A stretch of DNA of 64,000 nt from Enterobacter cloacae (GTDB lineage Bacteria > Pseudomonadota > Gammaproteobacteria > Enterobacterales > Enterobacteriaceae), in the NCBI RefSeq assembly GCF_013375935.1, contig NZ_CP056117.1:4402001-4466000 (forward strand). The letters run 5' to 3'. Below the pieces are notes generated by a model that saw only the letters and a list, made by a program, of their open reading frames with translations, did not search any database and had not been told where the DNA came from. A program made the position numbers and the translations under genes. Shown here one piece after another: positions 1-64,000 of the stretch (the first letter of the stretch is position 1; the number at the start of each line of letters is the position of its first letter).

Positions 1-179
1 AGCGCACGGTTGATGGTCATGCGGCTAAAGCCAAACTGCGCCACCAGCTCGGCTTCTGACGGAATGCGGTCGTGCGGACGCCAGACGCCCGCGGCGATTT
101 TTTCACTGATCGCCTTTTTCACCTTTTCATAAAAAGGTGCGGGCGGGCTGGCCGGTTGCTGCGGTGAGCGTGAAAACAT
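1..179 (-). CDS. hutC: Histidine utilisation repressor HutC, N-terminal part (cut by window edge)
   Basis: About 59 N-terminal residues of a GntR-family regulator run leftward off the window. The start is ATG at 179, preceded by a purine-rich AGGAGT about 5 bases upstream. The visible part holds the start of the winged-helix DNA-binding domain, with the typical 'IPSEAELVAQFGFSRMTINR' recognition-helix motif of the HutC subfamily. It follows hutG by 19 bases on the same strand, so it is the third gene of hutI-hutG-hutC. In Klebsiella and Salmonella HutC represses the hut genes and is released by urocanate. The ligand-binding UTRA domain is outside the window. Confidence 0.9.
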   Translation of the reverse strand, partial: MFSRSPQQPASPPAPFYEKVKKAISEKIAAGVWRPHDRIPSEAELVAQFGFSRMTINRA

Positions 180-198
180 GCTGACTCCTGTAATGTTG

Positions 199-1137
199 TT
201 ATGCCCACCAGTGAGCTATTTGCCAGGCCAGTCGGGCGGCTAGCTTCGCGCCCTGACCGTCCCGATCGTAGTGCGGGTTAAATTCCACGAGATCTGCCGC
301 CTGTAGTTTACCGCTTCGGCAGATACGCTCAATCACCGGCAAGAGATCCAGGGCCGGAACCCCCAGCGCCGCAGGGGCCGACACGGCGGGCATTTCTGCG
401 CCGGGCAGCACATCGAGATCGATAGTGAGATAAACCCGGTCTGCCCCCGCGAGCACGCGGTCCAGGGAGGATAACGCATCGCGGCGAAAATGCAGATCTT
501 CCACCAGCGTTACGTTTAGCCGCTCGGCTTCATCCCACAGCGCCTGCGTATTCGCCGCACGGCTTACGCCCAGGCAGGCGTAGTGAAACTCGCGCGATTG
601 GGACGCGCAATAGTGCGCCAGCTGGCGGAACGGCGTGCCGGATGTCGCCCGATCAGCCTTGCGTAAATCCAGGTGCGCATCAAGGTTGATCGTCGCAACG
701 CGTTCAGTGGCGAAGGCATCAAGCACGCCGCGCCCGTGCGCCCAGGCGGTTTCATGTCCGCCGCCGAAAATCAGGGTTCGCATCCCGGACTGCTGGCACG
801 CGGTTACCGCATCGCTCAGCGCCCGCTGTGCCGCCTCCAGGGCGTTGCCTTCAACATAAACAGAGCCCATATCCACCAGCCGCGCGTGTCCCTGATGGCT
901 TGCCATATTCGCCAGCGCGCCGCGCAGCACGTCTGGGGCCTGCGCGGCTCCGGGCCTGCCCTGGTTACGCTTTACCCCTTCATCACACTCAAAGCCCATC
1001 AGGGCGATGCCTGACGGCTCGGGGGAGAAGCGTTCACGCTGCCGTATCGTCTGGAAAAGGCGCTTTGCGGTGCTGGACTCGGCGCTGTCGTCACGCCCCT
1101 GCCAGACCTGCGGAGAAACGGGATGCCACAGCTTCAT
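199..1137 (-). CDS. hutG: Formimidoylglutamase HutG
   Basis: A 312-residue member of the arginase/agmatinase/ureohydrolase family. It hydrolyses N-formimidoyl-L-glutamate to glutamate and formamide, the last step of the cytosolic histidine degradation route. The binuclear manganese ligands are visible: the His of '[12 protein letters not shown]' (near residue 125), the Asp/His/Asp of 'NLDAHLDLR' (near 150) and the two Asp of 'TIDLDVLPG' (near 240). The start codon overlaps the hutI stop by four bases (ATGA), indicating translational coupling inside the hutIGC operon. Length and motifs are those of the Klebsiella/Salmonella enzyme; E. coli K-12 lacks it. Confidence 0.95.
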
Positions 1138-2357
1138 GCTATCTGCCCCCTAAATACGCGATGATATAAGGGATTACGCCCCGGCTCGTAAACCATCTCA
1201 ACCGGATGATTGGCCTCCCAGACGACAAAGTCGGCCACGTAGCCCGCCTTCAACTGCCCGTGCGTCGCGCCGCGCCCCAGCGCCTGCGCGGCATGGCGCG
1301 TCACGCCTGCCCAGGCTTCTTCCGGCGTCAGGCCAAACTGGACGCAGGCCATATTCATCGCCAGATGCAGGCTGGCAAACGGGCTGGTGCCCGGATTGTA
1401 ATCGGTGGCTACGGCCATCGGCACGCCCTGTTTTCTGAGCTGCTCCACCGGGGGACGCTGACGCTCCTGAAGAAAGTAGAACGCCCCCGGGAGTAATACG
1501 GCGACCGTGCCGCCGTGCGCCATCGCCTGGATCCCCGCCTCATCAAGGTACTCAATATGATCCGCGGAAAGCCCCCTGTAGCGGCTGACCAGCGCCGCAC
1601 CGCCCAGGCTGGAGAGCTGCTCTACGTGCCCTTTTACCGGGATACCGAGCGCGGCGGCGGCCCGGAACAGGCGTTCGGTTTGTGCCGGGGTAAAGCCCAC
1701 GTTTTCACAAAACACGTCCACCGCTTCAAACAGTTCTTTTTGCCAAAGCGCGGGGACGATCTCCTCACAGACCAGCGTCATATACGCGTCCGGATCCTGC
1801 CGGTACTCCGCAGGGACGGCGTGCGCCGCCAGCAGCGTCGGGCTGATGTCCACCAGGTTGTTCAGGCCGAGCTGGCGCGTAACCAGCAGCATTTTCTCTT
1901 CGGTATCGGCATTGAGCCCGTATCCCGATTTGATTTCAACGGTGGTTACCCCTTCGTTCATCAGGCGCCGGAGACGCTGCTGCGCCAGAGCCAGCAGGGT
2001 TTCCGGTGAACTGTTGCGGGTGGCCGTGACCGTGGCGTTAATCCCGCCCCCCTGAGCGCTAATGGTCTGATACGATACGCCGTTGAGCCGCTGCTCCCAT
2101 TCCGCCGCGCGGTCGCCGCCGAACACCAGGTGGGTATGGCAGTCGATCAGGCCGGGAGTGACCAGACGCCCGTTGAGATCGACACACTGGCGATGCCCGG
2201 AGGGGACCTCTGATTCAGGAATAACGGCCAGAATCGTTTGGCCACGCACCACGAGAGCATGCTGCTCTTTCAGGCCATACGGTTCCGGTTCGCCTGCAAC
2301 CAGGGTTGCCAGTCGGGCATTTCGCCATATCACATCGTCGGGATGAATCTGCTGCAT
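1134..2357 (-). CDS. hutI: Imidazolonepropionase HutI
   Basis: A 407-residue amidohydrolase that opens 4-imidazolone-5-propionate to formimidoylglutamate, the third step of histidine degradation. Metal and active-site motifs visible: '[12 protein letters not shown]', 'KSGYGLN', 'KGHVEQL', 'SADHIEYLD' and '[10 protein letters not shown]'. The frame is open to an ATG at 2390, but I start at the ATG at 2357: it gives the usual family length, has GGAAGG just upstream, and leaves the likely HutC operator (2380-2389) outside the gene. It is the first gene of hutIGC and is divergent from ybhC. Confidence 0.93.
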
Positions 2358-2379
2358 GTGCCTTCCACTTGTCATGGGT

Positions 2380-2389
2380 TGTATAGACA
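2380..2389. promoter_or_regulatory. Candidate HutC operator
   Basis: TGTATAGACA is a near-palindrome (TGT-ATAG-ACA) 23 bases upstream of the chosen hutI start. HutC-type GntR repressors bind TGT(N4)ACA-like palindromes, and hut operons are autorepressed by HutC. The match is short, so the assignment is an inference from position and symmetry. Confidence 0.45.
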
Positions 2390-2580
2390 TTTATTTTCAT
2401 CTGCCGCCGGCTGTCAACCGCCCTGAGGCAAAATGTTATTTATTTGTGATGACTTTCCCGTCCCCTCCGGGCAAAAGTGCAACTTTTCCCCTTTTTATCT
2501 TCCCGTTTCGCTCAACTTAGTATAAAAAAGCAGGCTATTTCGTCTATCCAGATAAGACTTGCATACCCAGGAGCATTACC

Positions 2581-3864
2581 TTGACTATTTCCAGGATTTC
2601 CCGTCTGGCGTTGGCACTTGCCTTTGGCGTGACTTTATCCGCGTGCAGCTCAACACCACCGGATCAGCAACCCTCTGAGCAGGTTGCTCCGGGCACCGCT
2701 TCCCGCCCTGTTCTGTCTGCGGATGAAGCGAAGAATTTCACCCGTGCGCACTATTTCTCGTCGATGGATCCAAACGCTGCCCCGTGGACGCCTTCTTCTA
2801 TTAACCTGCCGAAACAGCCAGACTTCGTTGTTGGCCCGGCCGGGGCGCAGGGCGTCACGCACACCTCTATTCAGGCAGCGGTCGATGCGGCAATCACCAA
2901 ACACAGCGCATCTCGTCAGTACATTGCGATCCTGCCGGGTGAATACGAAGGCACCGTGTACGTTCCGGCGGCCCCTGGCAGCATTACCATTTACGGCCTG
3001 GGCGAAAAAGCGGTCGACGTAAAAATTGGCCTGGCAATTGATTCAGAGCTCGACGGCGCGGCCTGGCGCCATCTGGTGAACCCGGCCGGCAAATACATGC
3101 CAGGCAAACCGGCGTGGTATATGTTTGATAAATGCCAGAGCAAGCGTGCCGCCACAGTTGGCGTGATGTGCTCGGCGGTATTCTGGTCTCAGAACAACGG
3201 CCTGCAGTTACAGAATCTGACCATTCAGAACACCCTGGGCGACAGCGTTGACGCAGGTAATCACCAGGCCGTGGCGCTGCGCAGCGATGGCGACAAGGTA
3301 CAAATCAACAACGTCAATATTCTTGGCCGTCAGAACACCTTCTTCGTCACCAACAGCGGCGTGCAGAATACCCTCCAGAATAACCGCCTCACGCGCACCC
3401 TGGTTACCAACAGCTACGTTGAAGGTGATGTGGATATGGTGTCCGGTCGCGGTGCGGTGGTGTTCGAGAACACCGATTTCCGCGTGGTGAACTCGCGCAC
3501 TCAGCAGGAAGGTTACGTGTTCGCGCCGGCCACGCAGTCCAACCTCTTCTATGGCTTCCTGGCCGTTAACAGCCGCTTTACGGCTGCCGGTGACGGCGTT
3601 GCGCAGCTTGGCCGCTCGCTGGACGTGGATTCCGCCACGAACGGTCAGGTGGTGATCCGCGACAGCGTGATTAACGAAGGCTTTAACGTGGCGAAACCGT
3701 GGGCAGACGCGGCGATCTCCAAACGTCCGTTCTCCGGCAACACCGGCACGGTGGATGATAAAGAGAAGGTGCAGCGCAATCTGAACGACGCTAACTTCAA
3801 CCGCATGTGGGAATACAACAACCGCGGTCTGGGTAGCAAGGTGGTTGCCGAGCCGAAGCAGTAA
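2581..3864 (+). CDS. ybhC: Pectinesterase-like outer membrane lipoprotein YbhC
   Basis: A 427-residue protein, the same length as E. coli YbhC. It begins at a TTG codon with AGGAG eight bases upstream; no ATG in frame fits. Residues 1-21 form a lipoprotein signal with lipobox LSAC, so Cys22 would be lipidated, and Ser at +2 predicts sorting to the outer membrane. The rest is a right-handed parallel beta-helix of the pectin methylesterase family, seen as repeated Asn/Val-rich strands such as 'LQLQNLTIQNTLGDS' and 'VNSRTQQEGYVFAPAT'. The E. coli protein has been reported to have acyl-CoA thioesterase rather than pectinesterase activity; the true substrate is not evident from sequence. Confidence 0.93.
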   Translation: MTISRISRLALALAFGVTLSACSSTPPDQQPSEQVAPGTASRPVLSADEAKNFTRAHYFSSMDPNAAPWTPSSINLPKQPDFVVGPAGAQGVTHTSIQAAVDAAITKHSASRQYIAILPGEYEGTVYVPAAPGSITIYGLGEKAVDVKIGLAIDSELDGAAWRHLVNPAGKYMPGKPAWYMFDKCQSKRAATVGVMCSAVFWSQNNGLQLQNLTIQNTLGDSVDAGNHQAVALRSDGDKVQINNVNILGRQNTFFVTNSGVQNTLQNNRLTRTLVTNSYVEGDVDMVSGRGAVVFENTDFRVVNSRTQQEGYVFAPATQSNLFYGFLAVNSRFTAAGDGVAQLGRSLDVDSATNGQVVIRDSVINEGFNVAKPWADAAISKRPFSGNTGTVDDKEKVQRNLNDANFNRMWEYNNRGLGSKVVAEPKQ

Positions 3865-3873
3865 AATAAGCGT

Positions 3874-3901
3874 AAAAGGGGGATTTTTAATCCCCCTTTT
3901 T
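3874..3901 (+). terminator. Rho-independent terminator of ybhC
   Basis: An 11-base perfect stem (AAAAGGGGGAT / ATCCCCCTTTT) with a five-base loop lies just after the ybhC stop and ends in a T run. The A-run on its left side means it could also stop leftward transcription of the tisB-like mRNA. Confidence 0.85.
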
Positions 3902-3917
3902 ACTGCGACTGGATACG

Positions 3918-4007
3918 TCAGGTACCGAACTTAAGAAACGCATCCAATAGTTGCATAATTGCAACCATGAGTTGCAGGAACAGAATTGCCCATTCCACAC
4001 CGCTCAT
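3918..4007 (-). CDS. tisB: TisB-like SOS-induced membrane toxin peptide (29 aa)
   Basis: A 29-codon gene starting at ATG 4007, with AAAGGAG six bases upstream. The peptide is one hydrophobic helix with one face of polar residues; its core 'AILFLQLMVAIMQLLDAFLK' aligns without gaps to E. coli TisB (also 29 aa), with about 16 identical positions by memory, including the Q-L-L-D-A block, Val4 and the Ala-Ile-Leu at 7-9. In E. coli TisB inserts in the inner membrane, lowers the proton motive force and promotes persister formation after DNA damage. The surroundings match that system: LexA box upstream (4206-4225), a long structured leader, and an antisense RNA gene next door (4367-4438). The E. 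coli gene lies elsewhere, near ilvB/emrD. Toxicity here is inferred, not shown. Confidence 0.88.
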   Translation of the reverse strand: MSGVEWAILFLQLMVAIMQLLDAFLKFGT

Positions 4008-4184
4008 ACGCCACTCCTTTGGTATAGAGCACTTCTCCTCTGGCTTACCTTTCCGCTGCCTGTCGCCCGAGGTGTGTTGGTTATGTTTTGATGTGCTCCG
4101 CAGTTTAGGCACTGTCGGCACCACCCGACAGCCAGGACTTAAAAAGGATCCTGAATTGCGGAACTGCAACACATCAAACCAACG
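4008..4184 (-). other. Structured 5' leader of the tisB-like mRNA
   Basis: About 177 bases between the predicted transcription start (near 4184) and the peptide start. On the mRNA strand the first bases (4187 to 4166) read GCGCGTTGGTTTGATGTGTT and can pair, as two 7-bp helices flanking a six-base bulge, with the later segment 4098 to 4076. Between them is a perfect 7-bp hairpin (CTGTCGG/CCGACAG, 4112-4131). In E. coli the full-length tisB mRNA is translationally silent because its 5' end folds over the ribosome standby site, and only a 5'-trimmed form is active. The layout here suggests the same control. Confidence 0.7.
4076..4098 (-). promoter_or_regulatory. Antisense target site in the tisB-like leader
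   Basis: The + strand of these 23 bases equals 4367-4389 at 22 of 23 positions (T at 4084 against C at 4375). Since 4367-4389 is the predicted 5' end of the rightward IstR-1-like RNA, that RNA is complementary to the leftward tisB mRNA over this stretch. The target lies about 70 bases upstream of the peptide's Shine-Dalgarno, consistent with a standby-site block rather than direct masking of the start. Confidence 0.78.
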
Positions 4185-4205
4185 CGCAGAATAATATCAG
4201 ACCAT

Positions 4206-4225
4206 CACTGTACATAAAAACAGTT
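4206..4225. promoter_or_regulatory. LexA box (SOS) and promoter of the tisB-like gene
   Basis: CACTGTACATAAAAACAGTT has the LexA signature CTGT-N8-ACAG (4208-4223) with matching A/T flanks. On the minus strand a -10-like TATTAT lies at 4196-4191, placing the start near 4184 and the LexA box across the -35 region. This is the layout of a LexA-repressed, DNA-damage-induced promoter. Confidence 0.82.
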
Positions 4226-4331
4226 GTGGCGAGTTTAGGAATTTATAAAGGGTAATCATATAATCAACTGATTTTATTACAAATATAGAGTTACCATCAC
4301 GTCATAATTCCTTTTTTAGGCTGATGATGAA

Positions 4332-4360
4332 TTTACATCATCCTAAGCCAATATTATGAT
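4332..4360 (+). promoter_or_regulatory. Constitutive-type promoter of the IstR-1-like RNA
   Basis: TTTACA (4332-4337), a 17-base spacer and TATGAT (4355-4360), each one mismatch from the sigma-70 consensus. The expected start is near 4367, which makes the antitoxin RNA begin exactly with its antisense segment. No LexA box overlaps this promoter, so expression should be independent of SOS. Confidence 0.7.
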
Positions 4361-4366
4361 GGCCGC

Positions 4367-4438
4367 GTTGGTTACGTTTTGATGTGCTCACCCGGCTACC
4401 ACCGGGCGTAAAAAAACCTCGCATTTGCGAGGTTTTTT
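4367..4438 (+). ncRNA. istR: IstR-1-like antisense RNA (antitoxin of the tisB-like gene)
   Basis: A predicted RNA of about 72 nt (E. coli IstR-1 is about 75 nt). Its parts in order: 23 unstructured bases complementary to the tisB leader (4367-4389), a small hairpin (CCCGG/CCGGG, 4391-4406), an A-rich linker, and a strong terminator (4411-4438). It lies divergent to and upstream of the toxin gene, as in E. coli. A longer, LexA-dependent IstR-2-like transcript starting near the LexA box could use the same terminator, but I see no clear promoter for it. Evidence is architecture and complementarity; no expression data. Confidence 0.8.
4411..4438. terminator. Bidirectional terminator shared by the IstR-like RNA and pgl
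   Basis: CCTCGC-ATTT-GCGAGG flanked by a run of A on the left and a run of T on the right, so it has a U tail in both directions. It ends the rightward antisense RNA and lies 12 bases past the pgl stop codon for leftward transcription. Confidence 0.88.
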
Positions 4439-4450
4439 GCTTTCTGCGGA

Positions 4451-5446
4451 TCAGTGCGCGTTAATCACAACCCACATTGGCCCCTGGCCGACCGCATAGC
4501 GCTCTTTCTCTTCCAGTAGCCCCTGCACACCCTTGATCTCATAAAGCGCGATGTGGTGGGATTTCTGCCCCGCCGCAATCAGGTATTTGCCGCTGTGATC
4601 GACATTAAAGCCGCGCGGCTGGGTCTCTGTCGGCTGGAAGCCCTCAATCGCCAGCACGCTGCCGTCTTCAGAGACGCTAAATACGGTGATCAGGCTGGAG
4701 GTACGGTCACAGGCATACAGGTGACGGCCATCCGGCGTGATATGAATATCGGCCGCCCAGCGGGTGTCGGAGAAGTCAGACGGCATCATGTCCAGCGTCT
4801 GCACGCACTCAATCTGACCGTTAGGATCTTTCAGCTCCCACACGTCTACCGAGCTGTTCAGCTCGTTTACCACGTAGGCATACTGCTGATTCGGATGGAA
4901 GACCATGTGGCGCGGGCCTGCCCCTTCCACGGTGGTCACTTCCGCCGGGCTTTGCGCGACCAGGTGGCCGTCTTCGCTCAGGGTGAACAGACAGATGCGA
5001 TCCTGCTTCAGCGCCGGCACCCACAGCGTGCGGTTATCCGGGGAGATGTTAGCTGAGTGGCAACCTTCGAGCCCTTCCACCACGTCGACCGTTTCAACCG
5101 GAATACCGTCTTCCAGGCGGGTGACGCTCACGCAGCCTGCATTGTAGGAGCCGCTGAAGATAAAGTTGCCCTTATGGTCGGTAGAAATATGGGTCGGGCT
5201 GCCCGGCAGCGGTGCTTCTGCGGTATAGGTCAGCGCGCCATCATCCGGGGAGATGCGGTAGGCCAGAACGCGAAATTCCGGGCGCACGCCGACATAAAGA
5301 AAACGTTTATCCGGGCTGACGACCATCGGCTGAACCTGGCCTGGCACATCAACAACCTGAACCAGCGTAAGCGAACCTTCTGTATTCAAACGCCAGACAT
5401 GGATCTGCTGACTTTCAGGACTGGCGGTATAAACGGTTTGTTTCAT
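4451..5446 (-). CDS. pgl: 6-phosphogluconolactonase Pgl
   Basis: 331 residues, the same length as E. coli Pgl (YbhE). It hydrolyses 6-phospho-D-glucono-1,5-lactone to 6-phosphogluconate in the oxidative pentose phosphate pathway in the cytosol. The sequence is a seven-bladed beta-propeller of the lactonase/YkfE-like fold, visible as repeats of '[11 protein letters not shown]', '[12 protein letters not shown]', '[13 protein letters not shown]' and '[12 protein letters not shown]'. Start ATG at 5446 with AGGAG six bases upstream. It is monocistronic and divergent from ybhA. Confidence 0.95.
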
Positions 5447-5565
5447 GAATACTCCTGATTATTTTTAACGGTGAATGCTGAATTGTAGTTCGGGATTTTG
5501 CAGGGATCCGCTCTCGGTGTACCATCCCGACAGGCCTTAAATTCAACATTAACCCGGAAGAAAAA

Positions 5566-6384
5566 ATGACCTCGCGAGTGATTGCCCTGGATTTAGACGG
5601 AACACTGCTTACCCCTCAGAAAACCCTGCTCCCCTCTTCTCTCGAAGCCCTTAAAAGAGCCCAGGAAGCGGGGTATCAACTTCTCATCGTAACGGGTCGA
5701 CATCACGTTGCCATTCATCCTTTTTATCAGGCACTGGGCTTAGATACACCTGCAATTTGTTGTAATGGCACCTATTTGTATGATTATCAGGCGAAAAAGG
5801 TTTTAACGTCCGATCCGCTTCCCGTTTCTCAGGCGCTGCAATTGATTGATTTACTGGATGAGCACGCCATTCATGGCCTGATGTACGTGGATAACGCCAT
5901 GATGTATGAGCGCCCGACCGGCCACGTGATCCGCACCAGCAACTGGGCGCTGTCCCTGCCGGAAGCGCAGCGTCCGGTGTTCACTCAGGTATCTTCCCTG
6001 CGCCAGGCGGCGGAGGATGTCGACGCCATCTGGAAATTCGCCCTGACCGATGAAGACACCACCAAACTTAATACCTTCGCTAAACATGTCGAGCACACCC
6101 TGGGCCTGGAATGCGAATGGTCGTGGCACGATCAGGTAGATATTGCCCGTAAAGGCAACAGCAAAGGCAAACGGCTGACCCAGTTCGTTGAGTCTCAGGG
6201 CTGGTCAATGCGGGACGTGATTGCGTTTGGCGATAACTATAACGACATCAGCATGCTGGAAGCTGCCGGCACGGGCGTGGCGATGGGCAACGCCGATGAC
6301 GCGGTGAAAGCGCGGGCTGACGTGGTGATTGGCGAGAACACCACCGACAGCATCGCGCAGTATATCTATACCCACCTGCTGTAA
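5566..6384 (+). CDS. ybhA: HAD-family phosphatase YbhA
   Basis: 272 residues, the size of E. coli YbhA. It is a Cof-type haloacid dehalogenase phosphatase: nucleophile motif 'ALDLDGTLL' (residues 7-15), a C2-type cap in the middle third, and the acidic 'GDNYNDISML' motif near residue 220. The E. coli enzyme dephosphorylates pyridoxal 5'-phosphate and several sugar phosphates, so a role in vitamin B6 balance is likely. It is divergent from pgl and convergent with modC, ending one base before the modC stop, with no terminator between them. Confidence 0.93.
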   Translation: MTSRVIALDLDGTLLTPQKTLLPSSLEALKRAQEAGYQLLIVTGRHHVAIHPFYQALGLDTPAICCNGTYLYDYQAKKVLTSDPLPVSQALQLIDLLDEHAIHGLMYVDNAMMYERPTGHVIRTSNWALSLPEAQRPVFTQVSSLRQAAEDVDAIWKFALTDEDTTKLNTFAKHVEHTLGLECEWSWHDQVDIARKGNSKGKRLTQFVESQGWSMRDVIAFGDNYNDISMLEAAGTGVAMGNADDAVKARADVVIGENTTDSIAQYIYTHLL

Positions 6385-7443
6385 TCAGGCGGTGATGGAG
6401 ACGCTCTTGATTTGCGCGTAGAGCCACAGGCCAGGCCTGATGCCTAACTCATCCCTGGCCCACGGGCTGATGCGCGCCCACAGCGTTCTGCTGCCCACCT
6501 CCAGCTGCACTTCTACCTGACCGTTATCGTCAAAACACTGCGCCACTCTGGCGCGCAGTATATTGCGGATGCTGGTTTGCAGCGGCGGTTGCAGCACCAG
6601 AGAGACGTCCGACGCCTGAATGCGGATCCGTAAGGTCGACTGTAGCGGCGTGTCGATTTTATTGACCCACAGATGCTGATCGCCCAGCGCCAGCGCGGTC
6701 ATCGCATAGTGCGGATGGTGTTCCAGCACGCTCACCTTCAGAATGCTGCTCTGCTGCTCCTTTGGCAGCCACGGATGCATGACGCTGCTGCCCCACACCT
6801 CTTCCAGGTTGCCAAAGGCCTTCACGCCGCCCGCTTCCAGCACCAGCACTTTGTCGGCCAGATGTAAGATCTCGTCCAGCGAATGGCTGACGTACAGCAT
6901 TGGAACGTTGATTTCACGCGCCAGACGTTGCAGATACGGCAGCAGCTCGCGCTTGCGCGGAATATCCAGCGAGGCCAGCGGTTCATCCAGCAGCAGCAGT
7001 TCCGGCGCGGTTAACAAGGCGCGGCCAATCGCCACGCGCTGTTTTTCACCGCCCGACAGCGAAGACGGCAGGCGATCCAGCAGCGGCTCGATGCCCAGCA
7101 GCGCCACCAGCTTATCAAACTGTCCGGCCATGCTTTTCGCCATACCGTAGCGCAGGTTGCCGCGCACGCTGTAGTGGGGAAACAGGCGCGCGTCCTGAAA
7201 CACATAGCCGATGCGGCGCTTCTCAGGTGCAAGGCAGATCTTCTTTTCTGCGTCATTCAGGACGCGGTTATTCAGCACAATGCGGCCGGACTGAGGACGC
7301 GTCAGGCCGCTAATCGCATTAATCAGCGACGTTTTGCCCGCCCCGGAAACGCCAAAAATAGCGGTGATGCCGCTGGCAGGCAGCGTTTCGTTCAGCGTCA
7401 ACGTGTGGTTGCCCAGAGTCTGGGTAAAATTGAGTTCCAGCAT
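6385..7443 (-). CDS. modC: Molybdate ABC transporter ATP-binding protein ModC
   Basis: 352 residues, the E. coli length. Walker A '[10 protein letters not shown]' near residue 32, signature '[14 protein letters not shown]' near 130, Walker B '[12 protein letters not shown]' near 150, and a C-terminal MOP/TOBE molybdate-binding domain after about 290. It energises molybdate import through ModB. The ATG at 7443 shares one base with the modB stop (TGATG). A GTG directly upstream (7446) could start translation, but the ATG matches the family. It is the last gene of modABC. Confidence 0.95.
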
Positions 7444-8135
7444 CACTGTTTCCCCATCCGTTCACGGCTGAGGCGCGCCAGCCACTCGGACACCAGCAGC
7501 GAGACCAGGGCGAGCACGATCGAAATAATGCACAACCGGGCCGCCGCTCCTTCGCCGCCCGGCGTCTGAATCAGGGTATACATCGCCGACGGGATGGTAC
7601 GCGTCTCGCCCGGAATGTTAGATACAAACGTGATAGTTGCACCAAACTCGCCCAGCGAACGGGCGAACGCCAGCACCGTGCCGACGATAATGCCCGGTAA
7701 CGTGAGCGGCATCGTGATGGTCAGAAACACCCGCCAGCGGCCTGCGCCCAGCGTGCGGGCAGCCTGTTCTAAGCGGATATCAACCCCTTCCAGCGCCAGG
7801 CGGATGGCGCGCACCATCAGCGGGAAGGACATTACCGCCGCGGCAAGCACCGCGCCGCGCCAGCTGAAAGCAAAGGTGAGTCCAAACCAGTCGTACAGCC
7901 ATTCACCGATAAAACCGCGCCTCCCCATTGAGACCAGCAGCAGATAGCCGACCACCACGGGCGGCAGCACGAGCGGGAGATGAAGAACGCTGTCGAGCAG
8001 GGCTTTGCCTGGAAACTTCACGCGAACCAGTAACCAGGCAAAGAACACCCCAAAGGGCAAGCTCAGCGCAACCGCCAGGGAAGAGACTTTCAGGCTCAGC
8101 AGCACGGCCTGCCATTCAGGTTCGGTCAATATCAT
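7443..8135 (-). CDS. modB: Molybdate ABC transporter permease ModB
   Basis: 230 residues with about five membrane helices (for example '[18 protein letters not shown]') and the cytoplasmic EAA coupling motif '[15 protein letters not shown]', which contacts ModC. It is the inner membrane channel of the high-affinity molybdate importer. It overlaps the end of modA by four bases (ATGA) and is followed by modC with a one-base overlap, so the three genes are translationally coupled. Confidence 0.95.
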
Positions 8136-8908
8136 TCGTGAGTCGTAAATCCGTAACGTTTAAAGATCGCGGACGCTTCCGGCCCCTTCAGGTAATCAAC
8201 GAAGGCCGTCACGGTCGCATTTTTATGTCCATCAACTATCGCAACAGGATATTCCACTTTCTTATGCGAGTCTTCCGGGAAGGTGCCCACCACCTTCACG
8301 CCTTTACCGGCAACCGCATCAGAGCCATACACAATCCCGAGCGGGGCTTCGTTACGCTCTACCAGCGCCAGCGCGCCGCGCACGTCTTCCGCAGGTGCCA
8401 GCTTCGGCGACAGCGTCTCCCAGGCGCCCAGCTTTTGCAGCGCTTCCTTCGCATAAATCCCGGCCGGGACATGCGCGGGATCGCCTACCGCCAGACGGCC
8501 GCCGTTGAGCAGACGGGTCCAGTCCGTCTGTTTGTTAATGGCGATGTCGCCCTGCCTGCTGTTTGCAGGCGCGATCGCCACCAGGCTATTTCCCAGCAGG
8601 GTTTCACGGGTGTCCGTTTCAACAGCCTTTTTCTCAACCGCGTAATCCATCCATTTCTGGTCGGCAGAGATGAACAGATCGGCAGGCGCCCCGGCTTCAA
8701 TCTGGCGGGCCAGCGTGGAAGAGGAGGCAAACGACGAAACGACCTCAACGTTTTTCTCTTTTTTGTATACCGCAGCAATATCCTGCATCGCGTTAGTCAG
8801 CGACGCCGCCGCAAAGACCGTGATTTTTCCCTCATCTGCCAGCGCGTGCCCGGTGAGTGAAAGCGTCAGCGTTGCCCCTGCGAAAAGGCGTACCCATGAA
8901 CGTGCCAT
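8132..8908 (-). CDS. modA: Periplasmic molybdate-binding protein ModA
   Basis: 258 residues with a Sec signal peptide (residues 1-24, cleavage after 'GHALA'). It binds molybdate (and tungstate) in the periplasm and delivers it to ModBC. The anion-binding serines lie in 'VFAAASLTNAMQDI' and 'SSFASSSTLARQIEAGAPAD', and 'GIVYGSDAVAGKGVKVV' is also conserved. First gene of modABC; the ModE operator lies 18 bases upstream of its start, so molybdate-loaded ModE should repress the operon. Confidence 0.95.
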   Translation of the reverse strand: MARSWVRLFAGATLTLSLTGHALADEGKITVFAAASLTNAMQDIAAVYKKEKNVEVVSSFASSSTLARQIEAGAPADLFISADQKWMDYAVEKKAVETDTRETLLGNSLVAIAPANSRQGDIAINKQTDWTRLLNGGRLAVGDPAHVPAGIYAKEALQKLGAWETLSPKLAPAEDVRGALALVERNEAPLGIVYGSDAVAGKGVKVVGTFPEDSHKKVEYPVAIVDGHKNATVTAFVDYLKGPEASAIFKRYGFTTHE

Positions 8909-8925
8909 TTGAAGCTCCTGTGCGT

Positions 8926-8953
8926 ATCGTTATATAAAAATAAATATAACGAT
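8926..8953. promoter_or_regulatory. ModE operator of modABC
   Basis: A 28-bp interrupted palindrome: left arm ATCGTTATAT, right arm ATATAACGAT, separated by eight A/T bases. This is the well-known ModE-molybdate site, located 18 bases before modA where it would block the promoter. The arms are perfect inverted copies. Confidence 0.93.
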
Positions 8954-9051
8954 ATATCACAGGCGTTCCTAGCGCTAAATCGTACCGATTAATGAGTAAG
9001 CTCAAGGAACGTTGTAAATGATATCGGCGGAAAAGAGGGAAACTTGAGAGC

Positions 9052-9078
9052 AAAACGCCCGGGCTGGCCGGGCGTTTT
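9052..9078 (-). terminator. Terminator of acrZ
   Basis: A perfect 11-bp stem (AAAACGCCCGG / CCGGGCGTTTT) with a five-base loop, eight bases after the acrZ stop. The A-rich left side gives the leftward U tail, so acrZ is transcribed separately from modABC. Confidence 0.85.
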
Positions 9079-9086
9079 GGAGGAAA

Positions 9087-9239
9087 TTATTGCTGCTTTT
9101 TAGGCTGGTCCCGACGATGACCAATGTTCGAAAAGACGTTGAACACTTCACCCAGGCCGTAGATGGCACCGAGGATGATAGCCATCACTACTGGCACCAT
9201 GATTACCGCGAATACCAGACTTTTCAACAACTCTAACAT
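9087..9239 (-). CDS. acrZ: Small AcrAB-TolC accessory membrane protein AcrZ
   Basis: 50 residues (E. coli AcrZ has 49): one long bent membrane helix starting '[20 protein letters not shown]' and a charged C-terminal tail ending in [10 protein letters not shown]. AcrZ binds AcrB of the AcrAB-TolC efflux pump and widens export of some antibiotics such as chloramphenicol. The frame extends further upstream, but the ATG at 9239 is the family start, with AGAAAACC just before it. As in E. coli it sits between modE (divergent) and modA. Confidence 0.92.
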
Positions 9240-9366
9240 GGTTTTCTCCAGATCTTGTGAACGGCTTATTCTACCCTGAAAAGTAATAAAAACATCCCCT
9301 TTTGTGCGGTGCGCTTTGCGCATCAGGGCATTTGGGTCACAATAGCCTTTTTGCCGGGACACCGTT

Positions 9367-10155
9367 ATGCAGGCCGAAATTCTCCTCACCCTACGACTTC
9401 AGCAGAAGCTTTTCGCCGATCCGCGACGCATCGCCCTGTTAAAACAAATAGAACAAACTGGCTCGATTAGCCAGGGAGCCAAAAACGCCGGCATCAGCTA
9501 TAAAAGCGCCTGGGACGCGATCAACGAGATGAACACCCTGAGCGAGCAGACGCTGGTTGACCGTGCCACGGGCGGAAAAGGCGGCGGCGGCGCCGCGTTA
9601 ACGCGCTACGGGCAACGGCTGATCCAGCTCTACGATTTACTGGCGCAGATCCAGCAAAAGGCATTTGATGTGTTAAGCGATGACGACAGCCTGCCGCTGG
9701 ACAGCCTGCTGGCCGCCATCTCCCGCTTCTCGTTACAGACCAGCGCCCGTAACCAGTGGTTTGGTACGGTAACGGGACGCGATCGTTCCCGGGTGCAGGA
9801 GCACATTGAGATCCTGCTCGCAGACGGCACGACGCGCCTGAAAGCCGCCGTCACCGCGCAAAGCAGCCAACGCCTCGGGCTAAACGAAGGTAGCGAAGTG
9901 CTGATATTACTGAAGGCGCCCTGGATCGGCATCACGCGCTATCCCGAACATGCAGCAGAAGCGGATAACCAGTTGCGGGGAAGCATCAGCCATATTGTAC
10001 GCGGTGAAGAACAGTGCGAGGTGCTGATGACCCTTGCGGACGGCCAGACGCTTTGCGCCACCGTTCCGGTAAACGACGCGGCTGAATTAGAAGAAGGTGC
10101 TGTCGTGACCGCATATTTCAATGCAGACCGGGTGATTATCGCCACATTGTGCTAA
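9367..10155 (+). CDS. modE: Molybdate-dependent transcriptional regulator ModE
   Basis: 262 residues, the E. coli length. An N-terminal winged helix (about 1-110) with '[20 protein letters not shown]' and the '[14 protein letters not shown]' wing is followed by two tandem MOP/TOBE molybdate-binding domains (about 125-190 and 197-262, each with a 'SARNQWFG' or 'NQLRGSI' type motif). The molybdate-bound dimer represses modABC through the palindrome at 8926-8953. It is divergent from acrZ and followed by modF 67 bases later. Confidence 0.96.
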
Positions 10156-10222
10156 GCGCATTGACAATCCATCCGACTCTGGGTATCCCTGACATCTGTT
10201 GCTGCAAAAAATGGGATAACAC

Positions 10223-11695
10223 ATGTCATCATTGCATATTTCGCAAGGCACGTTTCGTCTTAGCGATACCCGTACCCTGTCGCTGCCTGAGTTAACCTTA
10301 CGCGCCGGAGAAAGCTGGGCGTTTGTGGGCACTAACGGCAGCGGAAAATCAGCGCTGGCCCGCGCCCTGGCGGGGGAACTAACCCAGTTGAAGGGTGAGC
10401 GCGAGTGTGGCTTCACCCGGCTGACGCGCCTTTCCTTTGAGCAGCTGCAGAAGCTGGTCAGCGATGAGTGGCAGCGTAACAATACCGATATGCTCAGCCC
10501 TGGCGAAGAAGATACCGGCCGCACGACGGCGGAAATTATCCAGGATGAGATAAAAGATCCTGCCCGCTGCCGCCAGCTGGCGGAGCAGTTTGGCATTACC
10601 GCCCTGCTTACCCGACGCTTCAAATACCTTTCTACCGGCGAGACGCGCAAAGCGCTGCTGTGCCAGGCGCTGATGGGCGAGCCGGAACTCCTCATTCTGG
10701 ATGAGCCGTTTGACGGCCTGGACGTACAGTCCCGCGCACAGCTGGCCGCGCTGCTGGCGAGGCTCAACCAGCAGGGATACACCGTTGTGCTGGTCCTTAA
10801 CCGCTTTGATGAAATTCCTGATTTCGTACAGCACGCGGGCGTGCTGGCAGACTGTAGCCTGACCGAAACCGGGGAAAAAGCGACGCTGCTGCGCCAGGCG
10901 CTGGTTGCGCAGCTGGCGCACAGCGAAAAGCTGGACGGCATCGCCCTGCCGGAGCCGGATGCGCCATCGGCACGACGCGGGCTGGATCCCGATCAGCCGC
11001 GCATCGTACTGCGCGACGGCGTGGTGGCTTATGACGATCGCCCCATTCTTAATCACCTCAGCTGGACGGTTAATCCGGGTGAACACTGGCAGATCACCGG
11101 CCCCAACGGGGCGGGTAAATCCACGCTGCTGAGCCTGATTACCGGCGATCATCCGCAGGGGTACAGCAACGATCTGACCCTCTTCGGCCGCCGTCGCGGC
11201 AGCGGGGAAACCATCTGGGACATCAAAAAGCACATTGGCTATGTCAGCAGCAGCCTGCATCTGGATTACCGCGTGAGCACCACGGTGCGCAACGCGATCC
11301 TCTCCGGCTACTTTGATTCCATCGGCATTTATCAGGCGGTATCGGATAAGCAGCACAAGCTGGTACAGCAGTGGCTGGATATTCTGGGCATGGACAACCG
11401 GGTAGCCGACGCCCCGTTCCACAGCCTGTCGTGGGGGCAGCAGCGGCTGGCGTTAATCGTCCGCGCGCTGGTTAAACACCCTACGCTGCTGATTCTGGAC
11501 GAACCGTTGCAGGGGCTGGATCCGCTGAACCGCCAGCTGATCCGCCGCTTTGTGGACGTACTGATTAGCGAGGGGGAAACCCAGCTGCTGTTCGTGTCGC
11601 ACCACGCAGAGGATGCCCCGTCCTGCATTACCCACCGGCTGGAGTTTGTCCCTGACGGCGAGCGCTACCGCTATCTGCTCAGCAAAATCGATTAA
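10223..11695 (+). CDS. modF: ModF, tandem ATP-binding-cassette protein
   Basis: 490 residues containing two ABC ATPase modules: Walker A 'GTNGSGKSAL' near residue 35 and 'GPNGAGKSTL' near 295; Walker B 'LLILDEPFDGLD' and 'LLILDEPLQGLD'. There is no membrane domain. The protein belongs to the PhrA/ModF group; its exact role is not established, and it is linked to molybdenum use only by being cotranscribed with modE. Same length as the E. coli protein. Confidence 0.92.
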   Translation: MSSLHISQGTFRLSDTRTLSLPELTLRAGESWAFVGTNGSGKSALARALAGELTQLKGERECGFTRLTRLSFEQLQKLVSDEWQRNNTDMLSPGEEDTGRTTAEIIQDEIKDPARCRQLAEQFGITALLTRRFKYLSTGETRKALLCQALMGEPELLILDEPFDGLDVQSRAQLAALLARLNQQGYTVVLVLNRFDEIPDFVQHAGVLADCSLTETGEKATLLRQALVAQLAHSEKLDGIALPEPDAPSARRGLDPDQPRIVLRDGVVAYDDRPILNHLSWTVNPGEHWQITGPNGAGKSTLLSLITGDHPQGYSNDLTLFGRRRGSGETIWDIKKHIGYVSSSLHLDYRVSTTVRNAILSGYFDSIGIYQAVSDKQHKLVQQWLDILGMDNRVADAPFHSLSWGQQRLALIVRALVKHPTLLILDEPLQGLDPLNRQLIRRFVDVLISEGETQLLFVSHHAEDAPSCITHRLEFVPDGERYRYLLSKID

Positions 11696-11699
11696 CTGC

Positions 11700-11723
11700 C
11701 GGAGGGCGCTGCCCTCCGCTTTT
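11700..11723 (+). terminator. Probable terminator of modEF
   Basis: CGGAGGGC-GCT-GCCCTCCG (11700-11718) with an eight-base-pair stem followed by CTTTTC directly after the modF stop. The T run is short, so strength is uncertain. Confidence 0.65.
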
Positions 11724-11802
11724 CAGATAACCTGCAACAATACATCTCTATCTCTTTGATCTAAAATGCACCCAGTCTGTGAAAAAGCGAGTTTGAAAAG
11801 CA

Positions 11803-11818
11803 GTGTAAACGATACCAC
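11803..11818. promoter_or_regulatory. External GalR/GalS operator (OE) of galETKM
   Basis: GTGTAAACGATACCAC differs by one base from E. coli gal OE. It lies upstream of the CRP site and gal promoters. Together with the internal operator at 11916-11931 it allows looping repression by GalR. Confidence 0.9.
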
Positions 11819-11864
11819 TATTTTATCCCATGTCACACTTTTAGCGTCTCTGATATGCTATGGT
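11819..11864 (+). promoter_or_regulatory. CRP site and overlapping gal P1/P2 promoters
   Basis: The CRP site (11819-11840) has a good right half TGTCACA and a weak left half, as in E. coli. Two overlapping -10 elements follow: TATGCT (11854-11859, P2) and TATGGT (11859-11864, P1), five bases apart exactly as in the E. coli gal operon. CRP-cAMP is expected to favour P1 over P2. Confidence 0.85.
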
Positions 11865-11896
11865 TAATTCATACCATAAGCCTAATGGAGCGTAAT

Positions 11897-12913
11897 ATGC
11901 GAGTTCTGGTAACAGGTGGTAGCGGTTACATCGGAAGTCATACCTGTGTTCAACTGCTGCAAAGCGGCCACGATGTCGTCATCCTTGATAACCTGTGCAA
12001 CAGCAAGCGCAGCGTGCTGCCCGTCATTGAACGCCTTTCGGGTAAACGACCGACCTTCGTGGAAGGCGATATCCGCAACGAAGCGTTAATGACCGAAATC
12101 CTTCGCGATCGCGAGATTGAGACCGTGATCCACTTCGCGGGCCTGAAGGCGGTTGGCGAATCGGTGGCTAAACCGCTTGAGTACTACGACAACAACGTTA
12201 ACGGTACCCTGCGTCTGATTTCCGCCATGCGTGCCGCAAACGTCAAAAACTTTATCTTCAGCTCCTCCGCGACCGTCTACGGCGACCAGCCAAAAATTCC
12301 TTACGTTGAAAGCTTCCCGACCGGCACGCCACAAAGCCCGTATGGCAAAAGCAAGCTGATGGTGGAGCAGATCCTGACCGACCTGCAAAAATCGCAGCCC
12401 GACTGGAGCATTGCGCTGCTGCGCTACTTCAATCCGGTTGGCGCGCATCCGTCAGGCGATATGGGTGAGGATCCGCAGGGCATTCCTAACAACCTGATGC
12501 CGTATATCGCGCAGGTGGCCGTGGGCCGTCGTGATTCCCTGGCTATTTTTGGCAACGATTACCCCACCGAAGATGGCACCGGCGTGCGCGATTACATTCA
12601 CGTCATGGATTTGGCCGACGGACACGTGGCGGCGATGCAGCAGCTGGCAGATAAACCTGGCGTGCATATTTATAACCTCGGCGCCGGGATCGGCAGCAGC
12701 GTGCTGGATGTGGTAAATGCCTTCAGCAAAGCCTGCGGCAAGCCGGTGAACTATCACTTCGCCCCCCGCCGTGATGGCGATCTCCCTGCGTACTGGGCCG
12801 ATGCCACCAAAGCCGATAAAGAGCTTAACTGGCGTGTCACCCGCACGCTTGATGAAATGGCACAGGATACCTGGCACTGGCAGTCACGCCATCCGCAGGG
12901 CTATCCGGACTAA
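11897..12913 (+). CDS. galE: UDP-glucose 4-epimerase GalE
   Basis: 338 residues as in E. coli. It interconverts UDP-galactose and UDP-glucose. NAD-binding 'GGSGYIGSH' (residues 7-15) of the short-chain dehydrogenase fold, catalytic Ser124 in 'FSSSATVYG', and Tyr149/Lys153 in 'SPYGKSK'. The ATG at 11897 follows GGAG seven bases upstream; an upstream in-frame ATG at 11855 falls inside the promoter and is rejected. The internal GalR operator lies in codons 7-12. First gene of galETKM. Confidence 0.97.
   Translation: MRVLVTGGSGYIGSHTCVQLLQSGHDVVILDNLCNSKRSVLPVIERLSGKRPTFVEGDIRNEALMTEILRDREIETVIHFAGLKAVGESVAKPLEYYDNNVNGTLRLISAMRAANVKNFIFSSSATVYGDQPKIPYVESFPTGTPQSPYGKSKLMVEQILTDLQKSQPDWSIALLRYFNPVGAHPSGDMGEDPQGIPNNLMPYIAQVAVGRRDSLAIFGNDYPTEDGTGVRDYIHVMDLADGHVAAMQQLADKPGVHIYNLGAGIGSSVLDVVNAFSKACGKPVNYHFAPRRDGDLPAYWADATKADKELNWRVTRTLDEMAQDTWHWQSRHPQGYPD
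11916..11931. promoter_or_regulatory. Internal GalR operator (OI) inside galE
   Basis: GTGGTAGCGGTTACAT is identical to E. coli gal OI and sits within the coding sequence for the GGSGYIG motif, 113 bp (centre to centre) from OE. GalR dimers on both sites form the HU-assisted repression loop. Confidence 0.92.
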
Positions 12914-12922
12914 GGATTTGTC

Positions 12923-13969
12923 ATGACGCAATTCAACCCCGTCGATCACCCGCATCGTCGTTTTAACCCGCTCAGCGGGCAATGGATTTTAGTTTCTCCG
13001 CATCGCGCCAAGCGCCCCTGGCAGGGCGCGCAGGAGACGCCTGCAAAACAGACGCTGCCTCAGAATGACCCGGACTGCTTCCTCTGTCCGGGCAATACGC
13101 GCGTGACGGGCGATAAAAACCCGGACTACAAAGGTACCTTCGTTTTTACTAACGATTTTGCGGCGCTGATGACCGACACGCCGGACGCGCCGGAAAGCCA
13201 CGATCCGCTGATGCGCTGCGAAAGCGCCCGTGGCACCAGCCGCGTGATCTGCTTCTCTCCCGATCACAGCAAAACGCTGCCGGAGCTGAGCGTTGAGGCG
13301 CTGAAAGAGGTGGTGTCCACCTGGCAGGCGCAAACGGCGGAGCTGGGCCAGACCTACCCGTGGGTGCAGGTTTTTGAAAATAAAGGCGCGGCGATGGGCT
13401 GTTCTAACCCCCATCCGCACGGGCAGATCTGGGCGAACAGCTTCCTGCCAAATGAAGCCGAGCGCGAAGATCGTCTGCAAAAAGCGTATTTCACCCAGAA
13501 CGGCTCACCGATGCTGGTGGATTATACCCGGCGGGAGCTGGCGGACGGCAGCCGTACCGTGGTGGAAACGGAACACTGGCTTGCCGTGGTGCCATACTGG
13601 GCGGCGTGGCCGTTTGAAACCCTGCTGCTGCCAAAAGCGCCTGTTCAGCGCATTACCGACCTCAGCGACGCCCAGCGAGACGACCTTGCGCTGGCGCTGA
13701 AGAAGCTGACCAGCCGTTACGACAACCTCTTCCAGAGTTCCTTCCCGTACTCCATGGGCTGGCACGGCGCGCCGTTTAACGGCGAAGAGAATCAACACTG
13801 GCAGCTGCATGCCCATTTTTACCCGCCGCTGCTGCGTTCCGCGACGGTACGTAAATTCATGGTGGGCTACGAAATGCTGGCGGAAACCCAGCGTGACCTG
13901 ACGGCGGAACAGGCGGCAGAGCGTCTGCGTGCCGTTAGCGACGTCCACTACCGCGAATCAGGAGTCTAA
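12923..13969 (+). CDS. galT: Galactose-1-phosphate uridylyltransferase GalT
   Basis: 348 residues as in E. coli. It transfers UMP from UDP-glucose to galactose 1-phosphate. The histidine-triad motif '[10 protein letters not shown]' places the nucleophile at His166; the zinc ligands Cys52, Cys55, His115 and His164 are all present. It follows galE by nine bases and precedes galK by two, so the Leloir genes are tightly coupled. Confidence 0.97.
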
Positions 13970-13971
13970 AA

Positions 13972-15120
13972 ATGAGTCTGAAAGATAAAACACAATCCCT
14001 GTTTGCTGAAAAATTTGGCTACCCTGCCACCCACGTTATCCAGGCGCCCGGCCGCGTTAACCTGATCGGTGAGCATACCGACTACAACGACGGTTTCGTG
14101 CTGCCATGCGCCATCGACTACCAGACGGTCATCAGCTGCGCGAAACGCGACGATCGTAAAGTACGGGTAATCGCCGCGGATTACGACAACGAAATTGACG
14201 AATTTTCCCTCGATGCGCCGATCGTCACCCACGAGAGCCAGCAGTGGGCCAACTATGTTCGCGGTGTGGTGAAGCACCTGCAAAAGCGCGACAAGAATTT
14301 CGGCGGGGCCGATCTGACGATCGGCGGCAACGTGCCGCAGGGTGCGGGATTGAGTTCATCTGCATCGCTGGAGGTCGCGGTTGGCACCGTGTTCCAGCAG
14401 CTTTATCATCTGCCGCTGGACGGCGCGCAGATCGCCCTGAACGGTCAGGAAGCGGAAAACCAGTTCGTGGGCTGCAACTGCGGCATTATGGATCAGCTGA
14501 TCTCCGCGCTGGGCAAGAAAGATCATGCGCTGCTGATTGACTGCCGCTCCCTCGGAACCAAAGCGGTTCCGCTGCCGAAAGGGGCAGCTGTGGTGATCGT
14601 CAACAGTAACTTCAAGCGTACCCTGGTGGGCAGCGAATACAACACGCGTCGCGAACAGTGTGAAACCGGCGCGCGGTTCTTCCAGCAGCCGGCCCTGCGC
14701 GATGTTTCGCTTGAGGAGTTTAACAAGGTTGCCCACGAGCTGGATCCCGTGGTCACGAAGCGCGTGCGTCATATACTGACGGAAAATGCCCGTACCGTAG
14801 AGGCCGCCTCCGCGCTGGCGAAAGGTGACCTGAAGCGGATGGGCGAGCTGATGGCAGAATCTCATGCCTCCATGCGCGACGATTTCGAAATCACCGTGCC
14901 GCAAATCGACACGCTGGTTGAGATTGTAAAAGCCACGATTGGCGACAAAGGCGGGGTACGCATGACCGGCGGCGGGTTTGGCGGGTGTATCGTCGCCCTG
15001 ATGCCGGAAGAGCTGGTCCCTGCCGTCCAGGACGCCGTGGCTAAGCAGTACGAAGCCAGAACGGGCATCAAAGAAACTTTCTACGTCTGTAAAGCATCAC
15101 AAGGAGCCGGACAGTGCTAA
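13972..15120 (+). CDS. galK: Galactokinase GalK
   Basis: 382 residues as in E. coli. It phosphorylates galactose at C1. GHMP-kinase features: galactokinase signature '[19 protein letters not shown]' (about 26-44), ATP-binding '[14 protein letters not shown]' near 122, and '[13 protein letters not shown]' near the C-terminus. Its last seven bases overlap the galM start. Confidence 0.97.
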
Positions 15121-16157
15121 ACGAAACACCTACACTCGCACCGGATGGTCTGCCGTATCGCCTGTTAACCCTGCGCAACAGCGCCGGGATGGTGGTTACG
15201 CTGATGGACTGGGGCGCAACGCTACTTTCTGCCCGCGTGCCGATGCCTGACGGCAGCGTGCGCGAAACCCTGCTCGGCTGCGCGTCGCCAGAGCAGTATA
15301 TCGAGCAGACCGCCTTTCTTGGCGCCTCCATAGGCCGCTACGCCAACCGCATTGCCAAAAGCCGCTTTGAGCTGGACGGCGCTGGATATTCGCTGCTTTC
15401 AAGCCAGGGCGAGAATCAGCTGCACGGCGGACCGGAAGGCTTTGATAAGCGCCGCTGGAAAATTGCGCAGCAAAATGACGGCGAAGTTTGGTTCTCTCTG
15501 GACTCCCTTGACGGAGACCAGGGCTACCCGGGCAATCTCACCGCGACCGCTCGCTTCACGCTGACCGAGGATAACCGCATCGTCATTGAGTACCGCGCAA
15601 CGGTCGATAAGCCGTGCCCGGTCAACCTGACGAACCACGCCTATTTCAACCTCGACGGTAGCCAGAGCGATGTCCGCAGCCATAAGCTGCAAATCCTGGC
15701 GGAGGAATACCTGCCGGTCGATGAAGCAGGCATCCCCTATCAGGGGCTGAAACCGGTAAGCGGCAGTAGCTTCGATTTCCGTCAGCCGAAAACCATCGCG
15801 CAGGATTTCCTGAGCGATAACGATCAGCGCAAGGTGAAAGGTTACGACCACGCCTTCCTGTTGCAGGCAAAAGGCGATCTTGCTCAGCCTGCCGCACGGG
15901 TCTGGTCCGCTGATGAAAAGCTACAGATGACGGTGTACACCACCGCCCCTGCCCTGCAGTTCTATTCCGGTAACTATCTGGGTGGTACCACGGCGCGCGA
16001 GCACAACGCCTACAGCGACTGGCAGGGGCTGGCGCTGGAAAGCGAGTTTCTGCCGGACAGCCCTAACCATTCGGAATGGCCGCAGCCGGACTGCGTGCTG
16101 CGTCCGGGGGAAGAGTACGTTAGCGTCACCGAATACCATTTCGTTCCGCGCGCTTAA
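15114..16157 (+). CDS. galM: Aldose 1-epimerase (mutarotase) GalM
   Basis: 347 residues. It interconverts the alpha and beta anomers of galactose so that GalK receives its substrate. It starts at GTG 15114, inside galK, with AAGGAG about nine bases upstream; the same start codon type is used in E. coli. Motifs '[13 protein letters not shown]' and '[12 protein letters not shown]' carry the catalytic histidines, and the general-base Glu is in '[15 protein letters not shown]'. Last gene of galETKM. Confidence 0.95.
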
Positions 16158-16200
16158 GCCCGGTGGCGCAAGCGTAGCGCCGCCATGTAAAAAGCGTCAG

Positions 16201-16223
16201 GCCCTCTCCGTGAGGGCTTTTTT
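16201..16223 (+). terminator. Terminator of galETKM
   Basis: GCCCTC-TCCGT-GAGGGC followed by six T residues, 43 bases past the galM stop. Confidence 0.88.
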
Positions 16224-16354
16224 ATGCGCGTTTTGCTGAAAATAGCGACGATTGCAGACAAAATCATAACCCTGGATTCACATGCATCTTACACTCTCGA
16301 ACTATTTTCGCTATGGTTAGGGTTAAGCGTTGCTGCTGGCACGGTCACGGCAAT

Positions 16355-16375
16355 ATAATGAGAATTGTTATCATT
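16355..16375. promoter_or_regulatory. Fur box upstream of gpmA
   Basis: ATAATGAGAATTGTTATCAT, ending at T 16375, matches the 19-bp Fur consensus (GATAATGATAATCATTATC) at most positions and lies 23 bases before gpmA. In E. coli gpmA is a reported Fur-repressed gene, so glycolytic flux through this isoenzyme should rise under iron limitation. Confidence 0.75.
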
Positions 16376-16397
16376 CAAAATGCTTGAGGAGTAAGAA

Positions 16398-17150
16398 ATG
16401 GCTAATACTAAGCTTGTCCTGGTGCGCCACGGCGAAAGCCAGTGGAACAACGAAAACCGCTTCACCGGCTGGTATGACGTTGATCTGTCCGAAAAAGGCG
16501 TAAGCGAAGCGAAAGCGGCGGGTAAGCTGCTGAAGGAAGAAGGCTTCACCTTTGACTTTGCTTACACCTCTGTGCTGAAACGTGCCATCCATACCCTGTG
16601 GAACATTCTGGACGAGCTGGATCAGGCCTGGCTGCCGGTTGAGAAATCCTGGAAACTGAACGAGCGTCACTACGGTGCGCTGCAGGGTCTGAACAAAGCG
16701 GAAACCGCAGAAAAATATGGCGACGAGCAGGTTAAGCAGTGGCGTCGTGGTTTTGCGGTAACCCCACCAGAGCTGACCAAAGATGACGAGCGTTATCCGG
16801 GTCACGATCCGCGTTACGCGAAGCTGACAGAAGCCGAGCTGCCGCAGACCGAAAGCCTGGCGCTGACCATCGATCGCGTCGTGCCTTACTGGAACGAAAC
16901 CATTCTGCCACGCCTGAAGAGCGGCGAGCGCGTCATTATCGCGGCTCACGGCAACTCCCTGCGTGCGCTGGTGAAATATCTGGACAACATGGGTGAAGAT
17001 GAAATCCTCGAACTGAACATCCCTACCGGCGTGCCGCTGGTGTACGAGTTCGACGAAAACTTCAAACCAGTTAAACATTACTATCTGGGTAACGCTGACG
17101 AAATCGCTGCAAAAGCCGCGGCCGTCGCCAACCAGGGTAAAGCGAAGTAA
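16398..17150 (+). CDS. gpmA: 2,3-bisphosphoglycerate-dependent phosphoglycerate mutase GpmA
   Basis: 250 residues as in E. coli. It interconverts 3- and 2-phosphoglycerate through a phosphohistidine. Catalytic '[18 protein letters not shown]' with His11 at the start of the histidine phosphatase fold, and the second His in '[12 protein letters not shown]' near residue 184. ATG at 16398 with GAGGAG nine bases upstream. Single gene, convergent with aroG, with a shared terminator. Confidence 0.97.
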
Positions 17151-17163
17151 TTTTCGCGGACAT

Positions 17164-17194
17164 AAAAAAAGCGTGGAGCAATCCACGCTTTTTT
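17164..17194. terminator. Bidirectional terminator between gpmA and aroG
   Basis: AGCGTGGA-GCAA-TCCACGCT flanked by seven A on one side and six T on the other, giving U tails in both directions for the two convergent genes. Confidence 0.9.
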
Positions 17195-17209
17195 ATTGCC
17201 TGGGGACAT

Positions 17210-18262
17210 TTAGCCGCGACGCGCTTTTACCGCCCCGGCCAGCTGGCGCAGGATAGCGTCGGTATCATCCCAGCCAATGCAGGCATCGGTCACGCTCTTG
17301 CCGTAGACAAGCGGCTCGCTGCCCTCAAGATTCTGGTTGCCTTCCACCAGGTGGCTCTCAATCATCACCCCAATGACCGCGTGCTCACCGCCGGCGATTT
17401 GCTGACAAACATCCGCACCGACTTCCATCTGCTTTTTGAACTGTTTGCTCGAGTTCGCATGGCTGAAGTCGATCATCACCCGCGGCTCCAGGCCCGCTTT
17501 CTCCAGCCCGGCCTTCACTTCCGCCACATGTCTTGCGCTGTAGTTTGGCTCTTTGCCGCCGCGCAGAATGATATGGCAGTCACCGTTACCGCTGGTGTTC
17601 ACGATGGCCGAATGGCCCCACTTGGTTACCGAGAGGAAGCAGTGTGGCGCGCCAGCCGCGTTGATCGCGTCAATGGCGACCTTGATGGTGCCGTCGGTGC
17701 CGTTTTTGAAACCAACCGGGCATGACAGGCCAGACGCCAGCTCGCGGTGAACCTGAGATTCCGTGGTACGCGCGCCAATCGCGCCCCAGCTCATCAGGTC
17801 AGCCAGATACTGCGGCGTGATCATATCAAGAAACTCACCGGCAGCAGGCAGCCCGCTGTCGTTGATCTCCAGCAGCAGCTTACGCGCAATACGCAGGCCG
17901 TCGTTGATCTGGAAGCTGTTATCCATATGCGGATCGTTGATCAGCCCTTTCCAGCCCACGGTGGTACGCGGTTTTTCAAAATAGACGCGCATCACGATTT
18001 CCAGCTCGCCTTTCAGCTCTCCGCGCAGGGCGAGCAGGCGCGCCGCGTACTCTTTGGCCGCGGCAGGATCGTGAATGGAGCATGGCCCAATCACCACCAG
18101 AAGACGATCGTCGCTACCTTTCAGGATCTTGTGGATCGCCTTGCGGGCATGGGACACCGTGTTGGCGGCATTTTCGGTGGCGGGGAATTTTTCAAGGAGC
18201 GCTACGGGAGGTAATAACTCATTGATCTCTTTAATGCGTAAATCGTCGTTCTGATAATTCAT
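17210..18262 (-). CDS. aroG: Phenylalanine-sensitive DAHP synthase AroG
   Basis: 350 residues as in E. coli AroG. It condenses phosphoenolpyruvate and erythrose 4-phosphate, the first step of aromatic amino acid synthesis. Motifs 'VVIGPCSIHDP' near residue 60, 'YFEKPRTTVGWKG' near 95, 'GARTTESQVHRELASG' near 165 and 'IDFSHANSSKQ' near 267 (metal and substrate sites). The N-terminal sequence identifies the Phe-sensitive isoenzyme rather than AroF or AroH. A strong TyrR box lies 71 bases upstream. Confidence 0.96.
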   Translation of the reverse strand: MNYQNDDLRIKEINELLPPVALLEKFPATENAANTVSHARKAIHKILKGSDDRLLVVIGPCSIHDPAAAKEYAARLLALRGELKGELEIVMRVYFEKPRTTVGWKGLINDPHMDNSFQINDGLRIARKLLLEINDSGLPAAGEFLDMITPQYLADLMSWGAIGARTTESQVHRELASGLSCPVGFKNGTDGTIKVAIDAINAAGAPHCFLSVTKWGHSAIVNTSGNGDCHIILRGGKEPNYSARHVAEVKAGLEKAGLEPRVMIDFSHANSSKQFKKQMEVGADVCQQIAGGEHAVIGVMIESHLVEGNQNLEGSEPLVYGKSVTDACIGWDDTDAILRQLAGAVKARRG

Positions 18263-18263
18263 C

Positions 18264-18563
18264 TTGTTTCCGGCTCTGCCATATCTTTAGTAATGAAAGC
18301 AATGCTTTCAATCTAACTTGTCGGCCACGAAGTGTAAACGGGCTTTTACACTTCGCGCAGATAATTCCTGGAATTTACCAAAAATACGCAACAAAATAGC
18401 GAAAAATGAGATCTGGCCTAAGCTTTTTACTTGTAACGACTGATTTTAAATATTTATACGCGATCCCATTCTGACATTGCTCGGGAGTACGGGATCTTTC
18501 GCCACTGAACAAGATGCACTGTTGGAGAATGTTATCCAGCGTAACGATAAGAACAGGAGCACC
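18264..18563. other. Divergent aroG/ybgS control region
   Basis: About 300 bases without a gene. It holds the TyrR box on the aroG side, A/T-rich promoter-like sequence between about 18365 and 18465, and a ybgS leader of roughly 100 bases. I see no further clear operator. Confidence 0.6.
18333..18350. promoter_or_regulatory. TyrR box in the aroG promoter
   Basis: TGTAAACGGGCTTTTACA is a perfect TGTAAA-N6-TTTACA, the strong TyrR box. In E. coli aroG is repressed by TyrR with phenylalanine or tryptophan through one such box over the promoter. Confidence 0.92.
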
Positions 18564-18932
18564 ATGATGAAAATGACGAAACTGACTACGCTTTTCCTGA
18601 CGGCAACCCTTACCCTGGCAAGCGGCAGCGTACTGGCAGCCGATGCAAACTCTTCAGGCTCTACCAGCAACGGCGATGCTAATGCCGCTGCTGCTGCGGG
18701 CCAGGTCGCCCCGGATGCAAAAGAGAATATCGCCCCTAATAAGGTTGATAATAACGACATCAACACCGGCCACACCAACACCGGCGGGACAAATACCGGC
18801 ACGATGAACCATGACGGCATGACCACCGACGAGGTTCACAAAAACTCAATGTGTAAAGACGGGAAATGCCCGGACCCGAATGACAAAGTAGGTAGCAATG
18901 CCGATACCAAAACGGACGGCACCACCCAGTAA
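18564..18932 (+). CDS. ybgS: Small secreted protein YbgS (homeobox-like, unknown function)
   Basis: 122 residues. A Sec signal peptide (about residues 1-25, '[15 protein letters not shown]') is followed by a low-complexity, Asn/Thr/Gly/Asp-rich region with short repeats such as '[20 protein letters not shown]' and a C-terminal block '[16 protein letters not shown]' with two Cys. Likely periplasmic. Translation may start at ATG 18564 or 18567; AGGAG sits five and eight bases upstream respectively. E. coli YbgS has the same plan; its function is unknown. The long frame upstream to 18477 is not used. Confidence 0.85.
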
Positions 18933-18950
18933 TCATCGGTAAGATGAAAT

Positions 18951-18976
18951 AAGGAGAGCGCGTGCTCTCCTTTTTT
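18951..18976 (+). terminator. Terminator of ybgS
   Basis: GGAGAGC-GCGT-GCTCTCC with AA before and six T after, 18 bases past the ybgS stop. Confidence 0.88.
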
Positions 18977-19031
18977 ATTTAAGCTCTTAAAAACGCTACA
19001 CTAAAAATAATAATAAATCAGGAACGATACC

Positions 19032-19970
19032 ATGGCGCACTCCCACTCTCATTCTTCCCCTTCCGGCGATGAAAACGCCAAACGGCTTCTGCTGGCTTTC
19101 GGCGTCACCGCCACGTTTATGGTGATCGAGGTTATCGGTGGATTGATATCCGGATCGCTGGCCCTGCTGGCCGATGCGGGGCATATGCTTACCGACGCCG
19201 CCGCCCTGCTGTTTGCCCTGCTTGCCGTGCAGTTTGCCCGCCGTCCCCCCAATGCCCGCCACACGTTTGGCTGGCTCAGGCTGACAACGCTTGCCGCCTT
19301 CGTAAATGCGATTGCGCTGGTGGTGATTACCCTTCTTATCGTCTGGGAAGCTATTCAGCGCTTCAGGCATCCGCAGCCGGTAGCCGGGACGACGATGATG
19401 GTCATTGCCATCGCCGGGTTACTGGCCAATATTCTGGCATTCTGGATTTTGCACCGCGGCAGCAGTGAAAAAAATCTGAACGTGCGGGCTGCGGCGCTGC
19501 ATGTGCTGGGCGACCTGCTGGGCTCGGTTGGTGCGATTGTGGCCGCGCTGATTATTATGGGAACGGGATGGACACCTGTTGACCCGATTCTGTCGGTGCT
19601 GGTGTCGTGCCTGGTGTTACGCAGCGCCTGGCGCCTGTTAAAAGAGAGCGTGAATGAGCTTCTGGAGGGTGCGCCTACGTCCCTGGACATCGGCGAGCTC
19701 AAGCGCAATCTGTGTCGCTCCATTCCTGAAGTGCGTAACGTTCATCACGTTCACGTCTGGCTGGTAGGCGAGAAACCGCTTATGACGCTGCACGTTCAGG
19801 TTGTTCCGCCCCACAATCACGACGCGCTGCTTGAACGTATTCAGCACTTTCTTGAGCATCACTACGAGATTGCGCACTCCACCATACAGATGGAGTATCA
19901 GGCGTGTAGCGGGCCAGACTGCCACCTGAACGAGGCGCAGTCCGGCCATTCACACGCGCATCACCATTAG
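19032..19970 (+). CDS. zitB: Zinc efflux transporter ZitB (CDF family)
   Basis: 312 residues. Cation diffusion facilitator with six membrane helices, a His-rich N-terminus ('MAHSHSHSS') and C-terminus ('SGHSHAHHH'), the first metal site in '[15 protein letters not shown]' (His/Asp near residues 49-53) and the second in '[16 protein letters not shown]' (near 155-162). It exports Zn2+ from the cytoplasm by proton antiport. Its stop codon overlaps the convergent pnuC stop. Confidence 0.95.
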
Positions 19971-20686
19971 CGGGAAAGCGCGCGAGAGCCTCGCTCACGC
20001 GCGCTGTTAATCCACATGCGGCTACCGTTAAGGGCGATAAAGGTCAGCAGCATGTATTCCAGCGACATGGCATAAACGCCCTGACGGGCAAAAATCACCA
20101 CGCTAATCACGTTGATGACCACCCACAGCAGCCAGTTTTCAACGTATTTACGGGTCATCAGGATCATTGCGGCAATTGACAGCACCATCATGCAGGAATC
20201 CCAGAACGGGAAGGCGTCCGGCTGAAGCGCAGGCATGGTGACGTTTAACCCCATACCGGACATCACCGAAACCGCAACGCGCGTCAGGAAGGCAAATACC
20301 GGATCGATATAGACTGTCATTAAGCCGATAGCCACCACGCAGACAGCGAGCCAGGCGATGGCTTTGGGCAGCGGCAGCCAGCGGATTTGCAGTTCCGCCT
20401 CCTGCTGACTGTTTTGCCGCGACCAGGCATACCAGCCATAGATATTGGCCGCAAAGAAGAACAGCTGCAAAAGCAGGCTGGCATAGAGCTGGATCTGGAA
20501 GAAGATAATTGCAAACAACGTGACGTTAATCAGCCCGAAAGCATAGTTACCGATCTTCTCAAGGCTGGCCAGCCAGATGCAGAGTAAACCGGCCAGCGTA
20601 CCCACCGCCTCAATCCACGACAGGTCATAGCCGCCCGCACCAATCGGGATGTGAACCAGGATGTTCTGTGTGCTAAAAAAATCCAT
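19967..20686 (-). CDS. pnuC: Nicotinamide riboside transporter PnuC
   Basis: 239 residues as in E. coli. Seven-helix membrane protein for facilitated uptake of nicotinamide riboside, with '[20 protein letters not shown]' early and '[16 protein letters not shown]' and '[20 protein letters not shown]' typical of the family. The ATG at 20686 has GGAG six bases upstream; the longer frame starting at 20731 is rejected. It follows nadA by 22 bases, so nadA-pnuC form one NAD operon under the NadR box at 21826-21843. Confidence 0.95.
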
Positions 20687-20708
20687 TTTTTCTCCGGGGC
20701 GTAACAGG

Positions 20709-21752
20709 TTAAGTACGTAGTGTAGCCGCAAAATCCAGCATACGGTTAAGCGGAATTAATGCACCTTCACGCAGAGCGGCATCCACATGGATCTCATGCG
20801 CGGCCCCACCGTTTTCCAGCCCCTCCGCAATGGCTTTCAGGCCATTCATCGCCATCCACGGGCAGTGGGCGCAGCTGCGGCACGTCGCCCCTTCTCCGGC
20901 GGTGGGGGCTTCAAGCAGTTCTTTTTCCGGCACGGCCTGCTGCATCTTGTAGAAGATACCGCGATCGGTCGCCACGATGAGCTGCTTGTGCGGCAGGGTT
21001 TTTGCGGCACTGATAAGCTGGCTGGTCGAGCCGACGGCATCCGCCATATCGACAATTGACTGCGGGGATTCCGGATGCACCAGGATAGCGGCGTCCGGGT
21101 ATAGCCCTTTCATACGGGTGAGTGCCTGGGTCTTAAACTCGTCGTGAACGATACAGGCCCCCTGCCAGCACAGCACGTCAGCACCGGTCTGTTTTTGCAC
21201 GTAGTTACCGAGATGGCGATCGGGTGCCCAGATGATTTTCTCCCCCAGGCTGTCCAGATGTTCAATCAGCTCAACGGCGATGCTGGACGTAACCACCCAG
21301 TCTGCACGCGCCTTTACCGCGGCGGACGTGTTGGCATAGACCACGACGGTCCGGTCCGGATGAGCATCGCAGAAGGCTGTGAATGCATCTGTCGGGCAGC
21401 CAAGATCGAGAGAACATTCCGCACTCAGCGTCGGCATCAGAATCGTTTTCTCAGGACTCAGGATTTTTGCCGTTTCGCCCATAAATCGCACGCCAGCGAC
21501 CAGAAGCGTGGAAGCGGGATGTTTAGCACCGAAGCGCGCCATCTCCAGGGAATCCGAAATGCAGCCGCCCGTCTCTTCGGCCAGCTGCTGAATTTCCGGG
21601 TCGGTGTAGTAATGCGCCACCATCACCGCATCTCGCTCTTTCAGAAGGCGCTTGATTTTCTCACGGTAGAACTGCTTTTCATCCCGGCTTAGTGGCGCTG
21701 GCTTCGGCGGGAAGGGATAAATAGCGGCTTCGGGATCAAACATCACACTCAT
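20709..21752 (-). CDS. nadA: Quinolinate synthase NadA
   Basis: 347 residues as in E. coli. It condenses iminoaspartate and dihydroxyacetone phosphate to quinolinate with a [4Fe-4S] cluster. Cluster cysteines lie in 'AECSLDLGC' (near 113), 'CWQGACIV' (near 200) and 'CRSCAHCPW' (near 291-297). ATG 21752 was chosen; a GTG at 21770 lies in the same frame but would add residues not in the family. Operon with pnuC. Confidence 0.96.
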
Positions 21753-21825
21753 TATGGCTTCTCGTTTCACTGGCTTAACAATATTGCCTTTGTTTTGCAG
21801 GAGATAGCAAAAATGATGGCAACGG

Positions 21826-21843
21826 TGTTTTATATACTAAACA
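21826..21843. promoter_or_regulatory. NadR operator upstream of nadA
   Basis: TGTTTTATATACTAAACA matches the NadR (NadI) consensus TGTTTA-N6-TAAACA with one mismatch, 74 bases before nadA. NadR with bound NAD or ATP is expected to repress nadA-pnuC. Confidence 0.82.
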
Positions 21844-21926
21844 AGATAGCGAATTCGAGGCGAAATGTCATCGGGAATTGATGCCTGCAGCATTTGTCGG
21901 GCAACGGCCGGGGAACGACAGATAGC

Positions 21927-21953
21927 AAAAAAGCGCCTTTAGGGCGCTTTTTT
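21927..21953 (-). terminator. Terminator of the lysine/valine tRNA operon
   Basis: AAAAAAGCGCC-TTTA-GGGCGCTTTTTT, with a U tail in both directions. It follows the last spacer of the leftward tRNA operon. Confidence 0.85.
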
Positions 21954-21957
21954 ACAC

Positions 21958-22058
21958 TGGTGGGTCGTGCAGGATGACTCGGCTTCGCCTCGCCCTACGG
22001 GCCGTTGCTGAAGCAACGTTATCCTTCACGCTTAATATCTCGAGGAAGACATTAAAAT
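21958..22058 (-). repeat. rtT-like tRNA spacer repeat, copy 1
   Basis: A 101-base unit, 99/101 identical to 22278-22378. Read on the transcribed (minus) strand it begins right after a tRNA-Lys CCA end, forms a hairpin (CGTTGC-TTCA-GCAACG) and ends with 18 bases identical to the 3' end of tRNA-Lys (ATCCTGCACGACCCACCA). The plan recalls the rtT repeats of the E. coli tyrT operon, which also carry a piece of the tRNA 3' end. Confidence 0.85.
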
Positions 22059-22134
22059 TGGTGGGTCGTGCAGGATTCGAACCTGCGACCAATTGATTAA
22101 AAGTCAACTGCTCTACCAACTGAGCTAACGACCC
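22059..22134 (-). tRNA. tRNA-Lys (TTT)
   Basis: 76 bases with encoded CCA: acceptor GGGTCGT, D arm GCTCAGTTGGTAGAGC, anticodon loop CTTTTAA with anticodon TTT, T loop TTCGAAT. Identical to the other three Lys copies. Last tRNA in the operon; followed by spacer copy 1. Confidence 0.98.
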
Positions 22135-22156
22135 CTTGCGGGATTTTTCTTCGAAG

Positions 22157-22232
22157 TGGTGGGTCGTGCAGGATTCGAACCTGCGACCAATTGATTAAAA
22201 GTCAACTGCTCTACCAACTGAGCTAACGACCC
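22157..22232 (-). tRNA. tRNA-Lys (TTT)
   Basis: Identical 76-base copy with CCA encoded. It is separated from the next Lys gene by 22 bases. Confidence 0.98.
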
Positions 22233-22277
22233 ATTCGGGTGCTGACTTCGAAGATTTACTCGGTTCCACTTTTAAAG

Positions 22278-22378
22278 TGGTGGGTCGTGCAGGATGACTC
22301 GGCTTCGCCTCGCCCTACGGGCCGTTGCTGAAGCAACGTTATCCTTCACGTTTAATATCTCGAGTAAGACATTAAAAT
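22278..22378 (-). repeat. rtT-like tRNA spacer repeat, copy 2
   Basis: 101 bases differing from copy 1 at two positions. It lies between the second and third Lys genes as numbered from the left, starts at a tRNA CCA end and ends with an 18-base tRNA-Lys 3' fragment, then a 45-base linker leads to the next tRNA. Confidence 0.85.
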
Positions 22379-22454
22379 TGGTGGGTCGTGCAGGATTCGA
22401 ACCTGCGACCAATTGATTAAAAGTCAACTGCTCTACCAACTGAGCTAACGACCC
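22379..22454 (-). tRNA. tRNA-Lys (TTT)
   Basis: Identical 76-base copy with CCA encoded. Only three bases separate it from the upstream tRNA-Val. Confidence 0.98.
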
Positions 22455-22457
22455 GAG

Positions 22458-22533
22458 TGGTGGGTGATGACGGGCTCGAACCGCCGACCCCCTCCGTGTA
22501 AAGGAGATGCTCTACCAACTAAGCTAATCACCC
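22458..22533 (-). tRNA. tRNA-Val (TAC)
   Basis: 76 bases with acceptor GGGTGAT, anticodon loop TTTACAC (anticodon TAC) and encoded CCA. Compared with E. coli tRNA-Val(TAC) from memory, the D loop is TTGGTA-like, as in the neighbouring tRNA-Lys, the D stem has a T-G pair (GCTT/GAGC) and the anticodon stem begins with T-G. It still folds as a full cloverleaf. Confidence 0.93.
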
Positions 22534-22560
22534 ACTCTGTACTGCCGGAACTGCGTTAAG

Positions 22561-22636
22561 TGGTGGGTCGTGCAGGATTCGAACCTGCGACCAATTGATT
22601 AAAAGTCAACTGCTCTACCAACTGAGCTAACGACCC
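22561..22636 (-). tRNA. tRNA-Lys (TTT)
   Basis: First gene of the leftward operon Lys-Val-Lys-Lys-Lys; identical to the other Lys copies, CCA encoded. Confidence 0.98.
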
Positions 22637-22686
22637 ACTTTTATGCTGCTTTCACGTTGTTTGATATCCCGTGGCAACGGCGGCAT

Positions 22687-22714
22687 ATATTACTGATTTA
22701 AGAATTCAGCGCAA
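22687..22714 (-). promoter_or_regulatory. Promoter of the tRNA operon
   Basis: On the minus strand TTGCGC (22714-22709), a 16-base spacer and TAATAT (22692-22687), followed by a G/C-rich discriminator (GCCGCCG). Such a discriminator is typical of stringently controlled stable-RNA promoters. Confidence 0.6.
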
Positions 22715-22762
22715 CAAAAATTTCGATGAAGATCACTTAACTGCTTAGGAATCATGCTGCAC

Positions 22763-22788
22763 GACCAGAAATAACGCGATTTCTGGTC
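22763..22788 (-). other. Perfect 10-bp stem-loop after cpoB
   Basis: GACCAGAAAT-AACGCG-ATTTCTGGTC, ten bases past the cpoB stop. There is no T run on either side, so it is not a classical terminator; it may protect the 3' end of the tol-pal mRNA. Confidence 0.6.
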
Positions 22789-22797
22789 ATGCGATAA

Positions 22798-23586
22798 TCA
22801 ACCCATCGAAATCAAACGTTTTTGCGCCTGTTTGGCGCCGTCGGTGCCCGGGAATTTCGCAACCACCTGCTGATAAACCGCTTTGGCTTTTGCAGTGTCG
22901 CCTTTGTCCTGCATGATCACGCCGACTTTAAACATCGCATCAGGCGCTTTCGGTGATTTCGGGTAATTTTTCACCACAGAGGCAAAATAAAACGCCGCAT
23001 CATCCTTTTTCCCCTTGTTGTAATTCAACTGACCCAGCCAGTAATTCGCATTTGGCTGGTAAGTGGAATCGGGGTACTTCTTCACGAAGTTCTGAAACGC
23101 AACGATAGCATCGTCCTGACGCGCCTTGTCCTGAACCAGGGCAATGGCCGCGTTGTAGTCCGTATTCGCGTCACCGCTCTGTACAGGCGCTCCAGACGAC
23201 GCGGAGGGATCTGCCGCAGGTGCAGGCGTCGCCGCACCGCTTTGATCGCCTGCTGCGGGCTGTGCAGCCGCACCGCCGCTGCTCAGGCTATCCATCTGCG
23301 ACAAGATTTGCTTCTGGCGTTCCACAACCTGATTAAGCTGATACTGACTCTCCTGGATCTGGCCACGAAGGGAATCGATATCGTTCTGGTTGTCGGAAAG
23401 TTGCTGCTGGAGTTGAGTTAAAAGCTGGCTGTGAGCGTTAGAGATACGCTCGAGTTGAGTGACCCGGTCTTCTACCGAGCCTGAGCCGACACTACTGATT
23501 GGTGCCTGAGCAAAAGCGGCCCAGGGGGCCGCTATTCCAACCAGTAACGACAGACTCATCAGATGATGTCTGAAGTTACTGCTCAT
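22798..23586 (-). CDS. cpoB: Cell division coordinator CpoB (YbgF)
   Basis: 262 residues. Signal peptide (about 1-26, ending AAFA), a trimerising coiled coil with heptads (about 40-95: 'RVTQLERISNAHSQLLTQLQ'), an Ala/Pro/Ser-rich linker (about 105-135), and C-terminal TPR repeats (about 140-262) with 'NYWLGQLNYNKGKKDDAAFY'. It is periplasmic, binds TolA and coordinates PBP1B peptidoglycan synthesis with outer membrane constriction. Last gene of the tol-pal cluster, 9 bases after pal. Confidence 0.95.
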   Translation of the reverse strand: MSSNFRHHLMSLSLLVGIAAPWAAFAQAPISSVGSGSVEDRVTQLERISNAHSQLLTQLQQQLSDNQNDIDSLRGQIQESQYQLNQVVERQKQILSQMDSLSSGGAAAQPAAGDQSGAATPAPAADPSASSGAPVQSGDANTDYNAAIALVQDKARQDDAIVAFQNFVKKYPDSTYQPNANYWLGQLNYNKGKKDDAAFYFASVVKNYPKSPKAPDAMFKVGVIMQDKGDTAKAKAVYQQVVAKFPGTDGAKQAQKRLISMG

Positions 23587-23595
23587 GCAATTCTC

Positions 23596-24141
<546 letters not shown>

Positions 24142-24151
24142 TTAATTATTA

Positions 24152-25444
24152 TTACAGATACGGCGACCAGGCAGGTGATTTAACCTGTCCATCAGTTGCC
24201 GGAAGACGCGCTTTGAAACGCCCATCTGTAGAAACCAGATTCAGCACGGATCCCATCCCCTGAGAAGAGCTGTAGATTACCATAGTGCCGTTAGGTGCCA
24301 GACTTGGCGTTTCATCCAGGAACGTTGACGACAGTATTTGTACGCCCCCCGTTACCAGATCTTGTTTGGCAATGTGCTGCTGACCACCCGCAGTACTGAC
24401 CATTACCATTGTTTTACCATCGGCACTGACGTCAGCATCCTGGTTCTGAGAACCTTCCCAGGTAATACGCTGCGCTGCTCCGCCGTTGATATTCATTTTA
24501 TAGACTTGTGGACGACCCGCCTGGTCAGACGTAAAGGCGAGATTCTGGCTGTCCGGGAACCAGGTTGGTTCAGTATTGTTGCTACGGCCGTCCGTAATCT
24601 GGCGGATCTGACCAGATCCAATGTCCATCACATACAGGTTCAGGCTACCGGTTTTAGACAGGGCAAAGGCCAGCTTAGTCCCATCCGGAGAGAACGCAGG
24701 TGCACCGTTGTGGCGCGGGAATGAAGCAACCTGGCGCACGGCACCGTTAGACAGCGTCTGAATAACCAGCGCGGAACGGCCGCTCTCGAAGGTCACGTAC
24801 GCCAGCTTAGAGCCGTCAGGAGACCATGCCGGAGACATCAGCGGCTGAGGAGAACGGTGAACGGTGAACTGGTTGTAGCCATCGTAGTCAGAGACGCGCA
24901 GCTCATACGGGAACTGTCCGCCGTTGGTCTGAACCACGTACGCGATACGGGTACGGAACGCACCTTTAATACCGGTCAGCTTCTCGAACACTTCGTCACT
25001 CGCCGTATGGCCAGCGTAGCGCAGCCACTGCTTGTTCACTTTATACGTGTTCTGAGCCAGAACGGTACCCGGCGCACCGCCGGTATCAACCAGCTGATAC
25101 GCAACGTTATAGCCGCCGTCTGGTGCAGGCGTAACCTGACCGACAACTACCGCATCAATACCCAGTGCAGACCATGCAGCAGGCTGAACGTCCTGCGCAG
25201 TACCCGGCTGCTGAGGCAGGCGGGAACGATCTAATGGGTTAAATTTACCGCTGTTACGCAGGTCAGCTGCCACAATGCCGCCAATATCTTCAGGCGCAGC
25301 GCCCGGGCCTGCCCACTGGAACGGAACGACACCAATTGGACGCGCCGAGTCCACCCCCTGGGTGATCTCGATACGTACTTCTGCGTGCAGTACAGCTGCC
25401 CACAGCATTAAAAAACTAACTGCTACACGTAATGCCTGCTTCAT
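24152..25444 (-). CDS. tolB: Tol-Pal periplasmic protein TolB
   Basis: 430 residues as in E. coli. Signal peptide (1-21, 'WAAVLHA'), an N-terminal alpha/beta domain (about 22-160) and a six-bladed beta-propeller (about 165-430) with repeated '[15 protein letters not shown]', '[15 protein letters not shown]' and '[15 protein letters not shown]' blades. The propeller binds Pal and the N-terminal strand binds TolA. Of two adjacent ATG codons, the second (25444) has the better spacing to GGGAG. Confidence 0.96.
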
Positions 25445-25573
25445 CATATCTCCCTTATCTGGGTAACCTTACCCACGATAATTTAGCAGAATGTTAACAA
25501 ACCCAAATAGACAAAACTACTTATCCTGTTTACGACCATAGACTGTTTTTCATACTTCCGTTAGAAGAGTTGA

Positions 25574-26827
25574 TTACAGCTTAAAGTCCAGTTTGGCATC
25601 TTTTATCCTTTCATAAACAGCCTCACTAGGCGGTTTAGGAATGTTCGCCGATCTGGCTGCGGCCAGCGCAGCCTGACAGAGCGCAGGATCACCCCCTTCA
25701 GACGTCACGCTTTTCAACCTGCCGTCTGGCGCAAGATTGATGTGCAGTACGCATTGCTTGCCCTGATACAGGCCTGCATCAAAGAGTCGGCTCTGAATCG
25801 CAACCTGGATCTGCTTGGCATAAGCACTGATATCTGCACCTGTTGCCCCACCGTTGGCTCCGGAGGTACCGCTGTCTTTTGACGGCTGTCCATTTCCTTT
25901 CGCCCCACCGCCCGTTTTCGGTGCATTCTTACCGGAACTCAGGTCGCCCAGCAGATCGTCAACCCCTGCGGCTGCGGCAGCTTTCTCAGCGGCAGCGGCC
26001 TTTTTAGCAGCGGCTTTTTCGGCTGCTGCTTTCTTATCGGCAGCGGCTTTCTCAGCTGCAGCTTTTTTATCAGCAGCGGCTTTTTCCGCAGCGGCGGCTT
26101 TTTCTGCCGCAGCTTTCTCAGCGGCAGCCGCTTTCTTCGCCGCTTCGGCGGCCGCTTTTTTCTCTGCTTCCTGGGCGGCTTTCTTCGCGGCTTCTGCTTC
26201 GGCTTTCTTCTGTGCGTCAGCAGCGGCTTTTTTCACGGCTTCGGCTTCCGCTTTCTTCTTCGCATCAGCAGCGGCCTTCTTCGCGGCTTCTGCTTCGGCC
26301 TTCTTCTGCGCGTCAGCAGCGGCTTTTTTCGCTGCTTCTGCGGCTACTTTCGCCTGAGCATCTGCCTGCGCCTTAGCGTCTGCTGCGGCTTTGGCTGCCG
26401 CCTCCTCCGCCTGCTTCTGCTGTTCCTGCGCTTTCTTCGCTGCGGCTTCAGCCTGTTTCTGCTGCTCCGCCTGCTCTTTCGCGGCTTCCTGCGCCTGCAA
26501 ACGCTCTTTCTCAAGCTGCTTCAAACGTTCCTGCTCGGCGGCCTGCTTTTCACGCAGCTCTTCCGCCTGCTGTTGCGCCTGTTTTTCACGCTGCTCTTCA
26601 GCGCGTTTTGCGCTCGCCTGCTGCTGTTGCTGACGATTATAGTTCTGCACTACCGCACCGGGATCTACCATGACGGCGTCGATGGATGAGCCTCCACCAC
26701 CGCCCGATGCATCAATGTGCTCATCGAACGAACTCCAGATCAGCGCTGCAAAAAGAATCACGTGCAGCACTGCGGAGACGATTATCGCTCGCTTAAGCTT
26801 GTCGTTCTGTTCGGTTGCCTTTGACAC
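25574..26827 (-). CDS. tolA: Cell envelope integrity protein TolA
   Basis: 417 residues (E. coli 421). One N-terminal membrane helix (about 13-34, 'AIIVSAVLHVILFAALIW'), a very long Ala/Lys/Glu helix (about 60-290) that spans the periplasm, a Gly/Ser linker with 'SSGKNAPKTGGGAKGNG', and a C-terminal domain with two Cys ('GKQCVLHINLAPDGR', 'GGDPALCQAALAAAR') that contacts TolB, Pal and colicins. The helix contains three near-perfect 15-residue repeats of the type KKAAADAQKKAEAEA. Confidence 0.95.
   Translation of the reverse strand: MSKATEQNDKLKRAIIVSAVLHVILFAALIWSSFDEHIDASGGGGGSSIDAVMVDPGAVVQNYNRQQQQQASAKRAEEQREKQAQQQAEELREKQAAEQERLKQLEKERLQAQEAAKEQAEQQKQAEAAAKKAQEQQKQAEEAAAKAAADAKAQADAQAKVAAEAAKKAAADAQKKAEAEAAKKAAADAKKKAEAEAVKKAAADAQKKAEAEAAKKAAQEAEKKAAAEAAKKAAAAEKAAAEKAAAAEKAAADKKAAAEKAAADKKAAAEKAAAKKAAAAEKAAAAAGVDDLLGDLSSGKNAPKTGGGAKGNGQPSKDSGTSGANGGATGADISAYAKQIQVAIQSRLFDAGLYQGKQCVLHINLAPDGRLKSVTSEGGDPALCQAALAAARSANIPKPPSEAVYERIKDAKLDFKL
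26185..26335. repeat. 45-bp tandem repeats in tolA
   Basis: About three copies of a 45-bp unit coding for KKAAADA(Q/K)KKAEAEA. Boundaries are approximate. Such repeats let the TolA rod gain or lose length by slippage in steps of 15 residues. Confidence 0.7.
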
Positions 26828-26855
26828 TATCGGTTCCCAAAAACTACGCAGATGA

Positions 26856-27284
26856 TCAAATAGGCTGAGTCATTAAGCCAACTGACTTAACGCCCGCGCT
26901 ATGTAGCAAGTTCAGCGCTTTGATAATTTCATCATATGGTACGTCTTTCGCACCACCGATTAAGAAGACCGTCTTCGGATTTGACTCCAGGCGTCGTTGC
27001 GCTTCAGCAATAACCTGCTCTGGGGGGAGCTGATCCATACGATCCTTCTCGACCACCACGCTGTACTGCCCTACGCCGGAAACCTCAATGATGACCGGAG
27101 GATCGTCATTGGTGCTTACCGCCTGTGATTCTGTCGCATCCGGCAGATCAACTTCCACGCTCTGGGTGATGATGGGGGCTGTCGCCATAAAGATCAGCAG
27201 CAGCACCAGCAGCACGTCCAGTAACGGAACGATATTGATTTCGGACTTGAGCTCGCGACGACCTCGTCCACGCGATCTGGCCAT
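26856..27284 (-). CDS. tolR: Tol-Pal proton channel subunit TolR
   Basis: 142 residues as in E. coli. Short basic N-terminus, one membrane helix (about 17-40) carrying the proton-path residue Asp23 in 'IVPLLDVLLVLLLIF', and a periplasmic domain with the conserved 'VFLIGGAKDVPYDEIIKAL' region. With TolQ it forms the ExbBD/MotAB-type motor that powers TolA. Three bases separate it from tolQ. Confidence 0.97.
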   Translation of the reverse strand: MARSRGRGRRELKSEINIVPLLDVLLVLLLIFMATAPIITQSVEVDLPDATESQAVSTNDDPPVIIEVSGVGQYSVVVEKDRMDQLPPEQVIAEAQRRLESNPKTVFLIGGAKDVPYDEIIKALNLLHSAGVKSVGLMTQPI

Positions 27285-27287
27285 GGT

Positions 27288-28381
<1,094 letters not shown>

Positions 28382-28486
28382 TTTACATCCCGGTAAAACA
28401 TGAAAAGTTGGGGCTTTCAAACTTCGCTACTATACGCGCGGGAATGATGGTTTGGAATGGGGGAAAGTAAACGGAGAGTAAATTTT

Positions 28487-28506
28487 TATGGGCTCGGGTA
28501 AGCCCA
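28487..28506. other. Stem-loop between ybgE and ybgC
   Basis: ATGGGCT-CGGGTA-AGCCCAT, a seven-base-pair stem after the cyd operon. T residues precede it on the + strand but no U tail follows it in the direction of ybgE transcription, so the termination mode is unclear. Confidence 0.5.
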
Positions 28507-28529
28507 TATCGTTAACGGACATTTCTTAT

Positions 28530-28820
28530 TCAGAAGAAGAAGAAAATCAAACCGGCGAGGAGGACCAGATCGGCAATCAGCGGACAGAAGATGCCCTGCC
28601 AGTGAATCGCTTTCGGTCGAAAGCCGACACCGTGAATGACCCCTGCACACACCGCCCACATCATCAGGAAGCCGTGCCAGATCTCAAGCTCGCTGGTTTT
28701 CGCCGCGAAGCGCGACGGGTCCCAGAAGATACAGCCTGCCAGCAGTAATGCCATCACTAAAGAAAGCGCCCGTAACGGGCGCTTATCCATTACCGCATAT
28801 AACGTTGCGATAATGTTCAT
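28530..28820 (-). CDS. ybgE: Cyd operon membrane protein YbgE (CydE)
   Basis: 96 residues. Three hydrophobic helices ('ALSLVMALLLAGCIFW', 'WHGFLMMWAVCAGVIHGVGF', 'IADLVLLAGLIFFFF'). It is always found behind cydABX; its role is unknown, probably assembly or stability of cytochrome bd. The start codon shares one base with the cydX stop (TAATG). Confidence 0.93.
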   Translation of the reverse strand: MNIIATLYAVMDKRPLRALSLVMALLLAGCIFWDPSRFAAKTSELEIWHGFLMMWAVCAGVIHGVGFRPKAIHWQGIFCPLIADLVLLAGLIFFFF

Positions 28821-28933
28821 TAGTGTTTTTCTTCACCTGCTTTAGACGCTTCAACATGCTCAAGCGCCAGGGCAGTGATGACACCAAATGCACAGGCAAG
28901 AAGCGTCCCTAAAATCCATGCGAAATACCACAT
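28820..28933 (-). CDS. cydX: Cytochrome bd-I small subunit CydX
   Basis: 37 residues, one membrane helix: 'MWYFAWILGTLLACAFGVIT' followed by a Glu/Lys-rich tail ending KAGEEKH. It is almost identical to E. coli CydX, which is needed for heme b595/d stability and oxidase activity. AAGGAG lies seven bases upstream. It follows cydB by 14 bases and overlaps ybgE by one base. Confidence 0.97.
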   Translation of the reverse strand: MWYFAWILGTLLACAFGVITALALEHVEASKAGEEKH

Positions 28934-28947
28934 ATTCAGCTCCTTAC

Positions 28948-30087
28948 TTAATACATAGAGTGGGTGTTACTTTCGATATGTTCTTTAGTGATACGACCGA
29001 ACATTTTCCAGTAACACCAGGAGGTGTAGAGCAGGATAATCGGTACGAATACACAAGCAACATACGTCATCAGGTTCAGCGTCAGCTGGCTGGACGTTGC
29101 ATCCCACATGGTCAGGCTAGCGTTCATCATGGTGCTGGATGGCATCACGAACGGGAACATAGCAATACCGGCCGTCAGGATGATGCACGCCAGCGTCAGT
29201 GAAGAGAACACGAACGCCAGGGCGCCTTTCTCCAGACGAGACGTCAGCACGGTCAGCAGCGGCAGCAGCACACCCAGAGCCGGGATAGCCCACAGCGCAG
29301 GGGTATTATTGAAGTTCACCAGCCATGCACCTGCCTGACGCGCCACTTCTTTGGTCAGCGGGTTAGACGGTGCAGTGTGGTTGATGGCGGACGTCACCAC
29401 GTAACCATCAATACCGTACACCACCCACACGCCGGCCAGCGCGAAGCAGACCAGCGTCACCAGCGCCGCAACCTGGGCGGTAGCACGGGAGCGCAGGTGC
29501 AGTTCACCCACGGTACGCATCTGCAGATACGTTGCGCCCTGCGTGATGATCATCGCCACGCTCACAACACCTGCCAGCAGACCAAACGGATTCAGCAGCT
29601 GGAAGAAGTTGCCGGTGTAGAACAGACGCATGTACTCGTCGACGTGGAACGGTACGCCCTGCAGCAGGTTACCGAATGCCACACCAATCACCAGCGGTGG
29701 AACGAAGCTACCAATAAAGATGCCCCAGTCCCACATGTTGCGCCAGCGGGTATCTTCAATCTTGGAACGGTAGTCGAAACCAACCGGACGGAAGAATAAA
29801 GACGCCAGCACCAGAATCATCGCCACATAGAAGCCGGAGAACGCAGCCGCGTAGACCATCGGCCAGGCCGCGAACAGCGCGCCGCCTGCGGTGATCAGCC
29901 ACACCTGGTTACCGTCCCAGTGCGGGGCGATGGAGTTGATCATGATTCGACGCTCGGTGTCATTACGACCGAGGAAACGGGTGAGCATGCCCACGCCCAT
30001 GTCGAAACCATCGGTGACCGCAAAACCGATCAGCAGAACACCGATCAGCAGCCACCAGACAAAACGCAATACTTCATAATCGATCAT
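28948..30087 (-). CDS. cydB: Cytochrome bd-I ubiquinol oxidase subunit II CydB
   Basis: 379 residues as in E. coli. It is a multi-helix membrane protein beginning 'MIDYEVLRFVWWLLIGVLLI' with the conserved 'GFDMGVGML' and 'HWDGNQVWLITAGGALFAAW' segments. It pairs with CydA to form the high-affinity terminal oxidase used at low oxygen. It starts 15 bases after cydA. Confidence 0.97.
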   Translation of the reverse strand: MIDYEVLRFVWWLLIGVLLIGFAVTDGFDMGVGMLTRFLGRNDTERRIMINSIAPHWDGNQVWLITAGGALFAAWPMVYAAAFSGFYVAMILVLASLFFRPVGFDYRSKIEDTRWRNMWDWGIFIGSFVPPLVIGVAFGNLLQGVPFHVDEYMRLFYTGNFFQLLNPFGLLAGVVSVAMIITQGATYLQMRTVGELHLRSRATAQVAALVTLVCFALAGVWVVYGIDGYVVTSAINHTAPSNPLTKEVARQAGAWLVNFNNTPALWAIPALGVLLPLLTVLTSRLEKGALAFVFSSLTLACIILTAGIAMFPFVMPSSTMMNASLTMWDATSSQLTLNLMTYVACVFVPIILLYTSWCYWKMFGRITKEHIESNTHSMY

Positions 30088-30102
30088 TTGATGACTCCTG
30101 TC

Positions 30103-31671
30103 TTAGCGTGCCGGCTGAGTAGTCACAGCAGACTGCTCGTAGTGGTAGCGACCGGTTTTCAGGCTGCTCGGGCCAAGGCGCGCGAACTTGAACATCAGGA
30201 ACAGTTCAGCCACCAGGAACAGGGTGTACAGACCACAAATCAGCAGCATGGAGAAGATCAGGTCGCCTGCGGTCAGGGAGGAGTTCGCTACCGCCGTTGG
30301 CAGCACCTCACCAATCGCCCATGGCTGACGGCCATATTCCGCGACAAACCAGCCGGATTCGATAGCAATCCATGGCAGTGGGATACCGTACAGCGCCGTA
30401 CGCAGCAGCCATTTTTTCTCACCGATACGGTTACGAATCACTGACCAGAACGAGGCCGCGATGATCAGCAGCATGATAATGCCGCAGCCCACCATGATAC
30501 GGAACGCGAAGTACAACGGCGCAACGCGTGGAATAGAGTCTTTGGTTGCCATCTGGATCTGCGCTTCCGTCGCGTCGGAGACGTTCGGGGTATAGCGTTT
30601 CAGCAGCAGACCGTAACCGAGGTCTTTCTTCACGTCGTTAAACCGATCGCGAACGGCCTGGTCGGTAGAGCCGGCGCGCAGCTGCTCCAGCAGCGAGTAA
30701 GCTTTCATCCCGTTACGGATACGCTCTTCGTGCTGCACCATCAGATCTTTCAGGCCTGTGACCTGTTTATCGACGGAACGGGTGGCGATGATGCCCAGCG
30801 CGTAAGGAATTTGAATGGCGAAGCGGTTTTCCTGCGCGTCCTGATCGGGAATACCGAACAGGGTAAACGCTGCCGGCGCAGGCTGGGTTTCCCATTCCGC
30901 TTCAATCGCGGCCAGCTTGGTTTTCTGCACGTCGCCCATTTCGTAACCGGATTCATCACCCAGAACGATAACAGACAGAATTGCTGCCATACCGAAGCTT
31001 GCTGCGATAGCAAAAGAGCGTTTTGCGAAGGCGAAGTCACGACCGCGCAGCATGTAGTAGGAGCTGATGCCCAGTACGAACATGGCGCCGCACACATAGC
31101 CAGACGCTACGGTGTGTACGAATTTAACCTGAGCAACCGGGTTCAGGACCAGCTCAGCGAAGCTGACCATCTCCATACGCATGGTTTCGAAGTTGAAATC
31201 AGACGCGATGGGGTTTTGCATCCAGCCGTTCGCCACCAGGATCCACAGTGCGGACAGGTTGGAGCCTAATGCCACCAGCCAGGTTACCGCCATATGCTGG
31301 ACTTTGCCCAGACGGTCCCAGCCGAAGAAGAACAGACCTACAAAGGTGGATTCGAGGAAGAAGGCCATCAGACCTTCAATGGCCAGCGGCGCACCGAAGA
31401 TATCCCCAACGTAGTGGGAATAATAAGACCAGTTAGTCCCGAACTGGAACTCCATGGTCAGACCGGTTGCCACGCCCAGCGCAAAGTTGATACCAAACAA
31501 CTTGCCCCAGAACTTGGTCATATCTTTATAAATCTGTTTGCCGGAGAGGACGTAAACCGTTTCCATGATTGCCAGCAGGAACGCCATACCGAGCGTCAGC
31601 GGTACAAACAGGAAGTGGTACATCGCGGTCAAGGCAAACTGTAAGCGCGACAGTTCGACTACGTCTAACAT
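30103..31671 (-). CDS. cydA: Cytochrome bd-I ubiquinol oxidase subunit I CydA
   Basis: 522 residues as in E. coli. It carries all three hemes: axial ligands His19 ('[16 protein letters not shown]'), His186 ('[14 protein letters not shown]') and Met393 near '[12 protein letters not shown]'. The long quinol-binding Q loop (about 250-390) contains '[20 protein letters not shown]' and is of the L type. Proton translocation is by charge separation only. AAGGAG lies seven bases before the ATG. Confidence 0.97.
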
Positions 31672-32304
31672 TATGACTCCTTGCTCATCGCATGAAGACT
31701 CCGAGAGTGGTTCCCGTTAGATAAGGATCCACACGCATGCCCCAATACAAAGTAATCTGCATCCCTTCTTCATTGCTTATTCCCGACAAGAAAAAAGCAG
31801 TGATGAAAGGTTACAAATACGTTAAGAAAAAACCAAATTGATCCCGCAAATATAATACACTGCAAAACCCTTACAATAAACAGGTTTTTATTCGAACAGA
31901 TTTACGTTTTTCGACGGCGATCAATTTATAGCAAAATTACCACTTTTAGGCCATTTTGATCGGGAACAATTTAACGCCTTTTGGAGCCTTTTTCCAAGTA
32001 TTAAGCATTGATTTAAATCAAAAACGGCCCACCCTGTTAATGATGTTTCTTTGTGATATGGATAGTAAAAACCATGTTAACGATATGTATATTGAAAGTC
32101 GTGAATGGTTATAAAAGGCAGAAGATAATATAAACAGATGTGATTTTTATTAACGCGGCAGGAAAAACGTATTTGGCATAAAGATAAACATATTATGTTA
32201 TCCGCTTCACAGTATTTTTTTATTGCTGTGCTGGCAGGGTGCGTGGTTACATTTTATTCACTTTTAATGGTCTTGAAATTAACACCCCTGCGTGATTATT
32301 CATT
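31672..32304. other. Long cydA promoter region
   Basis: More than 600 A/T-rich bases upstream of cydA. It contains a perfect FNR palindrome (32008-32021) and several GTTAA/TAACA runs (for example near 32075) of the kind bound by ArcA, as expected for an operon activated by ArcA and repressed by FNR. I find no convincing gene here; a short rightward frame from 32195 is discussed separately. Confidence 0.6.
32008..32021. promoter_or_regulatory. FNR box upstream of cydA
   Basis: TTGATTTAAATCAA is the perfect FNR consensus TTGAT-N4-ATCAA. In E. coli FNR represses cydABX under full anaerobiosis. The distance from cydA (about 340 bases) fits a long leader with distal promoters. Confidence 0.88.
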
Positions 32305-32334
32305 AAAAAAGGCCGCCCCCTCTGCGGCCTTTTT
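32305..32334. terminator. Bidirectional terminator after mngB
   Basis: GGCCGC-CCCCTCT-GCGGCC flanked by six A and five T residues, 14 bases past the mngB stop. It works in both directions. Confidence 0.88.
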
Positions 32335-32347
32335 ATTGCGGCAAGCG

Positions 32348-34984
32348 TTACCGGTCAATCTTCAGGCTAAAAGTGCGCGACTGCCCGGGACGGAATGGCC
32401 CGGAAATGCCCGCCCCGCCCTCTCCTGCTGCGGCAAACCTCTCATTCATGTCCGTTTCGCCGCAGGCCTTAACCGCACGATTCACGGTAATCGCCACGTC
32501 ACAGGAGCGGGTCTCCGAAGGGTTGTACAGGCGCAGAATCATCTCGTCACGATCTTCCGCCTTTTTAAGCGCGCTGAGTACACACCCGTTTGGCGCCAGC
32601 GTCAGCAGGCTGTAACTTGTAGGTGCGGTGACTGCGGCCCGGTTAAGCTTCATCGCATCCCACGGGATTTTGTTATAGCAGTGCACGGGCGTTAACCATG
32701 ATTTCGCCTGCTGCGCAACGCCGGCACTGACAGGCGTACCGTTAAAGCTGAACAGGCTAAAGCGACAGGTTAGCTGACCACGCACCTGCGAATCCGGCAC
32801 GGGCATTTTGATCCCGGACGGTCTGCCCGGTCGCAGAAGTAAATCCTCCTTCCCAAGCACCCCCACGCCGCGAAGCAGCGTCAGGGCGAAGGTTTTTTGA
32901 CGCTCGCCAGTTACCTCAAATTCGCGCAACCCTTCGGTGAAAAGCGCCATTCCGTTGCGTCTTTCCTGAAGCACCGCGTAATTAAGCAGATTCCACACCG
33001 GCAGCGGCGCTTCCTTCCAGCCCTCCTCCTGCCAGCTGGCCATCGCCTCATCCCGTACGGGACGCGTCAGTGAACCGAACTGGGTGTCGGCTAACACCTC
33101 CTCTGTGGTGAAGGGCGTTGGGATCAGCACCCGAACACGATGGTCGTCCGCATGGTTTTCCAGACGCACCTCAACGTCAATACGCCGGCTGTTATGGGTG
33201 AGCGTAATCGTCATTTCAGCCTCAAGCGTCCCCGTCCGCTGACGCGCAGAACGTTCGGCAAGATTGGCCGGCACCGCCATACGATGGCGAATCACCGCCC
33301 TGCTCTGCCAGGCTTCGTGGAACACCTCCACCTGATGCTCGCCCTGCGCTGAAGTGAGTCTCCACTCCTCGCGCGAAGGCGAATAATCGTACTCATCGCC
33401 ATCGTCCGAGCTCTCTTCAATTTCCAGCGCGCGGTCATAGATAAGTCCGGACGCTTTGTCGAGCAGGCGCAGGGTTCCGTCCCCATTCAGCGCAATCTCC
33501 CAGAACGCATTTTCCAGCAGGGCTTCCGGGGAATCTGCCGGTGCGAGCACCCTGCCGGCCACGTGCGGCTCGATATAAAGCGTGCGGTAACCCATTGACG
33601 GCAGGATTTGAGCGATCTGGATGTCAAATTCCATGAAGGGATCGTAGTTACCGTAATGCACAATCTGCCGGTCAATCAGACCGGGGTCGATCTCACGCGC
33701 GCCGCAGAGGTAATAAGGGATTTCATTGCCCCTGTCGTCAAGCAGGCGGAACCGGCTGGCGCGCAGACGCAGCGTGGTGTTAATGACTTCCTCGCGCGGC
33801 CACGGCGTCAGGTTAAACATCACCAGCTTGTCCTCATCGCTCTGCGGCATGTTGTCGACAATCTTGCGCATATAGAAGCGCGTCAGGTTATCGGCCATGT
33901 CTTCCGCCAGCTCGAAGCGGGACATCACCTCGCGGTGCACTTTGTCGCTACAGCAGCAGCCGATACTGTCGTGGGCGTGATTCTTGAGGATCTCCTTCCA
34001 CATTTTTTCCAGCAAACCGTGGTGATACTCAAAGCCCAGCGTCCAGGCAAGCGTGGCCAGCGGCTCAAGCACGTTGACGATTTTATTCTCGATACGGGCG
34101 TGGGCGATCTTAATGTCCATCCGCGTAGAGCCAATCGTGCGGTGCACGCGCATGTATTTGCCGTCAATAAACTCCCCTTTCAGCGTCGCCAGCTCGTCGC
34201 GGCGCGCGTCGATGCGGTCAAACACCTCCTCAAAGCGGCTCATGACAAACTGACGCTGGGGATAGATTTCCCGAAGTTTATCCATCACCGCAAAAATGTT
34301 CTGCTGTAGCGGCATCTGGTCATGGCCGTTCGGCAGCAAAATTTCCTTCGTTACCGAGGCTTTTTCGAGCATCTCAAAATAGCTGTCGAGTCGTTTCCGC
34401 AGCCCGGCTTCATCCTCCGGTAAGTACTTACCAATCGCGTAACCCAGCGGCAGCACCTGCGCCGTAACTTCACTCCCGTCCTGGCTCTGCCAGAGGAATT
34501 CGGTTTTATCGGTACCGTGACGCTCGGAACAGCCGCGCCAGAACAGGGTGCGCGTGATGCCAAAACCGTTATAAATGTGCGGCAGCTGGGAAGACATCCC
34601 GAAGGAGTCCGGCAGATAGCCAATCTTCATCGGCTCGCCAAAGGCCATGCAGTCGCGAATGCCGTACATCAGATTTCGCACAATCGACTCACCGGAGACA
34701 ATAGTGGTGTCCGTCTGGGTATACCACGGCCCGATGATGAGCTTTCCGGCCTCTACCAGCGCTTTCACGCGCGGCCTGCTTTCCGGCTTCACCGCAAAAT
34801 AATCTTCCAGCACCGCCGTCTGGCCATCCAGGACGTAGTACTTATACTCCGCGTCCTGCTCAAGACGGGTGAGGATCTCTTCCATATTATTGACCAGAAG
34901 AATACGTGACGCTTCGGTGGTGAAGTACCACTCACGGTCCCAGTGCATATGTGGCGTGATATGAACGCGAGATACGGCTTTCAT
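32348..34984 (-). CDS. mngB: Mannosylglycerate hydrolase (alpha-mannosidase) MngB
   Basis: 878 residues (E. coli 877). Glycoside hydrolase family 38: N-terminal catalytic domain with the zinc motif '[13 protein letters not shown]' (residues 8-20) and '[20 protein letters not shown]' near 130, followed by the three-helix and large beta domains. It cleaves imported 2-O-(6-phospho-alpha-mannosyl)-D-glycerate to mannose 6-phosphate and glycerate. It follows mngA by 23 bases in one operon. Confidence 0.95.
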
Positions 34985-35007
34985 CTTCGTTTCCTGTCAG
35001 TGCGTGT

Positions 35008-36924
35008 TTAGGATGGAATGTCTTCGGCCACGTATTTGCCGCTCGCCACGGCCTGACGCCGCCAGAGCAGTAAAATAAGCGTGGAGATTGCGGAGCCGAT
35101 CAGCGAGGCGCCAAACCAGCCCGCAGCGGCCGTCACGCCGCCGAGCCCGGCATCGTGCAGTAAGAAGAGGGAGAAAATACCGGCTCCCGGGGTGGAGAGC
35201 CCAATGCCCATCGCCCCGACAATCGCCCCGGTCGCCATTGACCCCAGAACAAATGAGCCGATGACACGCAGCGGATCCTCGATAGCCATCGGTATCGCCC
35301 CTTCCGTAATGCCCGCCAGCCCCAGTAGCCAGGTGGATTTTCCGGTTTCGATTTCGAACTGCTTAAACAGTTTCGGCGCCAGCATCGTTGACGCCGTGAC
35401 GGTAAAGGCCGATACCATTTTGACGGAGGCAAAGATCGCATAAGGCCCGTAGACGCCGTTAGCCATCGCTCCCAGGCAAAATGCGTAAGAAGCCTTATTG
35501 ACCGGCCCGCCCAGGTCAAATGAGCACATAAAGCCGAGGATCGCGCCCAGAAGCAGCGCATTTGCGCCGGACAGCCCGTTAAGCCAGGCGGTCAGCGCGG
35601 TATTGACCCAGGCCACCGGTTCGCCGATCGCAAACAGCATCAGGCTGCCTGCGCCGAGCACGCCGATCACCGGATAGAGATAAAAGGTCAGAAAGCCGTT
35701 GTAGCGGCTGCTCAGGCGAATATGATTTTTCACCCAGCGCATCAGGTAGCCTGCAATAAGCCCGCCGACGATTGCGCCCAGAAAACCGGCACCGATCGTA
35801 TTGGCGGCTAAGCCGGCAGCGAAGCCCGGCGTGAGAGCAGGTTTATCCGCCAGCGAGTAAGCGGTATAGGCCGCCAGAACCGGCACCATCAGAATGCCGA
35901 GCATGCCGCCGCCCAGCTTACGGTACAACCACAGCCACGAGTTTTCCTGATCGAAGAGATGCTGTAAGCCCAGAACCTGCGCCAGCAGTACCGACACGGC
36001 CAGCACCGTACCGCCAGCGACAATCAGCGGTACCGCAAAGGAGATGCCGCTGAGAAGCGCCTGCTTAAGTTCCGTTTTAAGGCTCTTTTTCGCTTCAGTA
36101 TCGGGATGCGCAAAACGCGCATCGGATAAAGGCCGTAGCGCCAGCGCGCGCTCAATGAGCGCTTCCGCGTGGCGCAACGGTTCCGCGACGGGAACGGAAA
36201 TGGCGGGGATCCCGTGAAAGCGTTCGCTCTCTTTGATCGCCACGTCCGCAGCAAAGATGCAGGCTTTCGCCTCACGCAGCTGCTGCGCGGTGAGTCGCCC
36301 CTCAATGCCGTTCGCCCCCTGCTTCTCTACCACCACGTTGACGCCGAGCCGACGTCCCGCTTTTTCGAGATATTCCGCTGCCATATAGGTATGGGCGATC
36401 CCGGCCGGACAGGCGGTCACGCAGACGATGGTCGGGGCATTCACGGCGACGTCGGCCTCTTCAGTCTCCGGGTTCGTCTCCAGAGCAGCGAGCACCGCTT
36501 CCGGGCTGGTCGCCGTCATCACCCGGGCCCTGAGATCGTCGTCCGCCAGGCGAGAGGTCAGCGCCGTCAGCACCTGAATATGCGTCGATCCCGCCTGTGC
36601 GGGAGGAATGGCGAGCAGAAAAATCAGCTCAACCTCTTCAGGCCCGTCCACGCCCTCCCATGCCAGCGGTTCGCGCAGCGTTGCCACGGCAAAAGCCGCT
36701 TCCTTCACGACCGCTGATTTGCCATGAGGGACAGCCAGCCCCTCCCCCAGCGCTGTCGGGCCAAGCGATTCCCGATGGAACACTTCTGCCAGAAACGTAT
36801 CGGCGTCGGCGATTTTGCCCAAGGCCACCAGCCGCATCGCAAGCTGGCGTATTGCCTCATCGCGGCCTGTAAACTGCGCCTGTACGCAGACAGCACGCGG
36901 ATCGGTCAGGGTCGTCAGGTTCAT
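35008..36924 (-). CDS. mngA: Mannosylglycerate-specific PTS enzyme IIABC MngA
   Basis: 638 residues. Fructose-type PTS permease with domains A-B-C: EIIA phospho-His in 'GLAVPHGKSAVVKE' near residue 68, EIIB phospho-Cys in 'VCVTACPAGIAHTYMA' near 170, and an EIIC membrane domain from about 285. It imports and phosphorylates 2-O-alpha-mannosyl-D-glycerate. ATG 36924 has GAGGA five bases upstream; a GTG at 36936 and the longer N-terminus annotated in E. coli are less likely here. Confidence 0.94.
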   Translation of the reverse strand: MNLTTLTDPRAVCVQAQFTGRDEAIRQLAMRLVALGKIADADTFLAEVFHRESLGPTALGEGLAVPHGKSAVVKEAAFAVATLREPLAWEGVDGPEEVELIFLLAIPPAQAGSTHIQVLTALTSRLADDDLRARVMTATSPEAVLAALETNPETEEADVAVNAPTIVCVTACPAGIAHTYMAAEYLEKAGRRLGVNVVVEKQGANGIEGRLTAQQLREAKACIFAADVAIKESERFHGIPAISVPVAEPLRHAEALIERALALRPLSDARFAHPDTEAKKSLKTELKQALLSGISFAVPLIVAGGTVLAVSVLLAQVLGLQHLFDQENSWLWLYRKLGGGMLGILMVPVLAAYTAYSLADKPALTPGFAAGLAANTIGAGFLGAIVGGLIAGYLMRWVKNHIRLSSRYNGFLTFYLYPVIGVLGAGSLMLFAIGEPVAWVNTALTAWLNGLSGANALLLGAILGFMCSFDLGGPVNKASYAFCLGAMANGVYGPYAIFASVKMVSAFTVTASTMLAPKLFKQFEIETGKSTWLLGLAGITEGAIPMAIEDPLRVIGSFVLGSMATGAIVGAMGIGLSTPGAGIFSLFLLHDAGLGGVTAAAGWFGASLIGSAISTLILLLWRRQAVASGKYVAEDIPS

Positions 36925-36986
36925 AAAGATCCTCACATATGCAGAGTTATTGTCTGGGGAGGATTGTGGCAGACGAGATAATACAT

Positions 36987-37008
36987 TTATGTGATCATTT
37001 TCACTTAT
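36987..37008. promoter_or_regulatory. CRP site in the mngA/mngR interval
   Basis: TGTGATCATTTTCACT (36990-37005) matches TGTGA-N6-TCACA with one mismatch. It lies 63 bases upstream of mngA, in position to activate that operon when preferred sugars are absent. Confidence 0.75.
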
Positions 37009-37025
37009 AACTATATTTGTATGGT

Positions 37026-37044
37026 ATTTGTATTATTTACAAAT
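37026..37044. promoter_or_regulatory. Candidate MngR operator
   Basis: ATTTGTA-TTATT-TACAAAT is a perfect seven-base inverted repeat between mngA and mngR. A 9-base direct repeat TATTTGTAT (37014-37022 and 37025-37033) overlaps it with an 11-base pitch. GntR/HutC-type regulators usually bind such sites near their own genes; assignment is by position and symmetry. Confidence 0.5.
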
Positions 37045-37095
37045 CATCCACTGAAGGCATAATTCCCTGAAAAGGTATTAAACAGGCGCGAAAGA

Positions 37096-37812
37096 ATGGG
37101 CAATAAACCGAGGTACCGGCAGATCGCCGATGCGTTCCGCGAGAAAATCAATGCCGGTGAGTTAAAGCCAGGCGACGCCCTGCCGACGGAATCCAGCCTG
37201 CAGGAGGCGTTTAGCGTCAGCCGGGTCACCGTGCGGCAGGCGCTGAAGCTGCTCGCCGACGAGCAGATCATCGAAAGCATTCAGGGCAGTGGCTCGTATG
37301 TAAAAGAGGAGCGGGTGAATTACGACATTTATCAGCTCACCGGCTTTTACGAAAAGCTGGCGGATCGAAACGTCGATACGCACAGCGATGTAAAAATCTT
37401 CGAAGTGGTCAAGGCCGATGAGAGGCTCGCTGCAAGGCTGGCAATTAACCAGGATGACAAGGTCTGGCACGTCAAGCGCGTACGCTTCATCAGGGAAAAG
37501 CCGGTAAACCTGGAGGAGACATGGATGCCGCTGGCGATGTTCCCCGATCTTACCTGGGAAGTAATGGAAAATTCGAAATACCACTACGTTGAGCAGATCA
37601 AAAGGATGGTTATCGATCGCAGCGAGCAGGAGCTGGTTCCGATCATGCCCTCGGATGAGGCGATCGCCGCCCTGGCGCTCGATCCGGCGAAGCCGATTCT
37701 GGAAAAGGTCTCTCGCGGGTTCCTGAAAGACGGTCGGGTATTTGAATACAGTCGCAACGTGTTTAACTCTGACGACTACAGGTTCACCCTCGTCGCCAGG
37801 CGCAGACAATAA
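37096..37812 (+). CDS. mngR: Mannosylglycerate regulator MngR (GntR family)
   Basis: 238 residues (E. coli MngR/FarR 240). N-terminal winged helix with 'ALPTESSLQEAFSVSRVTVR' (about 29-48), then a UTRA effector domain from about 90 with 'VWHVKRVRFIREKPVNLEET' and 'FLKDGRVFEYSRNVFNSDDY'. It is divergent from mngAB, which it represses. The E. coli protein was also reported to respond to fatty acids. Confidence 0.95.
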   Translation: MGNKPRYRQIADAFREKINAGELKPGDALPTESSLQEAFSVSRVTVRQALKLLADEQIIESIQGSGSYVKEERVNYDIYQLTGFYEKLADRNVDTHSDVKIFEVVKADERLAARLAINQDDKVWHVKRVRFIREKPVNLEETWMPLAMFPDLTWEVMENSKYHYVEQIKRMVIDRSEQELVPIMPSDEAIAALALDPAKPILEKVSRGFLKDGRVFEYSRNVFNSDDYRFTLVARRRQ

Positions 37813-37834
37813 AAAAGGCCGCTTTACAGCGGCC
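37811..37834 (-). terminator. Terminator of the sdh-suc operon
   Basis: GGCCGCT-TTAC-AGCGGCC with six A on the left (+ strand), i.e. a U tail for leftward transcription. It touches the mngR stop codon but has no T run for rightward transcription. Confidence 0.88.
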
Positions 37835-37897
37835 AACCATGTCGAAACGGACATTTTTTTATACTTCAACGCCCCCCTTCCGGGGAGCAGAGAGGAC
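37811..37897 (-). ncRNA. sdhX: Candidate SdhX (RybD) sRNA from the sucD 3' UTR
   Basis: The 87 bases after the sucD stop end at the operon terminator and contain a second hairpin near 37870-37885 (CTCCCC-GGAA-GGGG type). In E. coli and Salmonella the matching 3' UTR is cut out by RNase E as the Hfq-bound sRNA SdhX, which represses ackA. Assigned from position and length only; the seed was not compared. Confidence 0.45.
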
Positions 37898-38767
37898 TTA
37901 CTTAATGATGGATTTCAGCGCTTCACCGATATCCGCCAGGCTGCGAACGGTTTTCACGCCTGCGGCTTCCAGTGCTGCGAATTTCTCATCAGCCGTACCT
38001 TTACCGCCGGCGATAATCGCCCCCGCGTGACCCATACGCTTGCCTTTCGGCGCGGTCACGCCCGCGATGTAGCCCACTACCGGCTTGGTCACGTGATCTT
38101 TGATGTAAGCAGCCGCTTCTTCTTCCGCGCTACCGCCGATCTCACCGATCATCACGATCGCTTCGGTCTGTGGATCTTCCTGGAACAGCTTCAGGATGTC
38201 GATGAAGTTAGAGCCCGGGATCGGATCACCGCCGATGCCCACGCAGGTGGACTGGCCGAAGCCGTAGTCGGTGGTCTGCTTAACCGCTTCATAGGTCAGG
38301 GTACCGGAGCGGGAAACGATGCCCACTTTACCCGGCTTGTGAATGTGGCCCGGCATGATGCCGATTTTGCATTCGCCTGGGGTGATTACGCCCGGGCAGT
38401 TCGGGCCGATCATGCGCACGCCCGCTTCATCCAGCTTCACCTTCACGGTCAGCATATCCAGCGTCGGGATACCTTCGGTGATGGTGATGATAAGCTTAAT
38501 GCCTGCGTCGATCGCTTCCAGAATGGAGTCTTTGCAGAACGGAGCCGGAACGTAGATCACGGTCGCGGTAGCGCCGGTTGCTTCTACGGCTTCACGCACG
38601 GTGTTGAACACCGGCAGGCCCAGGTGCGTGGTGCCGCCTTTACCTGGCGTCACGCCGCCAACCATCTGCGTACCGTAGGCAATCGCCTGTTCAGAGTGGA
38701 AAGTCCCCTGGCTACCGGTGAAGCCCTGGCAGATAACCTTGGTATCTTTATTAATTAAAACGGACAT
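37898..38767 (-). CDS. sucD: Succinate-CoA ligase alpha subunit SucD
   Basis: 289 residues as in E. coli. Rossmann CoA-binding domain at the N-terminus ('[20 protein letters not shown]'), then the ligase domain with the phosphohistidine in '[20 protein letters not shown]' near residue 246. With SucC it makes ATP or GTP from succinyl-CoA. Its ATG shares one base with the sucC stop. Confidence 0.97.
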
Positions 38768-39933
38768 TATTTCCCCTCCACTGCGGCAACAACCTGCTGA
38801 GCTGCATCCGTCAGACTTTTCGCTGCAATAATATTCAGGCCGCTGTCAGCCAGTTTTTTCGCGCCGAGTTCAGCGTTGTTCCCTTCCAGACGAACCACTA
38901 CCGGAACGTTAACGCCCACTTCTTCTACCGCGCCGATGATACCGTCGGCGATCAGGTCGCAACGCACGATACCGCCGAAGATGTTAACCAGAACGGCTTT
39001 CACGTTGCTGTCAGAGAGAATGATTTTGAACGCTTCGGTTACGCGCTCTTTGGTTGCGCCACCGCCCACGTCGAGGAAGTTCGCCGGCTCACCGCCGTGC
39101 AGCTTAACGATGTCCATGGTACCCATTGCCAGGCCCGCGCCGTTAACCATGCAGCCGATGTTGCCGTCCAGCGCCACGTAGTTCAGTTCCCACTGTGCAG
39201 CCTGCGCTTCACGCGGATCTTCCTGAGACTGATCGCGCATTTCACGCAGATCGGACTGGCGGAACAGCGCGTTGCCGTCAGCGCCCAGCTTGCCGTCCAG
39301 GCAGATCAGATCGCCCTGGGTAGTGATCACCAGCGGGTTGATCTCGATCAGCGCCAGGTCGCGCTCCAGGAAGATGGTCGCCAGACCCATAAAGATCTTG
39401 GTGAACTGCTGAACCAGCTTGCCTTCCAGACCCAGCTTGAACGCCAGCTCGCGACCCTGGTAAGGCATTGGGCCGGCCAGCGGATCGATAGCGACTTTAT
39501 GGATCAGGTGCGGGGTCTCTTCCGCTACTTTTTCAATTTCCACGCCGCCTTCGGTAGACGCCATGAACACCACGCGACGGGAGCTACGGTCCACCACGGC
39601 GCCGAGGTACAGTTCTTTTGCGATGTCGGTCGCAGCTTCAACCAGGATCTGGTTAACCGGCTGGCCGTTCGCATCCGTCTGGTAAGTTACCAGACGCTTG
39701 CCGAGCCAATGTTCAGCAAAGGCACGGATCTCTTCTTTGCTCTTAACAACCTTCACACCGCCCGCTTTACCACGGCCACCAGCGTGAACCTGACATTTAA
39801 CTACCCACGGGCCGGAACCGATTTTAGATGCGGCTTCTTCTGCTTCACGCGGGGTAGTACAGGCATAACCCACCGGAGCCGGTAAGCCATACCGGGCAAA
39901 CAGCTGTTTGGCCTGATATTCATGTAAGTTCAT
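38767..39933 (-). CDS. sucC: Succinate-CoA ligase beta subunit SucC
   Basis: 388 residues as in E. coli. ATP-grasp domain in the N-terminal two thirds ('[20 protein letters not shown]' near 45, '[11 protein letters not shown]' near 197) and a C-terminal Rossmann-like domain with '[17 protein letters not shown]'. It is the nucleotide-binding subunit. It is separated from sucB by 95 bases holding a REP element. Confidence 0.97.
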
Positions 39934-39972
39934 GTGTTCTATCCATCCTTCAGGGTAATCGTTATCTTCAAA

Positions 39973-40007
39973 CCTGCAGGCCGGCGCAAGGCTTATCCGG
40001 CCTACAG
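39973..40007. repeat. REP element between sucB and sucC
   Basis: A palindromic unit whose core GCAAGGCTTATCCGGCCTAC matches the enterobacterial REP consensus (GCxTTATCxGGCCTAC). Likely a transcript-stabilising or attenuating hairpin inside the operon. Confidence 0.82.
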
Positions 40008-40028
40008 GGCAGGTGACGCTAAAAGGGA

Positions 40029-41255
40029 CTAGACGTCCAGCAGCAGACGCGTTGGATCTTCCAGCAGCTCTTTAATCGCTACCAGGAAGCCCACGGACTC
40101 GCGGCCGTCAATCAGGCGGTGATCGTAAGAGAGCGCCAGATACATCATTGGCAGGATCTCCACTTTACCGTCTACCGCCATAGGACGATCTTTAATGGCG
40201 TGCATACCCAGGATCGCGCTCTGCGGCGGGTTAATGATCGGGGTAGACATCAGCGAGCCGAACACGCCGCCGTTGGTAATGGTGAAGTTACCGCCGGTCA
40301 GGTCGTCTACGGTCAGCTTGCCGTCGCGGCCTTTCACGGCCAGCTCTTTGATTTTCTTCTCAATGTCAGCCATGCCCAGGGTATCCACATCACGCAGAAC
40401 CGGGGTCACCAGGCCGCGTGGGGTAGAAACCGCCATGCTGACGTCGAAGTAGTTGTGGTAAACCACGTCATCGCCATCGATAGACGCGTTCACTTCCGGG
40501 TAGCGTTTCAACGCTTCAACCACCGCTTTCACGTAGAAGGACATAAAGCCCAGACGGATACCGTGACGTTTTTCAAACGCGTCACCGTACTGCTTGCGCA
40601 GGTCCATGATTGGCTTCATGTTGACTTCGTTAAACGTGGTCAGCATCGCGGTAGAATTTTTCGCTTCCAGCAGACGCTCGGCCACGCGCTTGCGCAGGCG
40701 GGTCATCGGCACGCGTTTTTCGCTACGTGCGCCAAGCTGAGGCTGTGCCGCTGGTGCTGCAGCAGGCGCTTTCGCTTCTGCTTTCGCATCAGAAGGCGCT
40801 TTTGCCAGATGCTTGTCGATATCTTCACGCGTCAGACGGCCGCCTACGCCGGTGCCTTTAATGGCTGCCGGATCGAGGCTGTGCTCGGCCAGCAGGCGAC
40901 GGATCGCCGGGCTGAGCGCGTCGTTGCTTTGCTCTTCCAGAGAAGCCTGCTGGCGCTGGGCCGGCGTAGACGCCTTCTCTTCAGATTTGGCGCTGGACTC
41001 TTTGCCCGCGCTGTTGCCTTCACGCAGGCGACCCAGGATCTGGCGAGAGGTTACGGTCGTACCTTCATCTTCCAGGACCGCATCCAGAATGCCATCCGCT
41101 GAAGCCGGTACTTCCAGTACCACTTTGTCAGTTTCGATTTCTACCAGCACTTCGTCGCGGGTTACCGCGTCGCCTGGTTTTTTGTGCCAGGTGGCGACGG
41201 TTGCATCTGCTACGGACTCAGGCAGGTCGGGAACAAGAATATCTACGCTACTCAT
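40029..41255 (-). CDS. sucB: Dihydrolipoyl succinyltransferase SucB (2-oxoglutarate dehydrogenase E2)
   Basis: 408 residues. N-terminal lipoyl domain with Lys44 in '[18 protein letters not shown]', an Ala/Ser/Gln linker, the peripheral subunit-binding domain ('[20 protein letters not shown]', about 115-150), a second Ala/Lys linker, and the catalytic domain with '[16 protein letters not shown]' near the C-terminus. It forms the 24-mer core of the complex. 14 bases after sucA. Confidence 0.97.
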
Positions 41256-41269
41256 TATGTATCCTTTAA

Positions 41270-44077
41270 TTAATCGACGTTCAGCGCGTCATTGACCAGA
41301 TCTTGTTGCTGCTTCTGGTGAACGGACATATACCCTACCGCCGGAGAGGCGGAGGCCGGGCGACCTGCATAACGCAGAGCAGACCCAAATGGAATCACTT
41401 CACGGAAATGATGCTGGCTGCAATACCATGCGCCCTGGTTGAGCGGCTCTTCCTGGCACCAGACAAAATCATGTACGTGAGCGTACTGTTTCAGCACTTC
41501 CTGCATCGCCTGATGCGGGAACGGATAAAGCTGTTCGATACGCACGATGGCGACATCTTTCTGATCGTTCTTACGGCGCTGTTCCAGCAGGTCGTAATAA
41601 ACCTTACCAGAACACATCACGACACGCTTAACGCCCTGCGGATCCAGTTCGTCAACTTCACCGATGGCCGGCAGGAAGGTGCCGTTTGCCAGCTCTTCCA
41701 GGCTGGAGACCGCCAGCGGATGGCGCAGCAGCGATTTCGGCGACATGACCACCAGCGGACGGCGCATACCGCGCAGCGCCTGACGACGCAGCATGTGGTA
41801 GACCTGAGCCGGGGTGGACGGCACGCAAACCTGCATGTTCTGTTCGGCGCAGAGCTGCAGATAACGTTCCAGACGCGCGGAGGAGTGCTCCGGCCCCTGC
41901 CCTTCATAACCGTGCGGCAGCAGCATCACCAGGCCACACATGCGGCCCCACTTCTGCTCACCGGAGGAGATGAACTGGTCGATAACCACCTGCGCACCGT
42001 TGGCGAAATCACCGAACTGCGCTTCCCAGATGGTCAGGGTGCGCGGCTCCGCGGTGGCGTAACCGTATTCGAACGCCAGTACCGCTTCCTCAGACAGCAC
42101 GGAGTCCCAGACCTTGAACTGGCCCTGACCGTTATGCACGTGCTGAAGCGGAGTATAGGTTGAACCGTTAGACTGGTTGTGAACCACCGCGTGACGGTGG
42201 AAGAAGGTGCCTCGGCCCGCATCTTCACCGGACAGACGAACCGGAATGCCTTCATCAACCAGCGTCGCATAAGCCAGCGTTTCCGCGCCGCCCCAGTCGA
42301 ACAGCTTCTCGCCCGCCGCCATCGCCTGGCGATCGCCATAGATTTTGGCCACGCGAGACTGCATCTCGATCGCTTCCGGCACGGTGCTGATGCGCTTAGC
42401 CAGCTCCTGCAGGCGCTTCATCTCTACCTTGTTCGGGTAGCTCTCGTCCCACTCGTGGTTGAGGTACGGCGACCAGGTGAAGGAGTGCATGTTCATTGGG
42501 CGCAGCTCTTTCACAACGCATTCACCCGCATCCAGCGCGTCGCGGTAGAGGTTGACCATCTCGGTCGCATCTTCCAGCGTCGCCACGTTTTCGCCTTCCA
42601 GCTTGTCAGCATAGATTTTACGCGGCGTCGGGTGTTTTTTGATTTTCTGATACATCAGAGGCTGGGTTGCACTTGGCTCATCCGCTTCGTTGTGGCCGTG
42701 GCGGCGATAGCAGAAGAGGTCAATGAACACATCACGCTTAAAGGTGTTACGGAAGTCCAGCGCCAGACGGGTAACAAAGGCAACGGCTTCCGGGTCATCC
42801 GCGTTAACGTGGAAGATTGGCGCCTGAACCATTTTACCGATGTCGGTGCAGTACGGGGTGGAGCGCGCATCCAGCGGGTTCGAGGTGGTGAAACCCACCT
42901 GGTTGTTGATCACGATGCGAACGGTACCGCCCACTTCATAACCACGCGCTTTCGACATGTTCAGGGTTTCCTGAACCACGCCCTGCCCTGTCACCGCCGC
43001 ATCGCCGTGAATGGTGATTGGCAGCACTTTATTGCTGCTCGGCTCGTCCAGACGATCCAGACGCGCGCGCACGGACCCGATTACCACCGGGCTGACGATT
43101 TCGAGGTGTGACGGGTTAAACGCCAGCGCCAGGTGAACCTGGCCGCCCTCGGTTTCGATATCCGACGAGAAGCCCATGTGGTGCTTCACGTCACCGGTGC
43201 CAAGGTGCTCTTTATGTTTACCCGCAAACTCGTCAAACAGATCCTGCGGTTTTTTACCCAGCACGTTAACCAGCACGTTCAGACGGCCACGGTGCGCCAT
43301 GCCCAGCACCACTTCGCGCGTGCCGCTCTTACCGGCATGACGAATCAGCTCTTTCAGCATCGGGACTAACGCATCGCCGCCTTCCAGTGAGAAGCGTTTC
43401 GCGCCCGGGAATTTTGCGCCCAGATAGCGCTCAAGGCCTTCGGCTGCGGTCAGTTCGCTCAGGAAACGTTTTTTCTCGTCTGCTGAGAAATTCGCGTGGC
43501 CCGCCACGGATTCGATACGCTGTTGGATCCAGCGTTTCTCTTCGGTGGAGGTAATGTGCATATATTCCGCGCCGATGGAGCCGCAGTAGGTTTGCTTGAG
43601 CGCATCAATCAGATCGCCCAGCTTCATCGTGTCTTTGCCGATGGCAAAAGAACCTACGTTAAAGCTTTCCTGGAAATCGGCCTCGGTCAGATCGTGATAG
43701 GCCGGATCGAGATCCGCCACACGTTCCTGCTGCCACAGTCCCAGCGGATCGAGATTCGCATGCTGGTGACCGCGGAAGCGATAAGCGTTGATAAGCTGCA
43801 GGACTTTAACCTGCTTCGCATTGGTGTCAGGGTCGGAAATCGCAGAAGAGTAACGTGAGGCATCCTTCGCCAGACGACGGAAATAATCACGTGTTTTGGA
43901 ATGGAATTGATCCGGTTTGACCCCTGTACCAGGCAACTGCTGGAACATGGAACGCCAGTTTGCGTCCACTGAGTCAGGATCGGTTAAGAAGTCTTCATAG
44001 AGCTGTTCTATCCAGCTCTGGTTAGAACCAGAGAGGTAAGAAGAGTCCAGCCAGGCTTTCATTGCGCCGTTCTGCAT
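41270..44077 (-). CDS. sucA: 2-oxoglutarate dehydrogenase E1 component SucA
   Basis: 935 residues (E. coli 933). Thiamine diphosphate enzyme with the N-terminal E2-binding segment '[20 protein letters not shown]', the '[20 protein letters not shown]' region near 260 and the ThDP/Mg site '[19 protein letters not shown]' near 380. It decarboxylates 2-oxoglutarate and passes the succinyl group to SucB. AAGGGA lies six bases before the ATG. Confidence 0.97.
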
Positions 44078-44214
44078 CGTGATCCCTTAAGCATTTTTAT
44101 GCTTACTTTCGCCGTAGAAACTACCACGCACAACACGTGTACGTGCCGGGGTTCACCTGCGAGCTCTTTTACTTTGGCCCGCGAAGGAACCTTTAGAAAC
44201 TGTCTTAAGGGTTT

Positions 44215-44324
44215 CCCCTCACCCCGACCCTCTCCCACAGGGAGAGGGGGAAGGTCGTCGGCAGTTTTTGAAGATTTCCTGCAATCTGTTCCCTCTCCCT
44301 TTGGGAGAGGGTTAGGGTGAGGGG
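44215..44324. repeat. REPIN-like inverted pair between sdhB and sucA
   Basis: The left arm CCCCTCACCCCGACCCTCTC (44215-44236) and the right arm (44303-44324) are inverted copies with 20 of 22 matches, each next to its own small hairpin (CTCTCCC-ACAG-GGGAGAG and CTCTCCC-TTTG-GGGAGAG). Two facing REP-type units with a 66-base middle make a REPIN-like element in the 269-base gap that splits sdhCDAB from sucABCD. Confidence 0.75.
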
Positions 44325-44346
44325 AACACCGCTCCCCTCTCACTAC

Positions 44347-45063
44347 TTACGCACTGCGCTGCAGCAGCATCGACTTAATATGGCCGATGGCGCGCGTCGG
44401 GTTCAGCCCCTTAGGACACACACTGACGCAGTTCATGATGCTATGGCAGCGGAATACGCTGAAAGCGTCACTTAGCCCTTCCAGGCGGTTATCGGTTTCG
44501 GTATCGCGGCTGTCGATCAGGAAGCGATAGGCAGCCAGCAGACCCGCAGGGCCGATAAACTTGTCCGGGTTCCACCAGAATGACGGACACGACGTTGAAC
44601 AACATGCACAGAGAATACACTCGTACAGCCCATCGAGTTTTTCACGCTGCTCGGGAGACTGTAAGTGCTCGCGAGCGGGTGGATTTTGCCCATTATTCAA
44701 TAAGTAAGGCTTAATCTTCTCATATTGTGCATAGAATTGCCCCATGTCCACCACCAAATCACGCACGACAGGCAGGCCTGGCAGAGGACGGATAACAATT
44801 TTCTGGCCTGGGCGGTTTAGCGCTGAAATTGGCGTGATGCAGGCCAGGCCATTTTTGCCGTTCATGTTCACACCGTCGGAGCCACACACCCCTTCACGGC
44901 AGGAGCGGCGGAACGACAGGGTAGGATCTTTTTCTTTCAGCTGGATTAAGGCATCCAGCAGCATCATGTCACGACCTTCTTCCGCTTCCAGGGTGTAGTC
45001 CTGCATACGCGGAGCGTCATCAACATCCGGGTTATAACGATAAACTGAGAATTCGAGTTTCAT
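44347..45063 (-). CDS. sdhB: Succinate dehydrogenase iron-sulfur subunit SdhB
   Basis: 238 residues as in E. coli. Cluster ligands visible: [2Fe-2S] in 'SCREGVCGSDGVNMNG' near 55-60 and 75, [4Fe-4S] in 'CILCACCSTSCPSFW' near 149-160, and [3Fe-4S] in 'FRCHSIMNCVSVCPKGLNP' near 205-216. It passes electrons from SdhA to ubiquinone at SdhCD. Confidence 0.97.
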   Translation of the reverse strand: MKLEFSVYRYNPDVDDAPRMQDYTLEAEEGRDMMLLDALIQLKEKDPTLSFRRSCREGVCGSDGVNMNGKNGLACITPISALNRPGQKIVIRPLPGLPVVRDLVVDMGQFYAQYEKIKPYLLNNGQNPPAREHLQSPEQREKLDGLYECILCACCSTSCPSFWWNPDKFIGPAGLLAAYRFLIDSRDTETDNRLEGLSDAFSVFRCHSIMNCVSVCPKGLNPTRAIGHIKSMLLQRSA

Positions 45064-45078
45064 TATCCTGTCTCCGCA

Positions 45079-46845
45079 TTAGTAAGTACGAATCTTCGGC
45101 GGGAACGCCGGACGCAGTTTCGGTTCCATGTTGACGCTACGACGCGTCATGGATTCCGACTCTGGCAGATACAGGGAATGGCACAGCCAGTTTTCGTCAT
45201 CACGATCCGGGAAGTCGAAGCGGCTATGCGCGCCGCGGCTTTCGGTACGGAAGTTAGCCGACATCGCGGTTGCGAACGCGGTTTCCATCAGGTTATCCAG
45301 CTCAAGGCACTCAACGCGCTGGGTGTTGAACTCGCTGGAGGTGTCGTCCAGACGGGCATTTTTCAGACGCTCGCGGATCGCTTTCAGCTGCTCCAGGCCT
45401 TTAGCCATGGCGTCACCTTCACGGAATACCGAGAAGTTGTGCTGCATGCATTCCTGCAGCGCTTTACGAATTTCCACCGGATCTTCGCCGTTACGGTTGC
45501 CATTCCAGCGGTTGAGACGCTCAAGAGAGGCATCAATTTCGTCGTCGGTCGCGTCACGCAGCGCGCCCTGCTCGGCGATGGATTCCTGCAGATGCAGACC
45601 CACCGCACGGCCAAACACCACCAGGTCCAGCAGGGAGTTGCCGCCCAGACGGTTTGCACCGTGAACGGATACGCAGGCAATTTCACCTACCGCGAACAGG
45701 CCAGGGATGACCACGTCTTCGCCCTGCTCGTTCACGGTCAGCGCCTGACCGGTCACTTTGGTCGGAATACCGCCCATCATGTAGTGGCAGGTTGGGATAA
45801 CCGGAATCGGCTCTTTTACCGGGTCGACGTGGGCGAAGGTACGGGACAGCTCCAGAATGCCCGGCAGGCGGGATTCCAGCACCTCTTTACCCAAGTGGTC
45901 GAGCTTCAGCTTCGCGTGCGGACCCCATGGGCCATCGCAGCCGCGGCCTTCGCGGATTTCGATCATGATGGAACGCGCCACCACGTCGCGACCCGCCAGG
46001 TCTTTCGCGTTCGGGGCATAACGCTCCATGAAGCGCTCGCCGTGTTTGTTCAGCAGGTAGCCGCCTTCACCGCGGCAGCCTTCCGTGACCAGCACGCCCG
46101 CACCGGCGATACCGGTTGGGTGGAACTGCCACATCTCCATATCCTGCACCGGCACGCCGGCGCGGATTGCCATACCCACGCCGTCACCGGTGTTGATGTG
46201 GGCGTTGGTGGTGGACTGGTAAATACGGCCCGCGCCGCCGGTCGCCAGTACGGTTGCGCGGGCTTTGAAGTAGACTACCTCGCCGGTTTCAATGCACAGT
46301 GCGGTACAGCCCACCACTGCGCCATCGGCGTTTTTCACCAGATCCAGCGCATACCACTCGGAGAAGATGGTGGTGTGGTTTTTCAGGTTCTGCTGATACA
46401 GCGTGTGCAGCAGCGCGTGACCGGTACGGTCAGCCGCCGCCGCGGTGCGTGCCGCCTGCTCGCCGCCGAAGTTTTTCGACTGGCCGCCAAACGGACGCTG
46501 ATAGATGGTGCCGTTTTCCAGACGGGAGAACGGCAGGCCCATGTGGTCCAGCTCCAGAATCGCTTCCGGGCCGGTTTTACACATGTATTCGATGGCATCC
46601 TGGTCGCCGATGTAATCGGAACCTTTTACCGTATCGTACATGTGCCATTCCCAGTTATCTTCATGGGAGTTACCCAGCGCAACGGTGATACCGCCCTGCG
46701 CGGACACAGTGTGGGAACGGGTCGGGAAGACTTTTGAGAGCAGCGCACAGGTCTGGCCGCTCTGGGAAATTTGCAGTGCGGCGCGCATACCTGCGCCACC
46801 CGCACCAATCACAACAGCATCAAATTCTCTGACTGGCAGTTTCAT
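45079..46845 (-). CDS. sdhA: Succinate dehydrogenase flavoprotein subunit SdhA
   Basis: 588 residues as in E. coli. FAD-binding '[16 protein letters not shown]' (10-25), covalent FAD at His45 in '[11 protein letters not shown]', '[20 protein letters not shown]' near 240, and the catalytic Arg in '[15 protein letters not shown]' near 286. ATG 46845 shares one base with the sdhD stop; the in-frame codon at 46857 is rejected. Confidence 0.97.
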
Positions 46846-47192
46846 TACACACCCCACACCACAACAAATCCATAAATGACGTAAACCACCAAAGCAACAA
46901 CAATAACAAGCTGAAGCGGAAGGCGAATCGCCAGCGGTTTAACGTAATCGGTCAACACCTGCCACATGCCAATCCAGGCATGAATAAGGATGGAGAACAG
47001 CGCCAGCAGGGTGAACACTTTGGTGAAGGCCGATCCGAAGAAACCACTCCAGATTTCCCACGTCAGCGTCCCGCTGGTCGCGAAGAAACCGATCATATAG
47101 ATGATGTAAAGCGTGAGGACGATCGCGGTAGCGCGGACCAGAATGAAGTCATGTACGCCGTTGCGTCCTAATGCGGAGGCGTTGCTTACCAT
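46845..47192 (-). CDS. sdhD: Succinate dehydrogenase membrane anchor SdhD
   Basis: 115 residues as in E. coli. Three membrane helices; heme b ligand His71 in '[18 protein letters not shown]' and the quinone-site Tyr83 are both present. It starts inside sdhC (seven-base overlap) and is coupled to sdhA by a one-base overlap. Confidence 0.97.
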
Positions 47193-47575
47193 ACGAGAAC
47201 TCCTGCGAGAAGTGAAAGCACGACAGTGATCGCAAATGAAATGTTAGCGGTACGTTTTCCAGCCTCGAACGTCTCTTCCAGATAGCCAAAGTCCATCAGC
47301 ATATGGCGAACGCCGCCAACAACGTGATAGGCCAGCGCGGTGAGAATGCCCCACATGATGAATTTCACGAAGAAGCTGTTCATGATGGCTGAGGCCTGGA
47401 GGAATCCTTCAGGGGATGAGAGGCTGGTTCCCAGTAACCACAGCAAAATACCGACCGCCACAAACGTAATCACACCTGAAACACGGTGCAGAATGGACGC
47501 TATTGCTGTTACAGGGAATCGGATCGTTTTGAGATCCAGATTGACAGGTCTTTGTTTTTTCACATTTCTTATCAT
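47186..47575 (-). CDS. sdhC: Succinate dehydrogenase cytochrome b556 subunit SdhC
   Basis: 129 residues as in E. coli. Three membrane helices; heme ligand His84 in '[16 protein letters not shown]' and quinone-site residues Ser27 and Arg31 in '[10 protein letters not shown]' are present. The frame is open 36 codons further upstream, but ATG 47575 is the family start. First gene of sdhCDAB-sucABCD. Confidence 0.96.
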
Positions 47576-47816
47576 GAATAACGCCCACATGCTGTTCTTA
47601 TTGTTTCCTTCCTCCGGACTGCGATGCGGGTCAGACAGCGTTCCTTTTCTATAACTGCGCGTCATGCAAAACATTGCTTCCAAATGCTAAAACGACACGT
47701 TACAACGCTGGGTGGCTCGGGATTGCAGGGTGTTCCGGAGACCTGGCGGCAGTATAGGCCGTTCACAAAATCATTACAATTAACCTACATACAGTTTGTT
47801 GGGTTTTCTCTGGAAC

Positions 47817-47832
47817 AGTGATCGGGGTCACG
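47817..47832. promoter_or_regulatory. CRP site between sdhC and gltA
   Basis: AGTGATCGGGGTCACG matches TGTGA-N6-TCACA at 8 of 10 positions, with both inner half-sites intact. CRP controls both sdhC and gltA in E. coli. Confidence 0.6.
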
Positions 47833-47913
47833 ATAACAACATCTTTTTAATTTTTAATCATCTGATTTGACAAATGTTAAACAATATTGTTACAAACGTC
47901 ATTAGAAAAGGCA

Positions 47914-47919
47914 TATAAT
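47914..47919 (+). promoter_or_regulatory. gltA -10 element
   Basis: TATAAT, with TTACAA 18 bases upstream as a weak -35. It implies a long (about 300-base) gltA leader, as in E. coli. Confidence 0.6.
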
Positions 47920-48229
47920 GCGCAAAAGTTATGAGGTCTTACTTTCACCTGACAAATAGTTATGTAACAGTGTGACGGTATTGACCGAAGTTATCAGGAC
48001 AGTTATTAGTGATATACAGGTTTGAATAATTCGGACTGCAAAAACGCTGATTTGCTGTTGTTTCACTGATATTTCATTCGTTTACCTGCAAGGCGCCATA
48101 GCTCTGTACCCTGGTTTCTCCTCGTGAGCTGAGCGGTAAGCCAAATAACAATCTGGTAACGGTGATTAACAGCTGAATGCAAATCCGGTGAAAAGCAGTC
48201 TTAAGCATAAGGCGCTAAGGAGACCGTAA

Positions 48230-49513
48230 ATGGCTGATACAAAGGCAAAACTCACCCTAAATGGTGATGATGCTATTGAACTGGATGTGCTAAAAGGCAC
48301 GCTCGGTCAGGATGTTATTGATATCCGTACGCTGGGTTCTAAAGGGGTATTCACCTTTGACCCTGGATTCACCTCCACCGCATCTTGCGAATCCAAAATC
48401 ACCTACATTGACGGTGACGAAGGTATCCTGCTCCATCGCGGCTTCCCCATCGATCAGTTAGCCACCGAATCCAACTATCTGGAAGTGTGCTACATCCTGC
48501 TGAACGGCGAAAAACCGACCCAGGCTGAATACGATGAATTCAAAACCACCGTGACCCGTCACACCATGATCCATGAGCAGATTACCCGTCTGTTCCATGC
48601 GTTTCGTCGTGACTCTCACCCGATGGCGGTCATGTGCGGTATTACCGGTGCGCTGGCGGCGTTCTACCACGATTCTCTGGACGTGAATAACCCGCGTCAT
48701 CGTGATATCGCGGCGTTCCGTCTGCTGTCCAAAATGCCTACCATGGCGGCGATGTGCTACAAATACTCCATCGGCCAGCCGTTTGTTTATCCGCGTAACG
48801 ACCTCTCCTACGCCGGTAACTTCCTGCGCATGATGTTCTCCACGCCGTGCGAAGAGTACGAAGTGAATCCGGTGCTGGAACGCGCAATGGACCGTATTCT
48901 GATCCTGCACGCTGACCACGAACAGAACGCGTCCACCTCTACCGTCCGTACCGCTGGCTCTTCAGGCGCGAACCCGTTCGCCTGTATTGCGGCGGGTATC
49001 GCCTCCCTGTGGGGACCGGCGCACGGCGGCGCGAACGAAGCGGCGCTGAAGATGCTGGAAGAGATCAGCTCCGTTGAGCACATTCCGGAATTCGTGCGTC
49101 GCGCGAAAGACAAGAATGACTCCTTCCGCCTGATGGGCTTTGGTCACCGCGTTTACAAAAACTACGACCCACGCGCAACCGTCATGCGCGAGACCTGCCA
49201 CGAAGTGCTGAAAGAGCTGGGCACCAAAGATGACCTGCTGGAAGTGGCGATGGAGCTGGAGCACATCGCGCTGAACGACCCGTACTTCATCGAGAAGAAA
49301 CTCTACCCGAACGTCGATTTCTACTCCGGTATCATTCTGAAAGCGATGGGCATTCCGTCCTCCATGTTCACCGTGATCTTCGCTATGGCACGTACCGTAG
49401 GCTGGATTGCGCACTGGAACGAAATGCACAGCGAAGGCATGAAAATCGCCCGTCCTCGTCAGCTGTATACCGGCTACGAGCAGCGCGACTTCAAGTCTGA
49501 TATTAAGCGCTAA
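48230..49513 (+). CDS. gltA: Type II citrate synthase GltA
   Basis: 427 residues as in E. coli. It condenses oxaloacetate and acetyl-CoA, and type II enzymes are NADH-inhibited hexamers. Catalytic residues: His264 in '[15 protein letters not shown]', His305 in '[15 protein letters not shown]' and Asp362 in '[11 protein letters not shown]'. AAGGAG lies seven bases upstream. It is divergent from sdhCDAB and convergent with nei. Confidence 0.97.
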
Positions 49514-49522
49514 CAGAAGCTG

Positions 49523-49553
49523 GGTAAGGCCCTCTCCCACAGGGTGAGGGTGA
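49523..49553. repeat. Partial copy of the CCCTCTCCC repeat after gltA
   Basis: GGCCCTCTCCCACAGGGTGA is one degenerate half of the repeat seen as an inverted pair at 44215-44324. It lies between the gltA stop and its terminator. Confidence 0.55.
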
Positions 49554-49561
49554 AAACATTA

Positions 49562-49589
49562 AAAACGGTAACTTACGGGTTACCGTTTT
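49562..49589. terminator. Bidirectional terminator between gltA and nei
   Basis: An 11-bp perfect stem, AAAACGGTAAC / GTTACCGTTTT, with a six-base loop. A and T runs on its two sides serve both convergent genes. Confidence 0.87.
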
Positions 49590-49593
49590 ACTT

Positions 49594-50385
49594 TTATCTC
49601 TGGCAGTGCGGGCACCAGTAAAAGGGCCTCGACGAGAGCATCATCCTGTCGATAATCCCGCCGCATCGCTCACACTTTTTTCCCGCCCGATGAAACACCT
49701 TAAAGCGGAACTGCGCCCCGTGATGCCTGTTCTCATCCACCACGCCGCGCGTGCTGTAGGATAAGCGCGGAATATCGAGCAGCGCGTGGGACAGCGCGTC
49801 CAGCTGTTCATCGCTCAGCTGAGAGGCTTTACGCTGCGGCGCAAGCCCCACGCTCCAGAGGATTTCCACCCGCAGATAGTTGCCTAACCCGGCCAGGAAC
49901 GCCTGGTCGAGCAGCAGCCCGGAAAATTGCCGGTTGCGGAACTTAGGGGATAACAGCCGGGCTTTAACGTCGCTCGCCGTCAGGCGCATGTCCAGCACGT
50001 CCGGCCCGACCCGCTGCAGGAACGGGTGCGTCAGCAGCTGCTCCGGCGTTAACATTTCGATATCCGACGCGCTGTAAAGCAGGATTGCTTTATCCGCCGT
50101 TTGCAGCCTGACGCGCAGCACGCGGGTGGTTTGCGGCTGCTCGTCTGCCTCCACCACGCGCCAGACGCCGTAAAGCTGATTGTGGCTGTATAACGTCAGG
50201 TTATGGGAAAAGTGGGTCAGCAACGCTTTACCGCGCGTTTCAATATGGGTCACCGTCTGCCCCACCAGCTGTGATTCGTACGGCTTCAGTTGAGGAAAGG
50301 CAAACCAGGCTTTTGTCAGGATTTTGCCCTTTATCGCCGCCTCCAGGCTATCCGCCGCGCGGCGGATCTCCGGACCTTCTGGCAT
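49594..50385 (-). CDS. nei: Endonuclease VIII Nei
   Basis: 263 residues as in E. coli. DNA glycosylase/AP lyase for oxidised pyrimidines: the N-terminus '[12 protein letters not shown]' gives the catalytic Pro2 and Glu3 after Met removal, and a C-terminal zinc finger is formed by 'CERCGGII' and 'WCPHCQR'. It follows pxpA by 18 bases, as the last gene of ybgI-pxpBCA-nei. Confidence 0.96.
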
Positions 50386-50403
50386 AGTATTGTCCTTACA
50401 TGA

Positions 50404-51144
50404 TTATTCTGCGCTGACGAGAATGCCCTCTTCCGAGAACGCCGCCCGCAGGCGTCGCGCAAACCGGAGCGCATGCTCGCCGTCGCCGTGTAAACACACC
50501 GTATCGGCCTGAACGTTTGCCGCAGTACCATCTACGGCGATGACCCGCCCGGCGCGCACCATCTCCAGGGTCTGCGCCAGGGCCTTATCTTCGTCGGTAA
50601 TCAGCGCGCCGGCCTGCGTACGCGGCACCAGGCTGCCATCCGGCTGGTATCCCCGGTCAGCAAATACTTCCTGTCGGGTGGTTAACCCCAGACGCGCGCC
50701 GGCGCGGATCAGTTCGCTGCCCGCCAGGCCCACCAGAATCAGCTGCGGATTGTAGTCCCGCACCGCGCGGGCGATGGCGTCCGCCAGCGCCGGATCCTTC
50801 GCCGCCTGGTTATAGAGCATGCCGTGCGGTTTCACGTGGCGCATCACGCCCTTCTCCGCGCGCACAATCGCGTCCAGCGCACCGGTCTGATAGAGCATTT
50901 GCGCGTACACCGTCTCAGGCGGCAGATCCATCGCCGTACGGCCAAAGTTTTCCCGGTCGGGAAAGCTGGGGTGAGCCCCAATCGCGACGCCGTTTTTAAC
51001 GGCGGTACGCACGCTCTCCAGCATGGTCTGCGCGTCCCCCGCATGAAAACCGCAGGCGATGTTGACCGAGGAGACCAGCGTCATCAGCGCCGCATCGGCG
51101 CTGCTGCCCTCCCCCAGGTCGGCGTTCAGGTCAATCTTTACCAT
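50404..51144 (-). CDS. pxpA: 5-oxoprolinase subunit PxpA (LamB/YcsF family)
   Basis: 246 residues (E. coli 244). The family signature '[10 protein letters not shown]' is at the N-terminus, with '[15 protein letters not shown]' near 30 and '[11 protein letters not shown]' near 100. With PxpB and PxpC it forms the ATP-dependent 5-oxoprolinase that converts pyroglutamate, a damage product of glutamine and glutamate, to glutamate. It overlaps pxpC by 14 bases. Confidence 0.95.
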
Positions 51145-52063
51145 CGAGCCTCCACGCCAGCTGTTCGAGATAACGCTGCCGATCCTGTCGCGCCTTCAGC
51201 GCCTCCTCCAGCGAACACTGCACAAAATGAATCGGCTGGCCGAGGGGAATTTGCGCCAGATGGTAGCGATCCGCTTCGATGATGCAGGCAATGCGCGGAT
51301 AACCGCCGGTGGTTTGCGCGTCGTTCATCAGCACAATAGGCTGACCGTTACCCGGCACCTGGATCACGCCCGGCAACAGCCCGTGGGAAAGCAGCTCCCG
51401 ATCGGTCGTGCGGGTTAACGGCTGCCCCTGAAGGCGATACCCCATGCGGTTACTCTGCGGGCTGATCTTCCACGGCGAGCGCCAGAAAGACTCTTTTGAG
51501 GCCTCATCGAACTCATGATATTCCGGCCCCGGCAGGGCGCGGATCAGGTTCCCCCACAGCAGCTGCTTCACGCCCTGCGTGGTGGTGAAATGGCGCGCTG
51601 ATGGCTTAATCGCCAGGCGATCGCCGTCGCGCAGCAGCCGTCCTTCATGTCCGCCCATTCCTGCTTTCTGGTCGGTACTAGCTGAGCCCAGCACCTCAGG
51701 CACGTCGATGCCCCCCGCCACCGCAAGGTAGCTGCGCACGCCGTGCAGAGGGCGTTTAAGCGTCAGACGCTGCCCGGCCTTCGCCCGCAGCCGCCAGCCG
51801 GTCCACACCGCTTTGCCGTCCAGCGTCGCGTCACAGCCCGCACCGGTTAAGGCAAACCAGGTTTCCTGACCAAACTCAATCACGCACTGGCCCAGCGTAA
51901 TTTCTAACGCCGCCGTGCTGCCGGCGTTGCCTACCAGCAGGTTGGCAATCTCCAGCGACGGGCGGTCAAGCGCACCGCAGTAGCTCACGCCCGACTGACG
52001 CAGGCCAAAGCGCCCGGCATCCTGAACGGAGGTGTAAAGCCCGGCGCGAATAAGCGTTAACAT
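51131..52063 (-). CDS. pxpC: 5-oxoprolinase subunit PxpC
   Basis: 310 residues as in E. coli YbgK. Biotin-dependent carboxylase-like domain 2 (AHS2/KipA family) with '[20 protein letters not shown]' near the start and '[18 protein letters not shown]' near 250. It works in complex with PxpB. It overlaps pxpB by seven bases. Confidence 0.94.
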
Positions 52064-52713
52064 ACTCCCTCCTTCTGCGGGATAAAGCGCAGGGTGTCAC
52101 CCGGACGCAGAAGTATTGGCGCGTCCTGGCCGGGCTCAAATAACGGCGTGGACGTGTGCCCGATAAGCTGCCAGCCTCCCGGCGAGGCGAGCGGATAAAT
52201 TCCCGTCTGTTCACCGCCAATCGCCACCGTGCCCGCCGGTACGCTCAGGCGCGGCTCCGCGCGGCGCGGGGTATGCAGCTGAGGTGACAGCCCGCCAAGA
52301 TACGGAAAGCCCGGCTGAAAACCCAAAAACCAGACGACATAATCGACGGCGCTATGCAGCTCCACAACCTGCTTTTCCGTAAGCCCACAGTGTTCAGCCA
52401 CCACGCCCAGGTCGGGGCCGCCCTTGCCGCCATAGACGACCGGGATCTCAATCGTCCTCGACTCCGGCTCCAGCGCCTCGCTCTCCTCCCACCAGCGCTG
52501 CAGACGCTCAATCGCATCCAGCGCCCCCGCGTGCGGATTACGCAGCACCACGGTGATATTATTCATGCCCGGAATAGCTTCAACCACGCCGGGCAGATCG
52601 GGCAGACGCTGAGCCAGCCGCCAGATACGCTTTTGCGTGGCAAGCGTTACCGGAGGCTCAAGCTCCAGAACTACCGCGGTTTCACCCAGAAGATAACAAC
52701 GCGCTCGCTGCAC
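52057..52713 (-). CDS. pxpB: 5-oxoprolinase subunit PxpB
   Basis: 218 residues as in E. coli YbgJ. AHS1/KipI-family domain with '[20 protein letters not shown]' near 130 and '[20 protein letters not shown]' near 165. It is the partner of PxpC in the 5-oxoprolinase complex. It starts 14 bases after ybgI. Confidence 0.94.
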
Positions 52714-52727
52714 TTAACTACCTCTCA

Positions 52728-53471
52728 TCAGGCCGGATTAGGGATATCAATAAAGGTCACATCCAGATCGGTATTTTCCGTCAGCCACTCGCTGAGGGCG
52801 CGGATGCCGCCGCGCTCGGTGGCGTGATGGCCTGCCGCGTAAAAGTGCAGGCCCTGTTCACGCGCAGAATGGATAGTCTGCTCGGAAACCTCGCCGGTAA
52901 TGAAGGCGTCGACGCCGAATCGCGCCGCGCTATCAATAAAGCCCTGACCGCCGCCGGTGCACCAGGCCACGCGCTTCACGGTATCCGGCCCGGTATCGCC
53001 GCACCACAGCGGACGACGCCCCAGGCGCGCTTCGATCCATGAGGCCAGCTCCAGCCCCGGTACCGGCATTGACAGCTCGCCCCACGGAACCAGCGGCTCG
53101 ATTTCGCCCATGACCGTGATGCCCAGCAGCTGCGCCAGCTGGACGTTATTGCCCAGTTCAGGGTGCGCATCCAGCGGCAGATGGTAACCGTACAGGTTGA
53201 TGTCGTTCGCCAGCAGCGTTTTGAGGCGGTTGCGCTTCATGCCGCGAATTACGGGCGATTCGTTTTTCCAGAAATAGCCATGATGGACTATCACCGCGTC
53301 GGCTTCCTGACGCACCGCCTCGTCCAGCAGCGCCTGGCTTGCCGTCACGCCGGTGATAATTTTCTGCACCGTTTCGCGACCTTCCACCTGCATCCCGTTC
53401 GGGCCGTAGTCGCTAAAGGAGGTGGCGTTGAGTTTTTCGTTAATCAGGCGTTCCAGTTCACTGTTTTTCAT
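52728..53471 (-). CDS. ybgI: NIF3-family metal hydrolase YbgI
   Basis: 247 residues as in E. coli. Members of this family (also named GTP cyclohydrolase 1 type 2 homologs) form toroidal hexamers with two metal ions per subunit. Metal ligands are in 'ADAVIVHHGYFWKNES' near 60 and 'HFYAAGHHATERGG' near 215. The biochemical role is uncertain. The frame is open 51 codons further upstream into phr; ATG 53471 matches the family. Ten bases after phr. Confidence 0.94.
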   Translation of the reverse strand: MKNSELERLINEKLNATSFSDYGPNGMQVEGRETVQKIITGVTASQALLDEAVRQEADAVIVHHGYFWKNESPVIRGMKRNRLKTLLANDINLYGYHLPLDAHPELGNNVQLAQLLGITVMGEIEPLVPWGELSMPVPGLELASWIEARLGRRPLWCGDTGPDTVKRVAWCTGGGQGFIDSAARFGVDAFITGEVSEQTIHSAREQGLHFYAAGHHATERGGIRALSEWLTENTDLDVTFIDIPNPA

Positions 53472-53481
53472 CATCACTCTC

Positions 53482-54894
53482 TCAAGCTTTTCGGGCGGCT
53501 TCGTACGCCGCCAGCGTGGCGACGCGCGCCTGTTTATGGTCGACAACGGGACGGGGATAATCCAGGGTAACCCGCTGTTTATCCGCCCATGCCCAGGGGT
53601 CATGAATGGCTTTGGCGGGGACATCCTTCAGCTCAGGCAGCCAGCGGCGGATAAACGCGCCGTCAGCGTCAAATCGCTGTCCCTGCGTGGTCGGGTTAAA
53701 GATCCGGAAATAAGGAGCCGCGTCCGTTCCGGTGGAGGCCGCCCACTGCCAGCCGCCGTTATTCGCCGCCAGATCGCCATCGATGAGCTGAGAAATAAAA
53801 TAGCGCTCTCCGATTCGCCAGTCGATAAGCAGATCCTTCACCAGGAAGCTGGCGGTTATCATGCGCAGACGGTTATGCATCCACCCGGTTTCATTCATCT
53901 GCCGCATAGCTGCATCAACAATCGGATAGCCGGTGCGTCCGCTCTGCCACGCCTTCAGCAGCTTTTCGTTGGACTGCCACTTTACGTTATCGGTCCAACG
54001 AATGAAGGGACGATGTTTACATAACTCAGGATGATACGTCATCAGGTGGCGATAAAACTCGCGCCAGATCAGCTCGTTCAGCCATACTGCGCCCGCGCCA
54101 CCGTCCAGCGCCCGAGGCTGTTCCGCCAGCAGCCGGTGCAAGCACTGGCGCGGAGAGAGCGCGCCCAGCGCTAAACAGGCCGACAGGCGGCTGGTGCCTT
54201 CAATCGCCGGAAAATCCCGGCGCACCTCGTATTCAGCCGCGCCCTGTTTGCAGAAGTCGCGCAGCTGGGCAATAGCCGCTTTTTCGCTGGCGGGAAATAA
54301 CGCTTCATCGAACGTCTGGCGGGGGTAATTCAGGCTGATTTCCGCCGGATCCGCTATCGTTTCTCCTCGCCCGGCAGGCGCGGGCACGCACTCGGGCAGC
54401 CCTTCCTTCAGGCGTTTGATAAAGGCATTTTTAAACGGCGTGAAAACTTTATACATCTCGTGATTGCCGTTCATTACGCTGCCCGGCGCGAGCATCACGC
54501 TGTCATCGAATCCTTCACAGACAACGCCCGCAAGGGTTTTCTCCAGCTGTCGGTCGCGCTGCTGCTCGTTAAATTCGTACTGGTAGTTGTAAAAAAGATG
54601 CGTTACCGCGTGCTGCCTGCAGATGGCCTGCAGCGTCTGAAGCTGCCCGGCAAAATCGTTCACCTCTTTGTAGATCAGCGGAATGCCTTTTTCGGCCAGC
54701 GAACGCTGCACATCGTTCAGGTACGCGTTGAGTAAAGCCGCCTGCCGGGGCGCCATATCGTGCTGACGCCACTGTTCAGGCGTGGCGATAAACAGGGCCA
54801 GCACCTTAGCGTCCCTGGCGCGGCAGGCGGCCGCGAGAGCGATGTTGTCGTGAATGCGTAAATCCGCGCGAAACCAAACCAGATGGGTGGGCAT
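53482..54894 (-). CDS. phr: Deoxyribodipyrimidine photolyase Phr
   Basis: 470 residues (E. coli 472). Light-driven repair of cyclobutane pyrimidine dimers. N-terminal antenna (MTHF) domain starting 'MPTHLVWFRADLRIHDNIAL', and a C-terminal FAD domain with 'WLNELIWREFYRHLMTYHP' near 270 and 'NNGGWQWAASTGTDAAPYFR' near 340. E. coli has ybgA before phr and dtpD after it; here phr follows ybfA and runs straight into ybgI. Confidence 0.96.
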   Translation of the reverse strand: MPTHLVWFRADLRIHDNIALAAACRARDAKVLALFIATPEQWRQHDMAPRQAALLNAYLNDVQRSLAEKGIPLIYKEVNDFAGQLQTLQAICRQHAVTHLFYNYQYEFNEQQRDRQLEKTLAGVVCEGFDDSVMLAPGSVMNGNHEMYKVFTPFKNAFIKRLKEGLPECVPAPAGRGETIADPAEISLNYPRQTFDEALFPASEKAAIAQLRDFCKQGAAEYEVRRDFPAIEGTSRLSACLALGALSPRQCLHRLLAEQPRALDGGAGAVWLNELIWREFYRHLMTYHPELCKHRPFIRWTDNVKWQSNEKLLKAWQSGRTGYPIVDAAMRQMNETGWMHNRLRMITASFLVKDLLIDWRIGERYFISQLIDGDLAANNGGWQWAASTGTDAAPYFRIFNPTTQGQRFDADGAFIRRWLPELKDVPAKAIHDPWAWADKQRVTLDYPRPVVDHKQARVATLAAYEAARKA

Positions 54895-54995
54895 AAAACT
54901 CCTGGCAATTGTCCATTATGTCCGTAAGGGCATGCCGTAAAAGGAAAAAGGCACGCATTGAACTACTTTGCCATGAAGTGTAGACGGGATGAAAT

Positions 54996-55020
54996 AAAAA
55001 AGGCCGCCCGAGGCGGCCTT
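54996..55020 (-). terminator. Terminator of ybfA
   Basis: AAGGCCGCC-CGA-GGCGGCCTT preceded on the + strand by A residues, i.e. a U tail for leftward transcription, 52 bases after the ybfA stop. Confidence 0.82.
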
Positions 55021-55071
55021 AACGCTACTTGTCCTGCGTTAATACTTTTTGCAATTTTTTATGGCTACGTA

Positions 55072-55278
55072 TCAGTAGAAGTCGCAGGTTGCCTTCTCGG
55101 CCTGATCCATCCATACCGGTTTCTCACTGGTTTTTGCCCAGACGCGGTGCAGATAGCTGTAAAAACGTGCGCGATCTTTCCAGAACAGCATCACCGGCAG
55201 GGCCAGCACGCCAGCCACTACGGCGAAAGTGCGACGCATGAAAATGATATGAGCCGGAAACTCTTTATAAAGATCCAT
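55072..55278 (-). CDS. ybfA: Small membrane protein YbfA
   Basis: 68 residues, the E. coli YbfA length. One or two hydrophobic stretches ('[16 protein letters not shown]', about 18-33) and a conserved C-terminus '[20 protein letters not shown]'. Function unknown; in E. coli it also sits divergent to kdpF. The ribosome site is GGGGAG about seven bases upstream. Confidence 0.9.
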
Positions 55279-55586
55279 ATTTTTCTCCCCTGTAGTTGGC
55301 CGGAAACGTTCTCCGGAAAATGTGAAATCTGTGACCTGGATAAAATAATACCGCTTTGTTTGTAATTTTACTACTCATCCGACCACTCAATTTCATCCAT
55401 TTAGTGAATATTTACATTCAAGCCGTAATTAAGTTACAAAAAAGTTAACGATTTACTTATCAATAGTTAAATCATGGTCTTTTCGTTTTTATACTTTTTT
55501 TACACCCGCCCCGCGGATTTTTGCGAAATCTTTGCGCCGTAAACCCTACCGTTAGCACCAATACAAATGTCACCCGGAGGTGGGTT
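55279..55586. other. Divergent ybfA/kdpF control region
   Basis: 308 bases without a gene. A/T-rich ybfA promoter-like sequence lies on the left (55340-55460), the KdpE box near 55487-55510 and the kdpF ribosome site (GGAGG, 55577-55581) on the right. Nothing else was recognised. Confidence 0.6.
55487..55510 (+). promoter_or_regulatory. KdpE binding site
   Basis: The T-rich tract TTTATACTTTTTTTACACCC, followed by a C-rich stretch, is the same as the KdpE-protected box of the E. coli kdpFABC promoter. It lies about 80 bases upstream of kdpF. Phosphorylated KdpE activates the operon at low potassium. Confidence 0.85.
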
Positions 55587-55676
55587 ATGAGTGCAGGTCT
55601 GATTGCCGGCATTGTGCTGGTGTTCCTGTTATTGGGTTATCTGGTTTATGCCCTGATTAATGCGGAGGCGTTCTGA
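55587..55676 (+). CDS. kdpF: KdpF small membrane peptide
   Basis: 29 residues, the E. coli length: '[20 protein letters not shown]' plus YALINAEAF. One membrane helix that stabilises the KdpFABC potassium pump. GGAGG lies just upstream. Its stop overlaps the kdpA ATG by one base (TGATG). Confidence 0.96.
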
Positions 55677-57355
55677 TGGCTGCTCAGGCGTTTTTGCTTA
55701 TTGCGGGCTTTTTACTGGTGCTGTTTGTCCTTGCCAGGCCGCTGGGAACGGCGCTGGCGCGGCTGATCAACAACGTGCCCCTGCCGGGCACGGGCCACGC
55801 CGAAAACGGGTTATGGCGCGTGCTGGGCGTCAGCGACCGGGAAATGAACTGGCGGCAGTACCTGACGGCGATAGTGCTTCTGAATATCGTGGGTCTGGTC
55901 GTCCTATTCGCCATGCTGATGCTTCAGGGCAGCCTGCCGCTTAACCCGCAGCGGCTACCCGGCTTATCCTGGCATCTGGCGCTAAACACCGCGGTCAGCT
56001 TCGTTACTAACACCAACTGGCAATCCTATGCCGGTGAAACCACGCTCAGCTATTTCAGCCAGATGGCCGGATTAACCGTGCAAAACTTTCTCTCTGCGGC
56101 CAGCGGTATCGCGGTTATTTTTGCCCTGACGCGCGCCTTCGCCCGTCAGAATGTGGGCACGCTGGGCAACGCCTGGGTTGATATAACGCGTATCACCCTC
56201 TGGATCCTGGTTCCCGTGGCGCTGGTTATTGCCCTGTTCTTTATTCAGCAGGGCAGCCTGCAAAACCTGCTGCCTTATACCCCTTACACCTCGCTTGAAG
56301 GCGCCAGTGGCCTCCTGCCGATGGGGCCGGTGGCGTCGCAGGAAGCGATAAAGATGCTGGGCACCAACGGCGGCGGCTTCTTCAACGCCAACTCAGCCCA
56401 TCCGTTTGAAAACCCAACGGCTCTCACCAACCTGGTCCAGATGCTGGCGATCTTCCTGATCCCCGCCGCGCTCTGCTTCGCCTTTGGCGATGTGGTTAAC
56501 GATCGCCGTCAGGGACGCACGCTGCTGTGGGCCATGTCGTCGATCTTCGTGGTGTGCGTCGCGCTGGTGATGTGGGCCGAATGGCACGGCAACAGCCACT
56601 TCATACAGCTCGGGGCCAGCAGCAATATCAACATGGAAGGTAAAGAGAGCCGCTTCGGCATTCTTGCCAGCAGCCTCTATGCGGTAGTCACCACGGCGGC
56701 CTCCTGCGGGGCGGTGAACGCCATGCACGACTCTTTCACCGCGCTCGGCGGCATGATCCCGATGTGGCTGATGCAGATCGGCGAAGTGGTCTTCGGTGGG
56801 GTCGGCTCGGGTCTGTACGGCATGCTGCTGTTCGTTCTGCTGGCGGTATTTATCGCCGGGCTGATGATTGGCCGCACGCCTGAGTATCTCGGTAAAAAAA
56901 TCGACGTGCGCGAGATGAAATTAACCGCGCTGGCGATCCTGGTTACCCCTGCCCTCGTGCTGCTCGGCACCGCGCTGGCGCTGATGACCGAAGCAGGCCG
57001 CAGCGGCATCTTCAACCCCGGCATCCACGGCTTTAGCGAAGTGCTTTACGCCGTATCGTCTGCGGCCAACAACAACGGCAGCGCCTTTGCAGGATTGAGC
57101 GCCAACTCGCCATTCTGGAACTGTCTGCTGGCGTTCTGCATGTTCGTGGGGCGTTTCGGCGTGATCGTTCCCGTCATGGCGATCGCCGGAGCGCTGGTGA
57201 ATAAAAAAATTCAGCCGACCACTACCGGTACGTTACCGACTCACGGCGCGCTGTTTGTCGGTCTGCTGGTGGGTACCGTTCTGCTGGTGGGTGCCCTGAC
57301 CTTTATCCCCGCCCTCGCGTTAGGCCCGGTCGCGGAAACTCTCTCTTTACGCTGA
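55676..57355 (+). CDS. kdpA: Potassium-transporting ATPase channel subunit KdpA
   Basis: 559 residues. Ten-helix channel-like subunit of the superfamily of K+ transporters. Four selectivity-filter loops are visible: '[13 protein letters not shown]' near 110, '[16 protein letters not shown]' near 232, '[15 protein letters not shown]' near 345 and '[14 protein letters not shown]' near 470. It selects K+ and feeds it to KdpB. Confidence 0.97.
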
Positions 57356-57373
57356 TTTTGCGGAGAATTTGTC

Positions 57374-59422
57374 ATGAGTCGTAAACAACTGGCCCTGCTC
57401 GAACCGACGTTAGTTCGTCAGGCCCTCATGGATGCGGTGAAAAAACTGAGCCCGCGCGTGCAGTGGCACAACCCGGTGATGTTTATCGTCTGGATAGGAA
57501 GTTTACTCACCACCGCGCTGGCGATTGCCATGGGAACGGGTCAACTGTCGGGGAATGCCACCTTCACCGCCGCCATCAGCCTGTGGCTGTGGTTTACCGT
57601 GCTGTTCGCCAACTTCGCCGAAGCGCTGGCGGAAGGCCGCAGTAAAGCGCAGGCCAACAGCCTGAAAGGGGTTAAAAAAACCGCTTTCGCGCGCAAATTA
57701 CGCGAACCGAAATACGGCGCGCAGATGGATCGCGTCCCGGCAGACGAGCTGCGCAAGGGTGATGTGGTGCTGGTGGAAGCGGGCGACATCATCCCCTGCG
57801 ACGGGGAAGTGATTGAAGGGGGGGCATCGGTTGACGAAAGCGCCATTACCGGGGAATCCGCGCCGGTTATACGTGAATCGGGTGGAGATTTCGCTTCCGT
57901 CACCGGCGGAACGCGCATCCTTTCCGACTGGCTGGTGATCCGGTGCAGCGTCAACCCGGGCGAAACCTTCCTCGACAGGATGATCGCCATGGTGGAAGGG
58001 GCACAGCGCCGTAAAACGCCGAACGAGATCGCCCTGACCATCCTGCTGGTGGCGCTCACCATCGTCTTCCTGCTGGCAACGGCAACCCTGTGGCCCTTCT
58101 CCGCCTACGGCGGCACGGCGGTCAGCATCACCGTGCTGGTCGCCCTGCTGGTGTGCCTGATCCCCACCACCATCGGCGGCCTGCTTTCGGCGATTGGCGT
58201 GGCGGGGATGAGCCGTATGCTGGGCGCGAACGTGATTGCCACCAGCGGACGCGCCGTTGAGGCGGCGGGTGACGTTGACGTGCTGCTGCTGGATAAAACC
58301 GGCACCATCACCCTTGGCAACCGTCAGGCATCCGAATTTTTACCGGCTCCCGGCGTGGATGAAAAAACGCTGGCCGACGCGGCGCAGCTCTCGTCTCTGG
58401 CCGATGAAACGCCGGAAGGTCGTAGCATCGTGGTTCTGGCCAAGCAGCGCTTCAACCTGCGCCAGCGCGACGTCCAGAGCCTGCAGGCCACGTTCGTCCC
58501 GTTCACGGCGCAAACCCGGATGAGCGGGATCAACATTCAGGACAGGATGATCCGCAAAGGGTCCGTTGATGCCATTCGCCGCCACGTTGAGGCGAATAAC
58601 GGCCATTTCCCACCGGAAGTCGACAAATTGGTGGAAAGCATCGCGCGACAGGGGGCAACCCCGCTGGTGGTGGCGGAAGGTTCTCGCGTGCTCGGCGCGA
58701 TCGCCCTGAAGGATATCGTAAAGGGCGGTATTAAAGAGCGTTTTGCCCAGATGCGGAAGATGGGCATTAAAACGGTGATGATCACCGGGGATAACCGTCT
58801 CACCGCGGCCGCCATTGCCGCCGAAGCGGGGGTGGATGATTTCCTCTCCGAGGCGACGCCGGAAGCGAAGCTGGCCCTGATCCGCCAGTATCAGGCGGAA
58901 GGCCGTCTGGTGGCGATGACCGGCGACGGCACCAACGATGCCCCGGCGCTGGCGCAGGCCGACGTGGCGGTAGCGATGAACTCCGGCACCCAGGCGGCAA
59001 AAGAGGCGGGCAACATGGTCGACCTTGACTCGAACCCGACCAAGCTCATCGAGGTGGTGCACATCGGGAAGCAGATGCTGATGACGCGCGGCTCGCTGAC
59101 CACGTTCAGTATCGCCAACGACGTGGCGAAGTATTTCGCCATCATCCCGGCGGCTTTTGCAGCCACCTATCCGCAGCTGAATGCCCTGAACGTGATGCAC
59201 CTGCACTCGCCGGCCTCGGCGATTCTGAGCGCGGTGATCTTCAACGCCCTGATTATTGTCTTCCTGATCCCGCTGGCGCTGAAGGGGGTGAGCTATAAGC
59301 CGCTAACGGCCGCCGCCATGCTGCGCCGCAACCTGTGGGTTTACGGTCTCGGCGGGCTGGTGGTGCCCTTTATCGGCATCAAGGTTATCGACGTGCTGTT
59401 AACGCTGTTCGGGCTGGTTTAA
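57374..59422 (+). CDS. kdpB: Potassium-transporting P-type ATPase KdpB
   Basis: 682 residues as in E. coli. P-type ATPase: actuator '[13 protein letters not shown]' near 155, phosphorylated Asp307 in '[15 protein letters not shown]', nucleotide site '[11 protein letters not shown]' near 395 and hinge '[17 protein letters not shown]' near 518. The conserved Ser of the inhibitory site in TGES is present. 18 bases after kdpA. Confidence 0.97.
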
Positions 59423-59434
59423 AAGGTGAATCAA

Positions 59435-60010
59435 ATGACGATGTTACGTCCCGCTATACTGTTGTTTATTCTGCTGTCTCTGGTTACCGGCGGGCTTTAC
59501 CCGCTGGCGACCACCGCGCTGGGCCAGTGGTGGTTTCAGGATCGGGCCAACGGCTCGCTGATTATTCAGAACGGTGAAAACCGGGGGTCGCGCCTGATTG
59601 GACAGAATTTCACAGAGGCACGCTACTTCCAGGGACGCCCTTCCGCCACTGCGGAAAGCCCGTATAATCCCATGGCGTCCGGCGGCAGTAACCTGGCGGG
59701 CAGCAATCCCGCGCTGGATAAAGCGGTAGCGGAACGCGTTGCCGCCCTGCGCGCCGCGAACCCGCAGGCCAGCCGGGAGGTGCCGGTTGAGCTGGTCACC
59801 GCCTCCGCGAGCGGCCTGGACTACAGCCTGACGCCGGAAGCGGTGGCCTGGCAAATCCCGCGCGTGGCCGCCGCCCGCCGGCTGCCCGTCGAACAGGTGA
59901 GCCAGCTGGTCGCAGAGCACACGCAAAAGCCGCTGGTCAGCGTCATCGGCATGCCGGTAGTGAACATTGTTGAGCTGAATCTGGCGCTGGACGCGCTAAG
60001 GAAAAACTAA
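59435..60010 (+). CDS. kdpC: Potassium-transporting ATPase subunit KdpC
   Basis: 191 residues (E. coli 190). One N-terminal membrane helix (about 5-27) and a periplasmic domain with '[20 protein letters not shown]' and '[17 protein letters not shown]'. It aids ATP binding and assembly of the pump. ATG 59435 has AAGGTG six bases upstream; a GTG at 59426 in the same frame overlaps that ribosome site and is rejected. Confidence 0.95.
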
Positions 60011-62698
60011 ATGACCGACGAGCCCATGCGCCCGGATCCGGACAGGCTGCTTGAACAGACGGCTGAAGCCCATCGCGGCAAGCTGAAAATTTTCTTCGGC
60101 GCCTGCGCGGGCGTCGGGAAAACCTTCGCCATGCTGACGGAAGCCCAGCGGCTGCGGGCGCAGGGGCTTGATATTCTCATCGGCGTGGTTGAAACCCACG
60201 GCCGCAAAGAGACCGCGGCGCTGCTGACGGGGCTTGCCACGCAGCCGCCCCGGCGCATCAGCCACCGCGGGCGGCTGGTGACGGAGTTCGATCTGGACGC
60301 GGCCCTCGCCCGCCGTCCCGCCCTGATTCTGATGGACGAGCTGGCGCACAGCAACGCGCCAGGCTCCCGTCACCCGAAGCGCTGGCAGGACGTTGAGGAA
60401 TTACTTGAAGCCGGGATTGACGTTTTTACCACGGTGAACGTTCAACATCTGGAAAGCCTGAACGACGTGGTGAGCGGCGTAACGGGTATTCAGGTGCGGG
60501 AGACCGTTCCCGATCCGTTTTTCGATTCTGCCGATGAAGTGGTGCTGGTTGACCTGCCGCCGGACGATCTGCGCCAGCGCCTGCACGAGGGCAAGGTATA
60601 TATTGCCGGCCAGGCCGAACGCGCCATTGAACATTTTTTCCGCAAAGGCAACCTGATTGCCCTGCGCGAGCTGGCCCTGCGCCGCACTGCCGATCGCGTT
60701 GATGACCAGATGCGCGCCTGGCGCGATCTGCAGGGGCGGGAGCGCGTCTGGCATACGCGGGACGCCATTCTGCTGTGCATCGGCCACGGCAGCGGCAATG
60801 AAAAGCTGGTCCGCACCGCCGCTCGTCTCGCGGCGAAGTTCGGCAGCGTCTGGCATGCGGTGTATGTCGAAACGCCACAGCTTCACGCCCTGCCGGAAAA
60901 TCAGCGCCGCGCCATCCTGAGCGCGCTGCGGCTGGCGCAGGAGCTGGGCGCGGAAACGGCGACCCTCTCCGATCCGCAGGAGGATAAAGCCATCGTGCGC
61001 TACGCACGTGAGCACAATCTGGGCAAAATTGTTACCGGGCGTCGCCAGCACCGCCGCTGGTTTAGCCGTGAATCCTTTGCCGACAGGCTGGCGCGCCGCG
61101 CGCCGGATCTTGATTTAGTCATCGTCGCGCTGGACGACAGGCCCGCCCCCCTGCCCAACCGTGCGCCGGACGCGCGCACCTTTGGCGATAAATGGCGGAT
61201 CCAGATCCGCGGCTGCCTGGTTGCCGTGGTGCTGTGCGCCCTGATTACGGTAATCGCCAGCCAGTGGCTGATCGCCTTCGACGCCGCCAACCTGGTCATG
61301 ATCTATCTCCTGGGCGTAGTGGTGGTGGCCCTCTTTTACGGTCGCTGGCCGTCGGTGCTGGCAACGGTGATCAACGTCGTCAGCTTCGATCTGTTCTTCA
61401 TTGCCCCGCGCGGGACGCTCGCCGTCTCGGACGTGCAGTACATTCTGACCTTTGCGGTGATGCTTACCGTCGGGCTGGTGATTGGGAATCTGACGGCGGG
61501 GGTACGCTACCAGGCCCGCATTGCCCGCTACCGCGAGCAGCGTACGCGCCATCTGTACGAGATGTCAAAATCGCTGGCGGTGGGCCGCACGCCGCTGGAT
61601 ATCGTCCAGACCAGCGAGCAGTTTATCCGCTCGACGTTTCATGCCGGTAACCTGATTTTGCTTCCCGACGAGCAGGGGCATCTTCGCCCCCTCACCTCCT
61701 CCTCGGGCATGACGCCGTGGGATGAAGCCATTGCCCGCTGGAGTTTCGATAAGGGGTTACCTGCCGGTGCCGGGACCGACACCCTGCCCGGCGTGCCTTA
61801 CCAGATCCTGCCGCTGCGCAGCGCGGATAAAAATCACGGGCTGGTCATCGTGGAGCCGTCTAACCTGCGCCAGCTGATGATCCCCGAGCAGCAGCGTCTG
61901 CTGGAAACCTTCACGCTGCTGGTTGCCAGCGCCCTTGAGCGGCTGGCGCTCACGGCCAGCGAAGAGCAGGCGCGTCTGGCAAGCGAGCGCGAAAGCATTC
62001 GAAATTCGCTGCTGGCGGCGCTGTCCCACGATTTACGCACCCCGCTCACCGTGCTGTTTGGTCAGTCCGAAATTCTCACGCTGGATCTCGCGGCGGAAGG
62101 GTCAAAGCATGCGATGCAGGCCAGTGAAATTCGCCAGCACGTGCTGAATACCACGCGTCTGGTGAATAACCTGCTGGACATGGCGCGCATTCAGTCCGGC
62201 GGGTTTAACCTCAAAAAAGAGTGGCTCACGCTTGAGGAGGTCGTCGGAAGTGCGCTGAAGATGCTGGAGCCGGGGCTGGGCGGACGCCATATTGAACTGA
62301 ACATGCCGGATCCCCTGACGTTAATTCACGTTGATGGCCCTCTGTTTGAGCGGGTGCTGATCAACCTGCTGGAAAATGCCGCGAAATATGCCGGAGCAAG
62401 GGCGCAGATTGGCATTACCGCCGCGATGGACGCGCAGGCGCTGCGGCTTGAAGTCTGGGACACCGGGCCGGGCATTCCCGCTGGCCAGGAACACGCCATT
62501 TTTGATAAATTCGCGCGCGGCAGTAAGGAGTCTGCTATTCCGGGCGTTGGGCTGGGGCTGGCGATCTGCCAGGCCATCGTCGACGTGCATGGCGGCACCA
62601 TTTCGGCCGAGAACCGTCCGGAAGGTGGTGCCCGCTTTTGTGTTACACTTCCTCTTGAAACCCCACCAGAACTTGATGAATTGCCAGAGGATTTGTGA
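60011..62698 (+). CDS. kdpD: Potassium sensor histidine kinase KdpD
   Basis: 895 residues (E. coli 894). Domains: N-terminal KdpD domain with Walker A 'GACAGVGKTFAML' near 30, a universal-stress-like domain (about 250-370), four membrane helices (about 395-500), a GAF domain (about 520-650), HisKA with the phospho-His in 'LAALSHDLRTPLTVLFG' near 673, and HATPase_c with 'LINLLENAAKYAG' and 'GVGLGLAICQAIVDVHGG'. It senses low K+ and salt stress. It starts directly after the kdpC stop. Confidence 0.97.
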   Translation: MTDEPMRPDPDRLLEQTAEAHRGKLKIFFGACAGVGKTFAMLTEAQRLRAQGLDILIGVVETHGRKETAALLTGLATQPPRRISHRGRLVTEFDLDAALARRPALILMDELAHSNAPGSRHPKRWQDVEELLEAGIDVFTTVNVQHLESLNDVVSGVTGIQVRETVPDPFFDSADEVVLVDLPPDDLRQRLHEGKVYIAGQAERAIEHFFRKGNLIALRELALRRTADRVDDQMRAWRDLQGRERVWHTRDAILLCIGHGSGNEKLVRTAARLAAKFGSVWHAVYVETPQLHALPENQRRAILSALRLAQELGAETATLSDPQEDKAIVRYAREHNLGKIVTGRRQHRRWFSRESFADRLARRAPDLDLVIVALDDRPAPLPNRAPDARTFGDKWRIQIRGCLVAVVLCALITVIASQWLIAFDAANLVMIYLLGVVVVALFYGRWPSVLATVINVVSFDLFFIAPRGTLAVSDVQYILTFAVMLTVGLVIGNLTAGVRYQARIARYREQRTRHLYEMSKSLAVGRTPLDIVQTSEQFIRSTFHAGNLILLPDEQGHLRPLTSSSGMTPWDEAIARWSFDKGLPAGAGTDTLPGVPYQILPLRSADKNHGLVIVEPSNLRQLMIPEQQRLLETFTLLVASALERLALTASEEQARLASERESIRNSLLAALSHDLRTPLTVLFGQSEILTLDLAAEGSKHAMQASEIRQHVLNTTRLVNNLLDMARIQSGGFNLKKEWLTLEEVVGSALKMLEPGLGGRHIELNMPDPLTLIHVDGPLFERVLINLLENAAKYAGARAQIGITAAMDAQALRLEVWDTGPGIPAGQEHAIFDKFARGSKESAIPGVGLGLAICQAIVDVHGGTISAENRPEGGARFCVTLPLETPPELDELPEDL

Positions 62699-63372
62699 TT
62701 AACGTTCTGATTGTTGAAGATGAGCTCGCTATCAGTCGATTTCTGCGCACCGCGCTGGAAGGCGACGGTTTGCGCGTTCACGAAGCCGGTACGCTTCAAC
62801 GTGGGTTAATCGAAGCCGCGACCCGCAAGCCGGACCTGGTTATCCTGGACCTGGGGCTACCGGATGGCGACGGCATTGATTTTATTCGCGAGGTGCGTCA
62901 GTGGAGCCAGATGCCGATTCTGGTGCTCTCTGCCCGCACCGAAGAGACGGATAAAATCGCCGCGCTGGATGCCGGCGCGGATGATTACCTGATTAAGCCG
63001 TTTGGCATTGGCGAGCTGCAGGCGCGGCTTCGCGTCGCATTGCGTCGCCACAGCGCCACCGCGCCTTCCGATCCGGTATATACCTTTGGCGATATCCGGG
63101 TCGATCTTGCCGCCCGCCGCATCCTGCGGGGAGACGAAGAGATACACCTTACGCCTATAGAGTTTCGTCTTCTGGCCGTGCTGCTCAATAACCATGGAAA
63201 AGTGTTGACCCAGCGACAGCTGTTAAGCCAGGTCTGGGGACCGAATGCTGTCGAACATAGTCACTATTTACGCATTTATATGGGGCACCTTCGCCAGAAG
63301 CTTGAAGCCGACCCCGCGCGCCCTCGTCATTTATTAACAGAAACCGGTATCGGCTATCGTTTTATGATCTGA
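62695..63372 (+). CDS. kdpE: Response regulator KdpE
   Basis: 225 residues as in E. coli. Receiver domain with the phospho-acceptor Asp52 in 'PDLVILDLGLPDGDG' and Lys in 'ADDYLIKPFGIGEL'; the OmpR-type winged helix follows with 'HLTPIEFRLLAVLLNNHGKV'. It starts at GTG 62695, overlapping the kdpD stop by four bases (GTGA). It activates kdpFABC through the box at 55487-55510. Confidence 0.97.
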   Translation: MINVLIVEDELAISRFLRTALEGDGLRVHEAGTLQRGLIEAATRKPDLVILDLGLPDGDGIDFIREVRQWSQMPILVLSARTEETDKIAALDAGADDYLIKPFGIGELQARLRVALRRHSATAPSDPVYTFGDIRVDLAARRILRGDEEIHLTPIEFRLLAVLLNNHGKVLTQRQLLSQVWGPNAVEHSHYLRIYMGHLRQKLEADPARPRHLLTETGIGYRFMI

Positions 63373-63384
63373 ATAAGTATTCAG
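63369..63384 (+). terminator. Weak stem-loop at the kdpE stop
   Basis: CTGAAT-AAGT-ATTCAG overlaps the kdpE stop and is followed by an A/T-rich ATTTATTTTC. It may be a weak terminator. Confidence 0.45.
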
Positions 63385-63420
63385 ATTTATTTTCAATAAT
63401 CCCTCCACGTCATCTTAATA

Positions 63421-63456
63421 AGCCATAAAAATAGCGACAAGTTTATTTTTATGGCT
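63421..63456. other. Perfect 13-bp inverted repeat after kdpE
   Basis: AGCCATAAAAATA (63421-63433) and TATTTTTATGGCT (63444-63456) are exact inverted copies with a ten-base loop. As RNA it makes a 13-bp hairpin whose 3' arm carries the U run, in either direction. It may be the true end of the kdp mRNA or a regulatory site for speF. Confidence 0.65.
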
Positions 63457-63650
63457 ACGCACGGCTATTAAAAACACAAAGAAAACACTCAATTAACATG
63501 AAATCAACAAAACAGCATTTTGATCTGCATTATTCATCAAAAACGACTAATTATTTCTGTAATGATCGGTTAAGGGTGATCTAATTCACAGTTAATCGCT
63601 TTTTACCGGATAAAATGACCATGCTTTCAATTACTGAAAGGAAACTGAAC
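63457..63650 (+). other. speF promoter and 5' leader region
   Basis: About 190 A/T-rich bases with several -10-like hexamers but no clear best promoter. The tail 63634-63650 carries AAAGGA for the speFL peptide. I find no other gene here. Confidence 0.5.
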
Positions 63651-63755
63651 ATGGAAAACAATAACCGTTTAATGCCCCATATAAGGCGGACAACGCATAT
63701 CATGATGTTTGCCCACCGAAACTGTTTTGACTTTCACCTCTTTAACGCCCGGTAG
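63651..63755 (+). CDS. speFL: Ornithine-sensing leader peptide SpeFL
   Basis: A 34-codon ORF starting at ATG 63651, with AAAGGA eight bases upstream and TAG at the end. Its peptide matches E. coli SpeFL at nearly all positions: the block 'MPHIRRTTHIM' is conserved, and the C-terminal half reads 'FAHRNCFDFHLFNAR'. In E. coli the ribosome translating this leader captures free ornithine and stalls, which prevents Rho-dependent termination and turns on speF (ornithine decarboxylase) and potE. The position after kdpE matches E. coli; speF itself would begin past the window end. Confidence 0.93.
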   Translation: MENNNRLMPHIRRTTHIMMFAHRNCFDFHLFNAR

Positions 63756-64000
63756 TCCTTCGACTTCTGGCGCATCTGCTTACAGGTCATCCTGAAACAC
63801 GCTATTTTACAGGCTGTTGCCTGTGAACACCTGCGCTCATTTCTTGTAATTCAGATTCTCCGCATCCGGGCGGACTGAATTTCACTCAGCAAAAAGCAAA
63901 TAACTGATTTCCGTATCAGCGGTCACGCTTTGCTTTTTTTCCGGAAACAATCGATTTCTTTCTCATAAGAAGTCGAGGGATCAATATTGCCTGAATAAAG
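63756..64000 (+). promoter_or_regulatory. Attenuation region between speFL and speF
   Basis: 245 bases of untranslated leader. It contains short C-rich, G-poor segments suited to Rho loading (for example 63720-63790) and a T7 run at 63933-63940. No further ORF with a ribosome site is seen before the edge. The speF start is not in the window. Confidence 0.55.

What the first reader, a model, noticed from the sequence alone, without database searches (positions are those of the whole stretch)
4076..4187. The tisB-like mRNA carries its own decoy of the antisense RNA at its 5' end
The predicted first bases of the mRNA (4187-4166, minus strand) repeat the sequence of the antisense RNA (GTTGGTT and TGATGTG blocks) without the six middle bases. 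They can therefore pair in cis with the antisense target (4098-4076) as two 7-bp helices. The unprocessed mRNA would mask its own target and standby site, and trimming of the 5' end would open it. This reproduces the E. coli 'inactive +1 / active processed' control with a different sequence and explains how toxin and antitoxin could share one pairing surface.
Basis: partly seen in the sequence, partly recalled or inferred. Interest (0 to 1): 0.72.

Follow-up and report, generated by a model that had tools for sequence, protein, structure and literature searches.

The report
Toxin mRNA that imitates its antitoxin
In this Enterobacter-type bacterium a second copy of the TisB self-poisoning gene makes a messenger whose first bases copy part of its own antidote RNA, so that the fresh messenger is predicted to lock itself until it is trimmed; it is a variant of a known two-layer safety system.

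Summary
The mRNA 5' end (minus 4183-4170, GUUGGUU+UGAUGUG) repeats the two ends of the antisense RNA's pairing region (plus 4367-4389) without its six middle bases, and pairs with the antisense target (minus 4098-4076) as two 7-bp helices around a 6-nt bulge. The predicted fold shows these helices (z -5.3); removing the 5' segment opens the target in the model (unpaired 0.33 to 0.66). Across 15 related loci three pairs changed on both sides and stayed paired; in two loci a G-C pair became A-U in cis while the antisense RNA keeps a G-U pair. So the 5' end appears selected to pair in cis, but the independent events are few.

The locus is a paralogous tisB/istR-type type I toxin-antitoxin between ybhC and pgl; 13 of 14 same-genus genomes with the full locus also give an ordinary-type tisB match. 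The two-layer logic is known from E. coli tisB, dinQ and zor; covering the target itself with a bipartite antisense mimic is the variant. Processing, standby binding and toxicity are untested; the window's Shine-Dalgarno is not clearly sequestered in models.

The parts
3918..4007 (-). TisB-like toxin ORF, 29 aa MSGVEWAILFLQLMVAIMQLLDAFLKFGT ('tisB2')
   Evidence: Pfam TisB_toxin PF13939 E 2.7e-8, 34.2 bits against cut-off 25
3874..3900 (-). terminator-like hairpin downstream of tisB2
4208..4223 (.). LexA box CTGT-N8-ACAG
   Evidence: direct reading; a box of this form (CCAG end in L041) found at the equivalent place in 15 of 15 loci. Binding not tested.
4191..4196 (-). -10 like TATTAT of the tisB2 mRNA; start about 4184/4183
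   Evidence: direct reading; TATAAT at the same distance from the box in L041
4177..4183 (-). mRNA 5' block 1 GUUGGUU (antisense mimic), helix 1 with 4082-4076
4170..4176 (-). mRNA 5' block 2 UGAUGUG (antisense mimic), helix 2 with 4095-4089
   Evidence: both-sided substitutions
4157..4162 (-). UCCGCA helix 3, with 4102-4097 (in the window's own minimum-energy fold an overlapping helix, 4168-4162 with 4105-4099, takes its place)
4139..4147 (-). U-rich loop CCUUUUUAA in a small hairpin of the full-length form, just 5' of the conserved hairpin; candidate place of 5' processing (inferred from the position of +42 in K-12)
   Evidence: inference
4111..4132 (-). conserved 5' hairpin GCUGUCGGGUGGUGCCGACAGU, counterpart of the K-12 +42 5' structure
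4076..4098 (-). antisense target and presumed ribosome standby site
   Evidence: 22 of 23 positions complementary to the sRNA; lies where K-12 has positions 93-116, called single-stranded standby region in PMC7708055 (the placement on L003 is mine)
4332..4360 (+). sigma-70-like promoter of the antisense RNA, TTTACA-17-TATGAT; start about 4367
   Evidence: 3 such sites in the region, 1.1 expected
4367..4438 (+). antisense RNA (IstR-1-like antitoxin), pairing region 4367-4389, terminator about 4410-4438
   Evidence: direct reading; Rfam istR only 26.7 bits, below its gathering score 45

Best explanation
The locus is a paralogous tisB/istR-type type I toxin-antitoxin pair under LexA control. The first about 20 bases of the toxin mRNA act as a tethered imitation of the antisense RNA: they pair with the antisense target in the same molecule, close the conserved 5' hairpin region into one long imperfect helix, and so keep the fresh mRNA closed both to ribosomes (standby site) and to the antisense RNA. 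Loss of the 5' segment by a nuclease, as for K-12 +1 to +42, opens the target; ribosome standby and antisense RNA then compete for it. Shown by computation here: the antisense mimicry, the predicted cis helices, their conservation with some both-sided changes, the opening on truncation, the paralogy. Inferred from tisB of K-12: LexA control, processing, standby, toxicity, antitoxin action.
For: Exact blocks and geometry. The stretch 4184-4076 folds at -45.0 kcal/mol against a shuffle mean of -27.5, z -5.33, 0 of 200 shuffles as low, and shows both helices. In 15 of 15 loci the target is paired with the first 24 nt at 0.54-0.80 in the full leader, and its unpaired fraction rises on truncation (from 0.19-0.44 to 0.33-0.67), least in L044 (0.31 to 0.35) and L004 (0.44 to 0.52); the same direction in 15 of 15 with the ORF included. 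RNAalifold finds the same helices (the edge base of block 1 is paired one helix further in). On the named 20 pairs 94.6% of 279 cells pair, against 28-46% when slid by 1-3 columns; 8 cells changed on both sides against 3.1 in shuffles, 0 of 500. Own 5' end with own target has a better mean energy than all but 23 of 20,000 partner permutations, 14 loci. Discriminating cases: L042 and L046 have target CAUAUC with 5' end GAUAUG (Watson-Crick in cis) while the antisense RNA keeps GAUGUG (G-U in trans); L047 has a G-C pair in cis at the edge of helix 1 where the antisense RNA has an A-C mismatch.
Against: Only three pairs show both-sided changes, and 78 of 500 shuffles reach that number; 488 of 500 reach the number of pair types. 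Five of seven pairs of helix 1 never vary, so its conservation alone does not prove pairing. One of the three A-U cells in helix 2 (L004) comes from a locus in which helix 2 is not formed. L042 and L046 are apart on flank trees, but leaders seem to have recombined relative to flanks, so it may be one event. In L037, L038, L041, L044, L047 and L004 one or more helix-2 pairs are broken. Against shuffles the duplex is weak or unremarkable in L044 (385 of 2000), L037 (283), L004 (207), L041 (134) and L038 (124). The cruder similarity count did not pick out the 5' end. The window's SD is mostly unpaired in models with the ORF, which weakens the need for standby. Vienna predicts only a small change for K-12 (0.38 to 0.49) and none for the ordinary tisB of the same genome (L002, 0.43 and 0.43), so such numbers are a rough proxy for a switch that is reported for K-12.
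Confidence: 0.78

Rival explanations
1. The 5' segment masks mainly through helix 3 (UCCGCA with UGCGGA, just 5' of the target), as in ordinary tisB leaders; the antisense-like blocks are extra or accidental.
For: Helix 3 is nearly invariant (96.4% of cells) and its place corresponds to the K-12 GCGGGG/CCCCGC helix. In L004 helix 2 is missing but a CCAGGUG/CACCUGG helix sits there.
Against: The both-sided changes lie in helix 2 and at the edge of helix 1, none in helix 3; the start-site scan shows the target opening as blocks 1 and 2 are removed, before helix 3 is reached.
Confidence: 0.12
2. The GUUGGU start is conserved for transcription or for shared descent of the two promoters (the antisense RNA and the mRNA are both predicted to start at GUUGGU), not for pairing.
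For: GUUGGU is present at 22-24 nt from the LexA box in 15 of 15 leaders and at the start of the antisense pairing region in 15 of 15 (which used GTTGGT as its anchor).
Against: It does not explain block 2 or the both-sided changes, nor the permutation result.
Confidence: 0.06
3. The complementarity serves something other than masking, for instance making a duplex that a nuclease cuts, or mRNA-mRNA pairing in trans.
For: A long imperfect helix closes a hairpin with a U-rich loop at the expected processing place.
Against: No experiment; not exclusive with masking.
Confidence: 0.04

Closest known systems
tisB/istR-1 of E. coli K-12
   Same: TisB-family toxin of 29 aa, LexA box, divergent antisense RNA with over 20 nt complementarity far upstream of the RBS, conserved 5' hairpin (AAGUCCUGGCUG..CGGGUGGUGCCG), a 5' segment that is predicted to close the region; in K-12 the +1 form is reported inactive and +42 active (PMC7708055 introduction; PMC5668327 passages).
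   Different: Other locus (ybhC-pgl), other target and antisense sequence, antisense RNA below the Rfam istR cut-off, and covering of the target itself by a bipartite copy of the antisense RNA; in K-12 the longest block shared by the 5' segment and the target's complement is 4 nt.
Ordinary tisB loci of other Enterobacteriaceae (L005, L014, L032)
   Same: A 10-nt exact copy of the antisense pairing region in the 5' segment (3 of 31 distinct segments).
   Different: One block, in the 3' half of the pairing region only.
dinQ/agrB of E. coli K-12
   Same: +1 inert, +44 active (PMC5668327 passage); with an assumed 40-44 nt 5' segment, that segment is predicted to pair with the AgrB target over 13 bp; shares the hairpin sequence with tisB.
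   Different: Truncation does not open the target in my model; AgrB is reported to act by RBS sequestration, not by competing with standby (PMC5668327 passage).
zor/orz
   Same: 5' processing exposes the region that the antitoxin binds (PMC11264685 passage).
   Different: Not compared by sequence here.

Membership tests
TisB toxin family (Pfam PF13939) | matches the family profile above its curated cut-off | tested here: met
   34.2 bits against 25
tisB/istR type I toxin-antitoxin | SOS-type promoter with a LexA box before the toxin mRNA | tested here: met
   sequence only: 4208-4223 CTGT-N8-ACAG; box in 15 of 15 loci. Binding not tested.
tisB/istR type I toxin-antitoxin | divergent small RNA complementary to the leader, far upstream of the RBS | tested here: met
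   sequence only: 22 of 23 positions; -36.0 kcal/mol with its own target against -17.1 with the ordinary tisB target of the same genome. Expression not tested.
tisB/istR type I toxin-antitoxin | antisense RNA is a member of Rfam istR (RF01400) | tested here: not met
   26.7 bits, gathering score 45; K-12 scores 150.1
tisB/istR type I toxin-antitoxin | 5' segment closes the target/standby region in the full-length mRNA | tested here: met
   by folding and covariation only
tisB/istR type I toxin-antitoxin | 5' hairpin of the active mRNA (pseudoknot element) | tested here: inconclusive
   the hairpin sequence GUCCUGGCUG..CGGGUGGUGCCG..CAG is conserved; the pseudoknot itself was not tested
tisB/istR type I toxin-antitoxin | Shine-Dalgarno sequestered, so that standby is needed | tested here: inconclusive
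   SD unpaired 0.94 (full) and 0.89 (truncated) in the window, 0.00-0.01 in L039/L040
tisB/istR type I toxin-antitoxin | 5' processing to an active form; toxicity; antitoxin action | not testable with these tools
   needs RNA and growth experiments
tisB/istR type I toxin-antitoxin | position at ivbL-emrD as in K-12 (orthologous locus) | tested here: not met
   lies between ybhC and pgl (my reading of the ORFs; K-12 context); the genome's other tisB is at G000:C1:1033721

The most novel reading that the evidence does not exclude
The toxin mRNA carries a built-in antitoxin: its 5' end arose from, or is kept like, the start of the antisense RNA, so both transcripts begin with the same GUUGGU seed and compete for one target in cis and in trans; after cleavage the freed 5' fragment may stay on the target or act in trans as a short-lived second antitoxin, giving a timed delay before the toxin is made.
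Probability: 0.15. Interest if true: 0.7.

Novelty: new variant of a known kind. Interest (0 to 1): 0.46.

Why it matters
It shows how one RNA surface can be closed first by the messenger's own 5' end and later by a separate antisense RNA, and it offers natural sequence changes that separate the two pairings. The second tisB locus with its own antisense code beside the ordinary one lets one ask how duplicated type I toxins avoid cross-talk (in this genome cognate -36.0 and -39.5, crossed -13.7 and -17.1 kcal/mol).

Tried and rejected
Considered and set aside: chance repeat (with the weaker count told above); that the K-12 leader is an IstR-1 copy (longest shared block 4 nt); that ordinary tisB leaders mask the same way (3 of 31 distinct segments have a 10-nt copy; leaders such as L002 show no predicted 5' contact with the target and no change on truncation, 0.43 and 0.43). 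A search for the hairpin core CGRGTGGTGYCG in the window's genome gave 7 matches, as many as the reversed control pattern (7), and only the two tisB loci had the longer context. A first dinQ fold with too short a 5' segment (26 nt) found little contact (0.19) and was repeated with 40 and 44 nt; the dinQ start is my estimate from the reported +44. The stretch upstream of shoB gave no copy of the pairing part of its antisense RNA in the identity-block search (its start was not placed). Paper searches showed, in the titles and abstract starts listed (20 of 25, 15 of 16, 10 of 10, 15 of 66, 7 of 7), no description of a second tisB locus or of this mimicry; most subscription papers are not held.

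Rows dropped: 11 of 44 candidate ordinary loci did not fit my pattern for target, LexA box, hairpin and SD and were left out. L040 was left out of the permutation test because its leader equals L039's. L004 was left out in the change counts.

Full report
What is there. The window lies in a genome held as one contig of 4,896,591 bases. Between ybhC and pgl (names from my reading of the ORFs) the minus strand holds a 29-aa ORF, 4007-3918, that matches Pfam TisB. A LexA box lies at 4208-4223. An antisense RNA is predicted on the plus strand from about 4367 (promoter TTTACA-17-TATGAT) to a terminator near 4438. The same genome holds an ordinary tisB locus elsewhere (L002).

The observation. The antisense RNA starts GUUGGUUACGUUUUGAUGUGCUC; the target in the mRNA is GAGCACAUCAAAACAUAACCAAC (minus 4098-4076); the mRNA starts with GUUGGUU-UGAUGUG (minus 4183-4170). 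In the scan no other place of the 64 kb apart from the target's complement and the antisense gene scores as high; the cruder scan did not single out the 5' end and found one unrelated place (plus 3391-3442). Both RNAs are predicted to begin at or within a few bases of GUUGGU.

Folding. The stretch 4184-4076 folds with z -5.33 and shows both helices and a third one. In the leader without ORF, target bases are unpaired at 0.33 in the full form and 0.66 after removal of the 5' segment. With 5' ends from 4191 to 4183 the 5' segment covers the target at 0.66-0.67; the unpaired fraction stays at 0.33-0.36 to 4178 and then rises to 0.62 at 4172. The same direction holds for 15 of 15 loci, weakest in L044 and L004.

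Relatives. A DNA search of 61 genomes of the genus found matches in 60, many of them the ordinary tisB locus or the terminator alone. I read 14 of 61 with the full locus at this place (L033-L042, L044-L047), further partial or decayed ones in G428, G445, G446, G392 and G422, and one full locus in another genus (L004, G338). Thirteen of the 14 also have a match of the ordinary type (query parts that begin at 301-378 and end at 501-537); most of these were not read base by base; G414 has none. A search of 392 family genomes with the TisB protein found matches in 66; beside G000, those that I recognised as this locus are G306 and G338, and not every other hit was read. Named matches to the same locus are 6: Enterobacter chuandaensis, Trabulsiella odontotermitis, Leclercia sp. 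and Silvania confinis with the full leader, Enterobacter sichuanensis and Lelliottia sp. with broken ones.

Covariation. On the alignment of 15 leaders (A2; 14 distinct) the named 20 pairs are formed in 94.6% of 279 cells; slid versions reach 28-46%. Eight cells changed on both sides (shuffles 3.1, 0 of 500 as high); covariation score 0.120 (0.085, 0 of 500). Against this, the number of pairs with a both-sided change (3) is reached by 78 of 500 shuffles and the number of pair types by 488 of 500. The most telling rows are L042 and L046: target CAUAUC and 5' end GAUAUG, while the antisense RNA has GAUGUG. Here the cis pair is Watson-Crick and the trans pair is G-U. L042 and L046 are not sisters on trees of the flanking genes, but L041 and L046 are, with quite different leaders, so leaders may have moved between lineages and the change may have arisen once.

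Comparison with ordinary tisB. Of 31 distinct ordinary 5' segments, 3 hold a 10-nt exact copy of the antisense pairing region; K-12 holds none over 4 nt and is predicted to use a 10-pair stretch UUAUGCGGGG/CCCCGCGUGA that begins before the target and enters it by a few bases. So antisense mimicry exists in part of the family as one block, and as two blocks in this paralogue. In K-12 dinQ, with an assumed 5' segment of 40-44 nt, the predicted fold pairs the AgrB target with the 5' segment over 13 bp, but removal of the segment does not raise the target's unpaired fraction (0.28-0.29 to 0.30). That 5' processing exposes the antitoxin's target is reported for tisB and for zor (passages of PMC5668327, PMC4147584, PMC8309996 and PMC11264685; introduction, first part of the results and discussion of PMC7708055; of PMC11228461 I saw the abstract and outline). 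From memory only: Kristiansen 2016 on dinQ describes alternative structures and a wider family with similar leaders; I could not open it.

Mechanism. I hold it most likely that the fresh mRNA is closed by its own 5' end, that a nuclease cut in or near the U-rich loop 4147-4139 opens it, and that ribosome standby and antisense RNA then compete. The cut, the standby and the toxicity are inferred from K-12. A weak point is that the Shine-Dalgarno of the window is mostly open in the models, while other loci sequester it.

Verdict. Observation confirmed; interpretation partly supported, its structural core well; a new variant of a known kind.

Noticed in passing
L003 1883-1912, L104 (minus, dinQ leader), L105 (minus, shoB leader), window 4146-4116 minus: The tisB and dinQ leaders of K-12 share AAGUCCUGG..ACGGGUGGUGCCGU and the tisB and shoB leaders UGAAACGRGUGGUGYCGUCA (18 of 20): 0 of 500 shuffles as high for tisB-dinQ, tisB-shoB and tisB2-dinQ, 15 of 500 for dinQ-shoB, 218 of 500 for tisB2-shoB. 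PMC7708055 calls such systems non-homologous; a common leader module may be shared.
   Followed up: partly
L104 minus strand, dinQ leader: With an assumed 40-44 nt 5' segment the dinQ leader pairs that segment with the AgrB target over 13 bp in the predicted fold, a second case of an antisense-like 5' end; truncation does not open the target in the model.
   Followed up: partly
L043 (G428) and L064 (Enterobacter sichuanensis): The target's complement and the antisense gene are direct repeats; in these loci the stretch between them, with the SOS promoter, is gone and the TisB ORF has an early stop: a natural decay route of the locus.
   Followed up: partly
L048, L049, L066 (Lelliottia): The leader from the 5' end to the Shine-Dalgarno is missing, leaving the promoter next to the start codon; the antisense gene remains.
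   Followed up: no
L038 (G424) upstream of tisB2: About 125 extra bases between leader and Shine-Dalgarno, possibly a dispersed repeat; not identified.
   Followed up: no
window 21958-22127 and 22278-22447 (-): RtT RNA matches beside a tRNA cluster 22062-22636, and a CpoB/ybgF thermometer match at 23557-23695.
   Followed up: no
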